Shown here: piece after piece, positions 1 through 64,000 of the stretch | How positions within the stretch are numbered: the first letter of the stretch is position 1 | How the letters are laid out: each line of letters starts with the position of its first letter | Assembly (NCBI RefSeq): GCF_020447105.2 | Contig: NZ_CP096184.1 | Coordinates: forward strand, 124,001-188,000 | Length of the DNA stretch: 64,000 nucleotides | Source of the DNA: Demequina sp. TMPB413 | Lineage (GTDB): Bacteria > Actinomycetota > Actinomycetes > Actinomycetales > Demequinaceae | Direction: 5' to 3' | Made by a program: the position numbers and the translations under genes | The notes under the pieces: model-generated | Told to the model about the DNA's origin: nothing | Databases searched by the model: none | Seen by the model: the letters and a program-made list of their open reading frames with translations, nothing else

Positions 1-602
1 ATCCCGCGGCGCCGATAGCCGAGGTGATGCAGCCCGGGCAGCCAGGGCGGGGCGAAGGCCGACTCGTCACCGTCGAGGGCTCGTGGGCGGCCGTCGATGT
101 CGCACTTGTGGCGGGAAAGCAGGTCGACGGCGTGGATGCGGTCTTGCTGGTGATGCCTCTCGAGGTTCCCGCGTCGGCCACCGGCACTGGAACGGCCGCC
201 ACCCTGCCCGTCCTGGTGGGGTGGAAGCCGGCAGACGACGTCGGCGACATTCCCCGCACAGGCGGGACGGTCGCAGTCGAGGGCTACGTGCGAGGGGGCG
301 AAGGCTCGGCGCCTGCTCCGCAGCGAGAAGACATCGATGGGGCGACGTGGGTCGGCTCGATGTCGACGGCGGCGCTTGCTCAGGAGTGGCCGACCCCCGT
401 CTACACCTACTTGGTGGTGGCCGAGACCCCTGCCCCTGGTTGGCGAGCCATGCCAGAGCCGCCAGCGCAGAGCAGCTTTGACATTCGCTCGCTGACCTAC
501 GCCGCCGAGTGGTGGCTGTTCGGCGTCTTCGGCGCGGCCCTTGCCTTGCGGTGGATACGGGACAATGGTCGTGCATCGCCGAGTCAAGAGGAGAGCACGT
601 GA
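1..602 (+). CDS. SURF1 family protein, 5' end missing
   Basis: The reading frame is open to the left window edge, so only the C-terminal part is present. SURF1 proteins are inner-membrane factors for assembly of haem-copper cytochrome c oxidase. The visible part has the family layout: a hydrophilic extracytoplasmic domain with a GRLVTVEGSW stretch near the start and a VLVGW strand, then a C-terminal membrane helix preceded by the typical DIRSLTYAAEWWLFG motif. A short charged tail follows. The stop codon overlaps the GTG start of the next gene. The family call rests on this motif pattern only; the N-terminal membrane helix lies outside the window. Confidence 0.72.
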   Translation, partial: PAAPIAEVMQPGQPGRGEGRLVTVEGSWAAVDVALVAGKQVDGVDAVLLVMPLEVPASATGTGTAATLPVLVGWKPADDVGDIPRTGGTVAVEGYVRGGEGSAPAPQREDIDGATWVGSMSTAALAQEWPTPVYTYLVVAETPAPGWRAMPEPPAQSSFDIRSLTYAAEWWLFGVFGAALALRWIRDNGRASPSQEEST

Positions 603-943
603 CCGCAGTAGCCCCCGTCGATGGCACTCTCAGCCGCTATCGCATCATGGCGTTCATTACCGGCTCTTTCCTGCTCTTGCTTACCGCCGTCACCCTCATC
701 AAGTACATCGGCCTGGCTTTCGATTGGGAGCACGAAGGCTTTTGGGGTTTCGCCACCATGATCGGCATCGTTCACGGCTGGATCTTCATCGTCTACGTCG
801 CTGCGTGCGCGTTCCTGTGGATGCGGATGAAGTGGCCCTTCGGGCGGCTGGTCACCATGGTGCTCGGCGGCGTCGTCCCGGGCATGTCCTTCGTGATGGA
901 GCGCCGCGTGTCTCGCGAAGTCGCCGCTAGCCTTAACCCGTGA
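599..943 (+). CDS. DUF3817 family small membrane protein
   Basis: This 114-residue protein starts at a GTG inside the SURF1 stop (GTGA overlap) with AGAGGAG just upstream. It has about three membrane segments (roughly residues 15-37, 50-72 and 82-102) and the family pattern of an RY-x-MAF start, a KYIG segment, a central HGW motif and a WPFGR loop. DUF3817 proteins are common in Actinobacteria, often beside guaA or cytochrome oxidase assembly genes; their function is unknown. The stop overlaps the guaA start by 4 bases, so SURF1, DUF3817 and guaA are probably co-transcribed. Confidence 0.8.
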
Positions 944-2505
944 CTACCGCGCATCGTCCCGTCCTCGTCGTCGACTGCGGCGCCCAGTACGCCCAGCTGA
1001 TCGCCCGTCGCGTTCGCGAGGCGAACCTCTACTCCGAGATCGTGCCGCACGCCATGAGCGCGGCGCAGATGCTCGCCAAGGACCCTGCGGCGATCATCCT
1101 GTCAGGCGGCCCGTCGTCGGTGTACGAGGAGGGCGCTCCCACGGTCGATCCCGCGATTTACGACTCCGGCGTGCCCGTGATGGGGATCTGCTACGGATTC
1201 CAGCTGATGGCTCAAGCCCTTGGCGGCACGGTCGCCAAGACGGGGCTGCGGGAGTACGGACGCACCGTTGCCTCCGTGTCCGACGTGGGGATGACGCTGT
1301 CGGGAAGCCCCACCGAGCAGACGGTATGGATGAGTCACGGCGACTCGGTGCAAGCGGCACCAGCGGGATTCACGGTCCTCGCGTCGACCGAGGGCGCGCC
1401 CGTCGCCGCCTTCGAGCACACGGGCAGGCGACTTGCTGGGGTGCAGTGGCACCCCGAGGTCAAGCATTCGCCCCTGGGCCAGGCAGCGCTCGAGAACTTC
1501 CTGTATCGCGTCGCCGGCCTGACACCCGACTGGACCAGTTCAAGCGTCATCGATGAGCAAGTGGATCGCATCCGTGCCCAGGTGGGCTCGGGCCATGTGA
1601 TTTGCGGCCTATCAGGGGGAGTGGACTCGGCCGTGGCCGCGGCGATCGTGCAGAAGGCTGTCGGCGATCAGTTGACGTGCGTCTTCGTGGACCACGGACT
1701 TCTGCGCGAGGGCGAGGCCGAGCAGGTCGAGCGCGACTTCGTGGCCGCGACCGGCGTCCGTCTCGTGGTCGCGGACGAGCGTGACAGGTTCCTCGACGCT
1801 CTCGCGGGCGTGGTCGACCCCGAGACCAAGCGCAAGATCATCGGCCGCGAGTTCATTCGCGCTTTTGAGGCCGAGGCGCGCAAGCTCGTGCACGACGCTG
1901 GCCTTGGTGAAGAGGTCAGATTCCTGGTGCAGGGCACTCTCTACCCTGACGTGGTCGAGTCAGGCGGCGGCGAAGGCGCGGCCAATATCAAGAGCCACCA
2001 CAACGTCGGCGGCTTGCCAGACGACCTCAAGTTTGATCTGGTCGAGCCGCTACGCGCGTTGTTCAAGGACGAGGTGCGTGCCGTCGGCGCCGAACTCGGC
2101 CTCCCCGACGAGATCGTGTGGCGCCAGCCGTTCCCAGGCCCAGGGCTAGGAATTCGCATCATCGGCGAGGTCACTGGTCCACGACTGGAGATACTGCGCG
2201 CCGCCGACGCGATTGCCAGGGAGGAACTGTCGAAGGCTGGTCTTGATCGCGAGATCTGGCAGTGCCCTGTGGTGCTGCTCGCCGACGTTCGCTCGGTGGG
2301 CGTTCAGGGCGACGGGAGGACGTACGGACATCCCGTGGTGCTGCGTCCCGTGTCGTCGGAGGACGCCATGACGGCCGATTGGACGCGCCTTCCCTACGAG
2401 GTTCTGGCCCACATTTCCAACCGCATCACCAACGAGGTGGCCGAGGTCAACAGGGTGGTGCTCGACGTCACCAGCAAGCCGCCTGGCACGATCGAGTGGG
2501 AGTAA
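940..2505 (+). CDS. guaA: GMP synthase (glutamine-hydrolysing)
   Basis: GuaA converts XMP, ATP and glutamine to GMP in the last step of guanine nucleotide synthesis. At 521 residues it has the usual length. The N-terminal class I glutamine amidotransferase has the nucleophile Cys84 in GICYGF and the His171/Glu173 pair in QWHPE. The ATP pyrophosphatase P-loop is SGGVDS at residues 225-230, and the C-terminal XMP-binding dimerisation domain ends in KPPGTIEWE. The GTG start overlaps the preceding stop (GTGA), implying translational coupling. All catalytic motifs are intact. Confidence 0.97.
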
Positions 2506-2539
2506 TCCCGCTGGTCGGTCTCGAGAACTCGGTCCGTGT

Positions 2540-2752
2540 CTAGAACTCGGTGGGCTCGTGGTTGCTGCGGATGCCCGCCATCACGGCAGTGAGCAGCAGC
2601 CAGCCCCCGACGGCGCCGAGCCCGATGATCCATACGAGCTCCACATCGATCTTCTCGCCCGACAGCACGGCGATGGTGATGCCGCCGAATGCTGCGACGA
2701 TTGCGCCGATGAGCATGGACGTGAGGCGCTGAACTGGTCGGCGGCGAATCAT
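2540..2752 (-). CDS. small two-helix membrane protein
   Basis: This 70-residue protein has a basic N-terminus (MIRRRPVQRL) and two hydrophobic segments, about residues 11-30 and 38-58, with a short acidic C-terminus. Its ATG overlaps the stop of the upstream PspC-domain gene by 4 bases (ATGA), so the two are co-transcribed and probably translationally coupled. I recognise no family. The position suggests a membrane partner of the envelope-stress system encoded next to it, which is inference only. Confidence 0.6.
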   Translation of the reverse strand: MIRRRPVQRLTSMLIGAIVAAFGGITIAVLSGEKIDVELVWIIGLGAVGGWLLLTAVMAGIRSNHEPTEF

Positions 2753-4251
2753 GAGTAGACCTCCGTGATGACGATGGTGTTGGCGAATTCGTCGTCATAG
2801 ACGACGAGGTCAAGAACGGGGCCAGTGTTGTTGGCCAGCGTGAGGTGTTGCCCACCAGCGCCCCAGAAGTCGCACGTCAGGTCGCGATCGGGCCACACCA
2901 CGTGCGCCTGAGCGTCGCCCTGTCCCACTACGTTGAGGTCGGTGCCCACTGGGATGGACACGTAGGTCACACGGGTCACGACATCGACGGACGTGTCTTC
3001 GTCGAGCGATGTGAACGACAGGCGTGCAGTGCTCGAGGGATCGCTAGGTATTGAGGAGTCTTGGCGGCAGTCCCCGTTGAGGACGACCTCGCGGTACTGA
3101 TACGCGAAGTCCTCCGTGGCGTCGTACGTATCGACTTGCTCGACCCCGTCGCCAAAGTCGACGTCAAAGTGCAGCAGGCTGCCATCCTCCGCATAGGTCT
3201 CTCGCAACTCGTCGGCACCGGCGGCGACGACGGGCAGCGGGAGAGCCAACATGATCGTCATGAAGCCAAGGAAGCCGAGCTTGCGGCCGGCGAGGCTCAC
3301 CGCCATGAGGATGACCCCGAGTCCAGTCACCATCATCACGAACCACGCGGCCGCGGGGTGGACAGCCAGTTCGTTGCCGCGCTCCATGGCGACGGCGATC
3401 GCTGCGGAGAGCATGATCCACGCGAGCGAAGCCAAGTAGAAGCCCCTGCCAGGTCCCGGAACCCGGGGCAGTGCCGGCGGAGCAGGGGGCGCTGGCTGGA
3501 AAGAGGAGGGCTCGACGGGCGTGGAGAGTGAAGGCGGCACCGACGCGGATGCATTGCGCTGCGGCATGGCCGCGTACACAGGGGTGTTCGTGGAGCGGGG
3601 TGCGGCAGGGGACGCGGCGGTTGCTTCGGCGTCTGGTGACGCAGCGTCGGCGTTCTCCGCGTCAGGCGAAGAGCCGTCACCCGTGGCAGTGTCCGCCACC
3701 GGCGCTGAGTTGGCTTGAGTCCCTGGTGGTGGCGCGGCGGGAGTGGCGCCTGGATAGGGGGAAGCGTTTTGCGAACGCTTCACCATCGCGATGATGAACC
3801 ACACCACTCCACCCACGAAGGCGATGGGCACGAGAATCCCCAGAATGACGCTCAAGACGGCCCAGGGGGTGGAGTCGGAGAAGGGGAAGCCGGAGATGTT
3901 GAAGGGCACGGGGCTGTCGAGCTCGCTGAGCCCGATCAGCGTGAAGATCGCGATGCCGATGAGCGCGCCCACATTGGGGATGCCGCGGCCAAAGTTCTGG
4001 ATGATGATGTTGCCGCGCCTGTCGGGGAGCAGCGCCCACGCAGCGGCATAGGCGAGCAGCACGATTCCGTTGAGCACCACTGCAGCCACCGCAACGATGA
4101 TGCGGGCCGGGACCGTCGCCATTCCGACACGCTGTGCCACGCCATCGACGACGCCGCCCAAGAAGCCGTTGTCGCCGCGGGTGAGCCCCCACTCGCGGAT
4201 GGCTCGAAAGAAGCCTGCCTCGCGGGGTTGTTGCTCGGGTGGGGTGGTCAT
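2749..4251 (-). CDS. PspC-domain membrane protein, probable sensor-inhibitor of a three-component system
   Basis: This 500-residue protein has a PspC domain at about residues 8-75 (WGLTRGDNGFLGGVVDGVA followed by a long helix), two or three further helices, then a long Ala/Pro/Ser-rich linker (about 180-270). A second helix group follows, ending in a soluble beta-rich C-terminal domain. The start is chosen at the ATG with AGGAGG five bases upstream, not at the longer frame. It diverges from a histidine kinase and LuxR-type regulator. In Corynebacterium the PspC protein EsrI with EsrS and EsrR forms an envelope-stress system of this layout, and LiaFSR is analogous. The role is inferred from that arrangement. 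Confidence 0.75.
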   Translation of the reverse strand: MTTPPEQQPREAGFFRAIREWGLTRGDNGFLGGVVDGVAQRVGMATVPARIIVAVAAVVLNGIVLLAYAAAWALLPDRRGNIIIQNFGRGIPNVGALIGIAIFTLIGLSELDSPVPFNISGFPFSDSTPWAVLSVILGILVPIAFVGGVVWFIIAMVKRSQNASPYPGATPAAPPPGTQANSAPVADTATGDGSSPDAENADAASPDAEATAASPAAPRSTNTPVYAAMPQRNASASVPPSLSTPVEPSSFQPAPPAPPALPRVPGPGRGFYLASLAWIMLSAAIAVAMERGNELAVHPAAAWFVMMVTGLGVILMAVSLAGRKLGFLGFMTIMLALPLPVVAAGADELRETYAEDGSLLHFDVDFGDGVEQVDTYDATEDFAYQYREVVLNGDCRQDSSIPSDPSSTARLSFTSLDEDTSVDVVTRVTYVSIPVGTDLNVVGQGDAQAHVVWPDRDLTCDFWGAGGQHLTLANNTGPVLDLVVYDDEFANTIVITEVYS

Positions 4252-4315
4252 GAAGTCCTCCTGTGATCGTGTCTCCATGCTCGCCGCTGCAGCACGCGGA
4301 GCGCTATGAGGGAAG

Positions 4316-4335
4316 CCCCTGATTTCTCCCCTGAT
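4316..4335. promoter_or_regulatory. tandem CCCCTGAT boxes, possible regulator site
   Basis: Two exact copies of CCCCTGAT start at 4316 and 4328, twelve bases (about one helical turn) apart. They lie in the divergent control region between the PspC-domain gene and the kinase gene. On the minus strand they read ATCAGGGG and sit just upstream of a CATAGC element that could be the -10 region of the PspC gene. A direct-repeat operator for the adjacent LuxR-type regulator is plausible but unproven. Confidence 0.35.
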
Positions 4336-4413
4336 CTGTCGAGGCTCGCGTCCGGTGAGGTATCGGCCGCATGGGGGAGGCCCCAGCAGGGGGCCGTGTG
4401 TGACGATAGCGAC

Positions 4414-5430
4414 GTGAGCCAGTCCACGAGGATCGCGCGGCCGTTGCGCCGCGAGCCGCAACCCGCATCGTGGTGGCGTGCGCTCTTGGGCCTCGTGATG
4501 GTGACGATGGCTGGGGGACTCATGTCTCGCCGCTATGGCGCCGACGAGTTGGCGCCGTGGGCTTTGCCTGCGATCCTCTTCATCGCGGCGCTGGTCTTGG
4601 TATGGAGCCCGCTCGACGGCGCCGTGCAATCCGACCCTCGCCGTCCCGACGTCGTCAGCCTGTTCTCTCGCGACGCATGGGCACGCGTGGTGGTGGGCGT
4701 GGCGCTCGCCATCGGCGCGGTCGGCTGGTTTGCCCAGTGGGATTTCGGTGACAGGCCGCTATTGCGCGCGATCCTGGTGCCCGTTGCCGCGGTCGGCGCA
4801 GCGGCCCTGGTGCTCGCACCGTGGTGGATGCGACTGATTCGCCAGGTGTCGGTGGAGCGCGAGCAGCGAGTGCGCGAGTTCGAGCGCGCAGAGATTGCTG
4901 CTCACTTGCACGACTCCGTGCTACAAACCCTCACCCTGATCCGCGCGAAGGCGCACGAGCCGGAGGCGGTCGCGAGGCTTGCCCGCGCTCAAGAGCGCGA
5001 CCTGCGGGCCTACCTGTACCAGGAGCGACGATCAGAGGCCGACTCGGTAGCCACGGCGCTCACGACCGCCATGTCGGAGGTCGAGGACGCGCACGGCGTG
5101 GCCATCGACACCGTGCACGTGGGCGACGCCCCCACGTCCGACTCTTTGCGGGCGGTGGTGCGCGCTGCGCGTGAGGCGGCGACGAACGCCGCCCGGCACG
5201 GTAGCGAGCCCATCAGCGTGTACGCCGAACTCACGTCCGGCGCGTACGAGGTGTTTGTGCGCGATGCGGGGCCAGGCTTCGATCCTGAGAAGGTTGACCC
5301 CGACAGGGCGGGCATCCGACATTCGATCATGGGGCGCGTAGCGCGTCACGGGGGGACGGCTGCGGTGCACTCCGCGCCGAGGTCTCGCACAGAAGTGTCC
5401 ATCTGGATGCCGAGGAAGGAACAGCGATGA
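4414..5430 (+). CDS. NarL-type sensor histidine kinase (EsrS/LiaS-like)
   Basis: About 338 residues from the GTG at 4414. Four hydrophobic segments lie in the first 135 residues and have almost no extracytoplasmic loops, as in kinases that sense through a membrane partner. The HisKA_3 dimerisation box contains AHLHDSVLQ, with the phospho-acceptor His at about residue 166, and the ATPase N-box is REAATNAARHG. The G-boxes follow (RDAGPGFD and a later GIRHSIMGR). The start is uncertain: an ATG at 4306 is in frame, but GTG 4414 has a leaderless-type GACGAT element ending seven bases upstream. The stop overlaps the regulator start (ATGA). Confidence 0.85.
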   Translation: MSQSTRIARPLRREPQPASWWRALLGLVMVTMAGGLMSRRYGADELAPWALPAILFIAALVLVWSPLDGAVQSDPRRPDVVSLFSRDAWARVVVGVALAIGAVGWFAQWDFGDRPLLRAILVPVAAVGAAALVLAPWWMRLIRQVSVEREQRVREFERAEIAAHLHDSVLQTLTLIRAKAHEPEAVARLARAQERDLRAYLYQERRSEADSVATALTTAMSEVEDAHGVAIDTVHVGDAPTSDSLRAVVRAAREAATNAARHGSEPISVYAELTSGAYEVFVRDAGPGFDPEKVDPDRAGIRHSIMGRVARHGGTAAVHSAPRSRTEVSIWMPRKEQR

Positions 5431-6077
5431 GCGTTCGAGTGGTGATTGTCGATGACCACGACGTGATCAGGGTGGGCGTGAGGGAGTCCCTCGACGCCGA
5501 CATCGAGGTGGTGGGTGAGGGCCGTGACGTCGAGTCCGCGATCGCTGCGGTCACCACGCACCTGCCCGAGGTGGTGATCCTCGACGTCCACTTGCCCGGC
5601 GGGACCGGTGGAGGAGCCCTCGACGTGCTCGCGGAGATTCTGGGAAGGCCAGAGTCGCCCAAGGTGCTGGCGCTGTCGGTATCCGACGCTGCCGACGATG
5701 TGGTGGCGACGGTGCGTGCAGGCGCTCGCGGCTACGTCACCAAATCAATATCGGGCCCGGAACTGTCCGACGCTGTCAGACGAGTCCATTCGGGAGACGC
5801 GGTCTTCTCGCCACGGCTCGCTGGCTTCGTGCTCGACGCCTTCAACGCTGCTGGCGGCGAGGTCGCGCAGGCCGACGAGGACTTGGACAAGCTCACTGAG
5901 CGTGAGCAGGAGGTCATGCGACTTATTGCTCGCGGCTACACCTACCGCGAAGTGGCGGAAAAGCTCTTCATCTCCATCAAGACCGTCGAAACTCACGTGG
6001 GCAAAGTGCTCCACAAGCTGCAGTTGTCGAATCGCCATGAGCTCGCGAGATGGGCAGCCCAACGACGCATCGTCTGA
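5427..6077 (+). CDS. NarL/LuxR-family response regulator (EsrR/LiaR-like)
   Basis: This 216-residue regulator has a receiver domain with acidic pocket Asp9/Asp10 and phospho-acceptor Asp53 in ILDVHLPGG, and a switch Lys in VTKSIS. The C-terminal LuxR helix-turn-helix starts at LTEREQEVMRLIARG. It overlaps the kinase stop by 4 bases, so the pair is translationally coupled. With the divergent PspC gene it completes a three-component envelope-stress-type module. Its targets probably include the divergent promoter region. Confidence 0.92.
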   Translation: MSVRVVIVDDHDVIRVGVRESLDADIEVVGEGRDVESAIAAVTTHLPEVVILDVHLPGGTGGGALDVLAEILGRPESPKVLALSVSDAADDVVATVRAGARGYVTKSISGPELSDAVRRVHSGDAVFSPRLAGFVLDAFNAAGGEVAQADEDLDKLTEREQEVMRLIARGYTYREVAEKLFISIKTVETHVGKVLHKLQLSNRHELARWAAQRRIV

Positions 6078-6288
6078 CGACGAGCGCCCGTGTGTGACAT
6101 ATTGCATAGCGGACGGACGTGTGATCTCCTCCACAGGGTAAGCGTGCGCGGGCGGTCGCCAGGGCATTGAGTGCCGCCGCCCCCCGTTCTGGGGGCACGA
6201 ACGCCTGACTCGCGCGCGTCGGCTGCCGATTACCCTGGTGAAGAGCGTAAGGATGCGGTCAGCGAAGGTGTTTCCAGGAGGCATCGAG
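6078..6288. other. intergenic region with a hairpin and the diguanylate cyclase promoter
   Basis: No gene is seen here. An 11-base string (CCGTGTGTGAC at 6088-6098) is also found at 4394-4404, at the start of the kinase gene. A C5/G5 hairpin at 6179-6195 (GCCCCC, loop GTTCT, GGGGGC) and a larger imperfect stem around 6150-6183 could end transcription of the regulator gene, but no T-tract follows. A TACCCT -10-like element at 6230-6235 precedes the next gene by a leader of about 47 bases. Confidence 0.4.
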
Positions 6289-7497
6289 ATGAATCTCTGG
6301 AAGAAGAGGCGCCACGTGAGTGGTTCCGATGTCGCGCCGTTGACCCCCGCGCAGGTCCAGGTACTGCGCGACCGCCAAGAACACCTGGGCAGGCGAGCGG
6401 TGCGCTCCTTTGTGGTGGTGTGTTTCATCGGGGCGGTCTCCCATGTCGCGCTGTTCGCCAGTTTTGGTTCCGTCGAGTACCGCAGCATCATGTTGATTTC
6501 CGTCGTGGATGCGGTGCTGCTCGCTATCGCGTTTCTCATCATCCTCGAGGGCCACGAGACCCGAGGTGCCGTCATGGCGCTCATCGTGGCGACCCTTCAC
6601 ATGTTGTGGGTCGTCATGCACATCTCTGCCGCCGCCAGCGTCGAATCGATCTTGTTTCCTCTTGCCCTCGCGCCCTTCGTCATGATCCGAAAAGAGCTTC
6701 CTGCCCTCCGGCTGGCGCTTGCGACTTTTGCCATAGCCACGTACCTCGTGTGCGAGATTGTCTTTCCTTCCGGTTCCGCTCCTCACCAGCTTGACGGAGA
6801 GGTTGCGGACGCCTTCGCTCGCGGCAACAGGATCTCGGCGGGCGTGGCCGTGTTGGCGCTTGTCACGCTCTTCCAGTTGAGCCTGTCGTCGATGAGGCGC
6901 GTCCTCGAGGGCGCCGCGAGGTACGGCGAACTCCGTGCCACGACAGACGAACTCACCGGTGTCTATAACAGGCGGCCCATCATTGCGCAGTTGAGTCAAT
7001 GGGCCGAGCGAGGGCGCGGCAATTACGCCATCGCGCTGATCGACCTTGATCATTTCAAGACCATCAACGACGAATTCGGGCACGACTGCGGAGACACCGT
7101 GATCCAGGCAGTCGCCCTCACGCTGCGCAGCCACTTCCGCGAATCAGACATGGTGAGCCGATGGGGAGGCGACGAGTTCTTGGTGCTCATGCCCGGCGTG
7201 AGGCACGCCGACCTCTTGCCCGTCCTCGATCGACTCAGGCATGCCATCAATCTCATCGAGAAGCGGTGCAACGATCACGTCCACCATGTCACGGTGTCGA
7301 TCGGGGCCTCGATGGGTGCCATGGGTCAGAGCCCTGACGAATGCATCGCCGCAGCGGACCACGCCCTGTACCGCGCCAAGGAGGAGGGCCGGAACAAAGT
7401 CGTGGCCGTGGGGGTCAGCGAGCCGACCCACGCCCTCGGTAGGCCGTCTCCTGACGAGCCGGTGACGCCTCCTGCCGGGTTGACGCACCACCGCTAG
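6289..7497 (+). CDS. membrane-bound diguanylate cyclase (GGDEF domain)
   Basis: It makes cyclic di-GMP from two GTP. I start it at the ATG preceded by GGAGG, giving 402 residues. Six or so hydrophobic segments fill residues 30-205. A C-terminal GGDEF domain follows, with a TDELTGVYNRR entry motif, DLDHFKTIND, and the intact signature RWGGDEF. An RESD sequence lies five residues before GGDEF and matches the RxxD inhibitory I-site, so product feedback is expected. No EAL domain is fused. The helical sensor is not a family I can name. A proline-rich tail of about 25 residues ends the protein. Confidence 0.92.
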   Translation: MNLWKKRRHVSGSDVAPLTPAQVQVLRDRQEHLGRRAVRSFVVVCFIGAVSHVALFASFGSVEYRSIMLISVVDAVLLAIAFLIILEGHETRGAVMALIVATLHMLWVVMHISAAASVESILFPLALAPFVMIRKELPALRLALATFAIATYLVCEIVFPSGSAPHQLDGEVADAFARGNRISAGVAVLALVTLFQLSLSSMRRVLEGAARYGELRATTDELTGVYNRRPIIAQLSQWAERGRGNYAIALIDLDHFKTINDEFGHDCGDTVIQAVALTLRSHFRESDMVSRWGGDEFLVLMPGVRHADLLPVLDRLRHAINLIEKRCNDHVHHVTVSIGASMGAMGQSPDECIAAADHALYRAKEEGRNKVVAVGVSEPTHALGRPSPDEPVTPPAGLTHHR

Positions 7498-7536
7498 CAA
7501 CTGCTCCCGGCGTGCGCCGTTGTCGGATGCGACGCC

Positions 7537-7542
7537 TAGACT
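7537..7542 (+). promoter_or_regulatory. -10 element TAGACT of pcrA
   Basis: TAGACT ends nine bases before the ATG at 7552. With the usual distance from -10 to transcription start, the mRNA would begin within about three bases of the ATG, and no ribosome binding site is seen. This is an almost leaderless arrangement. Confidence 0.5.
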
Positions 7543-7551
7543 GGTGCCGCC

Positions 7552-9915
7552 ATGGATGCACTCTTCGACATCGCGTCCGCCGGTTCCTCCCCGCTGGTTG
7601 AGGGCCTCAACCCAGAGCAGGCCAAGGCCGTCGTGTACGACGGCCGGGCCCTGCTGATCTTCGCGGGCGCTGGATCCGGTAAGACTCGCGTACTGACCCA
7701 CCGGATCGCCCACCTGCTGGAATCCGGCAGGGCGCGACCGCACGAAGTGCTCGCCATCACCTTCACCAACAAGGCCGCCGGAGAGATGCGCGAGCGCGTC
7801 CAGGCCCTCGTGGGTCCCGAAGCGCGGCAGATGTGGGTGTCTACTTTCCACTCTGCGTGCGTGCGCATGCTTCGCCGCGACTATGAACTCGCAGGCCTCA
7901 AGTCGACGTTCTCGATCTACGACACCACGGACTCTGTCGCCGTCATGAAGCTCGTCATGAAAGAGCTTGACCTTGACCCCAAGAAGTTCACCCCCAAGTC
8001 GCTGTTGGGAAGGATCGGCACCTTCAAGGATGAGCTGATTGACCCTGAGATGGCGGCCGCCGCTGGGGAGGCCGCCTCGCGCTACTCCATCGATCACGCC
8101 GCCGGAAAGGCCTACGGCGCGTACCAGCGTCGGCTTGAGGCGGCCAATGCGGTGGACTTTGACGACATCATCGTCAAGACGGTCCGCCTGGTCCAGAACC
8201 ACCCAGAGGTCGCGGAGCGCTATCGCGCTCAGTTCCGGCACGTGCTCGTCGACGAGTACCAAGACACCAACCACGCTCAGTACGTGTTGGTGCGCGAGCT
8301 GGTCGGGGACACTGGTCGTCTCACCGTCGTCGGTGACGCTGACCAGTCCATCTACGCCTTCAGAGGCGCGACGATTCGCAACATTCTTGAGTTCGAGAAG
8401 GACTACCCGGAAGCGGAGGTCATCAGGCTCGAGCGCAACTATCGCTCGACCCAGAACATCCTCACCGCTGCCAATGCAGTGATCGCGAACAACGTCGGCA
8501 GGCCGGTCAAGAACCTCTGGACTGACGCGGGCGCAGGCGAGCGCATCGTCGGCTACGCGGGTGACACGGAGCAGGACGAGGCGCTGTTCATCGCCGACGA
8601 GATCAAGCGGCTCACCGCATCCGCGAACGTGGCGCCAGCCGATATCGCGATCATGTATCGGGCCAACGCGCAATCTCGCGCCATCGAGGAGCGCTTCATT
8701 CGCGCCGAGATCCCGTACAAGGTGGTGGGCGGGACGCGCTTCTATGAGCGTCGCGAGATCAAAGACATGCTCGCCTACCTCGCTGCTGTGGTCAACGAAG
8801 ACGACGACGTGGCGACTAGGCGTGTCATCAACACCCCCAAACGTGGCATCGGCGACACAACCGTAGAGGCGATCGAACAACTGCGTCGCACCCTGTCACT
8901 GGAGGAAGAGCGCGCGGGGAGGCCGGGCGTGAGCTTCGGTTCGGCGTTGCGGCGTGCGGAAGACCTCGACCTCGCGGCCCGCTCGGCACGGCCAGTGGCT
9001 GAGTTCGTATCACTCATGGACGATTTGCGGTCCCTCGCGGCCGACAACGGACCGGCAGGCGTGCTCGATGCCATCGCCGATCGATCAGGAATGCTGCGCC
9101 AGATGCGCGCGAGCGAGGATCCTCAAGACGCCAGCCGCATCGAGAACATCATGGAGCTTGTGGCCGTGGGGCGCGAGTTCACGGAAGAGAATCCCGACGG
9201 CACGCTGGCTGACTTCCTGGAGAAAGTCGCGCTTGTCGCCGACGCCGACCAGATTCCCGACGCTGACGGCTCCGGTGGGGTGGTCACACTCATGACACTG
9301 CACACCGCCAAGGGGCTCGAGTTTCCTGTCGTCTTTGTGGTCGGTCTCGAAGATGGGACTTTCCCCCACATGCGCTCCATCGAGTCGGGCGATGTGAAGG
9401 ACCTCGAGGAGGAGCGCAGGCTCGCCTACGTCGGTCTGACCAGGGCGCGGGAGCGGTTGTACTTGACGCGCGCCGAGGTGCGCTCCGCATGGGGTGCGCC
9501 TCAGTACCTCCCCGTCTCGCGTTTTGCGGAAGAGATTCCTGCCGACCTCGTGGAGTGGAAGCGCTCAGAGACGTCGATGTCCTCCTTGAGGGCAAGAACG
9601 GAGCGCCGCGGCTCCGGCGGCTGGTCGAGCACGTACGGTGGCGGCGCCTACGGAGGCAGCCAGGATCGCGACGACGGCAACACCTACGCGAAGGCAGGCG
9701 CCGTCACGAGCAGGCGCATCCCGCCGAGCCCGCCAGGCACGGCTGAAGGAGACGCTGGCTTCGAGGTCGGCGATCGGGTCACCCACGACGGTTTCGGCAT
9801 GGGCAAGGTGGTTGGCACGGAAGGTGCTGGTCGCCACGCGGTGGTGAAGGTGGACTTCGGTGCGACCGGAGTCAAGCGCTTGGCGCTGCGGTTCAACGCG
9901 CTTACCAAGTTGTAG
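7552..9915 (+). CDS. pcrA: UvrD/PcrA-type ATP-dependent DNA helicase
   Basis: An SF1A 3'-5' DNA helicase for repair and replication-fork maintenance. At 787 residues it has typical PcrA length. The motifs appear in order: Q-motif region LNPEQAKAV, Walker A AGAGSGKTR, motif Ia ITFTNKAAGEM, Walker B DEYQDTNHAQ, motif III VGDADQSIYAFRGA, and motif IV RLERNYRST. Further on are MTLHTAKGLEF and VGLTRARERL. A Gly/Ser-rich stretch follows at about 685-735, then the C-terminal Tudor-like element (VGDRVTHDGFGMGKVVG) that binds RNA polymerase in PcrA/UvrD. Nothing is missing. Confidence 0.97.
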   Translation: MDALFDIASAGSSPLVEGLNPEQAKAVVYDGRALLIFAGAGSGKTRVLTHRIAHLLESGRARPHEVLAITFTNKAAGEMRERVQALVGPEARQMWVSTFHSACVRMLRRDYELAGLKSTFSIYDTTDSVAVMKLVMKELDLDPKKFTPKSLLGRIGTFKDELIDPEMAAAAGEAASRYSIDHAAGKAYGAYQRRLEAANAVDFDDIIVKTVRLVQNHPEVAERYRAQFRHVLVDEYQDTNHAQYVLVRELVGDTGRLTVVGDADQSIYAFRGATIRNILEFEKDYPEAEVIRLERNYRSTQNILTAANAVIANNVGRPVKNLWTDAGAGERIVGYAGDTEQDEALFIADEIKRLTASANVAPADIAIMYRANAQSRAIEERFIRAEIPYKVVGGTRFYERREIKDMLAYLAAVVNEDDDVATRRVINTPKRGIGDTTVEAIEQLRRTLSLEEERAGRPGVSFGSALRRAEDLDLAARSARPVAEFVSLMDDLRSLAADNGPAGVLDAIADRSGMLRQMRASEDPQDASRIENIMELVAVGREFTEENPDGTLADFLEKVALVADADQIPDADGSGGVVTLMTLHTAKGLEFPVVFVVGLEDGTFPHMRSIESGDVKDLEEERRLAYVGLTRARERLYLTRAEVRSAWGAPQYLPVSRFAEEIPADLVEWKRSETSMSSLRARTERRGSGGWSSTYGGGAYGGSQDRDDGNTYAKAGAVTSRRIPPSPPGTAEGDAGFEVGDRVTHDGFGMGKVVGTEGAGRHAVVKVDFGATGVKRLALRFNALTKL

Positions 9916-9961
9916 CACTAGGCGTTGGATCCTGCGGCGGCGCTCACAGACGGCCCGCCGG

Positions 9962-9967
9962 TAGTCT
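9962..9967 (+). promoter_or_regulatory. -10 element TAGTCT of ldh
   Basis: TAGTCT lies 30 bases before the GTG start of the lactate dehydrogenase gene. A short leader carrying GAAAGGA as ribosome binding site would follow. Confidence 0.4.
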
Positions 9968-9996
9968 TGAGGGCACTCCCCACGAAAGGATCCCCG

Positions 9997-10953
9997 GTGG
10001 AAAGCAGGACCTCGAAGGTATCGATCATTGGCGCCGGCGCGGTGGGCTCGACCCTCGCGTACGCGGGACTGATGCGCGGATTCGCGCGCACCGTCGCGCT
10101 CTTTGACATCAACAAGGCCAAGGTCGAAGCGGAGGCGCTCGACTTGTCCCAGGGCATTCAGTTCATGCCAGAAGCGAACGTCATCGGCTCCAACGACATC
10201 TCGGTCTGTGCAGACTCCGACGTGGTGGTCATCACCGCTGGCGCGAAGCAACAGCCGGGCCAGTCGCGACTCGAGTTAGCTGAGGCGACCATCGGCCTGA
10301 TGGACAAGATCATCCCGCCGCTCATTGATGTCTCGCCGAACGCCATCTACATCCTGGTCACCAACCCTGTCGATGTCGTGACGTATGCGGCGCTCAAGGC
10401 CTCAGGTATGAGTCCCACCCAGATGTTCGGGTCCGGAACGGTGCTCGACTCGTCACGGTTGCGGCATCAGATCGCCCGAGAGTGCGGCGTCGCCGTGGGT
10501 AACGTGCACGCCTACATCGCTGGCGAGCACGGTGATTCGGAGGTCGCGTTGTGGTCCTCCGCGAGCATCGGCGGAGTGCCCCTGGTGGAATGGCATGACG
10601 CAGAAGGCAGGGTCATCATGACGCCTGAAACGTGCGAGCGGATCCACCGCGACGTGACCCGCTCGGCCTACCAAATCATCGAGGGCAAGGGCGCGACCAA
10701 CTATGCGATCGGTATCGCTGGGGCACGCATTGTCGAGGCGGTGTTGGGAGATCAGAACCGGGTACTGCCCATCTCGACGCTGGTGGACTATCCGGGAGTC
10801 GGCGAGGTCTGCATGTCGCTGCCTGCCGTCGTGGGACGCAGTGGCGTCAGGCACCGCGTTGACGTCCGCATGAACGAGGAGGAGCGGGCAGGGCTTGAAG
10901 CCTCCGCCCGCTCGATCCGCGAGGTTGCAGTGAGATTTGGCGCGGCCCGCTAG
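9997..10953 (+). CDS. ldh: L-lactate dehydrogenase
   Basis: It interconverts pyruvate and L-lactate with NAD(H). From the GTG preceded by GAAAGGA it has 318 residues, the normal length. It shows the NAD-binding GAGAVGS at 12-18, DLSQG, the mobile loop AGAKQQPGQSR with catalytic Arg91, VTNPVDVVTY, substrate-binding Arg154 in LDSSRLR, and catalytic His178 in AGEHGDSE. Gln at the specificity position of the loop (KQQPG) points to lactate and not malate dehydrogenase. The longer frame upstream is not used because the NAD fold starts right after this GTG. A strong hairpin follows the stop. Confidence 0.95.
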   Translation: MESRTSKVSIIGAGAVGSTLAYAGLMRGFARTVALFDINKAKVEAEALDLSQGIQFMPEANVIGSNDISVCADSDVVVITAGAKQQPGQSRLELAEATIGLMDKIIPPLIDVSPNAIYILVTNPVDVVTYAALKASGMSPTQMFGSGTVLDSSRLRHQIARECGVAVGNVHAYIAGEHGDSEVALWSSASIGGVPLVEWHDAEGRVIMTPETCERIHRDVTRSAYQIIEGKGATNYAIGIAGARIVEAVLGDQNRVLPISTLVDYPGVGEVCMSLPAVVGRSGVRHRVDVRMNEEERAGLEASARSIREVAVRFGAAR

Positions 10954-10973
10954 CGCTCGCGGCCAACGCGAAG

Positions 10974-11004
10974 GTGGGGCGGCGTCACCCTGACGCCACC
11001 CCAC
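10974..11004. terminator. bidirectional terminator-type hairpin
   Basis: Two 14-base arms (GTGGGGCGGCGTCA and TGACGCCACCCCAC) pair with a single mismatch around a CCC loop. The hairpin sits between the convergent ldh and MMPL genes, 20 bases after the ldh stop, where a shared terminator is expected. No long T-tract follows on either strand. Confidence 0.65.
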
Positions 11005-11015
11005 CGCTCGGTTGG

Positions 11016-13208
11016 TTACCTCACGCGCGCTGGCACGAGCGCGACGTCGGGCTCCCGATCGAGGTACTGCGTCGAGTCGCCCTCCACCTGGAGTTGGGGC
11101 AGCCACTGCAGCCACCTCGGCAGGTACCAGTTGGCGTCGCCCAACAGAGCCATGACGGCGGGCACGAGGAGCGACCTCACCACGGTCGCATCGAGAATGA
11201 CGGCTACCGCTAGCCCAAGACCCATCTGGTTGAACTCGGCCAAGTCGCCGATAGCGAAGCCGGCGAAGACAGCCACCATGATGAGCGCCGCTCCCGTGAT
11301 GAGGGAACCGGTGCGCGAGAGCCCGAAGGCGATCGCGTCGCGAGTGTCTCCTGTGGCGCTGTGCCGCTCCTTGATCCGGCTCAAAAGGAACACGTGATAG
11401 TCCATCGACAGCCCGAAGAGGACCGCGAACAAGAACAGCGGAATCCACGGCGCGATGCCTCCTACGACAGGCATGCCGAGAGCGTCGGCCGCCCAACCGA
11501 ACTGGAACACCGCGACGAGCACGCCGTATGCGGCAGCGGTGGACAGCACGTTGAGCACGATGGCGGTGCCAGCGATGGTCACCGACCGGAAGGTCACGAG
11601 CAACATGATGAGCGACGCCCCCAACACGATGAGCGCAACCCATGGCGCCGCGTCGGTGATGAGCTTGGTGAAGTCGATCGTGTCGGCCTGCTCCCCGGTG
11701 ACATAGGCGCGCGCGCCGGTGCCCTCCAGGTACTCCGGAATCGTCTCGGAACGCAAGTCCTTCACCGCCTGCTCCGCCTTGATGTCGGCCGAGTCGTAAA
11801 CGTCCTTGGTCTCGATGAACGCGACGTCGCCCTCCCAGGAAAGGGACGTCTCGGCGAAGGCTTCCGACGCCTCGACGGCCGACGCAAGGGCCTCGACTTC
11901 GGCGCGGGCGTTGCCAGCGTCGTCAATCACGATGAGCGAGGAGGCCTGGCCGAAACCGAAGTCCTCCGTCAACACCTCGGTCGCTTGCTTGAACGGCACG
12001 TGGTCGGGAAGAGCATCGGTCCCGGGGAACGTGAGTCGCATCGAGAGCGCTGGCAGCGCGAGCGCGGCGAGCACGCCGAGCCCAGCAACCGCAGCCACCG
12101 CCGGGCGCTTCAAGACGCCCCTCGCGAGGGCAGACCAGGCGCGAGGTTCCGCACCAGGGTGTGAGATGGGCAGGGATCCCTTGTTGACTCGTTGCCCCAG
12201 CAGACGCAACACGGCTGGGAGCAACGTGAGCGCACTGATGACGGAGAAGACGGCCACGATCATGGCACCCGATCCGAGGCTGACCATGATGGTCGAGGGA
12301 ACAACGAGCAGACCTGCGAGTGAGATGAGCACCGTGATGCCCGAGATGAGAACCGCCCTGCTCGCCGTGTTGCCCGCAATGGCCACGGCATCGGTCACGC
12401 TGCGGCCGTGCGCGAGTTCCTCCCTGAAGCGTTGGACGATCACGAGCGAGTAGTCGATGCCGAGCGCCAGCCCCATCATCGTGATCATGTTGAGAATGAA
12501 GAACGACAGGTCGAAAGCGCGCCCGACGATCGCGGTCGCACCTACTGCCGACACGATCGACACGAGCGCAACCATGAGCGGCAAACCGGCCGCCATGAGC
12601 GCGCCGAAGACCACCAGCAGGATGACGATGGCAGCGCCGATGCCGATGAGTTCGCCACGCACGAGGCTCTCGGTTCCCAGTTTGTCGAACGCCGCGTAGG
12701 CGCTGTCCTCTCCGTAGGTGTAGACGGAGAAGCCCTCGAGGTCCATTCCTGCCGTGGCGTCATTGAGCGCCGTGCCGAGATCCTCGGGGTGGTCGAGGGA
12801 CAGCGTCGCGGTCAGGAGTGCCGTTGACTGGTCTGCCGACACGGGAGCGGAGTTGGCGACGGTCGGCACCTCAACGCTCTCGATGCCTTCGAGAGAAGCG
12901 ATCGTAGTGCGGGTGGCTTCGATCGCCGCCAGGAAGCTTGAGTCGGGGAAAGTGAAGGTGTCGGACTCGACGATGATGGTCTCGGTGACCACCTCAGCCG
13001 CGTCTCCGCGCAGCGCCTCGTCGAGGTCGTTCGCCGTTCCCGATTCCGTCTCGATGAGCGCCTTGTCGTCTTGAACGAGCGCGTCGCCAAGTGAGCCTGC
13101 AGCCGCGAGCGCGGCCACGAGTCCGATGATCCACGCGACGATGATGAGCCACGGCCGCGCGGCAGAAGCCCTCGCGACGCGACCAGTGAAGCCAAGTTTC
13201 ATGATCAT
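11016..13208 (-). CDS. MMPL/RND-family exporter
   Basis: This 730-residue transporter has the duplicated MMPL layout: one N-terminal helix, a large extracytoplasmic domain (about 45-180), a five-helix block, a second extracytoplasmic domain (about 390-510), and a second five-helix block. Helix 4 of each half carries the conserved acidic motif (GLALGIDYSL and FGLSMDYHVF) that takes part in proton relay. Substrates in this family are lipids, siderophores or drugs; I cannot tell which. Two ATGs (13208 and 13202) share one AAGGAG. It diverges from a kinase/regulator pair that probably controls it. Confidence 0.9.
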   Translation of the reverse strand: MIMKLGFTGRVARASAARPWLIIVAWIIGLVAALAAAGSLGDALVQDDKALIETESGTANDLDEALRGDAAEVVTETIIVESDTFTFPDSSFLAAIEATRTTIASLEGIESVEVPTVANSAPVSADQSTALLTATLSLDHPEDLGTALNDATAGMDLEGFSVYTYGEDSAYAAFDKLGTESLVRGELIGIGAAIVILLVVFGALMAAGLPLMVALVSIVSAVGATAIVGRAFDLSFFILNMITMMGLALGIDYSLVIVQRFREELAHGRSVTDAVAIAGNTASRAVLISGITVLISLAGLLVVPSTIMVSLGSGAMIVAVFSVISALTLLPAVLRLLGQRVNKGSLPISHPGAEPRAWSALARGVLKRPAVAAVAGLGVLAALALPALSMRLTFPGTDALPDHVPFKQATEVLTEDFGFGQASSLIVIDDAGNARAEVEALASAVEASEAFAETSLSWEGDVAFIETKDVYDSADIKAEQAVKDLRSETIPEYLEGTGARAYVTGEQADTIDFTKLITDAAPWVALIVLGASLIMLLVTFRSVTIAGTAIVLNVLSTAAAYGVLVAVFQFGWAADALGMPVVGGIAPWIPLFLFAVLFGLSMDYHVFLLSRIKERHSATGDTRDAIAFGLSRTGSLITGAALIMVAVFAGFAIGDLAEFNQMGLGLAVAVILDATVVRSLLVPAVMALLGDANWYLPRWLQWLPQLQVEGDSTQYLDREPDVALVPARVR

Positions 13209-13450
13209 TCTCTCCTTGAAGGGGGTGACGGCTGCCTGCCAACCGCCGAGCGCATATGCCTCTCAGTGAGGACGCTACGGATGGAGGTAGTTCCTGGTCT
13301 GCCCGCTTCAGAGGGGTCTTCTCGCCCCCCTCGGGGGGTTTGTTGCTCGCGCGTACGAGGGACCCGCCGCGGCCGTTCACCCGAGCGAGGGAAGGGGATT
13401 TCCGGCTCGCGAGTGTGGTGCCGCGTCTCGGGGACGGGCACGATGAGGTC
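13209..13450. promoter_or_regulatory. divergent control region between MMPL exporter and kinase genes
   Basis: No gene is seen. On the minus strand a TAGCGT -10-like element (13277-13272) would give a leader of about 57 bases to the exporter gene. On the plus strand CACGAT at 13439-13444 lies exactly six bases before the kinase ATG, a leaderless-type arrangement. A G/C palindrome (CCCCCC, TC, GGGGGG at 13325-13338) followed by TTTGTT lies between them. Confidence 0.45.
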
Positions 13451-14830
13451 ATGACTGAACGCAACGCGTACGTGGCGATCCTTTTCCAGGCCCGCTTCTG
13501 GCGAGAGGCCGCCTACTTGCTGCTAGGCCTGCCCCTCGGGATCCTGTGGGGCGTGTACGCAGTCACGATGTACGCGGTTGGAGTGTCGCTCGTCATCGTG
13601 TGGGTAGGAGTCCCGCTGCTCGTGTTCACGCACGTGTCCATGAGGTGGATCGGCGCCTCGGAACGGCTGCTCGCAAACTCCATGATCGACGCGCGCATCG
13701 CGGCGCCGCCGGCGAGGAGGTCAGCACGACGAGATCGACCTGACGGGCGGGAGCAAGCAGGCACGTGGTCGTCGCTCGGGCGGTGGGCCCAGGACGTGAT
13801 GTTCGATGCGCACGCGTGGCGCGTGGCGCTGTGGTGCTTTGTCAGGATCACTCTTGGCGCCGTTGGCTTTTCCTTCGCACTTCTTGCGGTCGTGTTGCCG
13901 ATCACAGCGGTCTCGGCGCTTGTGCAGGCCGCCGTCTACCGCTTGGGGCTCGCCAACTGGTACGGCGACCCCGGAAACGTCAACGACATCGTGTCGTTCT
14001 GGGTTCTCGTGGGTGCCCCCGTCGTCTTGCTTCTCATTCCGGCCTTCGCGTGGCCGGTGCGAGCGCTCGCGCTGCTCCACGCATCGTTTGGCCGCTGGGC
14101 GCTTGGCGCCAGCCCCAGCGAGGACGTGAAGGCGGCGACGGAACGCGCCGAACTCGCGGAAGAGCAGGTGAGGATCGACCAGGAACTGCACGACTCGATC
14201 GGTCACATGATCACCATGAACATCATCCAGGCAGGCGCAGGTGCGCACGTGTTCGACACCGACCCCGAGTTCGCGCGTCAGGCGCTGAGGAACATCGAGG
14301 AGCGAGGACGTGCGGCGATGGGCGAGTTGGACCGCATCATCTCCGCCATTCGCGGGGACCAGCCGGAGGCGAGAACGCCCTTGCCAGGGATCGACGACAT
14401 CGCCCGCCTGATCGAGGAGTCGCGCACCGCGGGTATGGAGGTGTCGTATGACGCCCAGTACCCCAAGGCGCCAGCCGCGGTGGGCAGGGCGGCCTTCACT
14501 GTGGTGCGAGAGGCGCTCACCAACGCGGCGCGGCACGCCCCTGGCGCTCCCGTCGCCGTCAGGATTGCCCACGACGCCGACGCCCTTGGCATCGAAGTCA
14601 TCAACGGCAAGCCAACAGAGGCGAGCGCGCAACGCCCTCACGCAGGGGGAGGAAGAGGATTGTCGGGTATCCGCGACCGCGTGACGCTCCTTGGCGGACG
14701 TTCATCGGCCGGTCCGGAGGCCAACGGCTTTGTAGTGCGCGCCTTGCTTCCCCTTGAGGCGACGTTGTCGGAGACCGTCGCCGACGCATCCTCGCCCTGG
14801 GCGTCATTGCGTGAGAAGGTGTCGGCGTGA
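13451..14830 (+). CDS. two-component sensor histidine kinase with putative-sensor membrane domain
   Basis: About 459 residues from the ATG at 13451, which lies six bases after a CACGAT element; the in-frame extension upstream is low in signal. The N-terminal part has a sensor-type region of four helices in two pairs (about 22-62 and 120-215), as in actinobacterial kinases beside ABC or MMPL exporters. The HisKA_3 box is IDQELHDSIGHM with the phospho-acceptor His247. The ATPase domain has REALTNAARHAPG and GGGRGLSGIRDRV. The stop overlaps the regulator start (GTGA). It lacks a large extracytoplasmic loop. Confidence 0.88.
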   Translation: MTERNAYVAILFQARFWREAAYLLLGLPLGILWGVYAVTMYAVGVSLVIVWVGVPLLVFTHVSMRWIGASERLLANSMIDARIAAPPARRSARRDRPDGREQAGTWSSLGRWAQDVMFDAHAWRVALWCFVRITLGAVGFSFALLAVVLPITAVSALVQAAVYRLGLANWYGDPGNVNDIVSFWVLVGAPVVLLLIPAFAWPVRALALLHASFGRWALGASPSEDVKAATERAELAEEQVRIDQELHDSIGHMITMNIIQAGAGAHVFDTDPEFARQALRNIEERGRAAMGELDRIISAIRGDQPEARTPLPGIDDIARLIEESRTAGMEVSYDAQYPKAPAAVGRAAFTVVREALTNAARHAPGAPVAVRIAHDADALGIEVINGKPTEASAQRPHAGGGRGLSGIRDRVTLLGGRSSAGPEANGFVVRALLPLEATLSETVADASSPWASLREKVSA

Positions 14831-15486
14831 GAATCGCGATTGTTGACGACGACCCTCTGGTGAGGATGGGCCTGCGAGCCATCGTCGGCTCGGAACCCGA
14901 TTGGGAGGTCGTGGCAGAGGCAGGCGACGGGAGAGCGGCGCTAGACGTCGTCGCCACCCACAACCCAGACCTGGTCCTCATGGACATTCGCATGCCCCAC
15001 ATGGACGGACTGGAGGCGACGAGGGCCATCACATCCGGCCCCTCCGGCGCGAAGGTGATCGTCCTGACCACGTTCGAGGTCGACGAGTACGTTTTCGAAG
15101 CCATGCGGGCGGGGGCTTCAGGATTCGTGCTCAAGCGGGTTCCGCCAGCAGAGCTGATCGAGGCCGTCAGGGTGGTCGCCTCTGGTGAATCGATGCTCTT
15201 TCCCGCGTCCACGCGGCGCGTCATCGAGCGCTTCGCGGCGCCGCCCAGTGCGGTGGGCATGCCCGATCTGACGGAGCGCGAGGGAGATGTGCTCCGCCTC
15301 CTTGCACGGGGGCTATCCAACGGCGAGATCGCCGCCGACCTGTTCGTCTCCGTCGAGACCGTGAAGTCTCACGTCGCGTCCATTCTCATGAAACTGGGAG
15401 TGCGCGACCGCACTCAAGCGGTGATCGCCGCGTACGAGACCGGCTACGTGACGCCCGGACTCGCGGAGGAGCCGGACGCGCGCTAA
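14827..15486 (+). CDS. NarL/LuxR-family response regulator
   Basis: This 219-residue protein has a receiver domain with Asp7-Asp9, phospho-acceptor Asp53 in LMDIRMPHMDG, and switch Lys in VLKRVPP. The C-terminal LuxR helix-turn-helix begins LTEREGDVLRLLARGLSNGE. It is translationally coupled to the kinase. The divergent MMPL exporter is the likely target, as in many kinase/regulator/exporter cassettes; that link is inferred from position. Confidence 0.92.
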   Translation: MRIAIVDDDPLVRMGLRAIVGSEPDWEVVAEAGDGRAALDVVATHNPDLVLMDIRMPHMDGLEATRAITSGPSGAKVIVLTTFEVDEYVFEAMRAGASGFVLKRVPPAELIEAVRVVASGESMLFPASTRRVIERFAAPPSAVGMPDLTEREGDVLRLLARGLSNGEIAADLFVSVETVKSHVASILMKLGVRDRTQAVIAAYETGYVTPGLAEEPDAR

Positions 15487-15533
15487 GCCTGAGGCCTGCT
15501 GACACACCGCACAGGCATGCCCGACGCTCGGGC

Positions 15534-15539
15534 TAGGCT
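15534..15539 (+). promoter_or_regulatory. -10 element TAGGCT of sucCD
   Basis: TAGGCT lies 57 bases before the sucC ATG and about 50 bases after the regulator stop. It would give a leader of about 50 bases ending in an AAGGA ribosome binding site. Confidence 0.45.
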
Positions 15540-15596
15540 GGGTCCATCGTCCCCCACAAGGCTGCGAGACCCGCGCCCCAAGCGTCAAGGAATCCG

Positions 15597-16763
15597 ATGG
15601 ACCTCTTCGAATACCAAGCGCGTGACATGTTTGAGAAGCACGCCGTACCCGTGCTGCCAGGCATCGTCGCTTCCACTCCCGCCGAGGCAAGGGCCGCGGC
15701 CGAGAGCCTCGGAGGCGGCACCGTCGTCGTCAAAGCCCAGGTCAAGACGGGCGGTCGCGGCAAGGCTGGCGGCGTCAAGGTCGTCCACAACCCGGCCGAC
15801 GCTGAGGCAGCCGCAGAGGCCATTCTTGGCATGGACATCAAGGGCCACACGGTCCATAAAGTGATGATCGCCGCCGGTGCGAAGATCGCGCAGGAGTTCT
15901 ACTTCTCCATCCTGTTAGACCGCTCGGAGCGCCAATACCTTGCCATGTGCTCCGTCGAGGGCGGCGTGGAGATCGAGGTGCTCGCGGTCGAGCGGCCAGA
16001 GGCGCTCGCGAAGGTAGGGGTCGACCCACTCGTGGGCGTGGATGCGGCGAAGGCTGCCGAGATCGTGGCCACCGCTGGCTTCCCGTCCGAGCTCGCCGGG
16101 CCCGTTGCCGACGTGATCGAGAAGCTGTGGGCCGTGTACCTGGAAGAGGACGCGACGCTCGTCGAGGTCAACCCGCTGGTGCTCACAGAAGACGGCAAGG
16201 TCATCGCGCTCGACGGCAAGGTCACGATCGATGAGAACGCGGCGTTCCGCCAAGAGGGCCACGCAGCGCTTGAGGACAAGGACGCGGCCGACCCCCTCGA
16301 GGCGAAGGCCAAGGCGCTTGACCTCAACTACGTCAAGCTCGACGGCGCCGTCGGCATCATCGGCAACGGAGCCGGTCTCGTCATGTCGACGCTCGACGTG
16401 GTCGCCTATGCAGGCGAGCAGTTCGGCGGGGTGAAGCCAGCCAACTTCCTCGACATCGGCGGAGGCGCTTCAGCGGCCGTCATGGCCAACGGGCTCGACG
16501 TCATTCTCGGCGACCCCCAGGTCAAGTCAGTCTTCGTCAACGTATTCGGCGGCATCACCTCGTGCATCGAGGTGGCGAACGGAATCGTCGGGGCGCTCGA
16601 GACGCTCGGCGACGCGGCTACCAAGCCCCTCGTCGTCCGCCTTGACGGCAACTCCGTTGAAGAGGGCCGCGCCATCCTGGCAGCGGCCAACCACCCCCTC
16701 GTGACCATTGTCGAGACCATGGACGGCGCCGCGGCCAAGGCCGCCGAGCTGGCCGCCGCTTAA
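15597..16763 (+). CDS. sucC: succinyl-CoA ligase (ADP-forming), beta subunit
   Basis: With SucD it converts succinyl-CoA, phosphate and ADP to succinate, CoA and ATP in the TCA cycle. At 388 residues it is full length. It starts [15 protein letters not shown], has the ATP-grasp lysine region [18 protein letters not shown], and EVNPLV followed by the ALDGK metal-binding region. The C-terminal CoA-ligase domain carries GNGAGL and [10 protein letters not shown]. It is followed after nine bases by sucD. Confidence 0.97.
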
Positions 16764-16772
16764 GGAGACACC

Positions 16773-17663
16773 ATGGCAATCTTTCTCACCGCGCAGTCAA
16801 AGGTCATCGTCCAGGGCATGACCGGCTCTGAGGGCATGAAGCACACCGCCCGCATGCTCGCCTCTGGCACGCAGATCGTCGGCGGAGTGAACCCTCGCAA
16901 AGCCGGCACCAGCGTCGACTTCGAGATCGACGGCGCCACGCGCTCGATTCCCGTTTACGGCTCGGTAGCGGAGGCGATGTCCGCCACTGGCGCCGACGTG
17001 TCCGTGCTCTTTGTGCCGCCAGCGTTCACCAAGGGCGCCGTCATGGAGGCCGTCGACGCGGGGATGCCGCTTGCCGTGATCATCACCGAAGGCGTGCCGG
17101 TCAAGGACACCGCGGAGTTCTTCACGTATGCGCAGGCAAAGGGCACGCGCCTCATCGGCCCCAACTGCCCTGGCCTCATCACTCCTGGCCAGTCCAACGT
17201 CGGCATCACCCCCGCCACCATTACTGGCCCCGGCAAGATCGGGCTTGTGTCAAAGTCGGGCACCCTGACGTACCAAATGCTGTTCGAGTTGCGCGACATC
17301 GGTTTCACCACCGCGGTCGGCATCGGCGGTGACCCCATCGTCGGCACCACGCACATCGATTGCCTCGAGGCGTTCCAGAACGACCCTGACACCGCCGCCA
17401 TCGTCATGATCGGAGAAATCGGTGGCGACGCTGAGGAACGCGCGGCCGCCTACATCAAGGACCACGTGACCAAGCCAGTGGTGGGCTACGTCGCAGGCTT
17501 CGAGGCGCCGGAGGGCAAGACGATGGGCCACGCAGGGGCGATCGTGTCTGGCTCCGCTGGCACCGCCCAGGCCAAGAAGGAGGCCCTCGAGGCGGCAGGC
17601 GTCAAGGTGGGAAAGACTCCATCGGAAACCGCGCAACTGATGAGGGACATCCTCACGCCTTAG
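16773..17663 (+). CDS. sucD: succinyl-CoA ligase (ADP-forming), alpha subunit
   Basis: At 296 residues this is the full-length CoA-binding and phospho-histidine subunit. It has the N-terminal CoA fold with VQGMTGSEG and GGVNPRKAG, then IGPNCPGLI. The active His253 lies in GHAGAIVSG, which is phosphorylated during catalysis. A good ribosome binding site (AAGGAG) lies between the sucC stop and this ATG, so the two subunits are made from one mRNA. Confidence 0.97.
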
Positions 17664-17711
17664 CGCGCGCCGCTCCCGGCGAAGGAGTCGGGGCCGGGTG
17701 ACCATGGCGTC

Positions 17712-18983
17712 ATGACTTCTCCGGCCACGTCGCTAGGGCGCGCCACGACCGCGACCGCCCATGCGGTGACCGAGTCGGTGGCACGCGTGCGCGCCGCCGC
17801 GCCAGGATGGGTCGGGGGAGCTCTTGCCGGGATTCAAGCGGCGTTGTTCTCCTTCGCGCTCGTACTCATCCCCGTATGGGTGGCGGCGGCAGCTGCAAGC
17901 GACGCGACGGTGTCATGGGGTGAGTCGAGCGGCGCCGCAGCGCGCATGTGGCTCATGACATTCGGCGCTCCGTGGGCCGTCAATGGCGTGCCGGTGACGC
18001 TTGTGCCACTCGGGGTCCTGGCCCTGACCGTGATGATGACCGTGCAACTGGCACGGCGCTTCGCGGCAGCCACCTGGTTCGCTGGACTAGCGACCGTCGC
18101 AGCCTTTGCCGCGACGGTGGGAGTGACCACATCGATCGCATGGTCGGGCGTCGAAGACACGACGGGTCGCGTCGTCGGCGCCGTCACGTGGGCGGTGCTG
18201 CTCGCCGCGCCCGCCGTCGCTTGGGGGCTCATCAGGCAACGGGGCGCCACCATGGCGTGGCTAGATCGGATTCCCGCTTCCGTGCGAGGTGGTGCGCTGA
18301 TGGGGCTCGCGATGACGTCGGGCGCAGTCGTCATGGCCTCGCTTGTGTTGATGGTGTCCGCCTTCCAGGCACGCCAGCAGCAAGCCGACGCCGTGACCGC
18401 CTTAGGAGTCGACTCGGCCGGCGGACTCGCCTTTGCGTTTCTCGAGACGGCCTACGCGCCCACGCTGGTGGTGTGGACGGTGTCGTGGCTGAGCGGGGCG
18501 GGCTACTCGCTTGGAGGGGTGATGGTGACGTCGGCGCAGCCTTTGCCTGATGATCTTCCCGCCGTACCGATCTTGTGGTCACTACCGCATGCGTCTGGGG
18601 GGCTCCTCGCCTGGAGCCCCGTTCTGTTCGTCGTCCTTGGCGCGTTCGCGCTCGTGGCGCTGCGATCACGTCTTGGCTCCGGTTGGCAGCCCCTTGTCGC
18701 TATCGGCGTCGGGGGAGCGGTCACTGCGGCGATTGTCGGCGCCGCGTCTGCCTTGGCGCACGGCGCGATCGGGCCAGGCACGCTGGCCTCCGTGGGCCCG
18801 CAACCAGCTGTCTCCGCGGCGCTGTTGGCCTCCCAACTCGCGCTGGGGGCAGTGATGGCGTGGGCGATCTTGCGACTGTTCGCCCCGCGATCGCTGCCAG
18901 CCGCTACGGCAACTTCACCCCGTAATTCTCCTCCAGCGCCTCCCGATACTCCTCCTCGCACTGAAGACGACCCTGATGAGTGA
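17712..18983 (+). CDS. DUF6350 family polytopic membrane protein
   Basis: This 423-residue protein has eight to ten hydrophobic segments and a Pro/Thr-rich tail. Proteins of this type (DUF6350, sometimes annotated as cell-division membrane proteins) lie between sucCD and purN in many Actinobacteria, which matches here; the function is not established. The ATG at 17712 has a GACCAT element exactly six bases upstream and no ribosome binding site, suggesting a leaderless mRNA. Its last 80 bases overlap, tail to tail, the next gene on the opposite strand. Confidence 0.75.
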   Translation: MTSPATSLGRATTATAHAVTESVARVRAAAPGWVGGALAGIQAALFSFALVLIPVWVAAAAASDATVSWGESSGAAARMWLMTFGAPWAVNGVPVTLVPLGVLALTVMMTVQLARRFAAATWFAGLATVAAFAATVGVTTSIAWSGVEDTTGRVVGAVTWAVLLAAPAVAWGLIRQRGATMAWLDRIPASVRGGALMGLAMTSGAVVMASLVLMVSAFQARQQQADAVTALGVDSAGGLAFAFLETAYAPTLVVWTVSWLSGAGYSLGGVMVTSAQPLPDDLPAVPILWSLPHASGGLLAWSPVLFVVLGAFALVALRSRLGSGWQPLVAIGVGGAVTAAIVGAASALAHGAIGPGTLASVGPQPAVSAALLASQLALGAVMAWAILRLFAPRSLPAATATSPRNSPPAPPDTPPRTEDDPDE

Positions 18984-19308
18984 GTGCTGAGCGCAGGCAC
19001 CTGTCGTGCTCAGCCGATTCCTCGGCAAAGACCACCCATGCGAACCCGGCGATGGACAACATGATCGCGAAGACTCCTCCCATGGACAGCAGCACGCGCA
19101 ACATGGCGACGCGAGGCACCCCCATGGTCGCGACGAGCGCGAGCGTCACCAGGATTCCGCAAGCGATACCCAGGGGAAGCACTGCGAAGCGGTAGGGAAA
19201 CGGCATCGCTGTCGCGATCCACGACAAGAGCAGACAGCCGACCAGCCACAAGGAGTAACGCCTCAGGCTGGCGGGCAGCGTCGGAGTGCTCTTCGCTGGT
19301 TCTGTCAC
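18904..19308 (-). CDS. small membrane protein overlapping the DUF6350 gene
   Basis: This 134-residue protein starts at GTG and has three to four hydrophobic segments (about 18-35, 38-60 and 70-92). A charged C-terminal tail follows with a Cys pair (DRCLRSALTHQGRLQCEEEY). I do not recognise a family. Its final 80 bases lie inside the opposite-strand end of the DUF6350 gene. Its start faces the purN promoter across a short divergent region. Codon use looks like that of its neighbours. Confidence 0.6.
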   Translation of the reverse strand: MTEPAKSTPTLPASLRRYSLWLVGCLLLSWIATAMPFPYRFAVLPLGIACGILVTLALVATMGVPRVAMLRVLLSMGGVFAIMLSIAGFAWVVFAEESAEHDRCLRSALTHQGRLQCEEEYREALEENYGVKLP

Positions 19309-19344
19309 GCGGTGTTCCGTTCCATCACGGTTCCAGCATGCCGA

Positions 19345-19350
19345 TAGGGT
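19345..19350 (+). promoter_or_regulatory. leaderless -10 element TAGGGT of purN
   Basis: TAGGGT is followed by six bases and then the GTG start of purN at 19357. No ribosome binding site is present. Transcription should begin at the start codon itself. Confidence 0.6.
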
Positions 19351-19356
19351 CTGTCT

Positions 19357-19995
19357 GTGACAAACCGGCCGGCGCGCCTTGTGGTGCTGATCTCGGGGGC
19401 AGGCTCCATCATGTCAGCCCTGATGGCGGCGGCGCGCGAGGACTCCTTTGGTGCGACTGTGGCGGCGGTCATCTCTGACAGGGCAGACGCGGGCGGCCTT
19501 GAGGTCGCCGCGAGCGCGGGCATCCCCACCGCCGTCGTGGCGCTCGCCGATTTCCCTGACCGCGCCACGTGGGACCGCGCACTCACTCGCACCATCGCGG
19601 CATTCGATCCCGAGCTCGTGATCTGCGCAGGGTTTATGAAACTTCTCGGCGAGCCGACTCTGGCAGCCTACGGAGGCCGCATCGTCAACACGCATCCGGC
19701 GCTCTTGCCAGCGTTTCCCGGCGCGAAAGCCGTCGATGATGCTCTTGCGGCGGGAGTGAAGGTCACCGGTTGCACGGTCATGCTCGTGGACGAAGGAGTC
19801 GATACCGGCCCTATCCTGGCTCAGGCGGCCGTCGAGGTGCGGGACGATGATACGAACGCCGGTCTGCACGAACGGATCAAGGATGCCGAGCGAGAGCTCG
19901 TGGTTTCCACTGTTGGCACCATGGTGCGTGAGGGGTGGACGGTCGACGGCCGTCTGACGAGGCTTGGACAGGACCTGGAAAGGGACAACGAATGA
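19357..19995 (+). CDS. purN: phosphoribosylglycinamide formyltransferase
   Basis: It transfers the formyl group of 10-formyl-THF to GAR, the third step of purine synthesis. At 212 residues it has the family length. It shows [12 protein letters not shown] near the start, ICAGFMKLL, the catalytic His region [12 protein letters not shown], and the Asp region [10 protein letters not shown]. The phosphate-binding loop reads GAGSIM where many PurN have G-x-GSNL, a mild variation. The stop overlaps the purH start (ATGA). Confidence 0.95.
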
Positions 19996-21551
19996 GCGAG
20001 CGGCAGCCTGTACGGCGCGCCCTGGTATCCGTGTACGACAAGACGGGAATCGAGGCCCTCGCGAAGGGACTCGCCGCCGCTGGAGTGCAGATCGTGTCGA
20101 CGGGTTCGACCGCCACGCGGATTGCTGAGGCGGGTGTGCCCGTCACCTTTGTCGAGGAAGTGACGGACTTTCCCGAGTGCCTTGATGGCAGGGTGAAGAC
20201 GTTGCACCCGCGCGTGCACGCAGGCATCTTGGCCGACAGGCGGCTCGAGTCGCACCGCGCGCAATTGGCGGAACTGGGCATCGAGCCCTTCGACCTCGTC
20301 GTCGTCAACCTGTATCCGTTCGCGGCAACCGTCGCGAGCGGGGCGTCAGAGGGAGAGATCGTCGAGCAGATCGATATCGGCGGCCCGTCGATGGTGAGGG
20401 CGGCCGCAAAGAACCACCCGTCCGTCGCCGTCGTGGTGGATCCCGCAGGATACGACGCCGCGCTGGACGCTGTGAGAGAGGGCGGCTTCACTCTTGAGCA
20501 GCGGCGAGCGTTGGCCGCCAAGGCCTTCCGCCACACGGCCGACTACGACATTCACGTCGCGTCGTGGATGGGCAACGTCATGGCGCCTGACGACGCAGTC
20601 AACGGCCTTCCCGGCTGGATGGCGGCCTCTTATGAGCGCATCGGCACGTTGCGATACGGCGAGAACCCTCACCAGGCGGCGGCCGTCTATGGCGATCCGC
20701 TGGCACCAGGGGGGCTCGCCCACGCGCGACAGTTGCATGGCAAAGAGATGAGCTACAACAACTACGTCGACGCCGACGCTGCGGTCAGGGCCGCTTACGA
20801 CCACACAGGCACGGCGGTGGCAGTCATCAAGCACGCGAATCCTTGTGGCATCGCGGTGGCAGGCAACGTCGCTGAAGCGCACAGGAAGGCTCACGCGACC
20901 GATCCCGTGTCCGCCTACGGTGGAGTGATCGCGACGAACAGCACGGTGACGGCCGAGGCCGCTCGTCAGATCGCGGAGATCTTCACAGAGGTCGTCGCCG
21001 CCCCTGCATTCGAGCCTGCGGCTGTCGACATCTTGAAGACCAAGAAGAACCTGCGCATCCTCGAGGTTGACCACCTGACGCTCGGCGCCGAGTCGCGTCG
21101 GATCTCTGGCGGATTGCTCGTGCAAGCGGCCGATGCTCTTGATGCTCCAGGTGACGCGTCAGGGACGTGGGTGCAGGTTGCAGGCGCCCCCGTCGACGCG
21201 GCCACGCGGGCAGACCTTGAATTCGCATGGAGAGCATGCAGATCGGTCAAATCAAACGCCATCCTGCTGGCAAAGGACGGGGCCGCTGTTGGCATCGGAA
21301 TGGGGCAGGTGAACAGGGTCGACTCCTGCAAGTTGGCCGTCGAGCGCGCCGGGGCCGAGCGGACGGCGGGCGCGGTGGGCGCCTCCGACGCATTCTTCCC
21401 CTTCGCCGACGGTCTCCAGGTGCTGATCGATGCCGGCGTGAAGGCAGTCGTGTCGCCAGGAGGATCGGTGCGCGACCGCGAGGTCATCGACGCCGCCAAC
21501 GCCGCTGGGATTGCTCTGTTCCACACCGGCACTCGGCACTTCTTCCACTAA
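19992..21551 (+). CDS. purH: bifunctional AICAR formyltransferase / IMP cyclohydrolase
   Basis: It carries out the last two steps of IMP synthesis. The protein is 519 residues from the ATG that overlaps the purN stop; the in-frame upstream extension is shadow. The N-terminal MGS-like cyclohydrolase domain includes [16 protein letters not shown] and [16 protein letters not shown]. The C-terminal formyltransferase has the KHANPCG motif, a conserved YGGVIATN stretch, and ends HTGTRHFFH, the family hallmark. PurN and PurH both use 10-formyl-THF, linking this pair to glyA-folD further on. Confidence 0.97.
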
Positions 21552-21556
21552 GCATC

Positions 21557-21820
21557 ATGAGCGACCCACACCTGACTCCGCGACGCGTAGCGCTTGGCGC
21601 GCTCGTCGCCGTGTGGGTGCTGGTGGCGCTTGCCTTCTTCGCCTCTCCTGGTGTGGCGGTTCTCGCTCTTGCCGCGTTCGCGTTTGCGGGGGCGGTGGCT
21701 CGCGTGCGTACGCCGCTACGGCGTTCCTTTATGGTGCGTCGGCGCGCCATCGACGTGATCGTGCTTGCCGCATTCGGAGTGGCCCTTGCCTACCTTGGCC
21801 TGACAGCGAACCTGGGGTAG
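21557..21820 (+). CDS. DUF3017-like small membrane protein
   Basis: This 87-residue protein has three hydrophobic segments (about 14-30, 32-48 and 67-83) and a basic loop RTPLRRSFMVRRRAIDV before the last helix. DUF3017 proteins of this size sit close to purH, folD and mdh in many Actinobacteria, which fits. Function is unknown. It starts five bases after the purH stop and is probably in the same operon. The family call rests on size, helix pattern and neighbourhood. Confidence 0.65.
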   Translation: MSDPHLTPRRVALGALVAVWVLVALAFFASPGVAVLALAAFAFAGAVARVRTPLRRSFMVRRRAIDVIVLAAFGVALAYLGLTANLG

Positions 21821-21992
21821 GCCGTTCCCTTTTCGAGAGCGGGCTCGCGGGGTGCCAACTGTCGGGCCCGCGCCGTGATCAGACCTGTACCGCTGTCAGA
21901 CCCGCGAGGTACTCTCGTTCGCGGTGCCATCGCCTGTTCCCCGTGGCACGCGAACTGCCATGTGGCTCGCAACCTGCGTGAAAGGCAACCCC

Positions 21993-23455
21993 ATGTCCGT
22001 CCCCACGGCCACGACCCCGGCCGCTGACGTCGCCGAGACCGCTCGCAACAACCTCGTCATTCGACTCCTGATCGTCGCGGCCTTTACCGTCATCCTGAAC
22101 GAGACGATCATGGGGGTGGCGATCCCGCACCTCATGGAGGACCTGGGCATCACCGCGGTGGCGGCGCAGTGGCTCACCACTGCCTTTCTCTTGACGATGG
22201 CAGTCGTGATCCCGATCACGGGCTTTTTGCTCCAGCGGCTCACCACGCGAGCGGTGTTCATGACTGCCATGGCGCTGTTCGCGACGGGCACGCTGCTCGG
22301 CGCGCTCGCGCCAGGGTTCTCGGTGCTCGTGCTCGCGCGCGTGATTCAAGCCAGTGGCACCGCGATCATGTTGCCGCTGCTCATGACCACGGTGATGAAC
22401 CTGGTCCCCGCCGCCGAGCGCGGCCGCCGCATGGGCAACATCACCGTCGTCATCGCGGTCGCTCCCGCCATTGGCCCCGCGATCTCAGGGGCGATTCTGA
22501 GCGTTCTCGGTTGGCGCTACTTGTTCCTGTTTGTGCTTCCGGTGGCGCTCACGGTGCTCGCCCTTGGCTACGCGCGCATGGTCAACGTGGGCGAGGTGGT
22601 GCGCTCTCGGCTCGACATCCCTTCGATCCCCTTGGCGGCCGTGGGTTTGGTGGGGTCGTCTTCGGGCTGAGTCGCTTCGGCGAAGCCCCTGAGGACCGCG
22701 ACCTCACCGCGATCGGCGTCACCCTTGCGCTTGGCGTCGTCGCTCTGGGCCTGTTCGTGTGGCGCCAGCTTCACCTGCAGCGCGCTGATCGCGCCTTGCT
22801 CGACTTGCGCACGTTCCGCACGCCGGCGTTCACCCTGTCGGTCTTGATGTTCGTGGTGAGCATGATGGGGCTGTTTGGCACCATCATCCTGCTACCTCTG
22901 TACACCCAGAATGTGTTGGGTATGAGCGTGCTGGCTACCGGACTGCTGCTGCTTCCCGGTGGGCTCACGCTGGGCCTGCTCGGCCCCGTCGTCGGTCGCG
23001 CATACGACCGCGTGGGGCCGAGACCCTTGCTTGTCCCCGGTTCGATTCTTGTGGCGTCCTCCATGTGGGCGCTCGCCCTCGCCACGGGGGAGAGCACACC
23101 GTGGGCCGTGCTGCTGGGTTGCCACATCGTGTTCAGCGCGGGCCTGTGCATGCTGTTCACACCGCTGTTCACGTCGAGCCTTGGCTCACTGCCGCGCCAC
23201 CTCTATTCGCACGGCTCAGCCACCTTGTCGACCATGCAGCAAGTGGGCGGCGCCGCAGGAACCGCCGCGTTCGTCTCCGTCATGGCGGCCGTGGCGGCCT
23301 CACGTATTGCAGGCGGTGCAAGCGAGATCGCAGGCACGGCCGCTGGCGTCCGGTCGGCATTCTTCTTGAGCGCGGTGATCAGCACCGTCGCGATCGCCAT
23401 CGCGTTCTTTGTACCGAAGCCGTCGGAACCGCTTGAGAGGGTTGGCGGCCACTGA
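21993..23455 (+). pseudogene. MFS drug exporter (DHA2 type) with a -1 frameshift
   Basis: Two reading frames together encode one complete exporter of about 487 residues. The first runs from the ATG at 21993 and ends at a TGA at 22668. The second carries on in the -1 frame to 23455. The first half contains helices 1-6 with a motif-A-like loop and the DHA2-type GNITVVIAVAPAIGPAISG segment. The second half has the remaining helices, starting with VVFGLSRFGEAP. Adding one G to TTTGG at 22646-22650 restores LAAVGLGGVVFGLSRF across the joint. Either the gene is broken or one G was lost in a homopolymer during sequencing. Confidence 0.85.
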
Positions 23456-23519
23456 TTTCGTAGACGCCCAGCGCTCTCAGGCGCTTCAGCGTTGGCGGCG
23501 GTGCGGTGAGACCCGGCCG

Positions 23520-24353
23520 CTAGGCGTCAGCCGGTTCGAGCGCTGGTTCCGTGTCCGCCACCGGTCCATAGATCCTGAAGAGCAGGCCCACGATCGCGCC
23601 GCCAAGAATCGGAGCAAGCCACCACAGCCACAGCTGTCCAAGCGCCCACTCATCGGCGAACAATGCGGTGGCCGTCGCCTTTGCCGGATTGAGCGCACCG
23701 TTGGTGAACGGGATGGTCCACAACATCAGGGCGGCGAAGGTCAGCCCTGTGGCGAACGGCGCGATCGCGCGGGTGATCCTCTTTGCGGCGACGGCGAGGA
23801 CCACGAGGGTCAGGAGTCCGGCCGCAATCATCTCGACGGCGAGCGCGACTGGGATTCCAAAGTTGAGTCCTGAACTTGCCAGTGGTGCGCGATCGTCGAA
23901 GCCTGGCGCCACGGCGCCCATCAGTCCCATCGCGGCCTCCCCGTTGACAGCCTCGAGCGATCCCATGCCGAGTCGCACGACTCCGGCGCCTGCGATGCCG
24001 CCGACGACCTGCGCGAGGATGTAGGGCACGACGTCGATTCCGGGTAGACGTCCCGCCAGCCACGCGCCCACGCTGACCGCTGGGTTGAAGTGGGCGCCAG
24101 AGACGGCGCTGAACACCACGGTTCCGATCATCAGGGCGAGGCCGAAGGCCAGCGCGGTGTCGAGCGGGCCCCTTCCCTGAACCGCCACCATCGCGGCGGT
24201 GCCCACGCCGAGCAACACGAGCACGAAGGTGCCAAGAGCCTCGGCGCCGAGGCGGGCTGGCAGCGACGGCAAGGCGAGTTCGCCCGACCAGGTGTCGGCG
24301 ACGAGGTCGTCGGTGAACTCGTCGGATTCTGTTGGCGTCGTCTCGTCTGCCAT
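23520..24353 (-). CDS. aquaporin / glycerol-facilitator family channel
   Basis: This 277-residue MIP-family protein starts at the ATG with GAGGAG upstream. It has an acidic N-terminal tail of about 40 residues and six membrane helices. The first pore motif is HFNPAVS. The second is ALNPAKATATALF, where the residue after NPA is Lys. In most aquaporins that residue is the Arg of the aromatic/arginine filter, so pore selectivity may differ. It converges with the frameshifted exporter gene and diverges from icd. Confidence 0.9.
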   Translation of the reverse strand: MADETTPTESDEFTDDLVADTWSGELALPSLPARLGAEALGTFVLVLLGVGTAAMVAVQGRGPLDTALAFGLALMIGTVVFSAVSGAHFNPAVSVGAWLAGRLPGIDVVPYILAQVVGGIAGAGVVRLGMGSLEAVNGEAAMGLMGAVAPGFDDRAPLASSGLNFGIPVALAVEMIAAGLLTLVVLAVAAKRITRAIAPFATGLTFAALMLWTIPFTNGALNPAKATATALFADEWALGQLWLWWLAPILGGAIVGLLFRIYGPVADTEPALEPADA

Positions 24354-24452
24354 GACTGTCTCCTCGTGTCTGCGGTGCTGGTCCCTCTGGACGCATCCTT
24401 GCATGTACGTCGGTAAACGTCTCTGCGGAACGTAGGGGTGTCGTCGGTGGAC

Positions 24453-24458
24453 TAGCCT
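24453..24458 (+). promoter_or_regulatory. -10 element TAGCCT of icd
   Basis: TAGCCT lies 47 bases before the icd ATG. A leader of about 35-40 bases with GAGGAG as ribosome binding site would follow. Confidence 0.4.
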
Positions 24459-24499
24459 GGTTCCTGCACCCACGCCGCGTTGTTGAGGAGAGCCGCCGC

Positions 24500-26753
<2,254 letters not shown>

Positions 26754-26771
26754 TCAACCGGTTCAATAGCT

Positions 26772-26803
26772 CGAAGGCCCGTTGCCGAGGTGACGGGCCT
26801 TCG
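26772..26803 (+). terminator. rho-independent terminator of icd-mdh
   Basis: Perfect 11-base arms CGAAGGCCCGT and ACGGGCCTTCG flank a 10-base loop and are followed by TTGATTA, a weak T-rich tail. The hairpin starts 19 bases after the mdh stop and separates it from the amino-sugar operon. Confidence 0.8.
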
Positions 26804-26858
26804 TTGATTACGGAACGGTAACAATCGCAGAGTTTTCTCAATCTGGCTCTTGCCAATA

Positions 26859-26885
26859 GTTTGTTCGTAACCTTTACTAACAAAC
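26859..26885. promoter_or_regulatory. palindromic operator directly before the ROK repressor gene
   Basis: The inverted repeat GTTTGTT-N13-AACAAAC ends at the base before the ATG at 26886. The inner part contains TTTACTAAC, typical of A/T-rich operators of ROK repressors in Actinobacteria, and the region is conspicuously AT-rich here. A TAACCT element (26868-26873) inside the palindrome could be the -10 region, so bound repressor would block the polymerase. The repressor and the downstream amino-sugar genes would then be controlled together. Confidence 0.6.
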
Positions 26886-28079
26886 ATGAGCCCAGTGCAG
26901 AGCACGCCCACCGAACCCGAGTCGCGGGCCGGAAATGCCCCGACCAGGAGGCGTGCCTTGGCTGCCACCGTGCGCGCAGGGGCGCGCCTCACCCCCGAGC
27001 ACGCGCGTCGCCACAACAGGGCGCTCGTGTTGCAGGCGCTCTACAGGGGAGAGGGACTGAGCCGCGCTGATCTCGCCAGAGAGGTCGGCTTGACGCGCGT
27101 CACCATCTCTGACCTCGTCGCAGACCTCATTGCCGAAGGAATCGTGGTCGAACTCGGCGTTCGAGCAGACTCGCGCCCGGGAAAGCCAGCGACCGTCCTC
27201 GACCTCGATAGGCGCGGCTTCAACGTCATCGCCATTGACCTCTCCAAGGACGCCATGTTCCGCGGCGCGGTCACCGACCTCGACGGCACGGTCCTCCACC
27301 GCCACGAAGTGGATGTCATGGGACTGACCGGCAGCGCCGCTGTCGATGCCGTCATCGAGGTGTTGGACGCCCTCGCCGCCGCCACCTCAGTACCCGTGCT
27401 CGGCGTCGGCGTCGGTTCGCCAGGCATCGTCGACGCCAAGGGCGTGGTGCTCCAGGCACCCAACTTGGGTTGGGCGGACGTCCCGCTCCAGGAACTGCTC
27501 ACCCAGCACACGGGGCTCGCGGTGCTCGTCGCGAATGACGCGAACGCCGCCGCCCTGGCCGAGCGCACGTTCGGCACCGGCGAAGACGACATGATGCTCG
27601 TGCGCATCGGTCGCGGCGTTGGCGCTGGCCTTGTCGTCGGCGGGACGCTGGTCCAAGGGGCGAACTCCGCCGCCGGCGAGATTGGCCACGTCGTCGTCGG
27701 CACCGACGGCGGCGACACGTGTGCATGCGGCAAGGAGGGCTGCCTCGAGACCTGGCTGGCCATCCCTCGCCTCACCGAACGCCTCGCTCAGGCGGGCAGC
27801 CCGCAGGAGCGGGACGCCATCCTCGCCGCCGCTGGCGAGCGTCTCGGCATCGCCATCGCGCCCGTGGTCGGCGCCCTCAATCTTCGCGACGTGATCCTCT
27901 CAGGACCCGTCGAAATCCTTGACGGAGTGCTGCTGGACAGCGCCGTCGCCACACTTCGCGGGCGCACCCTGCCCGAGATACACGGTGGATCAGAACTGCG
28001 CGTCACTGCGCTGGGCAGAGACATCGTCGTGCTGGGTGCTGCCGTGATGGTCCTTATGGGCCAGTTAGGGGTCTCGTGA
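26886..28079 (+). CDS. ROK-family transcriptional repressor of the amino-sugar operon
   Basis: This 397-residue NagC/XylR-type protein has an N-terminal winged helix-turn-helix at about 45-105 ([21 protein letters not shown]). The sugar-binding ROK domain follows, with [20 protein letters not shown] and EIGHVVVG, and an intact zinc motif [10 protein letters not shown]. Such repressors release DNA when bound to an amino-sugar or its phosphate. It is the first gene of the operon with a palindrome at its start, so autoregulation is likely. GlcNAc-6-P or a chitin-derived sugar as inducer is inferred from its neighbours. Confidence 0.9.
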
Positions 28080-28135
28080 CCCCGCCCCGGGCGCCGTTCG
28101 GGCCCGGATACCATCCCCGAGACAAGGAAAAGGCA

Positions 28136-29449
28136 ATGAAGAAGAAGACACTCGCGGCCGTTGCTATGGCAACTGCCGGAGTCCTCGCACTCGCAGCCTG
28201 CGGGTCCTCCAATGAGCCTGAGGCGACCACCTCGGGGACGAGCGAGCCGGTAGCGGCCGCCGAGGACATCACGCTGTGGCTGATGGGCACCGACACCCCT
28301 GACGCACTCATCGACTACCTGAAGACGACCTACGCGGATGTCAATGGCGGAGAGCTCACCGTCGAGCAGATCGGCTGGGGAGACGCCATCTCAAGCCTCA
28401 CCACTGCGCTTCCCGACGCGTCGAACACGCCTGACGTCACCGAGGTGGGCAACACCCAGGCCGCCACCTTCACCACCGTCGGCGCCTTCATGGACATCTC
28501 TGACATGTACGACGAGCTCGGCGGCGACTCCCTGCTGCAGGGATTTGTTGAGGCTGGCTCTGTGGGAGACGCCAAGTTTGCGCTGCCGTACTACTTCGGC
28601 TCTCGCATGGTGTGGTACCGCGCGGACCTCTACGAGGCCGCAGGCGTTGAGGTGCCCACGACCCTCGCCGAGTACACCGAGGTCAACAAGGCCATGAAGG
28701 ACGCGGGCATTGCTGGCTCCTACACGGCCGGCCAGGACTGGCGTTCAGGCATCTCCTGGATCTTCGCCAATGGCGGCGACATCGCGTCCTACGACGGTTC
28801 GGAGTGGACGGCGACCCTGTCCTCACCAGAGGCGATCGAGGGCATGGAGCAGTGGCAGGAGCTCTACACAGAGACCTCTGTTGCCCAGCCGACGGACAAC
28901 GACACGACCACCTACCAGTCCATCAACGATGACTTCCTGGCAGGTATCCCCGCAGCATCGACGATGGCTCCCAACTGGGCCTACTGGTCGCTCGGCGATC
29001 TCTCCGAGAACGACGAGGGCGAGACCGTTGCCACGTGGAACGACGAGAAGTTCGGCGCCTACGCCCTTCCGGGCGTGAACGGCGGCATCGCGCCGGTGTT
29101 CGCAGGTGGCTCCAACATCGCCGTCTCTGCCGCGACGCAGCACGAGGCTGGCGCGAAGGACCTGATGCGCATCATCTTCTCTGAGGAGTATCAGACGATG
29201 CTCGCAGAGAATGGTCTTGGCCCGGCCAACCTTGACTACGCCGACGCTTACGTCGAGGTCGCGGCCATGGGCGAGATCGGCCTGGCAGCCGCAGAGGCCG
29301 CCAAGCTCACCCCTGCTGCACCCGGTTGGGCCGCCGTCGAGGAAGCCGCTCTCATGGAGCAGTACTTCCAGGCTGTGGCAGAGGGCGGCGACGTTGCCGC
29401 ACTCGCCGCCGAGTACGACGAGAAGATCAACGCTCTCATCAACGGCTAG
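28136..29449 (+). CDS. ABC sugar importer, substrate-binding lipoprotein
   Basis: This 437-residue family 1 solute-binding protein has a basic N-terminus (MKKKT), a hydrophobic signal, and a lipobox LALAAC with the lipidated Cys22, then a Ser/Thr/Glu linker. Two lobes follow, with the usual aromatic-rich ligand motifs (WYRADLYEAAGVEVP, WRSGISWIFANGGD). It is the extracytoplasmic part of the importer formed with the next two permeases. The operon suggests a GlcNAc-containing di- or oligosaccharide as ligand. An exceptionally stable hairpin after its stop separates it from the permease genes. Confidence 0.9.
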   Translation: MKKKTLAAVAMATAGVLALAACGSSNEPEATTSGTSEPVAAAEDITLWLMGTDTPDALIDYLKTTYADVNGGELTVEQIGWGDAISSLTTALPDASNTPDVTEVGNTQAATFTTVGAFMDISDMYDELGGDSLLQGFVEAGSVGDAKFALPYYFGSRMVWYRADLYEAAGVEVPTTLAEYTEVNKAMKDAGIAGSYTAGQDWRSGISWIFANGGDIASYDGSEWTATLSSPEAIEGMEQWQELYTETSVAQPTDNDTTTYQSINDDFLAGIPAASTMAPNWAYWSLGDLSENDEGETVATWNDEKFGAYALPGVNGGIAPVFAGGSNIAVSAATQHEAGAKDLMRIIFSEEYQTMLAENGLGPANLDYADAYVEVAAMGEIGLAAAEAAKLTPAAPGWAAVEEAALMEQYFQAVAEGGDVAALAAEYDEKINALING

Positions 29450-29490
29450 TCGCTACCACGACGCAAGCCGAGAGCAGTAGTTCCCGCTGA

Positions 29491-29522
29491 CCGGCCCGGG
29501 TACCGCGAGGTGCCCGGGCCGG
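29491..29522 (+). other. GNRA-capped stem-loop between binding-protein and permease genes
   Basis: Arms 29491-29504 and 29509-29522 form an uninterrupted 14-pair stem (one G-U pair) closed by the tetraloop GCGA. No T-tract follows. Stem-loops in this place, as between malE and malF, usually protect the upstream mRNA or end part of the transcripts so that more binding protein than permease is made. Confidence 0.7.
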
Positions 29523-29579
29523 GCGGGGGGAGCGTAGCCTCCCCTCACATTTCTACTCTTCACCGAGAGGTCAACGACC

Positions 29580-30539
29580 ATGACTGCCACTGCGCCGGTG
29601 CCAGTGCCGGATACCGTTGCGAACCAGCCGCCACCGCGCCGGCCGCGCAAGACTCGCTTCGCATCGCTGCCTTACTGGCTGTCGGTTCCAGCGATCCTGA
29701 CACTCCTGGTCGGCATGGGGTACCCCCTCGTGTGGCAGGTGTTCAACTCCTTCAGGGAGTACGGGCTGGCGCAACAGTTCGGTCAGGCGCCCACCTTTGT
29801 TGGCCTCGACAACTACACCCAGCTCCTCACCGACGGCGAGTTCTGGGCTGTGCTGCTCAAGTCGATCGCCTTCATGGCGGTCACCGCCAGCGCGACGATG
29901 ATCGCTGGCATCGGCCTTGCGGTGCTCATGAAGAGCATTCCCTCGTGGTCGCGCATCGCGTTGCAAGTCGCCCTCCTCCTCGCCTGGGCCATGCCGATCG
30001 TGGCGCAGATGACCGTCTGGAACTGGCTCATTGATGACCGCAACGGCGTGCTCAACTACGTGCTCACCCTGTTGCCAGGTCTCGACATGACGGGCCACAA
30101 CTGGCTGGTGAACCCATGGAGCTTCTTCGGGGTCGCCTCCCTCATCATCACGTGGGCGTCCGTACCGTTCGTGGCGCTGTCCGTCTACGCGGGCCTGACT
30201 CAGGTGTCTGACGAGGTCAAGGAGGCCGCCCAACTCGATGGCGCAGGCGAATTCAGCATGCTTCGCCGCATCACCCTTCCGATCCTGAGGCCCATCCTGG
30301 TCATCTTGCTGCTGTTGCAGTTCATTTGGGACCTGCGGGTGTACGCCCAGATCGAGCTCTTGCAGGGCTTCGGTGCCCGCGGTGGCAAGTACGACCTGCT
30401 CGGTACGTACATCTACGGCCTCGGGGTTGGCCAAGGCCACTTCGGCGTGGCCGCCGCCGCCGCCATGCTCGTCATGCTCTTCACCATTGCGCTCAGTTGG
30501 TTCTACGTGCGCGAATTGCTCAAGGAGGACGGACAATGA
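29580..30539 (+). CDS. ABC sugar importer, permease subunit 1 (MalF type)
   Basis: This 319-residue protein has a Pro-rich cytoplasmic N-terminus and six membrane helices. The EAA loop is EVKEAAQLDGAGEFSMLRRITLP, shown here as EAAQLDGAGEFSMLRRI, which docks onto the ATPase. The start has GAGAGG upstream. The stop overlaps the second permease gene by 4 bases. No ATPase gene is found in this operon, as in many actinobacterial CUT1 importers that share an MsiK-type ATPase. Confidence 0.92.
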   Translation: MTATAPVPVPDTVANQPPPRRPRKTRFASLPYWLSVPAILTLLVGMGYPLVWQVFNSFREYGLAQQFGQAPTFVGLDNYTQLLTDGEFWAVLLKSIAFMAVTASATMIAGIGLAVLMKSIPSWSRIALQVALLLAWAMPIVAQMTVWNWLIDDRNGVLNYVLTLLPGLDMTGHNWLVNPWSFFGVASLIITWASVPFVALSVYAGLTQVSDEVKEAAQLDGAGEFSMLRRITLPILRPILVILLLLQFIWDLRVYAQIELLQGFGARGGKYDLLGTYIYGLGVGQGHFGVAAAAAMLVMLFTIALSWFYVRELLKEDGQ

Positions 30540-31378
30540 CCCGCAAGCGATCGCCGCTGCGCTACCTTGGCGCCGCGCTCGCCGTCGTCCTCGCCCTGGC
30601 GTGGGCCTTCCCCGTCTACTGGATGGTCAGCAGTTCTTTCCTGTCGGCCGCGACCATCTCGCGCCTCACGCCCACGTTTGTGCCCTTCGACGGAACGCTG
30701 AGCAACTACCGCGCCGTCCTCACGGACTCTGGCTTTGTGGCCGCGCTGCAGATGTCGCTCGTGGTGGTGGGGATCGCACTCGCCGTCTGCATCAGTTTCG
30801 CCTTTCTTGGGGCCCTCGCCATCTCAAGGTTCCGCTTCCGCGGGCGCAAGGCGCTCGTCCTCGCCGTCATCCTCGTCCAGATGCTGCCTGCAGAGGCGAT
30901 GTTCATCGCCCAGTACAAGATGATCTCCGGCTTCGGACTGCTCAACTCCATCGCGGGCGTCTCGATCATCTACATCGCCATGGTGGTGCCGTTCACCATG
31001 TGGATGCTCCGCGGTTTCGTGGCCGGGGTCCCCGCTGATCTCGAAGAGGCGGCGATGATTGACGGGTGCACCAGGATGGGAGCGTTCATGCGCGTGACCT
31101 TCCCGCTCCTCGCGCCGGGCCTCGTCGCCTCCGGAGTATTCGCCTTCTTGCAGGTGTGGAACGAGTTCGCGCTCGCGTCGATCCTGTTGACCTCGGACGC
31201 CAGCCAGACGTTGCCGCTATGGCTGCGCGACTTCGCCCAGCCGTCGAGCCTCGCCATGATTGAGTGGGGCCAGGTCATGGCCGCCTCGACGCTCGTGGCA
31301 GTGCCGGTCATTATCTTCTTCCTCGTGGTGCAGAACAGGATGACCGCGGGCCTCGTGGGCGGGGCGGTGAAGGGATGA
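30536..31378 (+). CDS. ABC sugar importer, permease subunit 2 (MalG type)
   Basis: This 280-residue protein has six helices and a clear EAA loop (DLEEAAMIDGCTRMGAFMRV). It starts ATGA on the stop of permease 1, with AAGGAGG upstream, and its own stop overlaps the start of the glucosaminidase gene. Translational coupling ties uptake directly to the intracellular hydrolase. Confidence 0.92.
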   Translation: MTRKRSPLRYLGAALAVVLALAWAFPVYWMVSSSFLSAATISRLTPTFVPFDGTLSNYRAVLTDSGFVAALQMSLVVVGIALAVCISFAFLGALAISRFRFRGRKALVLAVILVQMLPAEAMFIAQYKMISGFGLLNSIAGVSIIYIAMVVPFTMWMLRGFVAGVPADLEEAAMIDGCTRMGAFMRVTFPLLAPGLVASGVFAFLQVWNEFALASILLTSDASQTLPLWLRDFAQPSSLAMIEWGQVMAASTLVAVPVIIFFLVVQNRMTAGLVGGAVKG

Positions 31379-32817
31379 ATCCCCTCGCCTTCCTCATGCC
31401 CGGTTTTGAGGGCACCACGTTGCCCGGGTGGGTCGACCAGAGCCTCCGTGACGGCATGGGAGGGGTCTGCCTTTTCGCCACCAACGTCGGCTCGCCAGGC
31501 CAATTGCGAGAACTCACCGGCGCGATCTACGCAGCCAACCCCCACGCCGTCGTCGCCATCGACGAGGAGGGCGGCGATGTCACGCGGCTGTACCAGGCCG
31601 TCGGCTCGCCCTTTCCAGGCAACGCCATCCTCGGCAGGCTTGACGACGAGGCACTGACGGAGGCTGTGGGCACTCAGGTCGGCAGGGAGCTGGCCGCCGT
31701 CGGCGTCGGTATGACGTTCGCGCCCGACGCGGACGTCAACAGCACCGCCCTCAATCCCATCATCGGGGTGCGTAGCTTCAGCGCCGACCCCGCAGCGGCC
31801 TCCCGCCACACGGCAGCGTGGGTCCGTGGACTCGAGTCCACGGGTGTCGCCTCGTGCGCGAAGCACTTCCCTGGCCACGGAAGCACCGTTCAGGACTCGC
31901 ACCACTCGTTGCCGACCATCGACGTCGACGAGAAGACGCTCGAGGGCCGCGAGCTGCCTCCGTTTGCGGCCGCGATTGCGGCGGGCGGCCGCGCCATCAT
32001 GAGCTCACACATCATGGTGCCCACGCTCGATGTCGACCTGCCTGCAACGTTCTCGCGCACCATTTTGCGCGACACCCTCCGCGACCGCATGGGTTTCGCC
32101 GGCGTGGTGGTCTCCGACGCTCTGGACATGGCGGGCGCGAGCGCTGGCAGAGGTATTCCCGCGGCGGCGGTCGCGGCGCTGCGCGGCGGCTGCGATCTGC
32201 TGTGCATCGGCACCGCCAACACCGAGGAGCAGATGCGCGAGATCGCGGCTGCCATCGCCGACGCCGTCGATGCTGGGGAACTCGACCGCGCGGAAGTCGC
32301 AGTGGCGCAGCGGCGGGTCGAGGGGCTGGGTCGCGAGCTTGCCGACGCTCGGGTTGCCTCCCAGCAACATGCCTTCACGCCCGGCGAGGTCCCCGGCCTC
32401 ACGCCTCGGACCGTGGCGGGCGCCTTCGCGGTGACGAATGACGCCCGCAGCCTCCTCGCGCAAGAGCGGCCCCGGGTTCTCGTACGCATTGAGACGGCAC
32501 CGTCGATGGCCGTCGGGCCATCTCCTTGGGGACCCTTCGCGACCTACGGGGTTGAAGCGGTGGCAACCGTCACGCCGCAGAGCGACCTGGCCAGCGCGGT
32601 CGAGGAGGTGCCAGCCGACTCGCTCGTCGTCGTCATCGGCCGTGACAATCACCGTCACGGACTCGCGGCGCCCGCCGTCGACGCGTTGAGGCGCACTCAC
32701 GACGTCGTCACTGTCGATATGGGGTGGCCCGAGCCCGACGCTGGCTTGGCCGACATTGCTACGTACGGAGCTTCCCGCCTCGCGGGCACCGCGCTCCTCG
32801 ATCTGCTGGGATGGTGA
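31375..32817 (+). CDS. cytoplasmic beta-N-acetylglucosaminidase, GH3 NagZ type
   Basis: This 480-residue protein has no signal peptide, so it acts in the cytosol. The GH3 barrel has IDEEGGDVTRL and the NagZ signature KHFPGHGSTVQDSHHSLP, whose Asp-His pair serves as acid/base in NagZ enzymes. The nucleophile Asp lies in VVSDALDMAG. A second alpha/beta region (about residues 340-480) follows the barrel, making it longer than the single-domain E. coli NagZ. The coupled importer suggests that it splits imported GlcNAc disaccharides (chitobiose or GlcNAc-anhydroMurNAc). No murQ or anmK gene is seen nearby, which favours chitobiose. Confidence 0.88.
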   Translation: MNPLAFLMPGFEGTTLPGWVDQSLRDGMGGVCLFATNVGSPGQLRELTGAIYAANPHAVVAIDEEGGDVTRLYQAVGSPFPGNAILGRLDDEALTEAVGTQVGRELAAVGVGMTFAPDADVNSTALNPIIGVRSFSADPAAASRHTAAWVRGLESTGVASCAKHFPGHGSTVQDSHHSLPTIDVDEKTLEGRELPPFAAAIAAGGRAIMSSHIMVPTLDVDLPATFSRTILRDTLRDRMGFAGVVVSDALDMAGASAGRGIPAAAVAALRGGCDLLCIGTANTEEQMREIAAAIADAVDAGELDRAEVAVAQRRVEGLGRELADARVASQQHAFTPGEVPGLTPRTVAGAFAVTNDARSLLAQERPRVLVRIETAPSMAVGPSPWGPFATYGVEAVATVTPQSDLASAVEEVPADSLVVVIGRDNHRHGLAAPAVDALRRTHDVVTVDMGWPEPDAGLADIATYGASRLAGTALLDLLGW

Positions 32818-33707
32818 CCGTGAGACTCGGGGTAGACATCGGCGGTACCAAGACCGATGCGGTGGTAGTTGACGACGATGGTCGGGTGCTACATCGCCAC
32901 GTGTGTCTCAGCGGTTCTGGGGCAGCGGCCGTGTTAGCAAACGTCACCGACGCCGTCGATCAGGTATGCGCGCAAGCCGGGATCAGCCCGAACGCGCTGG
33001 AGTCCATCGGCGTTGGTGCGCCAGGATCGGTGGTAGACGGGGTCGTCACGTATGCCCAGAACCTCGACATCGCACGCCTCGACCTCGCTCAGGAGCTGGA
33101 GAAGGCTTGGGGTGTGCGGCCGACGGTCGACAACGACGTGAATGCGGCAGCCGTCGGTGCCTGGGTGACCGCTGGCGGTGGCAAGGACTCCATTGCGCTG
33201 CTCAACCTGGGCACTGGCCTCGCCGCAGGCGTCATTCTGGACGGCAGGCTGTGGCGAGGGGCTCGCGGTTCCGTCGGAGAGATCGGGATGATCTCTTTCG
33301 ACCCCGCAGGGCCGGAGGGTCCTGACGGGCTGCGGGGAGGGCTCGAGACCTGCGCCTCTGGAAGTGGCATCGCTTGGCAGGCGGGCGGGGAGCCTGCCGA
33401 GTCGGTGTTGGCAAGGGCCGACAACGACGCCGACGCCGCCCAGATTCGCGACCGATTCTTCGAGGCGGTGGCGACGGCGGTGCGGGTGTTGATTCTGACG
33501 TTCGATGTCGAGGAGGTGCTGGTGGGGGGAGGACTGACCCGCATGGGCCCGACGCTCATGGAGGGCGCGAGGCGCGTGATGCGAGACTGGGAGAGGCGGA
33601 GCGATTTCATGCGGTCCCTCGACCTGACGGCGCGCACGCGCGTGCTGGATCCCGATGTGCCGCTTGCGGCCATCGGCGCCGCAATGAGAGGAGCAGGCCG
33701 TGGCTGA
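32811..33707 (+). CDS. ROK-family sugar kinase, probable N-acetylglucosamine kinase
   Basis: This protein of about 298 residues has the phosphate-binding GVDIGGTKTDAVVVD, DNDVNAAAVGAW and LNLGTGLAAGVI, followed by GEIGM and a GGLETCASGSGIAWQ segment. It lacks the CxCGxxGCxE zinc motif of most ROK proteins and has no DNA-binding domain. Position between a glucosaminidase and nagB/nagA suggests phosphorylation of GlcNAc (or MurNAc) at C6. Three in-frame starts (ATG 32811, GTG 32814, GTG 32820) cluster at the overlap with the preceding stop; the exact one is not clear. Confidence 0.82.
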   Translation: MVTVRLGVDIGGTKTDAVVVDDDGRVLHRHVCLSGSGAAAVLANVTDAVDQVCAQAGISPNALESIGVGAPGSVVDGVVTYAQNLDIARLDLAQELEKAWGVRPTVDNDVNAAAVGAWVTAGGGKDSIALLNLGTGLAAGVILDGRLWRGARGSVGEIGMISFDPAGPEGPDGLRGGLETCASGSGIAWQAGGEPAESVLARADNDADAAQIRDRFFEAVATAVRVLILTFDVEEVLVGGGLTRMGPTLMEGARRVMRDWERRSDFMRSLDLTARTRVLDPDVPLAAIGAAMRGAGRG

Positions 33708-34482
33708 AGTCATCATTGTCGATAGCGCGGAGGCGGCCGGCAGGCTGGTGTCTGACCACATTGCTGAGCAGGTGCAGATTTCGCCCCAGTTTGTGCTCGG
33801 TGTCGCCACGGGCTCGACTCCGCTGCCGGTGTACCGCGCTCTTGCCGCTCGTAGGGAGCGAGGGGTGGACTTCTCTGAGGCCTTTGCCTTCGCCCTTGAC
33901 GAGTATGTCGGCTTGCCGGAGGACCACCCGCAGAGCTACCGAGCCGTGATCGATCGCGAGGTCACTCAGCCGCTCGGGCTCGATCCCACCCGCGTCAACG
34001 TGCCCGATGGTCGCGCCGAGGGCATCGAGACAACGGGCGAACGCTACGAGGCCGCGCTGAACGCCAGCGGCGGCATCGACCTGCAATTGCTCGGCATCGG
34101 CACCACGGGACACATCGGCTTCAACGAGCCAGGATCGAGCTTCGGTTCGCTCACGCGCGTCAAGACGCTAACCGAGCAGACGCGCGCGGACAACGCACGC
34201 TTCTTCTCTTCGCTCGACGAGGTCCCCATTCACTGTGTCACGCAGGGGCTCGGCACGATTCTGCGCGCGAGGCACTTGGTGCTGCTCGCCTTCGGTGAGG
34301 TGAAGGCGAAGGCAGTCGCCGCCTCCGTCGAGGGGCCCGTGACCGCTTCGCTTCCAGGCTCGGCCATCCAACTCCACGAACACGTCACGGTGGTGGTTGA
34401 CGAGGCGGCGGCCTCGCGCCTGAAGCACGGCGACTACTACCGCTGGGCTCAAGCGAACAAGCCCGCTTGGCAAGGGCTCTAG
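33700..34482 (+). CDS. nagB: glucosamine-6-phosphate deaminase
   Basis: It converts GlcN-6-P to fructose-6-P and ammonia, the last step into glycolysis. The protein has 260 residues and starts at a GTG that overlaps the kinase stop by 8 bases, with AGAGGAG upstream. It shows the phosphate-binding GVATGSTPLPVYRAL, the active-site FALDEYVGLPEDHPQSYR, and GIGTTGHIGFNEPGSSF. Length and motifs are those of standard NagB. Confidence 0.95.
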   Translation: MAEVIIVDSAEAAGRLVSDHIAEQVQISPQFVLGVATGSTPLPVYRALAARRERGVDFSEAFAFALDEYVGLPEDHPQSYRAVIDREVTQPLGLDPTRVNVPDGRAEGIETTGERYEAALNASGGIDLQLLGIGTTGHIGFNEPGSSFGSLTRVKTLTEQTRADNARFFSSLDEVPIHCVTQGLGTILRARHLVLLAFGEVKAKAVAASVEGPVTASLPGSAIQLHEHVTVVVDEAAASRLKHGDYYRWAQANKPAWQGL

Positions 34483-34483
34483 C

Positions 34484-35356
34484 GTGTACACGGATATCCA
34501 CTGCCACGGCGGTGGTGGACACGCCTTCGGTGACTCCGTCGAGGGGACCCTTGCCGCTCTTGCCGCCCATCGCGCCCACCGCACCGCCCGCGTGGTCGCC
34601 TCTCTGGTCTCGGAGCCGCTCGAGCGGACCGCGGCGGCGATGAACGTGATTCGCAAGGCCATGGCAATGGATCGAGGACTCCTCGGGGTGCACCTCGAGG
34701 GGCCGTTCCTCGCGCCAGAGCGCAAGGGCGCCCACGACCCTTCATCGCTTGCCATCCCTACCCCCGACGCCGTGACGGCACTCCTCGAGGCCGCCGACGG
34801 GATCGTCCGCCAGATCACGATGGCTCCTGAACTGCCACACGCTCTCGACGCCATCGAGCGGTTTGTGGAAGCAGGCGTTGTCGTGGCGGTCGGTCACACC
34901 ACGGCCGACGCTGACACGGCGAGGGCCGCCTTCGATCGCGGCGCCACGCTGGTCACTCACGCGTTCAACGCGATGCCGGGCCTGACCGGTCGCGCGCCAG
35001 GGCCGGTAGGTGCCGCGCTGGTCGACTCTCGCGTCACGGTGGAGGTGATCGCCGACGGCATCCACGTCGACCCCGTGCTGGTCGCGATGCTCTTTGCGGC
35101 CGCTCCCGGCAGGGTCGCCCTCGTGACCGACGCCATGGCCGCGGCTGCTGCGGCACCTGGCCGCTACGTGCTCGGTGGACTCGATGTCGATGTGGTGGAT
35201 GGCAAGGCAGTGATCGCTGGCACCGACACTCTCGCAGGGTCGACCCTCACGATGGACAGGGCCGTAGAGGTGTGCGTCGCGGCAGGCGTCTCACGCGACG
35301 AGGCCGTGGCCGCGGCGTCGACGGTACCGGCGAGAGTGCTCGGACTCGCGGCGTAG
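34484..35356 (+). CDS. nagA: N-acetylglucosamine-6-phosphate deacetylase, minimal form
   Basis: It removes acetate from GlcNAc-6-P to give GlcN-6-P. The protein is only 290 residues against about 380 in the usual family. It begins with the metal motif DIHCHGGGG at residue 4, so the N-terminal beta strands are absent. It stops just after PARVLGLAA, so the C-terminal strands (the APGKDADLV region of typical NagA) are absent too. Catalytic features are intact: HLEGPFLAPERKGAHDP, the metal His in AVGHTTAD, HAFNAMPGLTGR, ADGIHVDP and the catalytic Asp in LVTDAM. GTG 34484 follows the nagB stop by one base, and no in-frame start lies upstream. Confidence 0.85.
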   Translation: MYTDIHCHGGGGHAFGDSVEGTLAALAAHRAHRTARVVASLVSEPLERTAAAMNVIRKAMAMDRGLLGVHLEGPFLAPERKGAHDPSSLAIPTPDAVTALLEAADGIVRQITMAPELPHALDAIERFVEAGVVVAVGHTTADADTARAAFDRGATLVTHAFNAMPGLTGRAPGPVGAALVDSRVTVEVIADGIHVDPVLVAMLFAAAPGRVALVTDAMAAAAAAPGRYVLGGLDVDVVDGKAVIAGTDTLAGSTLTMDRAVEVCVAAGVSRDEAVAAASTVPARVLGLAA

Positions 35357-35378
35357 CGCTTGCCTCTGCGGCGAGCCG

Positions 35379-36233
35379 CTAACGGAACACGATGGTGCGA
35401 TGCCCATCGAGAAGCACGCGATGCTCGGCGTGCCACCTGACTGCACGGGCTAGCGCACGGCGTTCGACGTCGGCTCCAATGGCCGTGAGCGTCTCTGGCG
35501 TGTGGGTGTGGTCCACTCTCTCCACGTCTTGCTCGATGATGGGGCCCTCGTCAAGATCGGCGGTCACGTAGTGAGCTGTCGCTCCGATCAACTTCACTCC
35601 GCGGTCGTGCGCTTGGAAGTAGGGGCGCGCTCCCTTGAAGCTCGGCAAGAACGAGTGGTGGATGTTGATGGCGCGCCCGTGCAGCGCCCTCGAGAGCTCC
35701 GGCGACAGGATCTGCATGTAGCGCGCCAGCACCACCAACTCGACATTCGCGTCGTCCGCTAGCGCGAGCAACGCGGCCTCGGCGTCGGCCTTGGTGTCTA
35801 CTGTGACGGGGATGTGCACAAAGCGCTTGCCATAGAACTCGGCCAGGTCACGCAGGGTTTCGTGATTGCCAACGACGGCGACGATGTCGATCGGCAGGGT
35901 GCCCGCGCGCTCGCGGAAGAGCAAGTCATTGACGCAGTGTGCCGCCTTGGACACCATCACGATCGTGCGCATCCTGCGGCCAGCGACGTCGAGGCTCCAG
36001 GTCATCTCGAAGCGCTCGGCGAGAGCCCCAATCGCGACTTCGAGTTCGGCGCGCGGCGCTGGCGCGGCAACCTCTACGCGCATGAAGAACAAGCCGGTGT
36101 CGGGGTCCCCAAACTGCTGCGACTCCGTGATGTTCCCACCGTGCTCAGCGAGCAGGCCAGACACCGCATGCACGATGCCGGGGCGGTCGGGGCAGGACAG
36201 GGACAACACCCAGGCGGTCGGTTCGTTGGACAC
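35379..36233 (-). CDS. purU: formyltetrahydrofolate deformylase
   Basis: PurU hydrolyses 10-formyl-THF to formate and THF. The 284-residue protein starts at a GTG. An N-terminal ACT domain (about 8-85, LSLSCPDRPGIVHAVSGLL) precedes a formyltransferase-type domain. That domain has the HCVND region, the catalytic NIHHSFLPSFKGARPY and the Asp-containing ADLDEGPIIEQD. The gene converges with nagA. A TAGCCT element lies seven bases before the start, with no ribosome binding site. Confidence 0.95.
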   Translation of the reverse strand: MSNEPTAWVLSLSCPDRPGIVHAVSGLLAEHGGNITESQQFGDPDTGLFFMRVEVAAPAPRAELEVAIGALAERFEMTWSLDVAGRRMRTIVMVSKAAHCVNDLLFRERAGTLPIDIVAVVGNHETLRDLAEFYGKRFVHIPVTVDTKADAEAALLALADDANVELVVLARYMQILSPELSRALHGRAINIHHSFLPSFKGARPYFQAHDRGVKLIGATAHYVTADLDEGPIIEQDVERVDHTHTPETLTAIGADVERRALARAVRWHAEHRVLLDGHRTIVFR

Positions 36234-36240
36234 GGCCTCA

Positions 36241-36246
36241 AGGCTA
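36241..36246 (-). promoter_or_regulatory. leaderless -10 element TAGCCT of purU
   Basis: On the minus strand TAGCCT is followed by seven bases and the GTG start of purU. No ribosome binding site is present. Confidence 0.5.
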
Positions 36247-36282
36247 GTCGTGTTTGTGGGCAAATCCTGACACGATAGGCAC

Positions 36283-36786
36283 ATGAGCGACGACCTCGAC
36301 GTGCGTATTGACCGTATCGGCCACGACCACGCCGGCGAGTTGCTCACCGTGCGTCGGGCGGCCTTTGTGGTCGAGGCCCAGTTGTACAACGACCCGCACA
36401 TCCCCGCACTGACGCAGACACTTGAGCAACTGGAAGAGGATCTTGCGAGCGAGGACGTGGTCACGCTCGGTGCTTGGTACGGACCGCGCCTGGTCGGCTC
36501 GATCCGCGTGGGGTTGGAAGGCGACAAGGCCACGATTGGCCGCTTGGCCGTCGTGCCAGACATGCAAGCCCGGGGCATCGGCACCAAGCTGCTCTTCGCG
36601 GTGCTGGCCTATCTGCCGGACACCACGACGGAGGTCTGGGTCTTCACTGGACAGAACTCGAAGCACAACATCGCGTTGTACAACAAGGCCGGTTATGAGC
36701 ACCAGTTCGACGAGGTGTCGGGCGACCTCACCTACGCCTACCTGCGCAAGATCCTCGAAGCAGGGAACATCGTCGACGACGCCTGA
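36283..36786 (+). CDS. GNAT-family N-acetyltransferase
   Basis: This 167-residue protein shows the acetyl-CoA-binding motif A (IGRLAVVPDMQARGIGTKLLFAVL) and motif B (NIALYNKAGYEHQFDE), with an N-terminal segment RRAAFVVEAQLYND. The substrate cannot be told. CACGAT lies six bases before the ATG, suggesting a leaderless mRNA. It is divergent from purU and ends eight bases from the end of the converging chemoreceptor gene. Confidence 0.88.
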   Translation: MSDDLDVRIDRIGHDHAGELLTVRRAAFVVEAQLYNDPHIPALTQTLEQLEEDLASEDVVTLGAWYGPRLVGSIRVGLEGDKATIGRLAVVPDMQARGIGTKLLFAVLAYLPDTTTEVWVFTGQNSKHNIALYNKAGYEHQFDEVSGDLTYAYLRKILEAGNIVDDA

Positions 36787-36794
36787 GTGGTGGC

Positions 36795-38684
36795 CTAGTA
36801 CTTGAACTGTCCTACTTGATCGCTGAGGCTGCGCGCGATCCCGTCGAGTTCCTCGGCCGCCGCCCTCAAGTCATCCATCGTGTGAGCCGTGCCGCCAGCC
36901 TCGAGCGCGACCTTGGCGGCCTGCTCGGTGATCCGGTTGGTCGCCTGGACGGTGCCGGTGATGGAGTCGTTGATCGCGACAATGGATCCTCGCTGTTGAG
37001 TCGCGGCGACCGTCACGCTCTCGTGTGCGCGCGCGGCGTCAGACACCGCCGCTTGAGCGCGGCTGAGGGCGTCAAGCACCGTCTCGATATCGTCGTGTTG
37101 CTCGGCGGCAACCCTTCCAATCGCGGCCGATGCCTCGCGCGACTGGCTGGCGAGAGTCTCGACCTCGCCTGCGACCACGGCAAAGCCCTTGCCCGCCTCG
37201 CCTGCCCGCGCGGCCTCGATGGAGGCGTTGAGCGCCAGCAAGCGAGTCTGTGAAGCGATCGCGGTGATGGCCTCGACCGATTGAGCGATGCCCTGGCTTG
37301 AGCGCCCGAGCGAGCCCGCGAGGTCGGCCGCGCGTGCGATCTCTTCAAAGACGTGCTGAGACGACGTGTTGACGAGGTCAATCCCTTGGGCCACCTCGTG
37401 CGTGGCCGAATCGAGGCTTTCTCCCGATGCGGACACTTCTCCCAGCAGTTTCTCGACCCCCACCACTTCCGATTCTGTCTGGCGAGTCAGCTCGAGCGTG
37501 TCCCTGGCGGCGCTGTCGACCACGTTGGTCGTGGCGCTGACCTGTGCAGAAGCCCCTGCGACACGTTCCGTCTGTTCCGCAAGCGTGCGGAAAGCCTGGG
37601 CGAGGTCGATGCGAGCCGTCTCCAACTCGCGCCCGATGCGACCGAACTCGTCGCGGCCGTGAGGAACAGGGGAGGGGGTCAGGTCCCTGGAGGAAAGCCG
37701 GGACATCGCCCTCACGAGTTCGCCGACGTTCTTGCGGGTGAGCAGGAGGACGGCCCCTGCCCAAGCGAGAGCCACCACGAGGCTGACGACGATGAGGGTG
37801 ATGGCGAAGCGGGTTCCCTCGCTCAGGGCGTCAGTGCGCTCGCCAATAATCCGGTCGAGACCGGCGAAGACCGGCGGGACGGCGGTCGAGATTCTGGTCG
37901 CGGCGTTGGTGGGGTCGATCGCCGCTGGGTAGGCCAGGGAGCCGCTCATGTACACAGCGGTGGCCTGGAGGTCGTTTGATACCGATGCGAGGCCAGCCAT
38001 CTCGTCCTCGATGAGGGGGTCTGCGGTGAGCTCGGCTACCTCGGCGCGGTAGTCGGTGATGCGGTGCGCCGAGTCGCCAAGCTGCGCGGCGAGAATGGCG
38101 TACGTACTGGTCTGGGCCGAATCCGTGCCCGTCGGCTCCAGGCTCGCATCGGCGAGAGCGACGAGGGCCTTGGGAATTTCCTCGATCACAATCGCAATGA
38201 CGTAGTGGGAGTCAAGCTCGGAATCGAGGGCGAGATTCGACTCGTCAGCAACCGTCTCAATGAACTTGGCGAGGCGATGAGCGAGCGCGTTGCGCGAGGC
38301 GGGATCTGCGGTGCCACTGGTACCGGTGACGACGGCACCCCAGGCGCTATTCACTCCCAACTCTTGCCGATCTGCCACCGCACGGGAGACGGCGTCGAGG
38401 TCTGGCTCTCCTCCTGCCGTCGTGACCGCAAGGGCCTCGATCGCGGGGGTGAGCACCTCGATTCCTGCGTGCTCAAGGGAGTTGAAATGCTGTTGTTGCT
38501 GAGTGAGGGAAATGTAGAAGAGGCCAGCGACCGCGGTCGGGATGACGAGCAGCACCACCAGCAGGCTCAGTCTCAACCACAGCGCGACGGACGACATGAG
38601 TCGCTCGCCTGCCTTGAGCGGCGATCGCGTTGCCGCCAGTGGGGGCACTTTTCGCGGACGCATGCTACGGCCGACGCGCGTCAT
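36795..38684 (-). CDS. methyl-accepting chemotaxis protein
   Basis: About 629 residues if started at the ATG at 38684; starts at 38726, 38663 and 38597 are equally possible because none has a good ribosome binding site. The order is: basic N-terminus, membrane helix, an extracytoplasmic helical domain of about 270 residues, a second membrane helix, and a HAMP domain ([19 protein letters not shown]). A coiled-coil signalling domain follows, with the hairpin tip segment [20 protein letters not shown]. The ligand is unknown; a helical nitrate/nitrite-sensor-like fold is possible. No other chemotaxis genes lie here. Confidence 0.9.
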
Positions 38685-38814
38685 CGCAGCGCCGGCGCCG
38701 AAAAACTTCCTCGCGCCGAGTCTCATGGGAGCCCCATCGGCAGCAAGCGCGCAATGTTCAGGTTCCCATGCCCCGGGAAACGTGGCTCCCTTGGTGGCGA
38801 CAGGGCACATCCGA

Positions 38815-38820
38815 TAGAGT
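38815..38820 (+). promoter_or_regulatory. -10 element TAGAGT of glyA-folD
   Basis: TAGAGT ends six bases before the first paired base of the ZTP riboswitch (38826), so transcription would start right at the aptamer. Confidence 0.55.
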
Positions 38821-38926
38821 GGCGGTGTCGCGACTGGCGCACGCGGTTCACCGCGAGGAAGCGACATGGTGGACGGGACGGCACGTGTTCCCTCTGCCGA
38901 CCACGGTCGTTCCGCCTGGGCCACGG
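38821..38926 (+). ncRNA. ZTP riboswitch (pfl motif) controlling glyA-folD
   Basis: The conserved pfl/ZTP elements are present in order. Stem P1 is TGTCGC (38826-38831) with GCGACA (38861-38866). The invariant GACTGGCG follows at 38832-38839. P2 is CGCGG/CCGCG around TTCA, followed by AGGAA. After a variable linker with its own hairpin (38879-38899) comes the hallmark CCGCCTGGGC at 38912-38921. These RNAs sense ZTP/ZMP, a signal of 10-formyl-THF shortage, and turn on one-carbon genes. The downstream genes glyA and folD are typical targets. A TCGGCGC/GCGCCGA hairpin at 38943-38961, just before the ribosome binding site, may be the expression platform. Confidence 0.92.
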
Positions 38927-38980
38927 TCGCCGAACACTCACCTCGGCGCCGCGCGCGCCGACTGACGCGAAGGAACCGCG

Positions 38981-40279
38981 ATGACCGAAGCCGCGACTGA
39001 CTCTGCCACGCAGTCGATCATGAACTCCACACTGTCCGAGCTCGACCCCGACATCGCTCAGGTCCTCGACCGCGAGTTGGGACGCCAGCGCGACTACCTT
39101 GAGATGATCGCTTCGGAGAACTTTGTGCCGCGCGCCGTGCTGCAGGCCCAGGGCTCCGTGCTGACCAATAAGTACGCTGAGGGCTACCCTGGCAGGCGTT
39201 ACTACGGTGGCTGTGAAGAAGTCGATGTCGCTGAGAATATCGCCATTGAGCGCGCCAAGAGCCTCTTTGGGGCCGAGTACGCGAACGTGCAGCCTCACTC
39301 GGGAGCAACGGCGAACGCCGCCGTGCTTCACGCCTTGATCAACCCCGGCCAGAAGATCATGGGCCTGTCCCTCGCGCATGGCGGTCACCTGACCCACGGC
39401 ATGAAGCTCAACTTCTCCGGCAAGTTGTACGAGGTCGCGGCCTACGGGCTCGACGAGCAGTCCCACCGCATCGAGATGGAGCAGGTGCGCGAGCAGGCGC
39501 TCGCAGAGCGGCCCGACGTCATCATCGCCGGTTGGTCCGCGTACCCCCGCCACCTCGACTTTGCCGCCTTCAGGGATATTGCCGACGAGGTGGGCGCCAA
39601 GCTGTGGACGGACATGGCGCACTTCGCTGGACTGGTGGCCGCAGGCCTGCACCCCAGCCCGGTGCCTCACTCTGACGTGGTCTCCACGACCGTTCACAAG
39701 ACGCTTGGCGGTCCGCGTTCGGGACTCATCGTGTCTCGCGACACCGAACTTGCGAAGAAGCTCAACTCCGCCGTGTTCCCCGGTCAGCAGGGCGGTCCGC
39801 TGATGCACGTGATCGCGGCCAAGGCGACCGCGCTCAAGATCGCGGCCGGGGCAGAATTCAAGGAGCGTCAGGAACGTGTGCTCGAGGGTGCCCGCATCCT
39901 CGCCGAGCGTCTCACGGCGCCCGATGCCATCGAAGCCGGCATCAACGTCGTCACCGGCGGCACCGACGTCCACCTGGTGCTCGTGGACTTGCGCAATTCG
40001 CCGATCGACGGCCAGCAGGCTCAGGACCTCCTCCACGAAGTGGGCATTACCGTCAACCGCAACGCCGTGCCGTTCGACCCCCGTCCGCCGATGGTGACCT
40101 CGGGTGTGCGCATTGGCACCCCGGCGCTCGCGACGCGCGGCTTTGGCGCGACGGAGTTCACCGAGGTGGCCGACATCATCGCGACCGCGCTCAAGGGCGA
40201 CGCCGACATTCCCGCACTGCGGGCCCGTGTGGCGAAGCTCGCCGACAGCTTCCCGCTCTACCCGGGACTCGCTCAGTAA
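38981..40279 (+). CDS. glyA: serine hydroxymethyltransferase
   Basis: It makes glycine and 5,10-methylene-THF from serine and THF. The 432-residue protein has [37 protein letters not shown] with Asp211 and His213, and the PLP lysine Lys240 in [18 protein letters not shown] lies upstream of the ATG. The gene is preceded by a ZTP riboswitch and directly followed by folD, so both respond to formyl-folate shortage. Confidence 0.97.
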
Positions 40280-41155
40280 ATGGCGGGCATTCTCGACGGC
40301 AAGGCGACCGCCGCGACCATCAAGGCCGAACTGGCCGAGAGGGTCGCGGCACTCGCCGAGCGCGGCATCGTTCCCGGCCTGGGCACCCTGCTCGTGGGAA
40401 GCGACCCGGGCTCCACGTGGTACGTCAATGGCAAACACGCCGATTGTGCTCAGGTGGGCATCACCTCGATCAGGGAGGACCTCCCCGAGACGGCCACGCA
40501 GCAGGACATCGAAGCCGCAGTGCGCCGTCTCAACGACAATCCCGCGTGTACGGGGTTCATCGTCCAACTCCCGCTGCCGGCAGGCATCGACACCAACAAG
40601 GTGCTCGAACTCATCGACCCTGACAAGGACGCTGACGGCTTGCACCCCACCAACCTCGGCCGCTTGGTGCTGAGGGTCGGTGAAGACGTGACAAGCCCCC
40701 TGCCGTGTACGCCAAAGGGAATCATTGAGCTGCTCGAGCGACACGGGGTGTCGCTCGCGGGCAAGCACATCGTGGTGGTCGGCCGCGGCACCACGGTGGG
40801 CCGCAGCATCGGATTGTTGCTCACCCGCAAGGCGGTCAATGCGACGGTCACGTTGTGCCACACCGGCACCGTCGACCTCGCTTCGCACACGCGCCAGGCC
40901 GACGTGATCGTCGCCGCAGCCGGGGTGCCCGGCATCATCGGAGCCGACATGGTCAAGGAGGGCGTCGTGCTGATTGACGTCGGCGTGTCACGGGTGACCG
41001 ACGAGGCGACGGGCAAGTCCGTCGTGGCAGGCGACGTGGCTTCAGGAGCGATTGACAAGGCATCGTGGTACTCGCCAAACCCTGGAGGCGTCGGGCCGAT
41101 GACGCGGGCAATGCTGCTGGACAACGTGGTCGAATCGAGCGAGAGGACCGCGTGA
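40280..41155 (+). CDS. folD: methylene-THF dehydrogenase / methenyl-THF cyclohydrolase
   Basis: FolD converts 5,10-methylene-THF to 10-formyl-THF using NADP. The 291-residue protein has the catalytic Tyr48/Lys52 pair in [45 protein letters not shown] and the NADP-binding [16 protein letters not shown]. Its ATG abuts the glyA stop with no gap, so it depends on glyA translation and on the riboswitch upstream. Confidence 0.97.
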
Positions 41156-41201
41156 CGGCAGCGTGGGTGGGGAGCGCTGCGTCGGCGTTGTCTGGGGAAG
41201 C

Positions 41202-41207
41202 GGCTAG
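41202..41207 (+). promoter_or_regulatory. -10 element TAGCGT of xthA
   Basis: TAGCGT lies 43 bases before the xthA ATG in the 95-base gap after folD. The resulting leader ends in a CGAGGAA ribosome binding site, so xthA can be transcribed apart from glyA-folD. Confidence 0.4.
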
Positions 41208-41250
41208 CGTGGCCTGAGGCCAACCAGAACCCAACGCGAGGAACACACTG

Positions 41251-42060
41251 ATGCGCATCGTCACTGTCAACGTCAACGGGGTGAGGGCTGCCCTCCGCAA
41301 GGGTATGCAGGAGTGGCTCGACGCCGTCGAGGCCGACGTGGTCTGCCTCCAAGAGGTGAGGGCGCCTGACGAGGTGGTGGACGAAGCCTTCGCGGCTGGC
41401 TGGAACGTGGTGCACGATGCTTGCGAGATCAAGGGTCGAGCAGGCGTGGCCATTTTGTCGCGCGAGCCGCTTGGGGACGTGCAGGCCGGGGCCGCGGCAC
41501 TTGGCGAGGCTGCGGCCGTCCCTGCGCATACCGGCCGGTGGATCGAGGCGACGGTGCCCTCCGTTGCAGGACCAGTACGGGTGGTATCCGTCTACGTGCA
41601 TTCAGGCGAGGCGGGCACCCCCAAGATGGACTCCAAGTACGAGTTCTTGGATCTCATGACGGAGCGGATGGCTGCGCTCGCTTCTGCCTACGACCGAGTA
41701 GTGGTCATGGGCGACATCAACACCGCGCATACGGAGCACGACATCAAGAACTGGAAGGGCAACCTGAAGTCCGCAGGGTTCTTGCCTGAAGAGCGCGCCT
41801 ACCTTGACAGGTGGATCGCCGCCGGCTGGGTGGACGTGCACCGCACGCTCGTGGGCGAGAAAGACGGCCCCTACACGTGGTGGTCCATGCGAGGTAAGGC
41901 CTTTGACACCGACACTGGCTGGCGCATTGACTACCAGTACGCGACCCCCTCACTGGCGGCGGTCGCCGCGCACGTGCGCGTAGATCGGGCCGCCGCGTGG
42001 GATGCCCGGTGGTCCGATCACGCACCGCTCGTGGTGGACTACGCCCTCGCTGCTGGGTAG
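41251..42060 (+). CDS. xthA: exodeoxyribonuclease III / AP endonuclease
   Basis: This 269-residue member of the EEP family acts in base-excision repair at abasic sites. It has VTVNVNGVRAAL with the metal-binding Asn, LQEVRAPDE with the catalytic Glu, and VYVHSGEAGTPKM. It also has MGDINTAHTEHDIKN with the catalytic Asp-x-Asn, WWSMRG, WRIDYQY and the final SDHAPLVVDY. All the family catalytic positions are intact. Confidence 0.95.
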   Translation: MRIVTVNVNGVRAALRKGMQEWLDAVEADVVCLQEVRAPDEVVDEAFAAGWNVVHDACEIKGRAGVAILSREPLGDVQAGAAALGEAAAVPAHTGRWIEATVPSVAGPVRVVSVYVHSGEAGTPKMDSKYEFLDLMTERMAALASAYDRVVVMGDINTAHTEHDIKNWKGNLKSAGFLPEERAYLDRWIAAGWVDVHRTLVGEKDGPYTWWSMRGKAFDTDTGWRIDYQYATPSLAAVAAHVRVDRAAAWDARWSDHAPLVVDYALAAG

Positions 42061-42070
42061 TGCCGGCTGC

Positions 42071-43315
42071 CTAGAAGAAGCTGAACGCTGGGCGAGGCAG
42101 TCCCTGCCGAGCGAACGCAGCGTCGATGAACTGCGCTGCCTTGTTCGCTTGGGCTCGGCGCATCAGTGCTACGGCGGATCCGCCGCGGCCGGATCCAGTG
42201 AGTCTGGCCCCCAACGCACCCGCCTTGAAGGCCTCGTCGACCGCGAGGTTGAGTTCTTCGCAACTCACGTCGAAGTCGGTCTCTAGCGAGGCGTGTGAGC
42301 GGAACATTGCCTTGCCTACCGCGACAAAGCGCTCGTGTGCCGGCGCCGTGCCCGTCAACTCGTCCCTGACCACTTCGACGCGCTCATTCTCGGTGAAGAC
42401 GTGTCTTGCCCGACGGCGCAAGAGCTGATCCTCCAAAGCTTCGATCCGGGCCAAGGCGCGTGGCACGCTACGCAGGGCACCGATGCTCTCCACCCCGAGT
42501 GCGGCTGCGGCGCTGGCGATCTGTGCCATCCGTTCCCTCACCATCTCGTTCTGATCGGGGTGTGGCACGCCTACGTCGATGATGAGCAGGCCGAGGCCGT
42601 ACTCGGCGAACGTCAGCGGGCAGGCCGACGCGAACGGAGGTGTGGCGGCGAAGTCGAGGTAGAGGGCCTGGCCTGGGACACCGCGCATGATCGCGTGTTG
42701 AGCGAGACCCGCAGTGGCGCCTCCTGCGATCTCGTTCTCAGCGTCGATGCAGACGTCAGCCAGTTCAACGGCGTCGATGCCCGTCTTGAGGGCGAGACCC
42801 CACACCGCGTTTGCCGCCAGAGCCGTGGCGCCCGTCAACGAACTGGACGCGCTGAGGCCCGCCGAGAGAGGGACACACGAGGCGAACGCCATGTCGATCC
42901 CTGTGCTCGCGTATCCGCGCTCGAGCAGGGCCCACAGCACACCGGCAGGGTAGGCCATCCAGCGATCCTGTCCCACGAGGTTCTGGAGGGAATCAAGGTC
43001 GCCCTCCCAGACGGGGTCGTCGTCGCCGATCGCCTCTGGTCGATCGGTGCTGAACCGCACCACCCTGTCCTCACGACGCACTGCCGCGACGTACGTGCGG
43101 TGGGGGATTGCGGTCGGCAGGGAGACGCCTTGGCTGATGTCGGTGTATTCGCCGACGAGGTTGATGCGGCCGGGCGCCGACCACACGCGACTTGCCTCGG
43201 CGCCAAACACCTGGCGCAACCTTTCCCTCGCCCGTCGCTCACCCTCATCGAGCGACCACGCGTTCATCCACCGCGGTTCGGCGAGATCAGACGAAAGGCC
43301 CATGTGGCCCATCAT
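42071..43315 (-). CDS. galactokinase-like GHMP protein lacking the catalytic aspartate
   Basis: This 414-residue protein has the GHMP kinase layout. Motif 1 is APGRINLVGEYTD (canonical GRVNLIGEHTD, here with Tyr for His), motif 2 is PLSAGLSASSSL, and motif 3 is GARLTGSGRGG. The segment that normally reads GGMDQ before the GHALLLDF strand reads AGLAQ (residues 202-206). A gap-free alignment to that pattern puts Ala205 where the catalytic Asp should be. Arg50 and Glu56 are kept. No galT, galE or transporter is near. It may be a kinase with another substrate or a non-catalytic sensor. The start is uncertain (ATG 43315, 43303 or 43267). Confidence 0.8.
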   Translation of the reverse strand: MMGHMGLSSDLAEPRWMNAWSLDEGERRARERLRQVFGAEASRVWSAPGRINLVGEYTDISQGVSLPTAIPHRTYVAAVRREDRVVRFSTDRPEAIGDDDPVWEGDLDSLQNLVGQDRWMAYPAGVLWALLERGYASTGIDMAFASCVPLSAGLSASSSLTGATALAANAVWGLALKTGIDAVELADVCIDAENEIAGGATAGLAQHAIMRGVPGQALYLDFAATPPFASACPLTFAEYGLGLLIIDVGVPHPDQNEMVRERMAQIASAAAALGVESIGALRSVPRALARIEALEDQLLRRRARHVFTENERVEVVRDELTGTAPAHERFVAVGKAMFRSHASLETDFDVSCEELNLAVDEAFKAGALGARLTGSGRGGSAVALMRRAQANKAAQFIDAAFARQGLPRPAFSFF

Positions 43316-43394
43316 GCCAAAGGCTGACCTGCTCGCGAGCCCCTGAGCGTGCCATGATGAGGGAGGAAACGCAGCCTACTCAAGGAGCAATCTC

Positions 43395-43964
43395 ATGGCC
43401 GCCCGTAAGACGCCCTCCTCCGCCACTCCGGAACCGGAGCCAACGCCTCAGCCAACGCCTCCTCCCGCGCCTCCAGCGCAGCATTCTGAATCGGTACTTG
43501 GGCGCCTGCGAGGCAACCGGATGGGGGCCGTGCTCGGCGGGCTTGTGGTCGCACTAGTTGTCGGCGCATTGCTGTCGGTGCTCGTGCCCGACTCGCAGTT
43601 GCTGCTGGCCCTCGCGCTCCTAGGTCTTGGAGAGGCAGCGGCGGTCGGATACACGGTGCGCTACCTCAGCACGTACAGGGGACTCGCGACGCAAGTGACC
43701 GCCTTCGTGGCGACGGTGATCGGCGTCCACGTGCTCGCCACCACCGGCATCGTCAACCAACAGATCGGCGAGATCGGCGATTTCGCAGGCGTGCTCGGCG
43801 GCGGAATGGGAGGCGGTCTTGGCTGGGACGACGCCCTCATGGGCGCCCTCGCGACTCCGGCGGCCTCGACCGGCGCCGTCGTGTGTGGGCTGATCGCGGC
43901 CATCATCGCTGGGTGGGGTCCGCGCAGTGACGTCGAGATTCACGTCACTGACGGCCCCGCATAG
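43395..43964 (+). CDS. unknown integral membrane protein with proline-rich N-terminus
   Basis: This 189-residue protein starts after CAAGGAG. The first 35 residues are rich in Pro, Glu and Thr. Four hydrophobic segments follow (about 48-66, 70-88, 96-116 and 155-175), with a Gly-rich GVLGGGMGGGLGW stretch between the third and fourth. The tail is short and polar. I recognise no family. It is divergent from the galactokinase-like gene and convergent with mrp. Confidence 0.7.
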   Translation: MAARKTPSSATPEPEPTPQPTPPPAPPAQHSESVLGRLRGNRMGAVLGGLVVALVVGALLSVLVPDSQLLLALALLGLGEAAAVGYTVRYLSTYRGLATQVTAFVATVIGVHVLATTGIVNQQIGEIGDFAGVLGGGMGGGLGWDDALMGALATPAASTGAVVCGLIAAIIAGWGPRSDVEIHVTDGPA

Positions 43965-43976
43965 GCCGCTAGTCGA

Positions 43977-45098
43977 CTAGACGGGCGAGACCCCGAGGGA
44001 GCGTCCGGCCAGTCCGCGCTGGCGTGCGCCGAGGGCGCGAGCCATGTCGCGCAGCGCCACTGCCGAGGCCGATTCTGGGTCGGCGATCACCACGGGGGTG
44101 CCTACGTCGCCGCCCTCGCGTGCGCGCACGTCGAGAGGGATCTGGCCGAGCAGCGGCACCTTCGTGCCAAGGGTCTCGCTCAGGCGGTCCGCCACACGCT
44201 GGCCGCCGCCCTCGCCGAAGAGGTGCAGGCGGCTGCCATCCGGTTGGTCGAGCCATGCCATGTTCTCAATCACGCCCACCACTGACTGGGACGTCTGGGT
44301 GGCGATCGAACCCGCCCGCTCAGCCACGCCTGCGGCAGCAACCTGAGGCGTGGTGACGACTACAAGTTCGGCGTGTGGCAGCAACTGCGCGACGGAGATC
44401 GCGATGTCGCCTGTCCCTGGCGGCAGGTCGAGGAGCAGCACATCGAGGTCGCCCCAGAACACGTCCGCCAAGAACTGCTCGAGAGCGCGGTGCAGCATCG
44501 GGCCGCGCCATACGACGGGCTGGCCCTCGGGAACGAACATCCCGATGCTCACGGCCTTCACCTCATGCGCGATCGGCGGGAGCAGCATGTCATCGAGGCG
44601 GGTTGGCTGAGCGGTGATGCCCAGCATGCCAGGGATGGAGAAGCCAAAGATGTCAGCGTCTAGCACGCCGACCTTCAGGCCATCGGCCGCCATCGCTGCG
44701 GCGAGGTTCGCGGTCACCGTCGACTTGCCCACGCCGCCCTTGCCAGAAGCGATCGCGTAGACCCTCGTCATGTTCCCTGGCTGGGTGAAGGGAATCACGG
44801 GCTCCGGCTTGCCGCCGCGCAAGGCGGACTTGAGACCTTGGCGCTGTTCATCCGTCATCACGCCCAGCTCGACGCGGACGTCGGTGACGCCGTCGACTGA
44901 CATTCCAGCGGCCGTCACGTCGCCGGTGATGCGATCCTGCATCGGACAACCAGCGATCGTCAGGTCGATGCCGATGACGGCGAGACCGTTGTCGGCGACC
45001 TCAATGCTGCGGACCATGCCGATCTCAGTGATCGGCCTCCTGATCTCTGGGTCAATGACCTTGGACAGTGCAGTGCGGAGCGCTTCAACCGTTGGCAT
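43977..45098 (-). CDS. Mrp/ApbC-type P-loop ATPase, Fe-S carrier family
   Basis: This 373-residue protein has an N-terminal MIP18/DUF59 domain (about 1-90, VIDPEIRRPITEIGMV). A ParA/MinD-like ATPase domain follows with the deviant Walker A GKGGVGKST, then DADIFGFSIPGM and LDLPPGTGD. Mrp/NBP35 proteins bind and hand over Fe-S clusters. The CXXC pair found after ENM in many of them is missing here (ENMAWLDQPDGS), as I recall for actinobacterial Mrp. Cluster binding must then use other residues or not occur. TACGAT lies exactly six bases before the ATG. Confidence 0.9.
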   Translation of the reverse strand: MPTVEALRTALSKVIDPEIRRPITEIGMVRSIEVADNGLAVIGIDLTIAGCPMQDRITGDVTAAGMSVDGVTDVRVELGVMTDEQRQGLKSALRGGKPEPVIPFTQPGNMTRVYAIASGKGGVGKSTVTANLAAAMAADGLKVGVLDADIFGFSIPGMLGITAQPTRLDDMLLPPIAHEVKAVSIGMFVPEGQPVVWRGPMLHRALEQFLADVFWGDLDVLLLDLPPGTGDIAISVAQLLPHAELVVVTTPQVAAAGVAERAGSIATQTSQSVVGVIENMAWLDQPDGSRLHLFGEGGGQRVADRLSETLGTKVPLLGQIPLDVRAREGGDVGTPVVIADPESASAVALRDMARALGARQRGLAGRSLGVSPV

Positions 45099-45104
45099 GC
45101 CACC

Positions 45105-45110
45105 ATCGTA
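45105..45110 (-). promoter_or_regulatory. leaderless -10 element TACGAT of mrp
   Basis: On the minus strand TACGAT is followed by six bases (GGTGGC) and the mrp ATG at 45098. No separate ribosome binding site is likely, since the mRNA would start at the ATG. Confidence 0.6.
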
Positions 45111-45184
45111 GGCACCCTTGCGCCGCCTTCAGTTCTTCCGCTACTGTCCGAGCACGCACAGCCGCATCGAGGCGAGGGGGAGTC

Positions 45185-45775
45185 ATGACAGAGTTCACGC
45201 CGGAACAGCACGGATCGACGCCGTATCAGGGGCAGCCGCCCGTTGCGCCTCCTGCTTACCAGGCGCCGACGCCGGCGCCGGCTTTCCAGAGCCAGCCTCC
45301 GCTCATGCCTCCTGTCACCACTCAGTACGCGCCAAGTGCTCCCGGAATCGAAGAGACGGGGGTCGCAGGGTCGTGGCTGCTCGCCACCGGCGCGGCGATA
45401 GCCGTAGGAGCGATTGCAGCCTTTGCCTACGCAGCGATCTCCTTCGCCATTCAACGCGAGTTCCTCATGCTCGTCATCGGCTTCGGCGTGCTGATCGGGC
45501 TGACCGTCGCCTTCGTGGCGAAGCGCACGGGGCCAGTGACAGGCCTTCTTGCTGCGCTCATCACGGCCGTCTCGGTGCTCGCGGCAGACGCCCTCATGGT
45601 CGTCTTCTTCGCTGCGGGCTCGATTGGTACGGGAATGTCGCGACTGGCCGACGTCGACCTCGGTACCGTCATCTCGGCTTACTTCGACGATCCGCTTGGC
45701 TACCTGTGGTTGGGCGTGGCGCTGTTCGCCGCTTTCAGCACGGCGTCAGGCAAGGGCGCCAAGAACGAGTCCTAG
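45185..45775 (+). CDS. proline-rich four-helix membrane protein
   Basis: This 196-residue protein starts at the ATG after GAGGGGGA; the in-frame extension upstream overlaps mrp and is rejected. The first 60 residues are rich in Pro, Gln and Ala with tyrosines, as in many actinobacterial small membrane proteins. Four hydrophobic segments follow (about 62-85, 92-110, 114-136 and 168-186). Its function is unknown. It sits between mrp and the DUF1003/MgtE-like pair, a group that I recall as conserved in Actinobacteria. Confidence 0.75.
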   Translation: MTEFTPEQHGSTPYQGQPPVAPPAYQAPTPAPAFQSQPPLMPPVTTQYAPSAPGIEETGVAGSWLLATGAAIAVGAIAAFAYAAISFAIQREFLMLVIGFGVLIGLTVAFVAKRTGPVTGLLAALITAVSVLAADALMVVFFAAGSIGTGMSRLADVDLGTVISAYFDDPLGYLWLGVALFAAFSTASGKGAKNES

Positions 45776-45795
45776 CGGCCCGCTAGGGCGCCTGG

Positions 45796-46323
45796 TTACC
45801 CGGCGCCTGCCGAGTCGTCGCGGTCCCGCTCCCTTTCGTCCTGGCGCAGCTCTTCAAGGAGCGATCTCAGTTCCGACCGCACGAAGTCGCGTGTCGCGGT
45901 CTCGTTGAGAGCCTGACGAAGCGCGGCCACCTCTCTCGCGAGATACGCCGTGTCTTCAAGGGAGCGCTCCGCGCGTTGGCGGTCCTGTTCGGCGCTCACC
46001 CTGTCGCGGTCGTCTTGGCGGTTCTGCGCGAGCAGAATCAGCGGCGCAGCGTAGGAAGCCTGGAGCGACAGCACCAACGTGAGGGCGGTGAAGTACAGCG
46101 CAGGGGAGTCGAAGCGCCACCCCCGCTCGGCCGTGAAGGGGAGCACGTTCCACGTCAACCATGCCGCCACGAAGATCGTGAGATACACGAGGAACCGCGG
46201 CGTCCCGATGAAGCGAGCGATGCCCTCTGACACGCGTCCAAAGCGGTCCGAGTTGCGCGACGACGCGGGTCGTGAGCCAAAGAGCCGACGCTCGCCCTTG
46301 GGGCGGTCAAGACGTTCAGCCAC
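45796..46323 (-). CDS. DUF1003 family membrane protein
   Basis: This 175-residue protein begins at a GTG that overlaps the stop of the MgtE-like gene by 8 bases, with AAGGGGG upstream. It has two membrane segments typical of DUF1003 (RFLVYLTIFVAAWLTWNVLPF, cited in part, and LYFTALTLVLSLQASYAAPL), followed by ILLAQNRQDDRDR. A C-terminal coiled-coil-like tail rich in Glu and Arg ends the protein. The biochemical function of the family is unknown. Co-transcription with the MgtE-N/CBS gene suggests a shared role. Confidence 0.85.
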   Translation of the reverse strand: MAERLDRPKGERRLFGSRPASSRNSDRFGRVSEGIARFIGTPRFLVYLTIFVAAWLTWNVLPFTAERGWRFDSPALYFTALTLVLSLQASYAAPLILLAQNRQDDRDRVSAEQDRQRAERSLEDTAYLAREVAALRQALNETATRDFVRSELRSLLEELRQDERERDRDDSAGAG

Positions 46324-47614
46324 GCTTGCCCCCTTGAGCCTGACGCTCCGGTGCGTGTGGGTCCCCAGCGTCGTGCTCGCGCCAGTCGCGCGGCAGCAAG
46401 TGGTCGAGCACGTCATCGATCGAGATGGCGCCCAACAGGCGGTTGTCGTCGTCAACGACCGGCAGCGCGAGGATGTCGTACGCGGCCATGCGACGAGACA
46501 CCTCCGACAAGGTGTCGGTCGGTGCGAGCGTCGAAATGGCGGGGTCCACAAAATTGCCGACGGAGTCGTGGGGGGCTTCTCGCAACAGTCGCTGAATATG
46601 GACGAGGCCCACGTAGCGCCCGGTGGGAGTCTCCAACGGGGGTCGCACGACGAACACCATCGAGGCGAGCGCAGGGGGAAGGGAATCGCGTCGCACCAAG
46701 GCAAGGCAGGTGGCCACGGTCGTCTCTGGGCCGACGATCACGGGCTCCGTGGTCATCAGACCACCGGCGCTGTCGTCCTCGTAGCCCAGCAGTTGTCGCA
46801 CCTGGTTGGCGTCGTCAGGCTCCATGAGTTCCAGCAAGGCCGCCGCGTCCTTCTCAGGAAGGTCACCCAGCAAGTCGGCCGCGTCGTCGCGCTCCATCGC
46901 CTCGAGGACGTCCGCCGCGCGTTCGGGATCGAGGGTGCGCATGAGGAAGATCTGATCGTGCTCTGGCATCTCCTCCAGCACGTCGGCAAGGCGTTCGTCG
47001 TCAAGAGCGGCCGCGATCTCGGCGGTCCGCGTGGGGCTCATCTCCATGAGCGCTGCCGCCAAGTCGGCGGGCTTGTAGTCTGCGAAGGACTGGATCACGA
47101 GTGCGGCGCCTTGGAGTTTGTCTCGCGTGGCGAGTCCCGTCACCGCATCGATGTCGACGACGCTCGACGCGCCGCGACGCGAGAAGCCAAGCACCCCTCG
47201 TCGGCGTTCTCCGTTGCGCACATACAACTTGGTGACCTGCCACAGACGCGCTCGCGTCTGCTCGATCGCGATGTCCTCGATGTAGGCGGTCGACTTGTCG
47301 CTGCGCAGCGTCACCGAGCGGTCGAACAATTCGCCGATCGCGAGAGTCTCAGAGGCGCGGGCCTGGAAGCGCCTGAGGTTGACGACGCCTGTGCAAATCA
47401 CTTGGCCAGGAACGATCGACGTGACGCGCGTCAGCGGCATGAACACACGGCGTCTGCCAGGCACTTCAACCACCAGACCCACGGCAGTGGGCGCGCCGGT
47501 ACGGCGAACCAACAACACCACGTCCCGCACCCGACCCACTGCATCGCCGATCGGGTCGAAGACCGTCGTGCCTGCGAGGCGCGCCACGTAGACGCGTTCG
47601 GTGCCGGTGCTCAT
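46316..47614 (-). CDS. MgtE N-terminal/CBS-domain protein without the transport domain
   Basis: This 432-residue soluble protein has a PRC-barrel-like N-terminal part (about 1-150, with FDPIGDAVGRVRDVV). An MgtE_N superhelical domain follows (about 180-285, repeated Leu-rich LxDVLEEMP and AADLLGDLP units), then two CBS domains (about 285-410). In true MgtE these domains sense Mg2+ and gate a membrane channel, which is absent here. Such orphan sensor proteins are common in Actinobacteria next to DUF1003 genes. A TAGGCT element lies seven bases before the ATG, with no ribosome binding site. Confidence 0.87.
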   Translation of the reverse strand: MSTGTERVYVARLAGTTVFDPIGDAVGRVRDVVLLVRRTGAPTAVGLVVEVPGRRRVFMPLTRVTSIVPGQVICTGVVNLRRFQARASETLAIGELFDRSVTLRSDKSTAYIEDIAIEQTRARLWQVTKLYVRNGERRRGVLGFSRRGASSVVDIDAVTGLATRDKLQGAALVIQSFADYKPADLAAALMEMSPTRTAEIAAALDDERLADVLEEMPEHDQIFLMRTLDPERAADVLEAMERDDAADLLGDLPEKDAAALLELMEPDDANQVRQLLGYEDDSAGGLMTTEPVIVGPETTVATCLALVRRDSLPPALASMVFVVRPPLETPTGRYVGLVHIQRLLREAPHDSVGNFVDPAISTLAPTDTLSEVSRRMAAYDILALPVVDDDNRLLGAISIDDVLDHLLPRDWREHDAGDPHAPERQAQGGKRG

Positions 47615-47621
47615 GAGGATT

Positions 47622-47627
47622 AGCCTA
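47622..47627 (-). promoter_or_regulatory. leaderless -10 element TAGGCT of the MgtE-N/CBS gene
   Basis: On the minus strand TAGGCT is followed by seven bases and the ATG at 47614. It lies in the 41-base gap after the phosphotransferase gene. Confidence 0.55.
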
Positions 47628-47655
47628 CTGTCGCAGTTGGGCGTCCCAGCGGAGG

Positions 47656-48558
47656 CTAGCGCGAGCGGTGCGCGACCCCGAGGGCCTCAAGTCCGGCCCA
47701 CCCAGCCGTAGCGCGCGCGCCAGTTCCCTCGGCCGCGAACGCGAGCGCGTAGAAGACGCCCTCAGCCCTGGCTCGCGCAAACGTCCGTGCGTCGATGGGG
47801 CCATAGCCAATGGTGAGTGCATCCCAACCGTCCTGACCCACCAAAACGAGCGCCTGACCCAAGTCGGCGGCAGGGTCCCCGGCGGCCGACTCGCTCCAGT
47901 CGACGATGCCAGCCAGCTCCCCGTCATCAGTGAGGACATTGCCAGGGTGGAGGTCGAGATGCGTCCACGCGGCGGCTGGCCGCGGGGTGGTGGCGCCTTG
48001 TTGGAAGACCCTTGCGGCAGCTCGGGCGTCCAGACGCCAGGGAGAGCCGACTGGCGTTGCTGCGAGCGCGTTGATCTTGTCCGCCACCCTGTCGGAACGC
48101 TGCAACAGAGCCAGGGAGCGCAGCGGGTGGCGAGGAGCGTCGGCAGGAGCGGGAGTGTGCAAGGCGCGAAGAGCCGCACCCAACTGCGCCACTCCCAGAC
48201 GGTCGAGAGGCTCCACGTGCGCCGGGGTGCCCTTGAGCCACGGCACGACCGTCCATGCCCAAGGAAAGTCTGCCGATGGCTTTCCGACGCGCACGGGCAC
48301 GGGGGCGGCGAAGGGCCACGACCTCCCGACGGTCGGTAGCCACACCGTCTCGGTGGTCTGCTTTGCCGCCGCTCGCTCGTGGAGTGGCAAGCGGATTGCC
48401 CATTGCTCGCCGAGACGCCACACGATCGAGTCTCGTCCCTCGCAATGCGCGCCAATCGCCAGGCTGTGCGCCTCGGGGAACTGCGAGTCGAGCAAGCGCC
48501 GCACGAGCGCCGCGTCGATGGCAAGCCCCGTGCGGGGCGTTAGCACACTATTGACCAC
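47656..48558 (-). CDS. aminoglycoside phosphotransferase-family kinase
   Basis: This 300-residue APH-fold protein has IVWRLGEQWAIRLPLHERAA as its N-lobe, the catalytic loop WTHLDLHPGNVLTDDG with the proton-accepting Asp, and GIVDWSESAAGDPAADL as the metal-binding segment. Small-molecule kinases of this fold have many substrates, so antibiotic resistance cannot be assumed. The GTG start lies exactly six bases after TACCGT. It is followed on the same strand by the MgtE-like and DUF1003 genes. Confidence 0.88.
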   Translation of the reverse strand: MVNSVLTPRTGLAIDAALVRRLLDSQFPEAHSLAIGAHCEGRDSIVWRLGEQWAIRLPLHERAAAKQTTETVWLPTVGRSWPFAAPVPVRVGKPSADFPWAWTVVPWLKGTPAHVEPLDRLGVAQLGAALRALHTPAPADAPRHPLRSLALLQRSDRVADKINALAATPVGSPWRLDARAAARVFQQGATTPRPAAAWTHLDLHPGNVLTDDGELAGIVDWSESAAGDPAADLGQALVLVGQDGWDALTIGYGPIDARTFARARAEGVFYALAFAAEGTGARATAGWAGLEALGVAHRSR

Positions 48559-48564
48559 CCCTTG

Positions 48565-48570
48565 ACGGTA
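48565..48570 (-). promoter_or_regulatory. leaderless -10 element TACCGT of the phosphotransferase gene
   Basis: On the minus strand TACCGT is followed by six bases (CAAGGG) and the GTG at 48558. Transcription should start at the start codon. Confidence 0.55.
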
Positions 48571-48616
48571 ACGGTCCCAAACCGTGGCGCATATGGCACT
48601 TTGTCACAACTCGTCA

Positions 48617-48636
48617 TGCCCCCCATTGTGGGGGCA
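48617..48636. terminator. hairpin downstream of the decarboxylase gene
   Basis: TGCCCCC and GGGGGCA pair around a CATTGT loop, 57 bases past the decarboxylase stop on the minus strand. No T-tract follows, so it is at best a weak terminator. A very similar hairpin occurs at 6179-6195. Confidence 0.35.
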
Positions 48637-48692
48637 CGCTGACACAAATGGGACGTACCTCGCAGGGGCCAGATTTCCACGGTGCATTCGAC

Positions 48693-50135
48693 TCAGGAGG
48701 CGCCGAGGACCGAGTGCCAGCAACGCAGGATCGCGTCAACTGACGCGTGTACGTCGTCTGGCGTGGTCGCGGCGTCTGACACCGACAGCCGCAGAATCGT
48801 GCGACCGTGCCACACGCTTCCGCCCGCCCACAGGGTGCCCTCGCGGCCGATCGCGCTGATGACTGCTGAGGTCACGTCATCGTCGCCTCGCGCGCCAGCC
48901 GTGCGTCCAAAGGCCACTGGCACCTGGTTGAGAGTGGGCTCAACGAGCACCTCCGCACCCGCCGCACGAAGGAGCCGCGCAAACAGCGCGGCCATGGAGC
49001 ACGAGTGGTCAAGGAGCTCCGCAATCCCGGAGCGTCCGCGAGCGGCGAGCAAGGCCCATGTCTCCACGCCGCGAGCGCGTTGAGACATGTGAGGGCTCAA
49101 GTGCATGAGCGGGCGCGCGTCCGTGCTCGTCAGATATGGCGCGTGCATCGCCATGGCACGGTAGAGATCGTCGTGGTGGCGCACGATCACCAACCCCGAG
49201 TCGTAAGGGGCGTTGAGCCACTTGTGCGCATCGGTTGCCCACGAGTCAGCGAGTTCGACGCCTGCGACCTGCTCTGCCAACGTGGGGGAGGCGGCAGCCC
49301 ACAGTCCGAATGCGCCGTCGACGTGTACCCATCCTCCGCGCTCGCGGACGCCGGGAATGATCCGCGCGAACGGATCGCTCGCTCCGGTAGTGACGTTCCC
49401 TGCCTGCAAGAGCACCAAGGTGAGTTCGTCGGTGTCGGTGGGGAAGGCGTCGGCGTCTATTGCGCCGCGCTCGTCGACGGGAACCCGCTCGACGAGGCCA
49501 GGCGCAAGGCCCGCCAGGCGCAGAGACTTGAGCGCCGAGATGTGCACCTCGTCGCCGACGATGACGCGTAGTCGTGGTGCGCCAGCAAGCCCCAACTCAT
49601 TGACATCCCAACCCGCGCGAGCAAGCAGCGCATCCCTCGCGGTCACGATGCCCGTGAAGTTCGCCAGGGTGGCACCCGTCGTGAACGTCGCTACCGCATC
49701 GCGCGGCAGCCCGAGCAGGTCCACTATCCAGGCGGCCGCGACCTCGTCGAGCACAGTGGCGGCCGGTGATTGTGCCGGGAGTGCCGCGTTCTGATCCCAT
49801 GCGCCAGCCAGAATGGAGGCAGCGGCCGCGGCAGGCTCGACGCCCCCGTTGACGTAGCCGAAGTAGCGTCCCATTGCTTGCACCACCGTGGCGGGAGAGC
49901 CCACCTCGTCGAGTTCTCGCAACACGTCGTTCGCGGCGCGCGGTTCGTCCTGAAGCGGCCGCCGGAAGGATTCAAGCCTGGCCACAGCGTCGGCCGTGGG
50001 GGCGATTGGCCGATGAGGCGCCGCCGCGAGGTAGCCGCCGGCCCTGCGCGCGGCCTCCGTGGTCACGGCAATCCTTTCGCGCAAGCGTGCGAGAGAGCGT
50101 GGATGGGTGTGCACTGCAGTCAGTTCGGCGGTCAT
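48693..50135 (-). CDS. PLP-dependent group II decarboxylase (aromatic amino acid decarboxylase-like)
   Basis: This 480-residue fold-type I PLP enzyme resembles aromatic-L-amino-acid, tyrosine or 2,4-diaminobutyrate decarboxylases. It has FTTGATLANFTGIVTARD for cofactor phosphate binding, VHVDGAFGLWA with Asp273, and the PLP lysine Lys305 in DAHKWLNAPYDSG. The C-terminal domain binds substrate and gives no clear specificity. The ATG has AAGCAT six bases upstream and no ribosome binding site. It is divergent from a MocR-type PLP-dependent regulator that very probably controls it. Confidence 0.88.
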   Translation of the reverse strand: MTAELTAVHTHPRSLARLRERIAVTTEAARRAGGYLAAAPHRPIAPTADAVARLESFRRPLQDEPRAANDVLRELDEVGSPATVVQAMGRYFGYVNGGVEPAAAAASILAGAWDQNAALPAQSPAATVLDEVAAAWIVDLLGLPRDAVATFTTGATLANFTGIVTARDALLARAGWDVNELGLAGAPRLRVIVGDEVHISALKSLRLAGLAPGLVERVPVDERGAIDADAFPTDTDELTLVLLQAGNVTTGASDPFARIIPGVRERGGWVHVDGAFGLWAAASPTLAEQVAGVELADSWATDAHKWLNAPYDSGLVIVRHHDDLYRAMAMHAPYLTSTDARPLMHLSPHMSQRARGVETWALLAARGRSGIAELLDHSCSMAALFARLLRAAGAEVLVEPTLNQVPVAFGRTAGARGDDDVTSAVISAIGREGTLWAGGSVWHGRTILRLSVSDAATTPDDVHASVDAILRCWHSVLGAS

Positions 50136-50169
50136 GGGCTCATGCTTGCGCGACTGGCCCCCTCGATCC

Positions 50170-50196
50170 AGTGCCGCTTGAAATGCCACTGGCACT
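50170..50196. promoter_or_regulatory. inverted repeats in the decarboxylase/MocR control region
   Basis: AGTGCC (50170-50175) and GGCACT (50191-50196) form an inverted repeat. The palindrome TGCCA-C-TGGCA (50184-50194) is nested at its right end. ACTGG-type half-sites also occur nearby on both strands (about 50153 and 50209). MocR regulators often bind paired direct or inverted repeats in the divergent promoter, so this is a candidate operator. Confidence 0.45.
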
Positions 50197-50220
50197 ATGC
50201 AAGAGGGTCCAGTTTGCGGG

Positions 50221-51633
50221 ATGCTGGCCCGCATGCGCACCACCGCCGAACAACTCTCCGATGTGCTTGATCACTGGCAGACGGGCACGGGTCCCCTGTA
50301 CGTGCAACTCGCCAATGCGATTGTGTCCTTGGGCGAGTCCGGTTCACTCGAGCACGGCTCGCGCATGCCCTCCGAACGCGCGCTCGCCGACCACCTCCAC
50401 TTGTCGCGCAACACGGTGACGGCGGCCTACCAACGGTTGCGAGACTCCGGCTGGCTCGAGGTCAGGCCGGGCGCAGCGCCGACGCTCGGGGTGAGCTCGC
50501 GTGGCGTCCTTGGGCTGAGTCCCCAGGAGCGCTTCGCCCAGATCCTCACGGGAGAGAGCGAGCCGATTGTCGCCTTCAACACGGCCTCGCCGCCGCCTGC
50601 ACCCATCGTTACCAGAGCGCTCGGCGACTTGTCAGGCTTCCTGGGCGGTTCGCCCGCAGTGGGCAACGGGTACGCAGCGCTGGGGTCGAGGGATTTGGTG
50701 CTGGCCGTCACCGAGCACCTGCGAGGGCAAGGGGTGCCTGCGCGGCCGGAGGAGATTGTCATCACCTCGGGTGCGCAACAGGCAATCTGGCTGGTTGTCA
50801 CCATGCTGGCGACCTCGCGCCGGCCGGTCGCGCTCGAATCGGTCACCTACCCTGGCGTGTTTGACGCTGTCCAGGCCTCCGGCTCACGCCCGCTTGCTTT
50901 GCCGATGGGCCCCGACGGGCTCGACGTGCCCGGCTCGATCAAGCTGTTGCGCGCCGCGCGCCCTGACCTCGCCTACACCACCACCTTCCACAACCCCACC
51001 GGCACCGCGATCGGCGAGGACGACGCGCGACTGCTGCTTGAAGCGTCGGCCGCGTTGGCCACCACGGTGATCGACGACCGCACCATCGGCGACCTCGCGC
51101 TCGACGGCAGCACCCGCACGCCCTTTGCGGCGATGGGGACGGACGCCTCCGTGATCACGATCGGCGGCATGTCCAAGGTGTTTTGGGGAGGGCTGCGCAT
51201 CGGCTGGCTCCACACCAACGCGACGCTTGCAGCGCAATTGCGGCACCGCCGCGCCGCCATGGACCTCGGATCGCCTGCGCTGTTCCAGCGGGTCGCGGCT
51301 CGGCTGCTCGCTGATCACTACCAGGAGACGCTGCGCTGGCGCGTGGCGACGATGCTCGAGTCCCTTGACGCCGTCGACGAGGCAGTCGCCGAGCACGGTC
51401 TCGACTGGGAGTACTTGCGGCCCGTCGGCGGCCCGGCCCTCTGGGTGAGGCTTCCTGACGGCGGTGCGACGCGTTTTGCCGCCCGTGCGGCGGAGGCTGG
51501 AGCTCCTGTCGCCTCCGGAACCGCGTTCGAGGTGCTTCCGGGGACGGGCGCCGATCGATTCCGGTTGCCGTTCTACCTGCCGCCTGAAGAGATGCGACTC
51601 GGCATCAAGGTGCTGGCGGATCGGGCGGCTTAG
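50221..51633 (+). CDS. MocR-family (GntR/aminotransferase) transcriptional regulator
   Basis: About 470 residues from the ATG at 50221; starts at 50197 and 50233 are also possible and none has a clear ribosome binding site. An N-terminal winged helix-turn-helix of GntR type (GPLYVQLANAIVSLGESGSL, SRMPSERALADHLHLSRNTV) is joined to an aminotransferase-like domain. That domain has YTTTFHNPTGTAIG, DDRTIGDLALDG and the PLP-binding Lys in TIGGMSKVFWGGLRIGW. Such proteins use PLP or its amino acid adducts as signals. Divergence from a PLP decarboxylase suggests that the enzyme substrate or product is the signal. Confidence 0.9.
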   Translation: MLARMRTTAEQLSDVLDHWQTGTGPLYVQLANAIVSLGESGSLEHGSRMPSERALADHLHLSRNTVTAAYQRLRDSGWLEVRPGAAPTLGVSSRGVLGLSPQERFAQILTGESEPIVAFNTASPPPAPIVTRALGDLSGFLGGSPAVGNGYAALGSRDLVLAVTEHLRGQGVPARPEEIVITSGAQQAIWLVVTMLATSRRPVALESVTYPGVFDAVQASGSRPLALPMGPDGLDVPGSIKLLRAARPDLAYTTTFHNPTGTAIGEDDARLLLEASAALATTVIDDRTIGDLALDGSTRTPFAAMGTDASVITIGGMSKVFWGGLRIGWLHTNATLAAQLRHRRAAMDLGSPALFQRVAARLLADHYQETLRWRVATMLESLDAVDEAVAEHGLDWEYLRPVGGPALWVRLPDGGATRFAARAAEAGAPVASGTAFEVLPGTGADRFRLPFYLPPEEMRLGIKVLADRAA

Positions 51634-51891
51634 CAGCGCCTGGCGCGGCGCGGCGCTTGAGGCCCCGCCCCTCGTGCCGTACCGTCCCTGACACAGCCTG
51701 AGCCCCTGGCCCGGCGCGTCGCGCCGACACGCCGAGCGGCACGCCTGCCGAGTGTCAGGGACGGTACGGGGTGGCGGCACGAGGGCGTGGAGGTACGAGG
51801 TGGCAGCACGAGGGCGTCAGCGCATGAAGGCGCCGAGTCGCTGCGGCACTGAGCCGCCGTGGTGGCTCGGTGTGGGAGCCGTGGCCGAGCC
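51634..51891. repeat. gap with a long palindrome and a short direct repeat (element A)
   Basis: No gene is seen between the converging MocR and thioredoxin/DsbD-like genes. A perfect 18-base inverted repeat (CCGTACCGTCCCTGACAC at 51677-51694, its complement at 51752-51769) encloses 57 bases with a further palindrome (GGCGCG-T-CGCGCC). Pairing can extend outward through CTCGTGCCG/CGGCACGAG if an 8-base bulge is allowed in the right arm. A 19-base direct repeat, GGTGGCRGCACGAGGGCGT, follows at 51770-51788 and 51799-51817. The structure could end transcription from both sides. It resembles elements B and C near 55 kb. Confidence 0.7.
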
Positions 51892-53271
51892 CTATTCCAC
51901 TGAGTCGGAACTGCCGCTCGCCCGGGCTTCCACCCGTTCTTGGCGAGCCCCCTTGACCCGCTCCGTCACCGCGTGGATCGCCGCTGCCAGCGCGAACGCA
52001 CCGGCGAACAGCGCGAGCGCGGCAATCGGGTTCTCCATCAAGGCAGGGTCGATTACCATGACCGCAGCGAGCACCAGCATCGTGACGCCGGCAAACAGCT
52101 TGAGCAGCTCGCCGTGCTTCTCCTGCATCTTCATGGCTCGCATGGTCCAGATGGCGACCGCCAGCACCAAGAACTCGTCCAGCAAGAACGGCACCATGTA
52201 GGCGACGAACAGCCCAGCGGTCTCGAGCGCGCCCACCCCATTTGCCTGGAGCATGCCCGTCCACAGCACGGGGAAGCCAGCGGTACAGGGAGTCTCGAGA
52301 AGCGACACGGCCACAGCGAGCGCCACGGTGGCTGCGAGCGCCGGAATGAGTGCCCGCTGACCGGCGGCCGCGCGCATGCGCTGGTAGATGCCAGGTTTGG
52401 CGGAGTCGCTGATGGTGAAGGACAGGCCCTTCTTGAACGCGAAGTAGTCCTTGACGCTCACGGCACCAAATACGCCGGCCACGACCGCCACTGCAATCTG
52501 AATAGCGCCGATGAAGCCCACGACGGCCAGCGCCGAGTAGATCGCCCCCATGTACAGGGCGTACATGCCCGCCGTCACCACCAGGAACGTCGAACCGATG
52601 GCGACCACGCGGCGGCGTGATCCGGTGCGCAGCACGATGGTGAGCAGCACCGAGATTGCCCACAGCGAGCACGGGTTGATCCCGTCGACGAAGCCGATGA
52701 TCACCGTCGACACGAAGAGCGAACGGTCGCCGAGCGACACTTCGCCAACGATCGGAACCTCGATCAGCTGACCGTCTTCTTCGACGGTGCAGATGGCGTC
52801 CTCTTCCGAGCACGTGCCAGCACCGGCCGTGCCGTAGACGCCCGCTCGCGGTTCCTCACCTCGAGAGACCTGGTCAATGGCGCCAGCCATGTCCTGCCGG
52901 ATCTGATCCGTCCAACCGATCCACACTCGCTCGCCCACGATCGTGGTGGGCACAGATCCTGCCGTGAAGTCGAGCCGCTCGGCCTCTGCGGCGAAAAGGT
53001 CGCGGTTGTCCGCGTCGTTCCACACCTCGTACTGCGCGATCTTGAGGTCGGGGTACTGGTCCTTGACCTCGTCCAGCCACTCCCGCTCCTTCTCACAGTT
53101 CGGGCAACCGTCGCCCCAAAACAGAACCAGGTCCGCTTCGGGGTCGACTCCCGGCGTGACGGTGGCAGAAGCGGGGCTCGTCGAGCCGAGCACGCTCAGC
53201 GCCAGGGCGGCAAAGGCCAGGATGACGAGTCGCGCCAAGACGGTACGGCGGGAGACGGAGGTAGCGGGCAT
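51892..53271 (-). CDS. thioredoxin-like / DsbD-CcdA-like membrane fusion protein
   Basis: This 459-residue protein has a signal-like first helix (about 10-35), then an extracytoplasmic thioredoxin/glutaredoxin-like domain with the redox motif GCPNCEKE and a cis-Pro-like SVPTTIVG. A membrane domain of six or more helices follows (from about 165), in which single cysteines lie in DGINPCSLWAISV and LLETPCTAGFPVLW, as in DsbD/CcdA electron carriers. It probably moves electrons from the cytosol to extracytoplasmic disulfides. The order (thioredoxin first, carrier second) is the reverse of the C-terminal half of DsbD. TAGGAT lies seven bases before the ATG. Confidence 0.85.
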   Translation of the reverse strand: MPATSVSRRTVLARLVILAFAALALSVLGSTSPASATVTPGVDPEADLVLFWGDGCPNCEKEREWLDEVKDQYPDLKIAQYEVWNDADNRDLFAAEAERLDFTAGSVPTTIVGERVWIGWTDQIRQDMAGAIDQVSRGEEPRAGVYGTAGAGTCSEEDAICTVEEDGQLIEVPIVGEVSLGDRSLFVSTVIIGFVDGINPCSLWAISVLLTIVLRTGSRRRVVAIGSTFLVVTAGMYALYMGAIYSALAVVGFIGAIQIAVAVVAGVFGAVSVKDYFAFKKGLSFTISDSAKPGIYQRMRAAAGQRALIPALAATVALAVAVSLLETPCTAGFPVLWTGMLQANGVGALETAGLFVAYMVPFLLDEFLVLAVAIWTMRAMKMQEKHGELLKLFAGVTMLVLAAVMVIDPALMENPIAALALFAGAFALAAAIHAVTERVKGARQERVEARASGSSDSVE

Positions 53272-53278
53272 GGTGGGG

Positions 53279-53284
53279 ATCCTA
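53279..53284 (-). promoter_or_regulatory. leaderless -10 element TAGGAT of the thioredoxin/DsbD-like gene
   Basis: On the minus strand TAGGAT is followed by seven bases (CCCCACC) and the ATG at 53271. No ribosome binding site is present. Confidence 0.5.
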
Positions 53285-53392
53285 CCGACGGGACGACGCT
53301 GTGGACCGTCAGTGTAGGCAGAGCTGAGCGCCGTCGCGTAGGCACTTGGTCTGGCGAGGATTCGACGTGTGCCCTCGCGGTGTGCCCCTGCG

Positions 53393-54418
53393 CTAAGCGC
53401 CGTCCCATCCAGCGGGTGGTTCGGGCGCGGCGAGACGCAACGACCTCTCCCTGTCCTCTGACGCGAGGGCGCCGTGGACGGTGATCGACTCGTCGGCGTG
53501 CGCCTCGTCGGCAAACGTCTCGAGATACTCCCGCACGTCGCTGGCCGTGCCCACGGCCGTATAGCGAGCCATCTGGGCGAGCTGTGCGCCCCGGGGGCTC
53601 GCGAGAAAGGCGTCCACCTCGTCGTCGCTGTACTCCTTCACGGCAGGCCCGCGCGGGATAAGCGCCCTCACCCTGAACCTGCGTGAAGCGGCAAACTGCG
53701 CCGCAGCGTCGTCCGCATTCTCCGCCGCGAAGACGCTCACCCCCGCGATGACGTACGGCTCAGCCAAGGCGTCGGACGGGCGGAAGGTGTCCCGGTAGAC
53801 GCGCACCGCCTCGTGGAGGGCGGCGGGAGCGAAGTGCGACGCGAACGCGTAGGGCAGGCCGAGCGCGGCTGCCAACTGGGCCCCGAAGAGGGAGGAGCCG
53901 AGGATGTACAGCGGCACAGCGTCGGCCGGTGACGTCGCGGCGGGGACCGATTGCACGCCAGGAACGCGCGAGGCGCCAGCGAGGTAGTCGCGGAGTTCGG
54001 CGACGTCGTCGGGGAAGCGATCGGAGTCGGTGGGGGAGCGGCGCAGCGCAGCGAACACCGCGCGGTCCCCGCCGGGGGCGCGGCCGGGGGCGCGGCCGAG
54101 GCCGAGGTCGATGCGGCCTGGATGCAGTGCTCCCAGGGTGCCGAACTGCTCGGCGATGGTCAGGGGCGAGTGGTTGGGCAGCATGATGCCGCCCGCGCCA
54201 ACCCTGATGCGCTCCGTGTGCGCGGCCACATGCGCGATGAGCACGCTCGTGGCGCTGGACGCGATGGTGGGCATGTTGTGGTGCTCGGCGTACCAGACGC
54301 GCTGGTAACCCGCCTGGTCCGCGGCTTGGGCCATGCGGGCGGTGGTGGCGAGGGCGGACGACGCCGTTTCGCCTGGCGCGATCGGGGCAAGGTCCAGTAC
54401 GGATAGGGGTAGGGGCAT
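53393..54418 (-). CDS. LLM-class flavin-dependent oxidoreductase (luciferase-like)
   Basis: This 341-residue TIM-barrel protein of the bacterial luciferase group has [12 protein letters not shown] at the start, [24 protein letters not shown], a [13 protein letters not shown] loop and [25 protein letters not shown]. These are the hallmarks of the single-component group (YhbW-like). The substrate cannot be told. It is divergent from the DUF1304 gene. The minus strand upstream shows no clear promoter or ribosome binding site. Confidence 0.9.
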
Positions 54419-54536
54419 GGTGTGGTCAACCGCCGCGGGTGCCCGTCGCTTCCCGGGCTTCCCGCGCTGCCCAACGGGCCAGATGAGACAGGTGGGAAGA
54501 TGGCTTGCCCGTCCCCACCGCTTCTTGGAGGCACTC

Positions 54537-54920
54537 ATGGTGCTTGTCGCCCTCGTCCTGGCCGGTCTCGCGGCCGCGCTGCACGTCTACATCTGGGCCA
54601 TGGAGTCCCTGTGGTGGACCACACCGCGGGTGCGCGCCACGTTTGGCACCACTGTTGAGCAAGCCGAAGCGACCCGCGGACTGGCCTTCAACCAGGGGTT
54701 TTACAACCTGTTCCTGGCCGCGGTGACGGTCGTGGGAATCGCCGGATACGCCCGGGGTTCCGACGCGGTGGGAGCCGCACTGGTGGTCGCCGGCGCCGGA
54801 TCGATGGCCGCGGCAGCTCTCGTGTTGGTCCTTTCTGACCGGACCAAGGCGTCGGCCGCGGTCAAGCAAGGGGCGCTGCCGCTGCTGGCGCTGGTGCTCC
54901 TCGCGATCGCGCAGCTCTAG
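54537..54920 (+). CDS. DUF1304 family membrane protein
   Basis: This 127-residue protein starts after TTGGAGG. Four hydrophobic helices are present, with the family marks [13 protein letters not shown] in helix 1 and [10 protein letters not shown] in helix 2. The function of DUF1304 is unknown. The in-frame upstream extension overlaps the divergent monooxygenase gene and is rejected. A gene-free stretch of about 310 bases follows. Confidence 0.85.
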
Positions 54921-54963
54921 TTCCCAGCGTTGCTTCACACCCACACACTGCGCGGCCGAACAA

Positions 54964-55038
54964 TTCTGACCGCCGAGCGCCGCGACACGCGCTGTCGGGC
55001 GCGTTGCCCCGGCGTGTCGCGCCAAGCCGCGGTCAGAA
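54964..55038. repeat. imperfect palindrome (element B)
   Basis: Outer arms TTCTGACCGC (54964-54973) and GCGGTCAGAA (55029-55038) are perfect complements. Pairing continues inward through CGCGACACGC and GCGTGTCGCG with one or two bulges, giving arms of about 28 bases. It lies in the gene-free stretch 54921-55233 after the DUF1304 gene. The inner GCGACAC core is also found in elements A and C. Confidence 0.65.
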
Positions 55039-55102
55039 CTTGCCGCTGGAGGTCCCTCAACGCAGATGGCTAGAGCTCTCACGCCCCACCGCGCCGGGGC
55101 TA

Positions 55103-55205
55103 CGCCGACACTCCGAACCGATACCGGCGGCGACACACCGCGCTCCGTGCACGTCGTGACCGATCCGCGGCGTGTCGTCGGCGAGATTGGTTCGCACTGT
55201 CGGCG
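55103..55205. repeat. long imperfect palindrome (element C)
   Basis: Arms 55103-55142 and 55166-55205 are 40 bases long and complementary at about 32 positions without gaps, around a 23-base loop. The arms contain GGCGACAC and GTGTCGTCGG cores like those of element B. Together B and C fill most of the 313-base stretch between the DUF1304 gene and the small gene at 55234; I see no coding sequence there. Confidence 0.65.
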
Positions 55206-55233
55206 AGTGCGGGCGCGCGTCGATGGCCGGACG

Positions 55234-55440
55234 CTAGGGCGCCGGGTAGCTGATCGGGAGGATCAGACCCAGCAGCGGCGCGTACGACGTCGTGCACTGG
55301 TTATCGCCCGTCACAGACGACGCCGCATCCGCGCAGCTTCCTTGCTGCCCCAAAGGTGCGAACAGCACGCCAACGATCAGCGCCGCCCACCCCCAACGCC
55401 ACACGCGACGCCGACGCTCGGACCAGTCCCGCATCGCCAT
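55234..55440 (-). CDS. putative small membrane protein
   Basis: A possible 68-residue protein with a basic N-terminus (MAMRDWSERRRRVWRW), one clear membrane segment (WAALIVGVLFAPLG), two cysteines and a C-terminal hydrophobic PLLGLILPI stretch. It starts ten bases after the stop of the peptidase gene on the same strand and could be co-transcribed. I know no family for it, and a reading frame of this size can arise by chance at this GC content. Confidence 0.4.
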   Translation of the reverse strand: MAMRDWSERRRRVWRWGWAALIVGVLFAPLGQQGSCADAASSVTGDNQCTTSYAPLLGLILPISYPAP

Positions 55441-55449
55441 CCAGCCACG

Positions 55450-56850
55450 CTACAACGAGCCCTGCAGCCGCGCCATCCAGGCTTCGACGGCGTCGGGATC
55501 GCGGGGGAGTGCCGCCGACAGGTTCTCGCAGCCGTCCTCGGTGACCAGCACGTCGTCTTCGATCCGGATACCAATGCCGCGCAGCTCTGCCGGGGCGATC
55601 AAATCGTCGGCCTTGAAGTACAGGCCTGGCTCGATCGTGAAGACCATGCCCGGCTCCAGCACGCCCTCCATGTAGAGCTCGCGCTTGGCAGCCGCGCAGT
55701 CGTGGACGTCGAGCCCCAAGTGGTGGGACGTTGGGTGCACCATCCAGCGGCGGTACAGCTTCGCCTCCGGGTCCTTCGCGTCCGGCACGATACCCCATTC
55801 GGTCAGGCGCTTTTCGATGACCTCCATGGCGGCCATGTGGACGTCAAGGAACCTCGCGCCAGGGCGCGCGACCGCGAAACCAGCGTCGGCCGCCTCCAGC
55901 ACCACCTCGTAAACCTTGCGCTGGACGGGGGTGAACTGGCCTTCGACGGGCAGCGTGCGCGTGATGTCGGCCGTGTAGAGGCTCTCGACCTCGACGCCGG
56001 CGTCCAGCAAGAGGAGGTCCCCGCGGCGCACCTGACCGTCGTTGCTGATCCAGTGCAGCGTGGTCGCGTGGGCGCCAGAAGCGGCGATCGTCTCGTAGCC
56101 GACGGCGTTGCCCTCCTCGCGTGCGTGGCCATCAAACGCGGCCTCGACCACACGCTCTCCGCGCTTGTGCTCGATCGCCCGAGGCAACTGGCTCACCGCG
56201 CGGGCGAAACCATCGATCGTGGCGTCGACAGCATCGCGCAACTGCTGGATCTCGTAGGCGTCCTTCACAAAGCGCATCTCGCTGAGCGCCCTGTGGATGG
56301 CCTTGCTCGGCTGCGTGCTGAGGCGGAGGCCCTTCGGCAGGTCGGCGAGGGGCGCCGTCGCGATCCCCGTCATCGCCTCGAACTCGGCTAGGCCAGGGCG
56401 TCGGCCGATCCAGAACTCACCCGAACGGGGGTCGGCATAGAAACCCTCGTCGTCGTGCCCGGCAGGCGGGATCAGGTAGAGCGTCGCGTCGTGCCCTGGC
56501 TGCGGGACTTCGGAAGTGCCGCGCGGTTCCATCACCAAGACGGCACTCGGCTCGTTGTCCGCTCCAAGACCGGTCAAGTATGCGAAGTCGCTACTGGGGC
56601 GGAAGCGGTAGTCGGTGTCGTTGGCCCGCACCTTGAGTTCGCCTGCGGGGACGACGATGCGCTTGCCTGGGAACATCGCGCTGAGGCGCTCGCGGCGCAC
56701 CGCAGCGAAGGGTGCGGCAGCGGAGCGAGTGGTGCGTGCATCGTCTGGCTCCGCCCAGCCGGTCGCGAGGAAGTCCTTGAACTCCTGTGAGGTGGGCCTC
56801 GTCGCACGGGCCTTGTTCGTGTCTTCAGTCTGCTTGTCGCCGTCGTTCAC
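55450..56850 (-). CDS. pepP: Xaa-Pro aminopeptidase (M24B family)
   Basis: This 466-residue enzyme starts at a GTG. An N-terminal aminopeptidase-P domain (about 55-200) includes RFRPSSDFAYLTGL, and the pita-bread catalytic domain follows. Its metal ligands are visible: LLLLDAGVEVESLYTADITRTLP (two Asp, shown in part), the His in TSHHLGLDVHD, the Glu in FTIEPGLYF and the Glu in IRIEDDVLVTEDG. It removes N-terminal residues before proline. The preceding acetyltransferase gene ends four bases before its start, so they form an operon. Confidence 0.92.
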   Translation of the reverse strand: MNDGDKQTEDTNKARATRPTSQEFKDFLATGWAEPDDARTTRSAAAPFAAVRRERLSAMFPGKRIVVPAGELKVRANDTDYRFRPSSDFAYLTGLGADNEPSAVLVMEPRGTSEVPQPGHDATLYLIPPAGHDDEGFYADPRSGEFWIGRRPGLAEFEAMTGIATAPLADLPKGLRLSTQPSKAIHRALSEMRFVKDAYEIQQLRDAVDATIDGFARAVSQLPRAIEHKRGERVVEAAFDGHAREEGNAVGYETIAASGAHATTLHWISNDGQVRRGDLLLLDAGVEVESLYTADITRTLPVEGQFTPVQRKVYEVVLEAADAGFAVARPGARFLDVHMAAMEVIEKRLTEWGIVPDAKDPEAKLYRRWMVHPTSHHLGLDVHDCAAAKRELYMEGVLEPGMVFTIEPGLYFKADDLIAPAELRGIGIRIEDDVLVTEDGCENLSAALPRDPDAVEAWMARLQGSL

Positions 56851-56854
56851 CCGG

Positions 56855-57364
56855 CTATGTTCCCACGCCGAGGTCGAGGGCCCAGACGTTGACGGTGAGC
56901 GTTGCCGCGCGAAAATCGAGCGATTCGACAGCGCGCCAGGTGAATCCAGCCGCCGCGCACAGTCGATTGGACGGCACATTGTTAACCGAGGGGAACGCGG
57001 TCAGGCGCGGCAATCTCCCTCGGGCGCGCACGTCCTCCACGAGCAACCGCAGAGCTTGCCGTGCATAACCCTTGCCTTGGTGCTCCTGACGGGTGAACCA
57101 TCCGGTCTCGTGGACGGGTTCATCCGCCCACGTAGTGTCCCACCAGCCGATGCTTCCCACTGGTTCGCCGCCCGCGACGACGACGAACATGCGCGCCTCG
57201 CCTGAAGCCACGATCCGCAAGTACTTCTCGTGGCGGGCGCGAACCTTCGACTCGGTCTCGGGTCCTCCCTGATGAGTCGTCATCTCCGGCGTGTTCGCGG
57301 CGTGGAGCAGCCACATGTCGTCGGCTGACCACAGCCGGAGCTCGACCTCTGTTGCTGCATCCAC
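56855..57364 (-). CDS. GNAT-family N-acetyltransferase
   Basis: About 169 residues from the GTG at 57364. It has the acetyl-CoA motif FTRQEHQGKGYARQALRLLV and the later NNVPSNRLCAAAGFTW, with VGSIGWWDTTW as the central strand. It is probably of the RimJ/RimL-like group; the substrate is unknown. CATCAT lies six bases before the GTG, fitting the leaderless pattern seen elsewhere here. An in-frame ATG at 57460 would overlap the divergent PHP gene. It precedes pepP directly. Confidence 0.82.
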   Translation of the reverse strand: MDAATEVELRLWSADDMWLLHAANTPEMTTHQGGPETESKVRARHEKYLRIVASGEARMFVVVAGGEPVGSIGWWDTTWADEPVHETGWFTRQEHQGKGYARQALRLLVEDVRARGRLPRLTAFPSVNNVPSNRLCAAAGFTWRAVESLDFRAATLTVNVWALDLGVGT

Positions 57365-57440
57365 TGCTCCATGATGCCGCGCACCGACGCTCCCTGCCCT
57401 CCGGGCGGCGGCCGCGGCGGGACCCTGGACGCGAGCCACG

Positions 57441-57446
57441 TAGGCT
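57441..57446 (+). promoter_or_regulatory. leaderless -10 element TAGGCT of the PHP gene
   Basis: TAGGCT is followed by exactly six bases and the GTG at 57453. No ribosome binding site is present. Confidence 0.6.
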
Positions 57447-57452
57447 GGCAAC

Positions 57453-58277
57453 GTGCGCATCGACCTCCATACTCACTCCCATGTGTCGGATGGCACCGAG
57501 TCTCCATCCGAGGTCATGAGGGCGGCACAAGAGGCTGGACTCGACGTCGTCGCGCTCACCGATCACGATTCGATGGCCGGTCTCGAAGAGGCCGCAGACA
57601 TGGCGGGGGCGCTCGGCCTCAACTTTGTCCCTGGCATCGAGGTGTCTTGCACCCACCACGGCGTCTCGATTCACCTGCTCGCGTACTGGCCAGACCCTTC
57701 GCACCGCGACATCATCGCGATGCTCGAACGCACCCGCATCGCGCGCATTGCAAGGGCTCAAGACATGGTTCGGCTGATTGCCGCCGTCTACCCGCTCACC
57801 TGGGACGACGTGGTCGAGCACGCCGGTAGCGCCGACACGGTGGGTAGGCCGCACATCGCCGACGCTTTGGTCGCCAGGGGTGCGTTTGCCACCAGGGACG
57901 ACGCCTTCGCCGAGGTTCTTGCCGGCAATTCGGCCTTCTACGTGCCCCACTATGCGCCCGACGTTCTCGACGCCATCCGCACGTTGCGCGGCACGGGAGC
58001 AGTGCCGGTGTTCGCTCATCCGGGTGCGGACGGCAGGGGGCAAGTGGTGCCCACGACCGTCATCGAGCAGATGACCCGGGCCGGCCTAGCGGGCCTCGAG
58101 GTGGAGCACAGGGACCACTCGGAGGTGCAGCGCGGTCGCCTCGCGCGCATCGCCCAGCGGCTGGACCTCGTGCATACCGGCGCGTCCGACTACCACGGCA
58201 CCGGCAAACTCAACCGGCTAGGTGAGAACGTCACCTCACAGGCGGCCTACGAGGCGCTGCAAACCTTGAGGGGTTAG
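57453..58277 (+). CDS. PHP-domain phosphoesterase (nucleotidase-like)
   Basis: This 274-residue protein has the PHP metal-site motifs: MRIDLHTHSHVSDGT (motif I), ALTDHDSMAG (motif II), GIEVSC (motif III), PVFAHPGADG, and TGASDYHG near the end (motif IV). An inserted helical part (about 90-155) is typical of the YciV/RNase AM and 3',5'-nucleoside bisphosphate phosphatase group. It probably hydrolyses phosphomonoesters or trims short RNA 5' ends. Confidence 0.88.
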   Translation: MRIDLHTHSHVSDGTESPSEVMRAAQEAGLDVVALTDHDSMAGLEEAADMAGALGLNFVPGIEVSCTHHGVSIHLLAYWPDPSHRDIIAMLERTRIARIARAQDMVRLIAAVYPLTWDDVVEHAGSADTVGRPHIADALVARGAFATRDDAFAEVLAGNSAFYVPHYAPDVLDAIRTLRGTGAVPVFAHPGADGRGQVVPTTVIEQMTRAGLAGLEVEHRDHSEVQRGRLARIAQRLDLVHTGASDYHGTGKLNRLGENVTSQAAYEALQTLRG

Positions 58278-58306
58278 CAACCCGGTGCGCTAGAGCGCGC
58301 CGCGCC

Positions 58307-59917
58307 CTACTCCGCTGCTGGAGCGGAAGACGATCCCTGGCTGCCGCCAGAGCGACGACGCTTGCGGTTGCGATTGCGCTTGGGTGCGCCTTCGCGTGCA
58401 GGAGAGTCTGCCGCTGCGCTTGCGCCTGCGCCTTCGCGTGGTACGCGTGCTTCGCCTGCTGGAGCCTCTCGTCGACCGCGGCCCTCACCTGAACCGCGAG
58501 GTCCGTCGCCGCCGCGTCGTCCCTGACCGCGTCCGCCGCCAGCACCGCGACCCCCACGGTCTCCACCGCGTCCGCCGCCAGCACCGCGACCCCCACGGTC
58601 GTCTCCGTGGGCGCCGCCTGGGCCTCCGCGCTTGCCCGTCTCGCCAAGGTCCTCGACCTTCTCGGCATCGAGGCCCTCGCGCACGCGTGAGGCGCTGGGC
58701 AGCGTGCCCTTGACTCCCGTCGGGATGCTGAGCTCTTCGTACAAGTGTGGGGAGTTCGAGTAGGTCTCTTCCGGCTCCGGGTATCCCAAGTCGAGCGAGC
58801 GGTCGATCATGCCCCAGCGAGGCAGGTCGTCCCAGTCGACAAAAGTGACGGCCACGCCGGTCTTGCCTGCGCGACCCGTGCGGCCGATGCGGTGGACGTA
58901 GGTCTTCTCGTCTTCTGGGCACTGGTAGTTGATGACGTGGGTGACGTCCTCGACGTCGATGCCGCGCGCGGCGACATCGGTAGCCACCAACACGTCGATC
59001 TTTCCTGACCTGAAGGCTCGCAGCGCCTGCTCGCGGGCCCCTTGGCCGAGGTCGCCGTGAATGGCGCCCGCCGCGAAGCCGCGCTCGCGGAGCTCATCGC
59101 TTACCTTGGCGCACGTGCGCTTGGTGCGCGCGAACACGATCGTGAGGCCGCGGTCCTTCGCCTGGAGAATGCGCGCGAGCACCTCGATCTTGTCGAGAGC
59201 GTGGGCGCGGTACACGAACTGGGCGGTGGCCTTGACGGTCGCACCGGTGTCGTCTGGCTCTGACGCACGGATGTGGGTTGGTTGCGTCATGTAGCGGCGA
59301 GCCAAGGCAACAACGGGCCCAGGCATCGTCGCCGAGAACAGCATGGTGTGGCGGCCGGCAGGCGTCGACGCCAGCAGCTTCTCCACGTCGCCAAGGAAGC
59401 CAAGGTCGAGCATTTCGTCGGCCTCGTCGAGCACCACAGTGCGCACGAACCTCAAGTCAAGATGACCTTGGTTCATCAGATCGATCAGGCGACCGGGGGT
59501 GCCGACCACGACCTCGACGCCCTTGCGGAGCGCGTCGATCTGCGGTTCGTATGCGCGGCCGCCGTAGATCTGCAGGATCCGGGTTGAACGCTTCTTGGAG
59601 GCCATCTCAAGGTCGCCGCCCACCTGGACCGCGAGTTCGCGCGTCGGAGCGAGGACGAGTGCCTGCGGCTTTCCGGTGGCGTCGCCCATCTCGTCGAATC
59701 CCGGCTCGCCAGGGGACACCGCGCGGTGCAACAGCGGGATGCCGAAGCCGAGCGTCTTGCCCGTGCCAGTCTTCGCCTGGCCGATGATGTCGTGGCCAGA
59801 CAGAGCCACTGGCAATGTCATCGACTGAATGGGGAAAGGAGTGGTGATCTTGTGGTCGGCGAGTGCCTCAACGATGAGGGGGTTCACGCCAAAATCGGCA
59901 AAAGTCTCGGTAGTCAT
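58307..59917 (-). CDS. DEAD-box RNA helicase with RGG-type tail
   Basis: This 536-residue protein starts at the ATG after GAAGGA. The core has the Q motif PFPIQSMTLP, Walker A AKTGTGKT, PTRELAVQV, TPGRLIDL, DEADEMLDLGF, SATMPG, ATDVAARGID and HRIGRTGRAGKTG. The tail of about 110 residues is rich in Gly, Arg and Asp, then basic (KRNRNRKRRR), as in RhlE/DeaD proteins of Actinobacteria, where it binds RNA. The tail contains a 13-residue tandem duplication. A GATAAT element at 59972-59977 on the minus strand gives a leader of about 50 bases. Confidence 0.94.
   Translation of the reverse strand: MTTETFADFGVNPLIVEALADHKITTPFPIQSMTLPVALSGHDIIGQAKTGTGKTLGFGIPLLHRAVSPGEPGFDEMGDATGKPQALVLAPTRELAVQVGGDLEMASKKRSTRILQIYGGRAYEPQIDALRKGVEVVVGTPGRLIDLMNQGHLDLRFVRTVVLDEADEMLDLGFLGDVEKLLASTPAGRHTMLFSATMPGPVVALARRYMTQPTHIRASEPDDTGATVKATAQFVYRAHALDKIEVLARILQAKDRGLTIVFARTKRTCAKVSDELRERGFAAGAIHGDLGQGAREQALRAFRSGKIDVLVATDVAARGIDVEDVTHVINYQCPEDEKTYVHRIGRTGRAGKTGVAVTFVDWDDLPRWGMIDRSLDLGYPEPEETYSNSPHLYEELSIPTGVKGTLPSASRVREGLDAEKVEDLGETGKRGGPGGAHGDDRGGRGAGGGRGGDRGGRGAGGGRGQGRRGGDGPRGSGEGRGRREAPAGEARVPREGAGASAAADSPAREGAPKRNRNRKRRRSGGSQGSSSAPAAE
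58526..58603. repeat. 39-base tandem duplication in the helicase tail
   Basis: Two nearly identical 39-base units start at 58526 and 58565. They encode the 13-residue unit GDRGGRGAGGGRG twice, in frame. Copy number changes here would lengthen or shorten the RNA-binding tail without breaking the gene. Confidence 0.75.
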
Positions 59918-60090
59918 GTGGTCCTTCAAATGCGGGGCGACGATGAGTCGCTGGCGGGTAGCCGATCGCGCATTATCCGTAAGAATGCGGCGTCACGCCG
60001 CGCATCACATGCGACCGGTCAACCATGTGGTCGGGCCCAGTCTAGCGGCTGCGGTCGCGCGCGCCCCCAGGCGAGCGGGCCGCGCGCGTC

Positions 60091-60096
60091 TAGGCT
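60091..60096 (+). promoter_or_regulatory. leaderless -10 element TAGGCT of gntK
   Basis: TAGGCT is followed by exactly six bases (GGCCTC) and the ATG at 60103. This is the same spacing as at the PHP and purN genes. Confidence 0.6.
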
Positions 60097-60102
60097 GGCC
60101 TC

Positions 60103-60606
60103 ATGCGAGTGGTGGTGATGGGCGTCACGGGTTGCGGAAAGTCGTCGGTGGGCAGCGCGCTTGCGACCGCGTTGGGCTATCCCTTTGCCGATGCTGACGA
60201 CTTTCACTCGCCAGCGAACGTGGCCTTGATGAAGCAGGGCATACCGCTGAGTGACGACGATAGGTGGCCCTGGCTTGACGCCGTCGGCGCTTGGATGGCA
60301 CCGCGCGAAGACGTCGTCGTCGCGTGCTCGGCCCTGCGCCGCGCCTACCGTGATCGGCTTCGCAGCGCTGGCGGTCCGATGCTGTTCCTGCACCTTGCCG
60401 CACCCCGGTCGGTGATCGAGGAGCGGGTGCAGTTGCGGTCCGAGCGGGAGGGGCACTTTGCGGGAGTGGAACTCGTCGCCACGCAGTACGCCGTCTTGGA
60501 GCCACTCGGTTTTGACGAGGCTGGCGGATCGATTGACGTGTCCCACCTGAGCATTGCCCAGATCGTGTCAGAGGCCGCCGACATGGTCGCCCTCCAGGAC
60601 GACTAG
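60103..60606 (+). CDS. gntK: gluconokinase
   Basis: It phosphorylates D-gluconate to 6-phosphogluconate for the pentose phosphate pathway. The 167-residue protein of the GntK/shikimate kinase-like P-loop group has Walker A GVTGCGKSSVG, the family marks ADADDFHSPANVALMKQGIPLSDDDRWPWL (shown here as DADDFHSPAN and PLSDDDRWPWL), and VACSALRRAYRDRLR. No gluconate permease or dehydrogenase gene is near. Confidence 0.93.
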   Translation: MRVVVMGVTGCGKSSVGSALATALGYPFADADDFHSPANVALMKQGIPLSDDDRWPWLDAVGAWMAPREDVVVACSALRRAYRDRLRSAGGPMLFLHLAAPRSVIEERVQLRSEREGHFAGVELVATQYAVLEPLGFDEAGGSIDVSHLSIAQIVSEAADMVALQDD

Positions 60607-60621
60607 GCCTAGGCGGCGGCG

Positions 60622-60840
60622 CTAACCGCCGAAACCGACGCGGCGCTTTTCCTCTTCGCCGATGTCGATGTAGCCGAGTGAACCGGCTGGCACGATGACG
60701 CGTCGGCCCTTGGCATCAGTGATGTCAAAAGTCCCGCCCTTGAGGGCGTCGGACACCAAGACGGCGACCTCGTCAGACGTCTTGTCCGTCTCCACCATCA
60801 ACTCGCGGCTGACGTTCTGAATGCCGATGCGGATCTCCAA
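60622..60840 (-). CDS. DUF3107 family small protein
   Basis: This 72-residue acidic protein (MEIRIGIQNVSREL at the start, VPAGSLGYIDIGEEEKRRVGFG at the end, cited in part) matches the DUF3107 family found across Actinobacteria. Its function is unknown. The start is a TTG, supported by GGAGG five bases upstream, and no ATG or GTG fits. It is divergent from the DUF3152 gene. In Mycobacterium the homologue lies near a DEAD-box helicase and the adnAB genes, as it does here. Confidence 0.85.
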   Translation of the reverse strand: MEIRIGIQNVSRELMVETDKTSDEVAVLVSDALKGGTFDITDAKGRRVIVPAGSLGYIDIGEEEKRRVGFGG

Positions 60841-60877
60841 CGTGACCTCCGTGAACGCGATGTGCCCCTGTGGGAAC

Positions 60878-60883
60878 TATCGT
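60878..60883 (+). promoter_or_regulatory. leaderless -10 element TATCGT of the DUF3152 gene
   Basis: TATCGT is followed by six bases (AGGGGG) and the GTG at 60890. This spacing decides the start, because the in-frame codons further upstream overlap the DUF3107 gene. Confidence 0.55.
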
Positions 60884-60889
60884 AGGGGG

Positions 60890-61876
60890 GTGATTTCGCG
60901 GTTGACGTCGGTGTTCGCGGGCAGGGGAATCTCTTTGCCCGGTCTAGCGGTGACCGCCGGGGTCGTTCTCGGTGCCTTCGCTCTCGGCCTGGCCGCAGGC
61001 TGGATCACCGACGGCCTGCCGCAGCGTCTGCGTGCGGAGGACACCCCGACGGCGTCTCCCAGCCCCACCCCCGACGCTGGTCCCACCATCGAACCATCGC
61101 TGCCACCGCTCGAACCGATCACCCGTCAGCTTGATGATGCTGATCGGGAAGCAGGCGTCGTCACGACGTCCTACGTGGTGCAAGGCGAGGGGACCTTCAC
61201 TGTGGTGCCTGGCACGGATACGCCCGACGCGGATGGCGGCGACGTCCGGTGGGTCTCAGTCGCGGTCGAGGACGGCGTCTCAGCCGACGACGAGGCCTTC
61301 CGCGACTACGTGCTCGACGTGCTGAACGACAACCGTGCGTGGGGTACCGACGGCAGCCTCCAGTTTGTCGCGACCGATGGCGTCGCTGACTACCGGGTGC
61401 TCCTTGCGAGTCCGTACACGACAGCCGCTGTGTGCCCAGACCCCCACATTGCGGTGACGGTTGGGCCCGTCACCAATGCGAGCCCCACTCCCTCACCAGA
61501 TGCAGAGGCGGATGTCGCGCCTGGCGCCTCTGGCGAGGCGGTGAACGGCGTGGATGGCCCCACGCCGGATGCCGAGACCGATCGCTTGTGTGCCGAAGAC
61601 GGCGTGATTGTCCTATCGATGTATGACTGGACGGCGGGCCTGCCCGCCTACGGCGACGACTTCACCGGAGCGAGGAACTACCTGCTCTTGCACCGGCTCG
61701 GTCACCTCATGGGTCGTGAGGACACCGCGTGCGCTACCGGGCGCGCCACGACGATGGACCTTCAGCGAGACGACTTCCCGGAGGGCTGCGAGGTGAACCC
61801 GTGGCCGTATCCCGATGCGCCAGCCACGTTGCCAACACCCTCGCCGAGCCCCACGGCGGCAAAGGTCAGCCCTTAG
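60890..61876 (+). CDS. DUF3152-like secreted or membrane-anchored protein
   Basis: About 328 residues from the GTG at 60890. There is one N-terminal membrane helix (about 12-38), then a Thr/Pro/Ser-rich linker (about 50-75). The folded domain has YVVQGEGTFTVVPG, a ten-residue VSVAVEDGVS strand, and LLHRLGHLMGRED, where zinc peptidases of similar fold have HExxH. It ends VNPWPYPDAP and a Pro/Thr tail. DUF3152 proteins are described as putative metallopeptidases. Here the motif reads HRLGH, so the catalytic Glu is replaced by Arg. A 35-residue Asp/Ala/Pro-rich insert lies in the middle. Confidence 0.78.
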   Translation: MISRLTSVFAGRGISLPGLAVTAGVVLGAFALGLAAGWITDGLPQRLRAEDTPTASPSPTPDAGPTIEPSLPPLEPITRQLDDADREAGVVTTSYVVQGEGTFTVVPGTDTPDADGGDVRWVSVAVEDGVSADDEAFRDYVLDVLNDNRAWGTDGSLQFVATDGVADYRVLLASPYTTAAVCPDPHIAVTVGPVTNASPTPSPDAEADVAPGASGEAVNGVDGPTPDAETDRLCAEDGVIVLSMYDWTAGLPAYGDDFTGARNYLLLHRLGHLMGREDTACATGRATTMDLQRDDFPEGCEVNPWPYPDAPATLPTPSPSPTAAKVSP

Positions 61877-61948
61877 CGTCGTGCAGACGGTTCTGCCAGG
61901 CATGGCGGGTTCGCGGCTGATGTCTGGTGTTCGTGGTGGGATAGGCCC

Positions 61949-64000
61949 ATGACCGCGCTGACTTTGGTGCCTCCTCGCTCGCGTGCAGCGGAGCCGAAGG
62001 CATCGCGGTCGCAGCGCGCGGCGCTCGACCTGCTCGGCAACAGTGCAGGGCACCTGGTGGTGACAGGGGGCGCGGGAACAGGGAAGACAACACTCGCGGT
62101 GATGGCGGCCGCACAGCAAGTGTCGCGAGGAATGGACGTCGACAGATTGTTGGTCCTCGCGCCGACGCGCACGGCCGCAGCGCGCATGCGGGACAGAGTG
62201 TCGTTGGCGATCGGCGTCCCCACGTCTACCCCTGTCGCACGAACGGTTGCATCGGCTGCCTTCGCCGTCCTGTCGGCCGAGGCGCACCTACTCGATGACC
62301 CGCCCCCCAGCCTCGTGTCAGGCGCCGAGCAAGACGTGGTGTTGCGCGAGTTGCTCGAGGGGCACGTCACGGGTAGGGCGAAGCCGCTCGCGTGGGGAGG
62401 GGCGCTGCCCGACGAGGCGACCTTGCTGCCAGGCTTCCGCGAGGAGCTCCGCAATCTGTTGATGAGGGCCGCAGAGGCAGACCTTTCTGCCGCTGACCTT
62501 GCGGAGCTCGGGCGGCAGCATGGTCGTGAGGAGTGGGTCGCCGCAGCGGAGTTGTACGCGGAGTACGAAGGCGTGATGGCGCTGCGAAGCTCACCAGCAG
62601 ACCAAGGGGGGCGCTACGACCCCGCGACGATCGTGGCGCGAGCGGCCGACGCGCTCGCGGCATGGCCAGAGGACGCGTCTGTCCCCTCGTGGGGGCTCGT
62701 CATCGTGGACGACTATCAGGACGTCACGGCGGCCGGCGCCGCATTGCTGGGGCAGTTCGCGGCACAGGGCGCGCGACTGATGGTTCTCGGCAACGCCGAC
62801 GAATCGGTCCAGGGCTATCGGGGCGCGCTCCCGCAGGGACTTGACGAGGCGGTCACGAGGTGGGGCGCCGCCCACCTGGAACTCGACCAAGACATGAGGC
62901 AGTCTGGAGCGCTCGCGGCCGTCAGTGCGGCGGTGGCGGGACGCATCGGGGTCAAAGGCCTGGGAAGTGCCAGGCGATCCTCGCGTCCGGTGGCCGAGCC
63001 CTCGTCGGCCGTTGGTGTGACTGGCGCGCTGGAAGGGGAGCCAGGCACTCTGCGGGGCACTGACGCACCCGCAAGCGGCCCAGGCGCCGCTGAGCGGGGC
63101 ACTGACGCATCAGTGGTGGTCCTCACGGCGCCCCATGCGTATGCGCAATCGCGGGCCATCGCCGCCGAGTTGCGCCGTGCGCGCCACGGTCTCGATGGCG
63201 AGCCGATCGCATGGGGGCGGATGGCCGTCGTGGCCCGCTCCGCGGCACTACTGCGCCAGATCAGGTCCGACCTCTTGGCCGCCGACATCCCTTGCGCCTC
63301 GGGAGGTGAGGGCACCGCACTGCACAAGGAGAGCGCCGTCGCCCCCTTGATCAGCATCCTTCGTGTAGCACTGGGCGAGCAGTGGACAGAAGACGACGCG
63401 ATCGAGGTGCTCACATCCCGACTCGTCGGTCTCGACCCGGTTGGCATCCGTCGCTTGCGCCGCCAACTGGTCAAGGAGGAACGTGTCGCAGGCGGGAGCA
63501 GAACCTCAGGGGATCTGTTGGTTGACGCCATGGCGGACCCTGCACGGTGGGCCTCGGTGGCAGGCCAAGAGGCTACGGCCGCTTCCAAGGCAGCGCTGGC
63601 CGTCGCGGCGGCGCGTCAGAGGGCGGGGGAGAAAGGCGCGACACCCGGTGCGGTGATCTGGGCGGCGTGGAAGGCGCTCGATGTGGCCGACGCGTGGCGC
63701 ACGGCGGCACTCGCAGGCTCACTGCGTGACGACGCCGACCTCGACGCCGTCATTGCGTTGTTGCGCGCCGCCCAAACCTTCTCCGAGCGGCTCCCAGAGG
63801 CGCGCACCACATCCTTTATCGACTACCTCGAGGGTCAGGATTTCGCGGCCGACACGCTCGGCGCGCGGGCGCTCTCTCGAGACGTGGTGGCTTTCGCGAC
63901 GCCCGCGTCCGCGGCCGGCGAGGAATGGGATCTTGTGGTGGTGGCAGGCGTCGAGGAGGGGGTCTGGCCCAATCTGAAGTTGCGCGACTCCGTACTCGGA
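61949..64000 (+). CDS. UvrD/Rep-family helicase, AdnA-like, 3' end missing
   Basis: The frame runs from the ATG at 61949 to the window end (684 codons) without a stop. It is an SF1 helicase with Walker A GGAGTGKTT, motif Ia APTRTAAARM, a Walker B that reads VDDYQDV instead of DEYQD, and motif III as LGNADESVQGYRGA where most have GDPDQSIYGFRGA. A later EEWDLVVVAGVEEGVWPN corresponds to motif V. In Actinobacteria AdnA and AdnB form a heterodimeric helicase-nuclease for double-strand-break resection. Length, altered Walker B and neighbourhood (DUF3152, DUF3107, DEAD-box helicase) point to AdnA. The C-terminal nuclease domain lies outside the window. Confidence 0.82.
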   Translation, partial: MTALTLVPPRSRAAEPKASRSQRAALDLLGNSAGHLVVTGGAGTGKTTLAVMAAAQQVSRGMDVDRLLVLAPTRTAAARMRDRVSLAIGVPTSTPVARTVASAAFAVLSAEAHLLDDPPPSLVSGAEQDVVLRELLEGHVTGRAKPLAWGGALPDEATLLPGFREELRNLLMRAAEADLSAADLAELGRQHGREEWVAAAELYAEYEGVMALRSSPADQGGRYDPATIVARAADALAAWPEDASVPSWGLVIVDDYQDVTAAGAALLGQFAAQGARLMVLGNADESVQGYRGALPQGLDEAVTRWGAAHLELDQDMRQSGALAAVSAAVAGRIGVKGLGSARRSSRPVAEPSSAVGVTGALEGEPGTLRGTDAPASGPGAAERGTDASVVVLTAPHAYAQSRAIAAELRRARHGLDGEPIAWGRMAVVARSAALLRQIRSDLLAADIPCASGGEGTALHKESAVAPLISILRVALGEQWTEDDAIEVLTSRLVGLDPVGIRRLRRQLVKEERVAGGSRTSGDLLVDAMADPARWASVAGQEATAASKAALAVAAARQRAGEKGATPGAVIWAAWKALDVADAWRTAALAGSLRDDADLDAVIALLRAAQTFSERLPEARTTSFIDYLEGQDFAADTLGARALSRDVVAFATPASAAGEEWDLVVVAGVEEGVWPNLKLRDSVLG

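Follow-up and report, generated by a model that had tools for sequence, protein, structure and literature searches.

A galactokinase-like protein of Demequina with alanine at the catalytic aspartate position, encoded at a conserved locus in genomes that carry a second galactokinase

Homoserine kinase is a member of the GHMP family that works without a catalytic Asp, and an alanine at the corresponding position, such as Ala205 of the protein described here, is therefore on its own no proof of lost activity. In the heptokinase WcbL, D163 is the proposed base and R13 the proposed stabiliser, and activity is reported to be lost on mutation of likely active-site residues (PMC4691232). The yeast protein Gal3p is a paralogue of an active galactokinase that has lost its enzymatic activity and become a regulator; with ATP and galactose bound, it associates with Gal80p (PMC7556753, PMC3409070). 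The first of these traces Gal3p to the yeast genome duplication and names Gal80p as its target (PMC7556753). Catalytically impaired paralogues of metabolic enzymes are a known kind of protein, and the present case, from a bacterial family of GHMP proteins, has a history that can be followed unusually clearly. No title announcing a bacterial pseudo-galactokinase was found among the literature matches listed, which leave most subscription papers outside and do not prove the absence of such a report.

The window analyzed here is a stretch of 64,000 nucleotides from Demequina sp. TMPB413, and the features of interest within it are collected in Table 1. The name KL is used for galactokinase-family proteins encoded at the glyA-folD-xth-KL-mrp locus, the product of the window's gene included. 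The initial annotation had recognized a real open frame at this place and left its strand unmentioned: the plus strand of the interval is interrupted by stops, and the KL frame is intact on the minus strand. All three Pfam domains, GalKase_gal_bdg, GHMP_kinases_N and GHMP_kinases_C, score above their cut-offs in the product (PF10509, 56.1 bits; PF00288, 40.8 bits; PF08544, 48.1 bits). The locus was compared in a synteny sample of 20 of the 39 KL-bearing genomes besides the window's, plus two more. The order glyA-folD-xth-KL-mrp is preserved at all 20 relatives' loci that were read, with hyp1 present at 19 of them and xth directly adjoining the KL gene at 19. Among the seven KL neighbors scanned with Pfam, neither a sugar-metabolism gene nor a regulator was recognized. 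By sequence reading hyp1 appears membrane-like, and it is also present where the KL gene is absent.

Table 1. Features of the KL locus and of the KL active site, in positions of the window
Feature	Positions	Strand	Basis
KL gene, encoding a galactokinase-family protein of 414 aa with Ala at the catalytic Asp position	42071..43315	-	frame and Pfam
Motif 1 GEYTDI, residues 55-60 (GEHTDY in most galactokinases)	43136..43153	-	translation, alignment
Phosphate-loop motif PLSAGLSASS, residues 149-158	42842..42871	-	translation, alignment
Active-site segment TAGLAQH, residues 201-207	42695..42715	-	translation, alignment
Ala205 codon GCT, at the catalytic Asp position	42701..42703 (read 42703-42701)	-	translation, phmmer, alignment
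Residues 254-257, DQNE; D254 and E257 possible replacement acids (unproven)	42545..42556	-	alignment
Val259, replacing a galactose-contacting Tyr	42539..42541	-	phmmer, alignment
Motif 3 GSGRGG, residues 374-379 (GGGFGG in galactokinases)	42179..42196	-	translation, alignment
Serine hydroxymethyltransferase (glyA), conserved neighbor marking the locus	38981..40279	+	synteny, Pfam
folD, conserved neighbor	40280..41155	+	synteny, Pfam
Exonuclease III-type gene (xth), convergent, ending 10 bases from the KL stop	41251..42060	+	synteny, Pfam
hyp1, hypothetical protein, divergent from the KL gene, no Pfam match	43395..43964	+	synteny, Pfam
Mrp/NUBPL-type ATPase (mrp), conserved neighbor	43977..45098	-	synteny, Pfam

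The segment containing Ala205 reads ENEIAGGATAGLAQH and is followed by the strand GQALYLDF, for which the initial annotation had given the general motif GHALLLDF. In phmmer alignments Ala205 lies opposite the Asp of GGLDQ in the Bifidobacterium GalK (6TEP) and of GIMDQ in human GalK, a position that we take to be human D186; the catalytic Asp of the G-x-x-D-Q pattern is thus missing from the window's KL. The claim of an Ala at the catalytic position is borne out by the GCT codon, by the phmmer alignment and by the three closest relatives of the window's KL (83, 75 and 64% identical), which all have Ala as well. Since the Ala is common to the window and these three relatives and further site changes surround it, a sequencing error or an isolated mutation was rejected. 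The nearest named record is from a Demequina MAG (83%). The readings GEYTD for motif 1 and GSGRGG for motif 3 were right, whereas the usual form of motif 3 among the comparison proteins is GGGFGG rather than the GAGFGG that had been assumed.

The changes are not confined to the catalytic position. In the same phmmer comparisons Tyr57 stands opposite a His and Val259 opposite a Tyr of the Bifidobacterium and human GalKs; both of the replaced residues are presumably galactose contacts, the Tyr being, as we take it, human Y236. Among 62 positions that are nearly invariant across the 55 other proteins of the alignment, 15 are altered in the window's KL, including H57Y, Y60I, Y259V, S156A, A158S and F377R, so that the initial impression of an otherwise well kept protein holds only in part. 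R50 of motif 1, E56, D59, S157 and E193 are retained, and the phosphate loop is of full length (GLSASSS), with no two-residue deletion. The alignment check for a substitute acid that had been proposed with that impression revealed none at residues 199-207, but D254 and E257 have been gained near the lost Tyr259 contact. These two positions are acidic in none of the 55 other proteins and in 12 and 19, respectively, of 37 full-length KLs; the four KLs with Ala at the catalytic position read D/D/D/R and E/E/A/A there. E345, E319 and E328 were likewise gained, elsewhere along the sequence. As judged from the alignment, D254 or E257 might possibly act as a replacement base.

The closest described protein in sequence is the Bifidobacterium infantis GalK (6TEP/6TEQ/6TER; E 7.9e-73), which also has the closest fold to an AlphaFold2 model of the window's KL (TM 0.89; 6teq with Z 52.2 and rmsd 1.7 over 392 residues); the matching structures contain ADP, 2-fluoro-galactose and galactose. 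The model (mean pLDDT 94.4, pTM 0.93), for which 69 of the 92 tree proteins were used as the alignment, predicts a galactokinase fold. Gal3p has this fold in common with the KL model at a greater distance (Z 35.4, 3v2u), and both proteins are paralogues of a galactokinase in their own genome. The two differ in that the KL is bacterial and no regulator was recognized among its seven Pfam-scanned neighbors. Their lesions differ as well: Gal3p lacks the Ser-Ala pair of the phosphate loop and keeps the Asp, whereas the KL has a full-length loop and has lost the Asp. WcbL and the KL are both of GHMP fold; the KL is without the Asp and keeps the motif 1 Arg (R50). The galactokinases examined from other families show an EHTDY-type motif 1, a GLSSSAA-type loop, GG[LM]DQ or GI[ML]DQ and GGGFGG, in contrast to GEYTDI, GLSASSS, AGLAQ and GSGRGG in the window's KL.

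With the TIGR00131 galactokinase model, the window's KL scores 161.7 bits, below the cut-off of 226.65, which is reached by the second galactokinase of the same genome (300.9), by two galactokinases from other families (278.4 and 271.3) and by E. coli GalK (584.6). It should be noted that this is the sole fair NCBIfam galactokinase test, as the second galactokinase also fails the four other models. Two KLs that retain the Asp also fall below the cut-off (L012, 187.0; L058 of G044, 215.7). These scores, like the counts over the 62 positions, are no measure of activity, because the near-canonical G044 protein itself lies slightly below the cut-off and the count for E. coli GalK is no higher than 53 of 62.

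Across the family, the catalytic Asp is found in all 55 non-KL proteins of the tree and at 40 further loci, that is, in 95 of 95 other homologues. Among the 37 full-length KLs, this position is occupied by Asp in 28, Ala in four, Gly in three, Val in one and Asn in one. The initial annotation had suggested searching for a clade that shares Ala or Gln there; in the tree, the four Ala proteins and two of the Gly proteins form one supported group. The remaining three Asp-less KLs are placed singly where the tree is poorly resolved. Parsimony counts four changes at the catalytic position, and the AU test does not reject a single loss (p 0.067). Within the four Ala proteins H57Y, Y60I, G202A and D205A are identical, and positions 50, 156, 158, 254, 257, 259, 375 and 377 vary, so the altered site is mostly, not wholly, conserved as far as the alignment indicates.

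Other parts of the site have also drifted. Residue 207 is His in 31 and Tyr in four of the 37 KLs, and neither residue occurs there in any of the 55 other proteins; Asn52 has become Thr in 27 of the 37; and some KLs carry altered phosphate loops (GLAGWAA, GLAQGVS, GMGGFEA). In five KLs that keep the Asp (L040, L041, L031, L032 and L034), Phe, Tyr or Trp occupies the place of Ser157 in the phosphate loop, and normal ATP binding may have been lost in these proteins instead. Finally, L058 and the group of L012, L014 and L018 keep the Asp along with a good part of the site. The counts leave out L002, L003 and L004, which are copies of L007-L009, the partial sequences L043 and L044 (both with Asp), L046 with a broken frame (Asp), the Ramlibacter sequence L006 (Asp) and L057 (G011), in which the KL is in pieces. 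The 42 proteins classed as other in the tree comprise 40 hand-picked loci, L005 and E. coli GalK, and the 40 further loci were also hand-picked.

The KL gene is present in 38 of the 44 genomes of the window's Demequina-type genus, at full length in 35 and in pieces in three, and in two of the three family genomes considered outside this genus. A second galactokinase match, whole or partial, occurs in all 44 and is assumed here to be a true GalK; it is the sole match in the six genomes without a KL (G002, G003, G005, G016, G022 and G040). These six have xth, hyp1 and mrp in the usual order, with no KL match and a gap of 69-369 bases between the xth and hyp1 matches. Since it is absent from six of the 44 genomes, the KL is dispensable. 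Two of the fragmented cases deserve a comment: in G023 the KL match lies in two pieces and frames and mrp is split too, and in G011 the splits run through several genes of the locus, a sign of assembly errors.

In the window's genome, the true GalK has intact GEHTDY, GLSSSAA, GIMDQ and GGGFGG motifs, and its gene is followed by one for a GalE-like epimerase (stretch L121, C1:362000-381000), in surroundings that are read, without a family scan, as glycogen-metabolism genes. Like Gal3p, the KL therefore shares its genome with an intact galactokinase paralogue; whether the pair arose by duplication or by gain can only be inferred. The initial annotation, which had considered either phosphorylation of another sugar or a Gal3-like sensor, took no account of this second intact GalK, of further KL lineages that have lost the Asp or of the apparently ancestral galK locus. 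No GalT domain (PF01087 and PF02744, E 0.001) was detected in the window's genome, although galK and galE are there. Within the genus, PF01087 was found in ten of the 44 genomes and PF02744 above its cut-off in the same ten; the GalT match lies no more than 0.6 kb from the true galK in nine of them and about 30 kb away in G033. No link between the KL and GalT emerged; of the eight genomes of the genus with an Asp-less KL, one, again G033, has GalT.

In a maximum-likelihood tree of 92 proteins, built with the columns around residue 205 excluded, the 37 full-length KLs form one clade (support 100/100), which is grouped with 33 GalKs from other families of the order, Actinomycetales (95/88). The true Demequina GalK is placed elsewhere, beside a few GalKs of other families. 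Some of the GalKs that group with the KLs are also encoded near xth or mrp, as the KLs are: xth and/or mrp lie near galK, sometimes adjoining it, at eight of 19 other-family loci with wide flanks and at 12 of 40 with mostly short flanks, two sets that overlap. In the window's genome, the 19-kb stretch around the true galK contains neither gene, and both are likewise missing from 13 true-GalK loci with short flanks. Given this tree position and these neighbors, the KL probably represents the galactokinase that the lineage had from the start, passed on vertically and still sited at an old xth-galK-mrp locus. The simplest reading is that the true GalK arrived second, and two ancient galactokinase copies with different losses are a possible alternative. 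The order of events is one that we infer, as both types of GalK occur in other families and 11 of the 19 widely flanked loci have neither xth nor mrp. Two genomes of the sister genus bear on the same question. G044 has the KL-locus gene only, and its protein (L058) keeps 57 of the 62 near-invariant positions, whereas G045 has both genes and a KL that keeps 44 and carries D205N. The G044 protein can serve as a natural control for displaced KL copies.

Selection on the KL gene was estimated by the Nei-Gojobori method in comparisons of the window's genome with G034, G039 and G012. The KL gives dN/dS values of 0.079, 0.127 and 0.211, and the true GalK gives 0.156, 0.158 and 0.225, the KL being lower in all three comparisons; as dS exceeds 1 for both genes the ratios are rough, yet they are far from neutrality. 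The genes for serine hydroxymethyltransferase, folD, xth, mrp and the CBS-domain protein have lower ratios than the KL in all three comparisons, and hyp1 and the APH gene have higher ratios, each in two of the three. Over all KL pairs with more than 68% identity, dN/dS ranges from 0.08 to 0.46. The initial view that an intact frame makes simple decay unlikely is supported by the values of 0.08-0.21, and on these values and the frame a pseudogene was rejected for the window's KL gene. Slow decay in the window's clade is unlikely, though the KL is dispensable in some species.

With paralogy, a fixed locus, a single KL clade, loss of the Asp and purifying selection all obtained by direct computation, we see an even chance that the KL is the displaced original galactokinase of the lineage and now a non-catalytic, ligand-binding pseudokinase. 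Under this scenario, the second galactokinase, now part of a galK-galE pair, would have taken over the sugar-kinase job, and the KL, freed of it, would have diverged in its active site while preserving the GHMP fold and a large part of the ligand pocket. In the window's lineage the base would have been lost (D to A) along with two galactose contacts (H57Y and Y259V), most of the altered site being conserved from then on. The protein would still hold a ligand without usefully phosphorylating galactose, and would work as a non-catalytic ligand-binding protein that either acts as a sensor or pairs with another protein. Slow or altered catalysis is possible, since E193, S157, E56 and D59 are kept and the acids D254 and E257 are new, and the 37 KLs need not share one function. 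A more far-reaching version seems to us unlikely: that a second GalK displaced the ancestral Demequinaceae galactokinase, which then gave rise to a family of pseudokinases that sense sugars or nucleotides and in which the Asp was lost several times independently, as the four parsimony changes would have it, and a new site was fixed by selection, in a bacterial analogue of the Gal1/Gal3 split.

The main rival to a displaced pseudokinase, which we hold to be somewhat unlikely, is that the KL is an active kinase whose substrate is some other small molecule and which relies on either a base-independent GHMP mechanism or a new residue such as His207 or D254/E257, with sugar contacts that changed along with the substrate. 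Such an enzyme would fit with purifying selection at least as strong as that on the true GalK, as well as with the retention of E193, S157, E56 and D59 and the residues peculiar to KLs, namely His207 (31 of 37 against none of 55) and the acids at positions 254 and 257 (12 and 19 of 37 against none of 55). However, one shared new chemistry would hardly leave Ala, Gly, Val or Asn at the catalytic position together with a drifting phosphate loop, D254 and E257 are not kept across all four Ala proteins, and the seven Pfam-scanned neighbors include no recognized sugar-metabolism gene.

Two further explanations take the KL to be a galactokinase, either on its way out or still at work. Relaxed selection on a redundant old galactokinase, some members of which have already gone, would account for the missing KL in six of 44 genomes with both neighbors in place, for the copy split into two frames in G023 and for the loss of several active-site residues. 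We regard it as improbable in view of the dN/dS values of 0.08-0.21 for the window and 0.08-0.46 for KL pairs above 68% identity, of the 35 full-length frames in the genus and of a site that, once altered, is mostly conserved in the Ala clade. Least likely in our estimate is a second isozyme, in which the KL would go on phosphorylating galactose, either slowly or with the help of another group. The modelled fold is that of galactose-bound GalK, the Asp and a good part of the site are preserved in L058 and the L012/L014/L018 group, and the window's protein has its new acids D254 and E257; but the window's clade has replaced the Asp, the motif 1 His and the Tyr at 259, and the window's KL stays at 161.7 bits against a TIGR00131 cut-off of 226.65 that four GalK controls reach.

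If the KL is indeed a displaced galactokinase turned pseudokinase, it would provide a bacterial example of a GHMP kinase retained after loss of its catalytic base, as well as a natural series in which a single catalytic position holds Asp, Asn, Ala, Gly or Val and the locus of a relative encodes a near-canonical protein. Such a series would suit the study of how a metabolic enzyme changes into a non-enzyme. The combination of gene order, tree and second GalK makes the proposed order of events testable. In genome annotation, naming KL-like genes as galactokinases from their domains only may mislead.

Beyond mrp, an MgtE_N/CBS-domain protein is encoded at 46316-47614 on the minus strand and is overlapped by a second minus-strand frame at 45796-46704, both of which are conserved near the locus.
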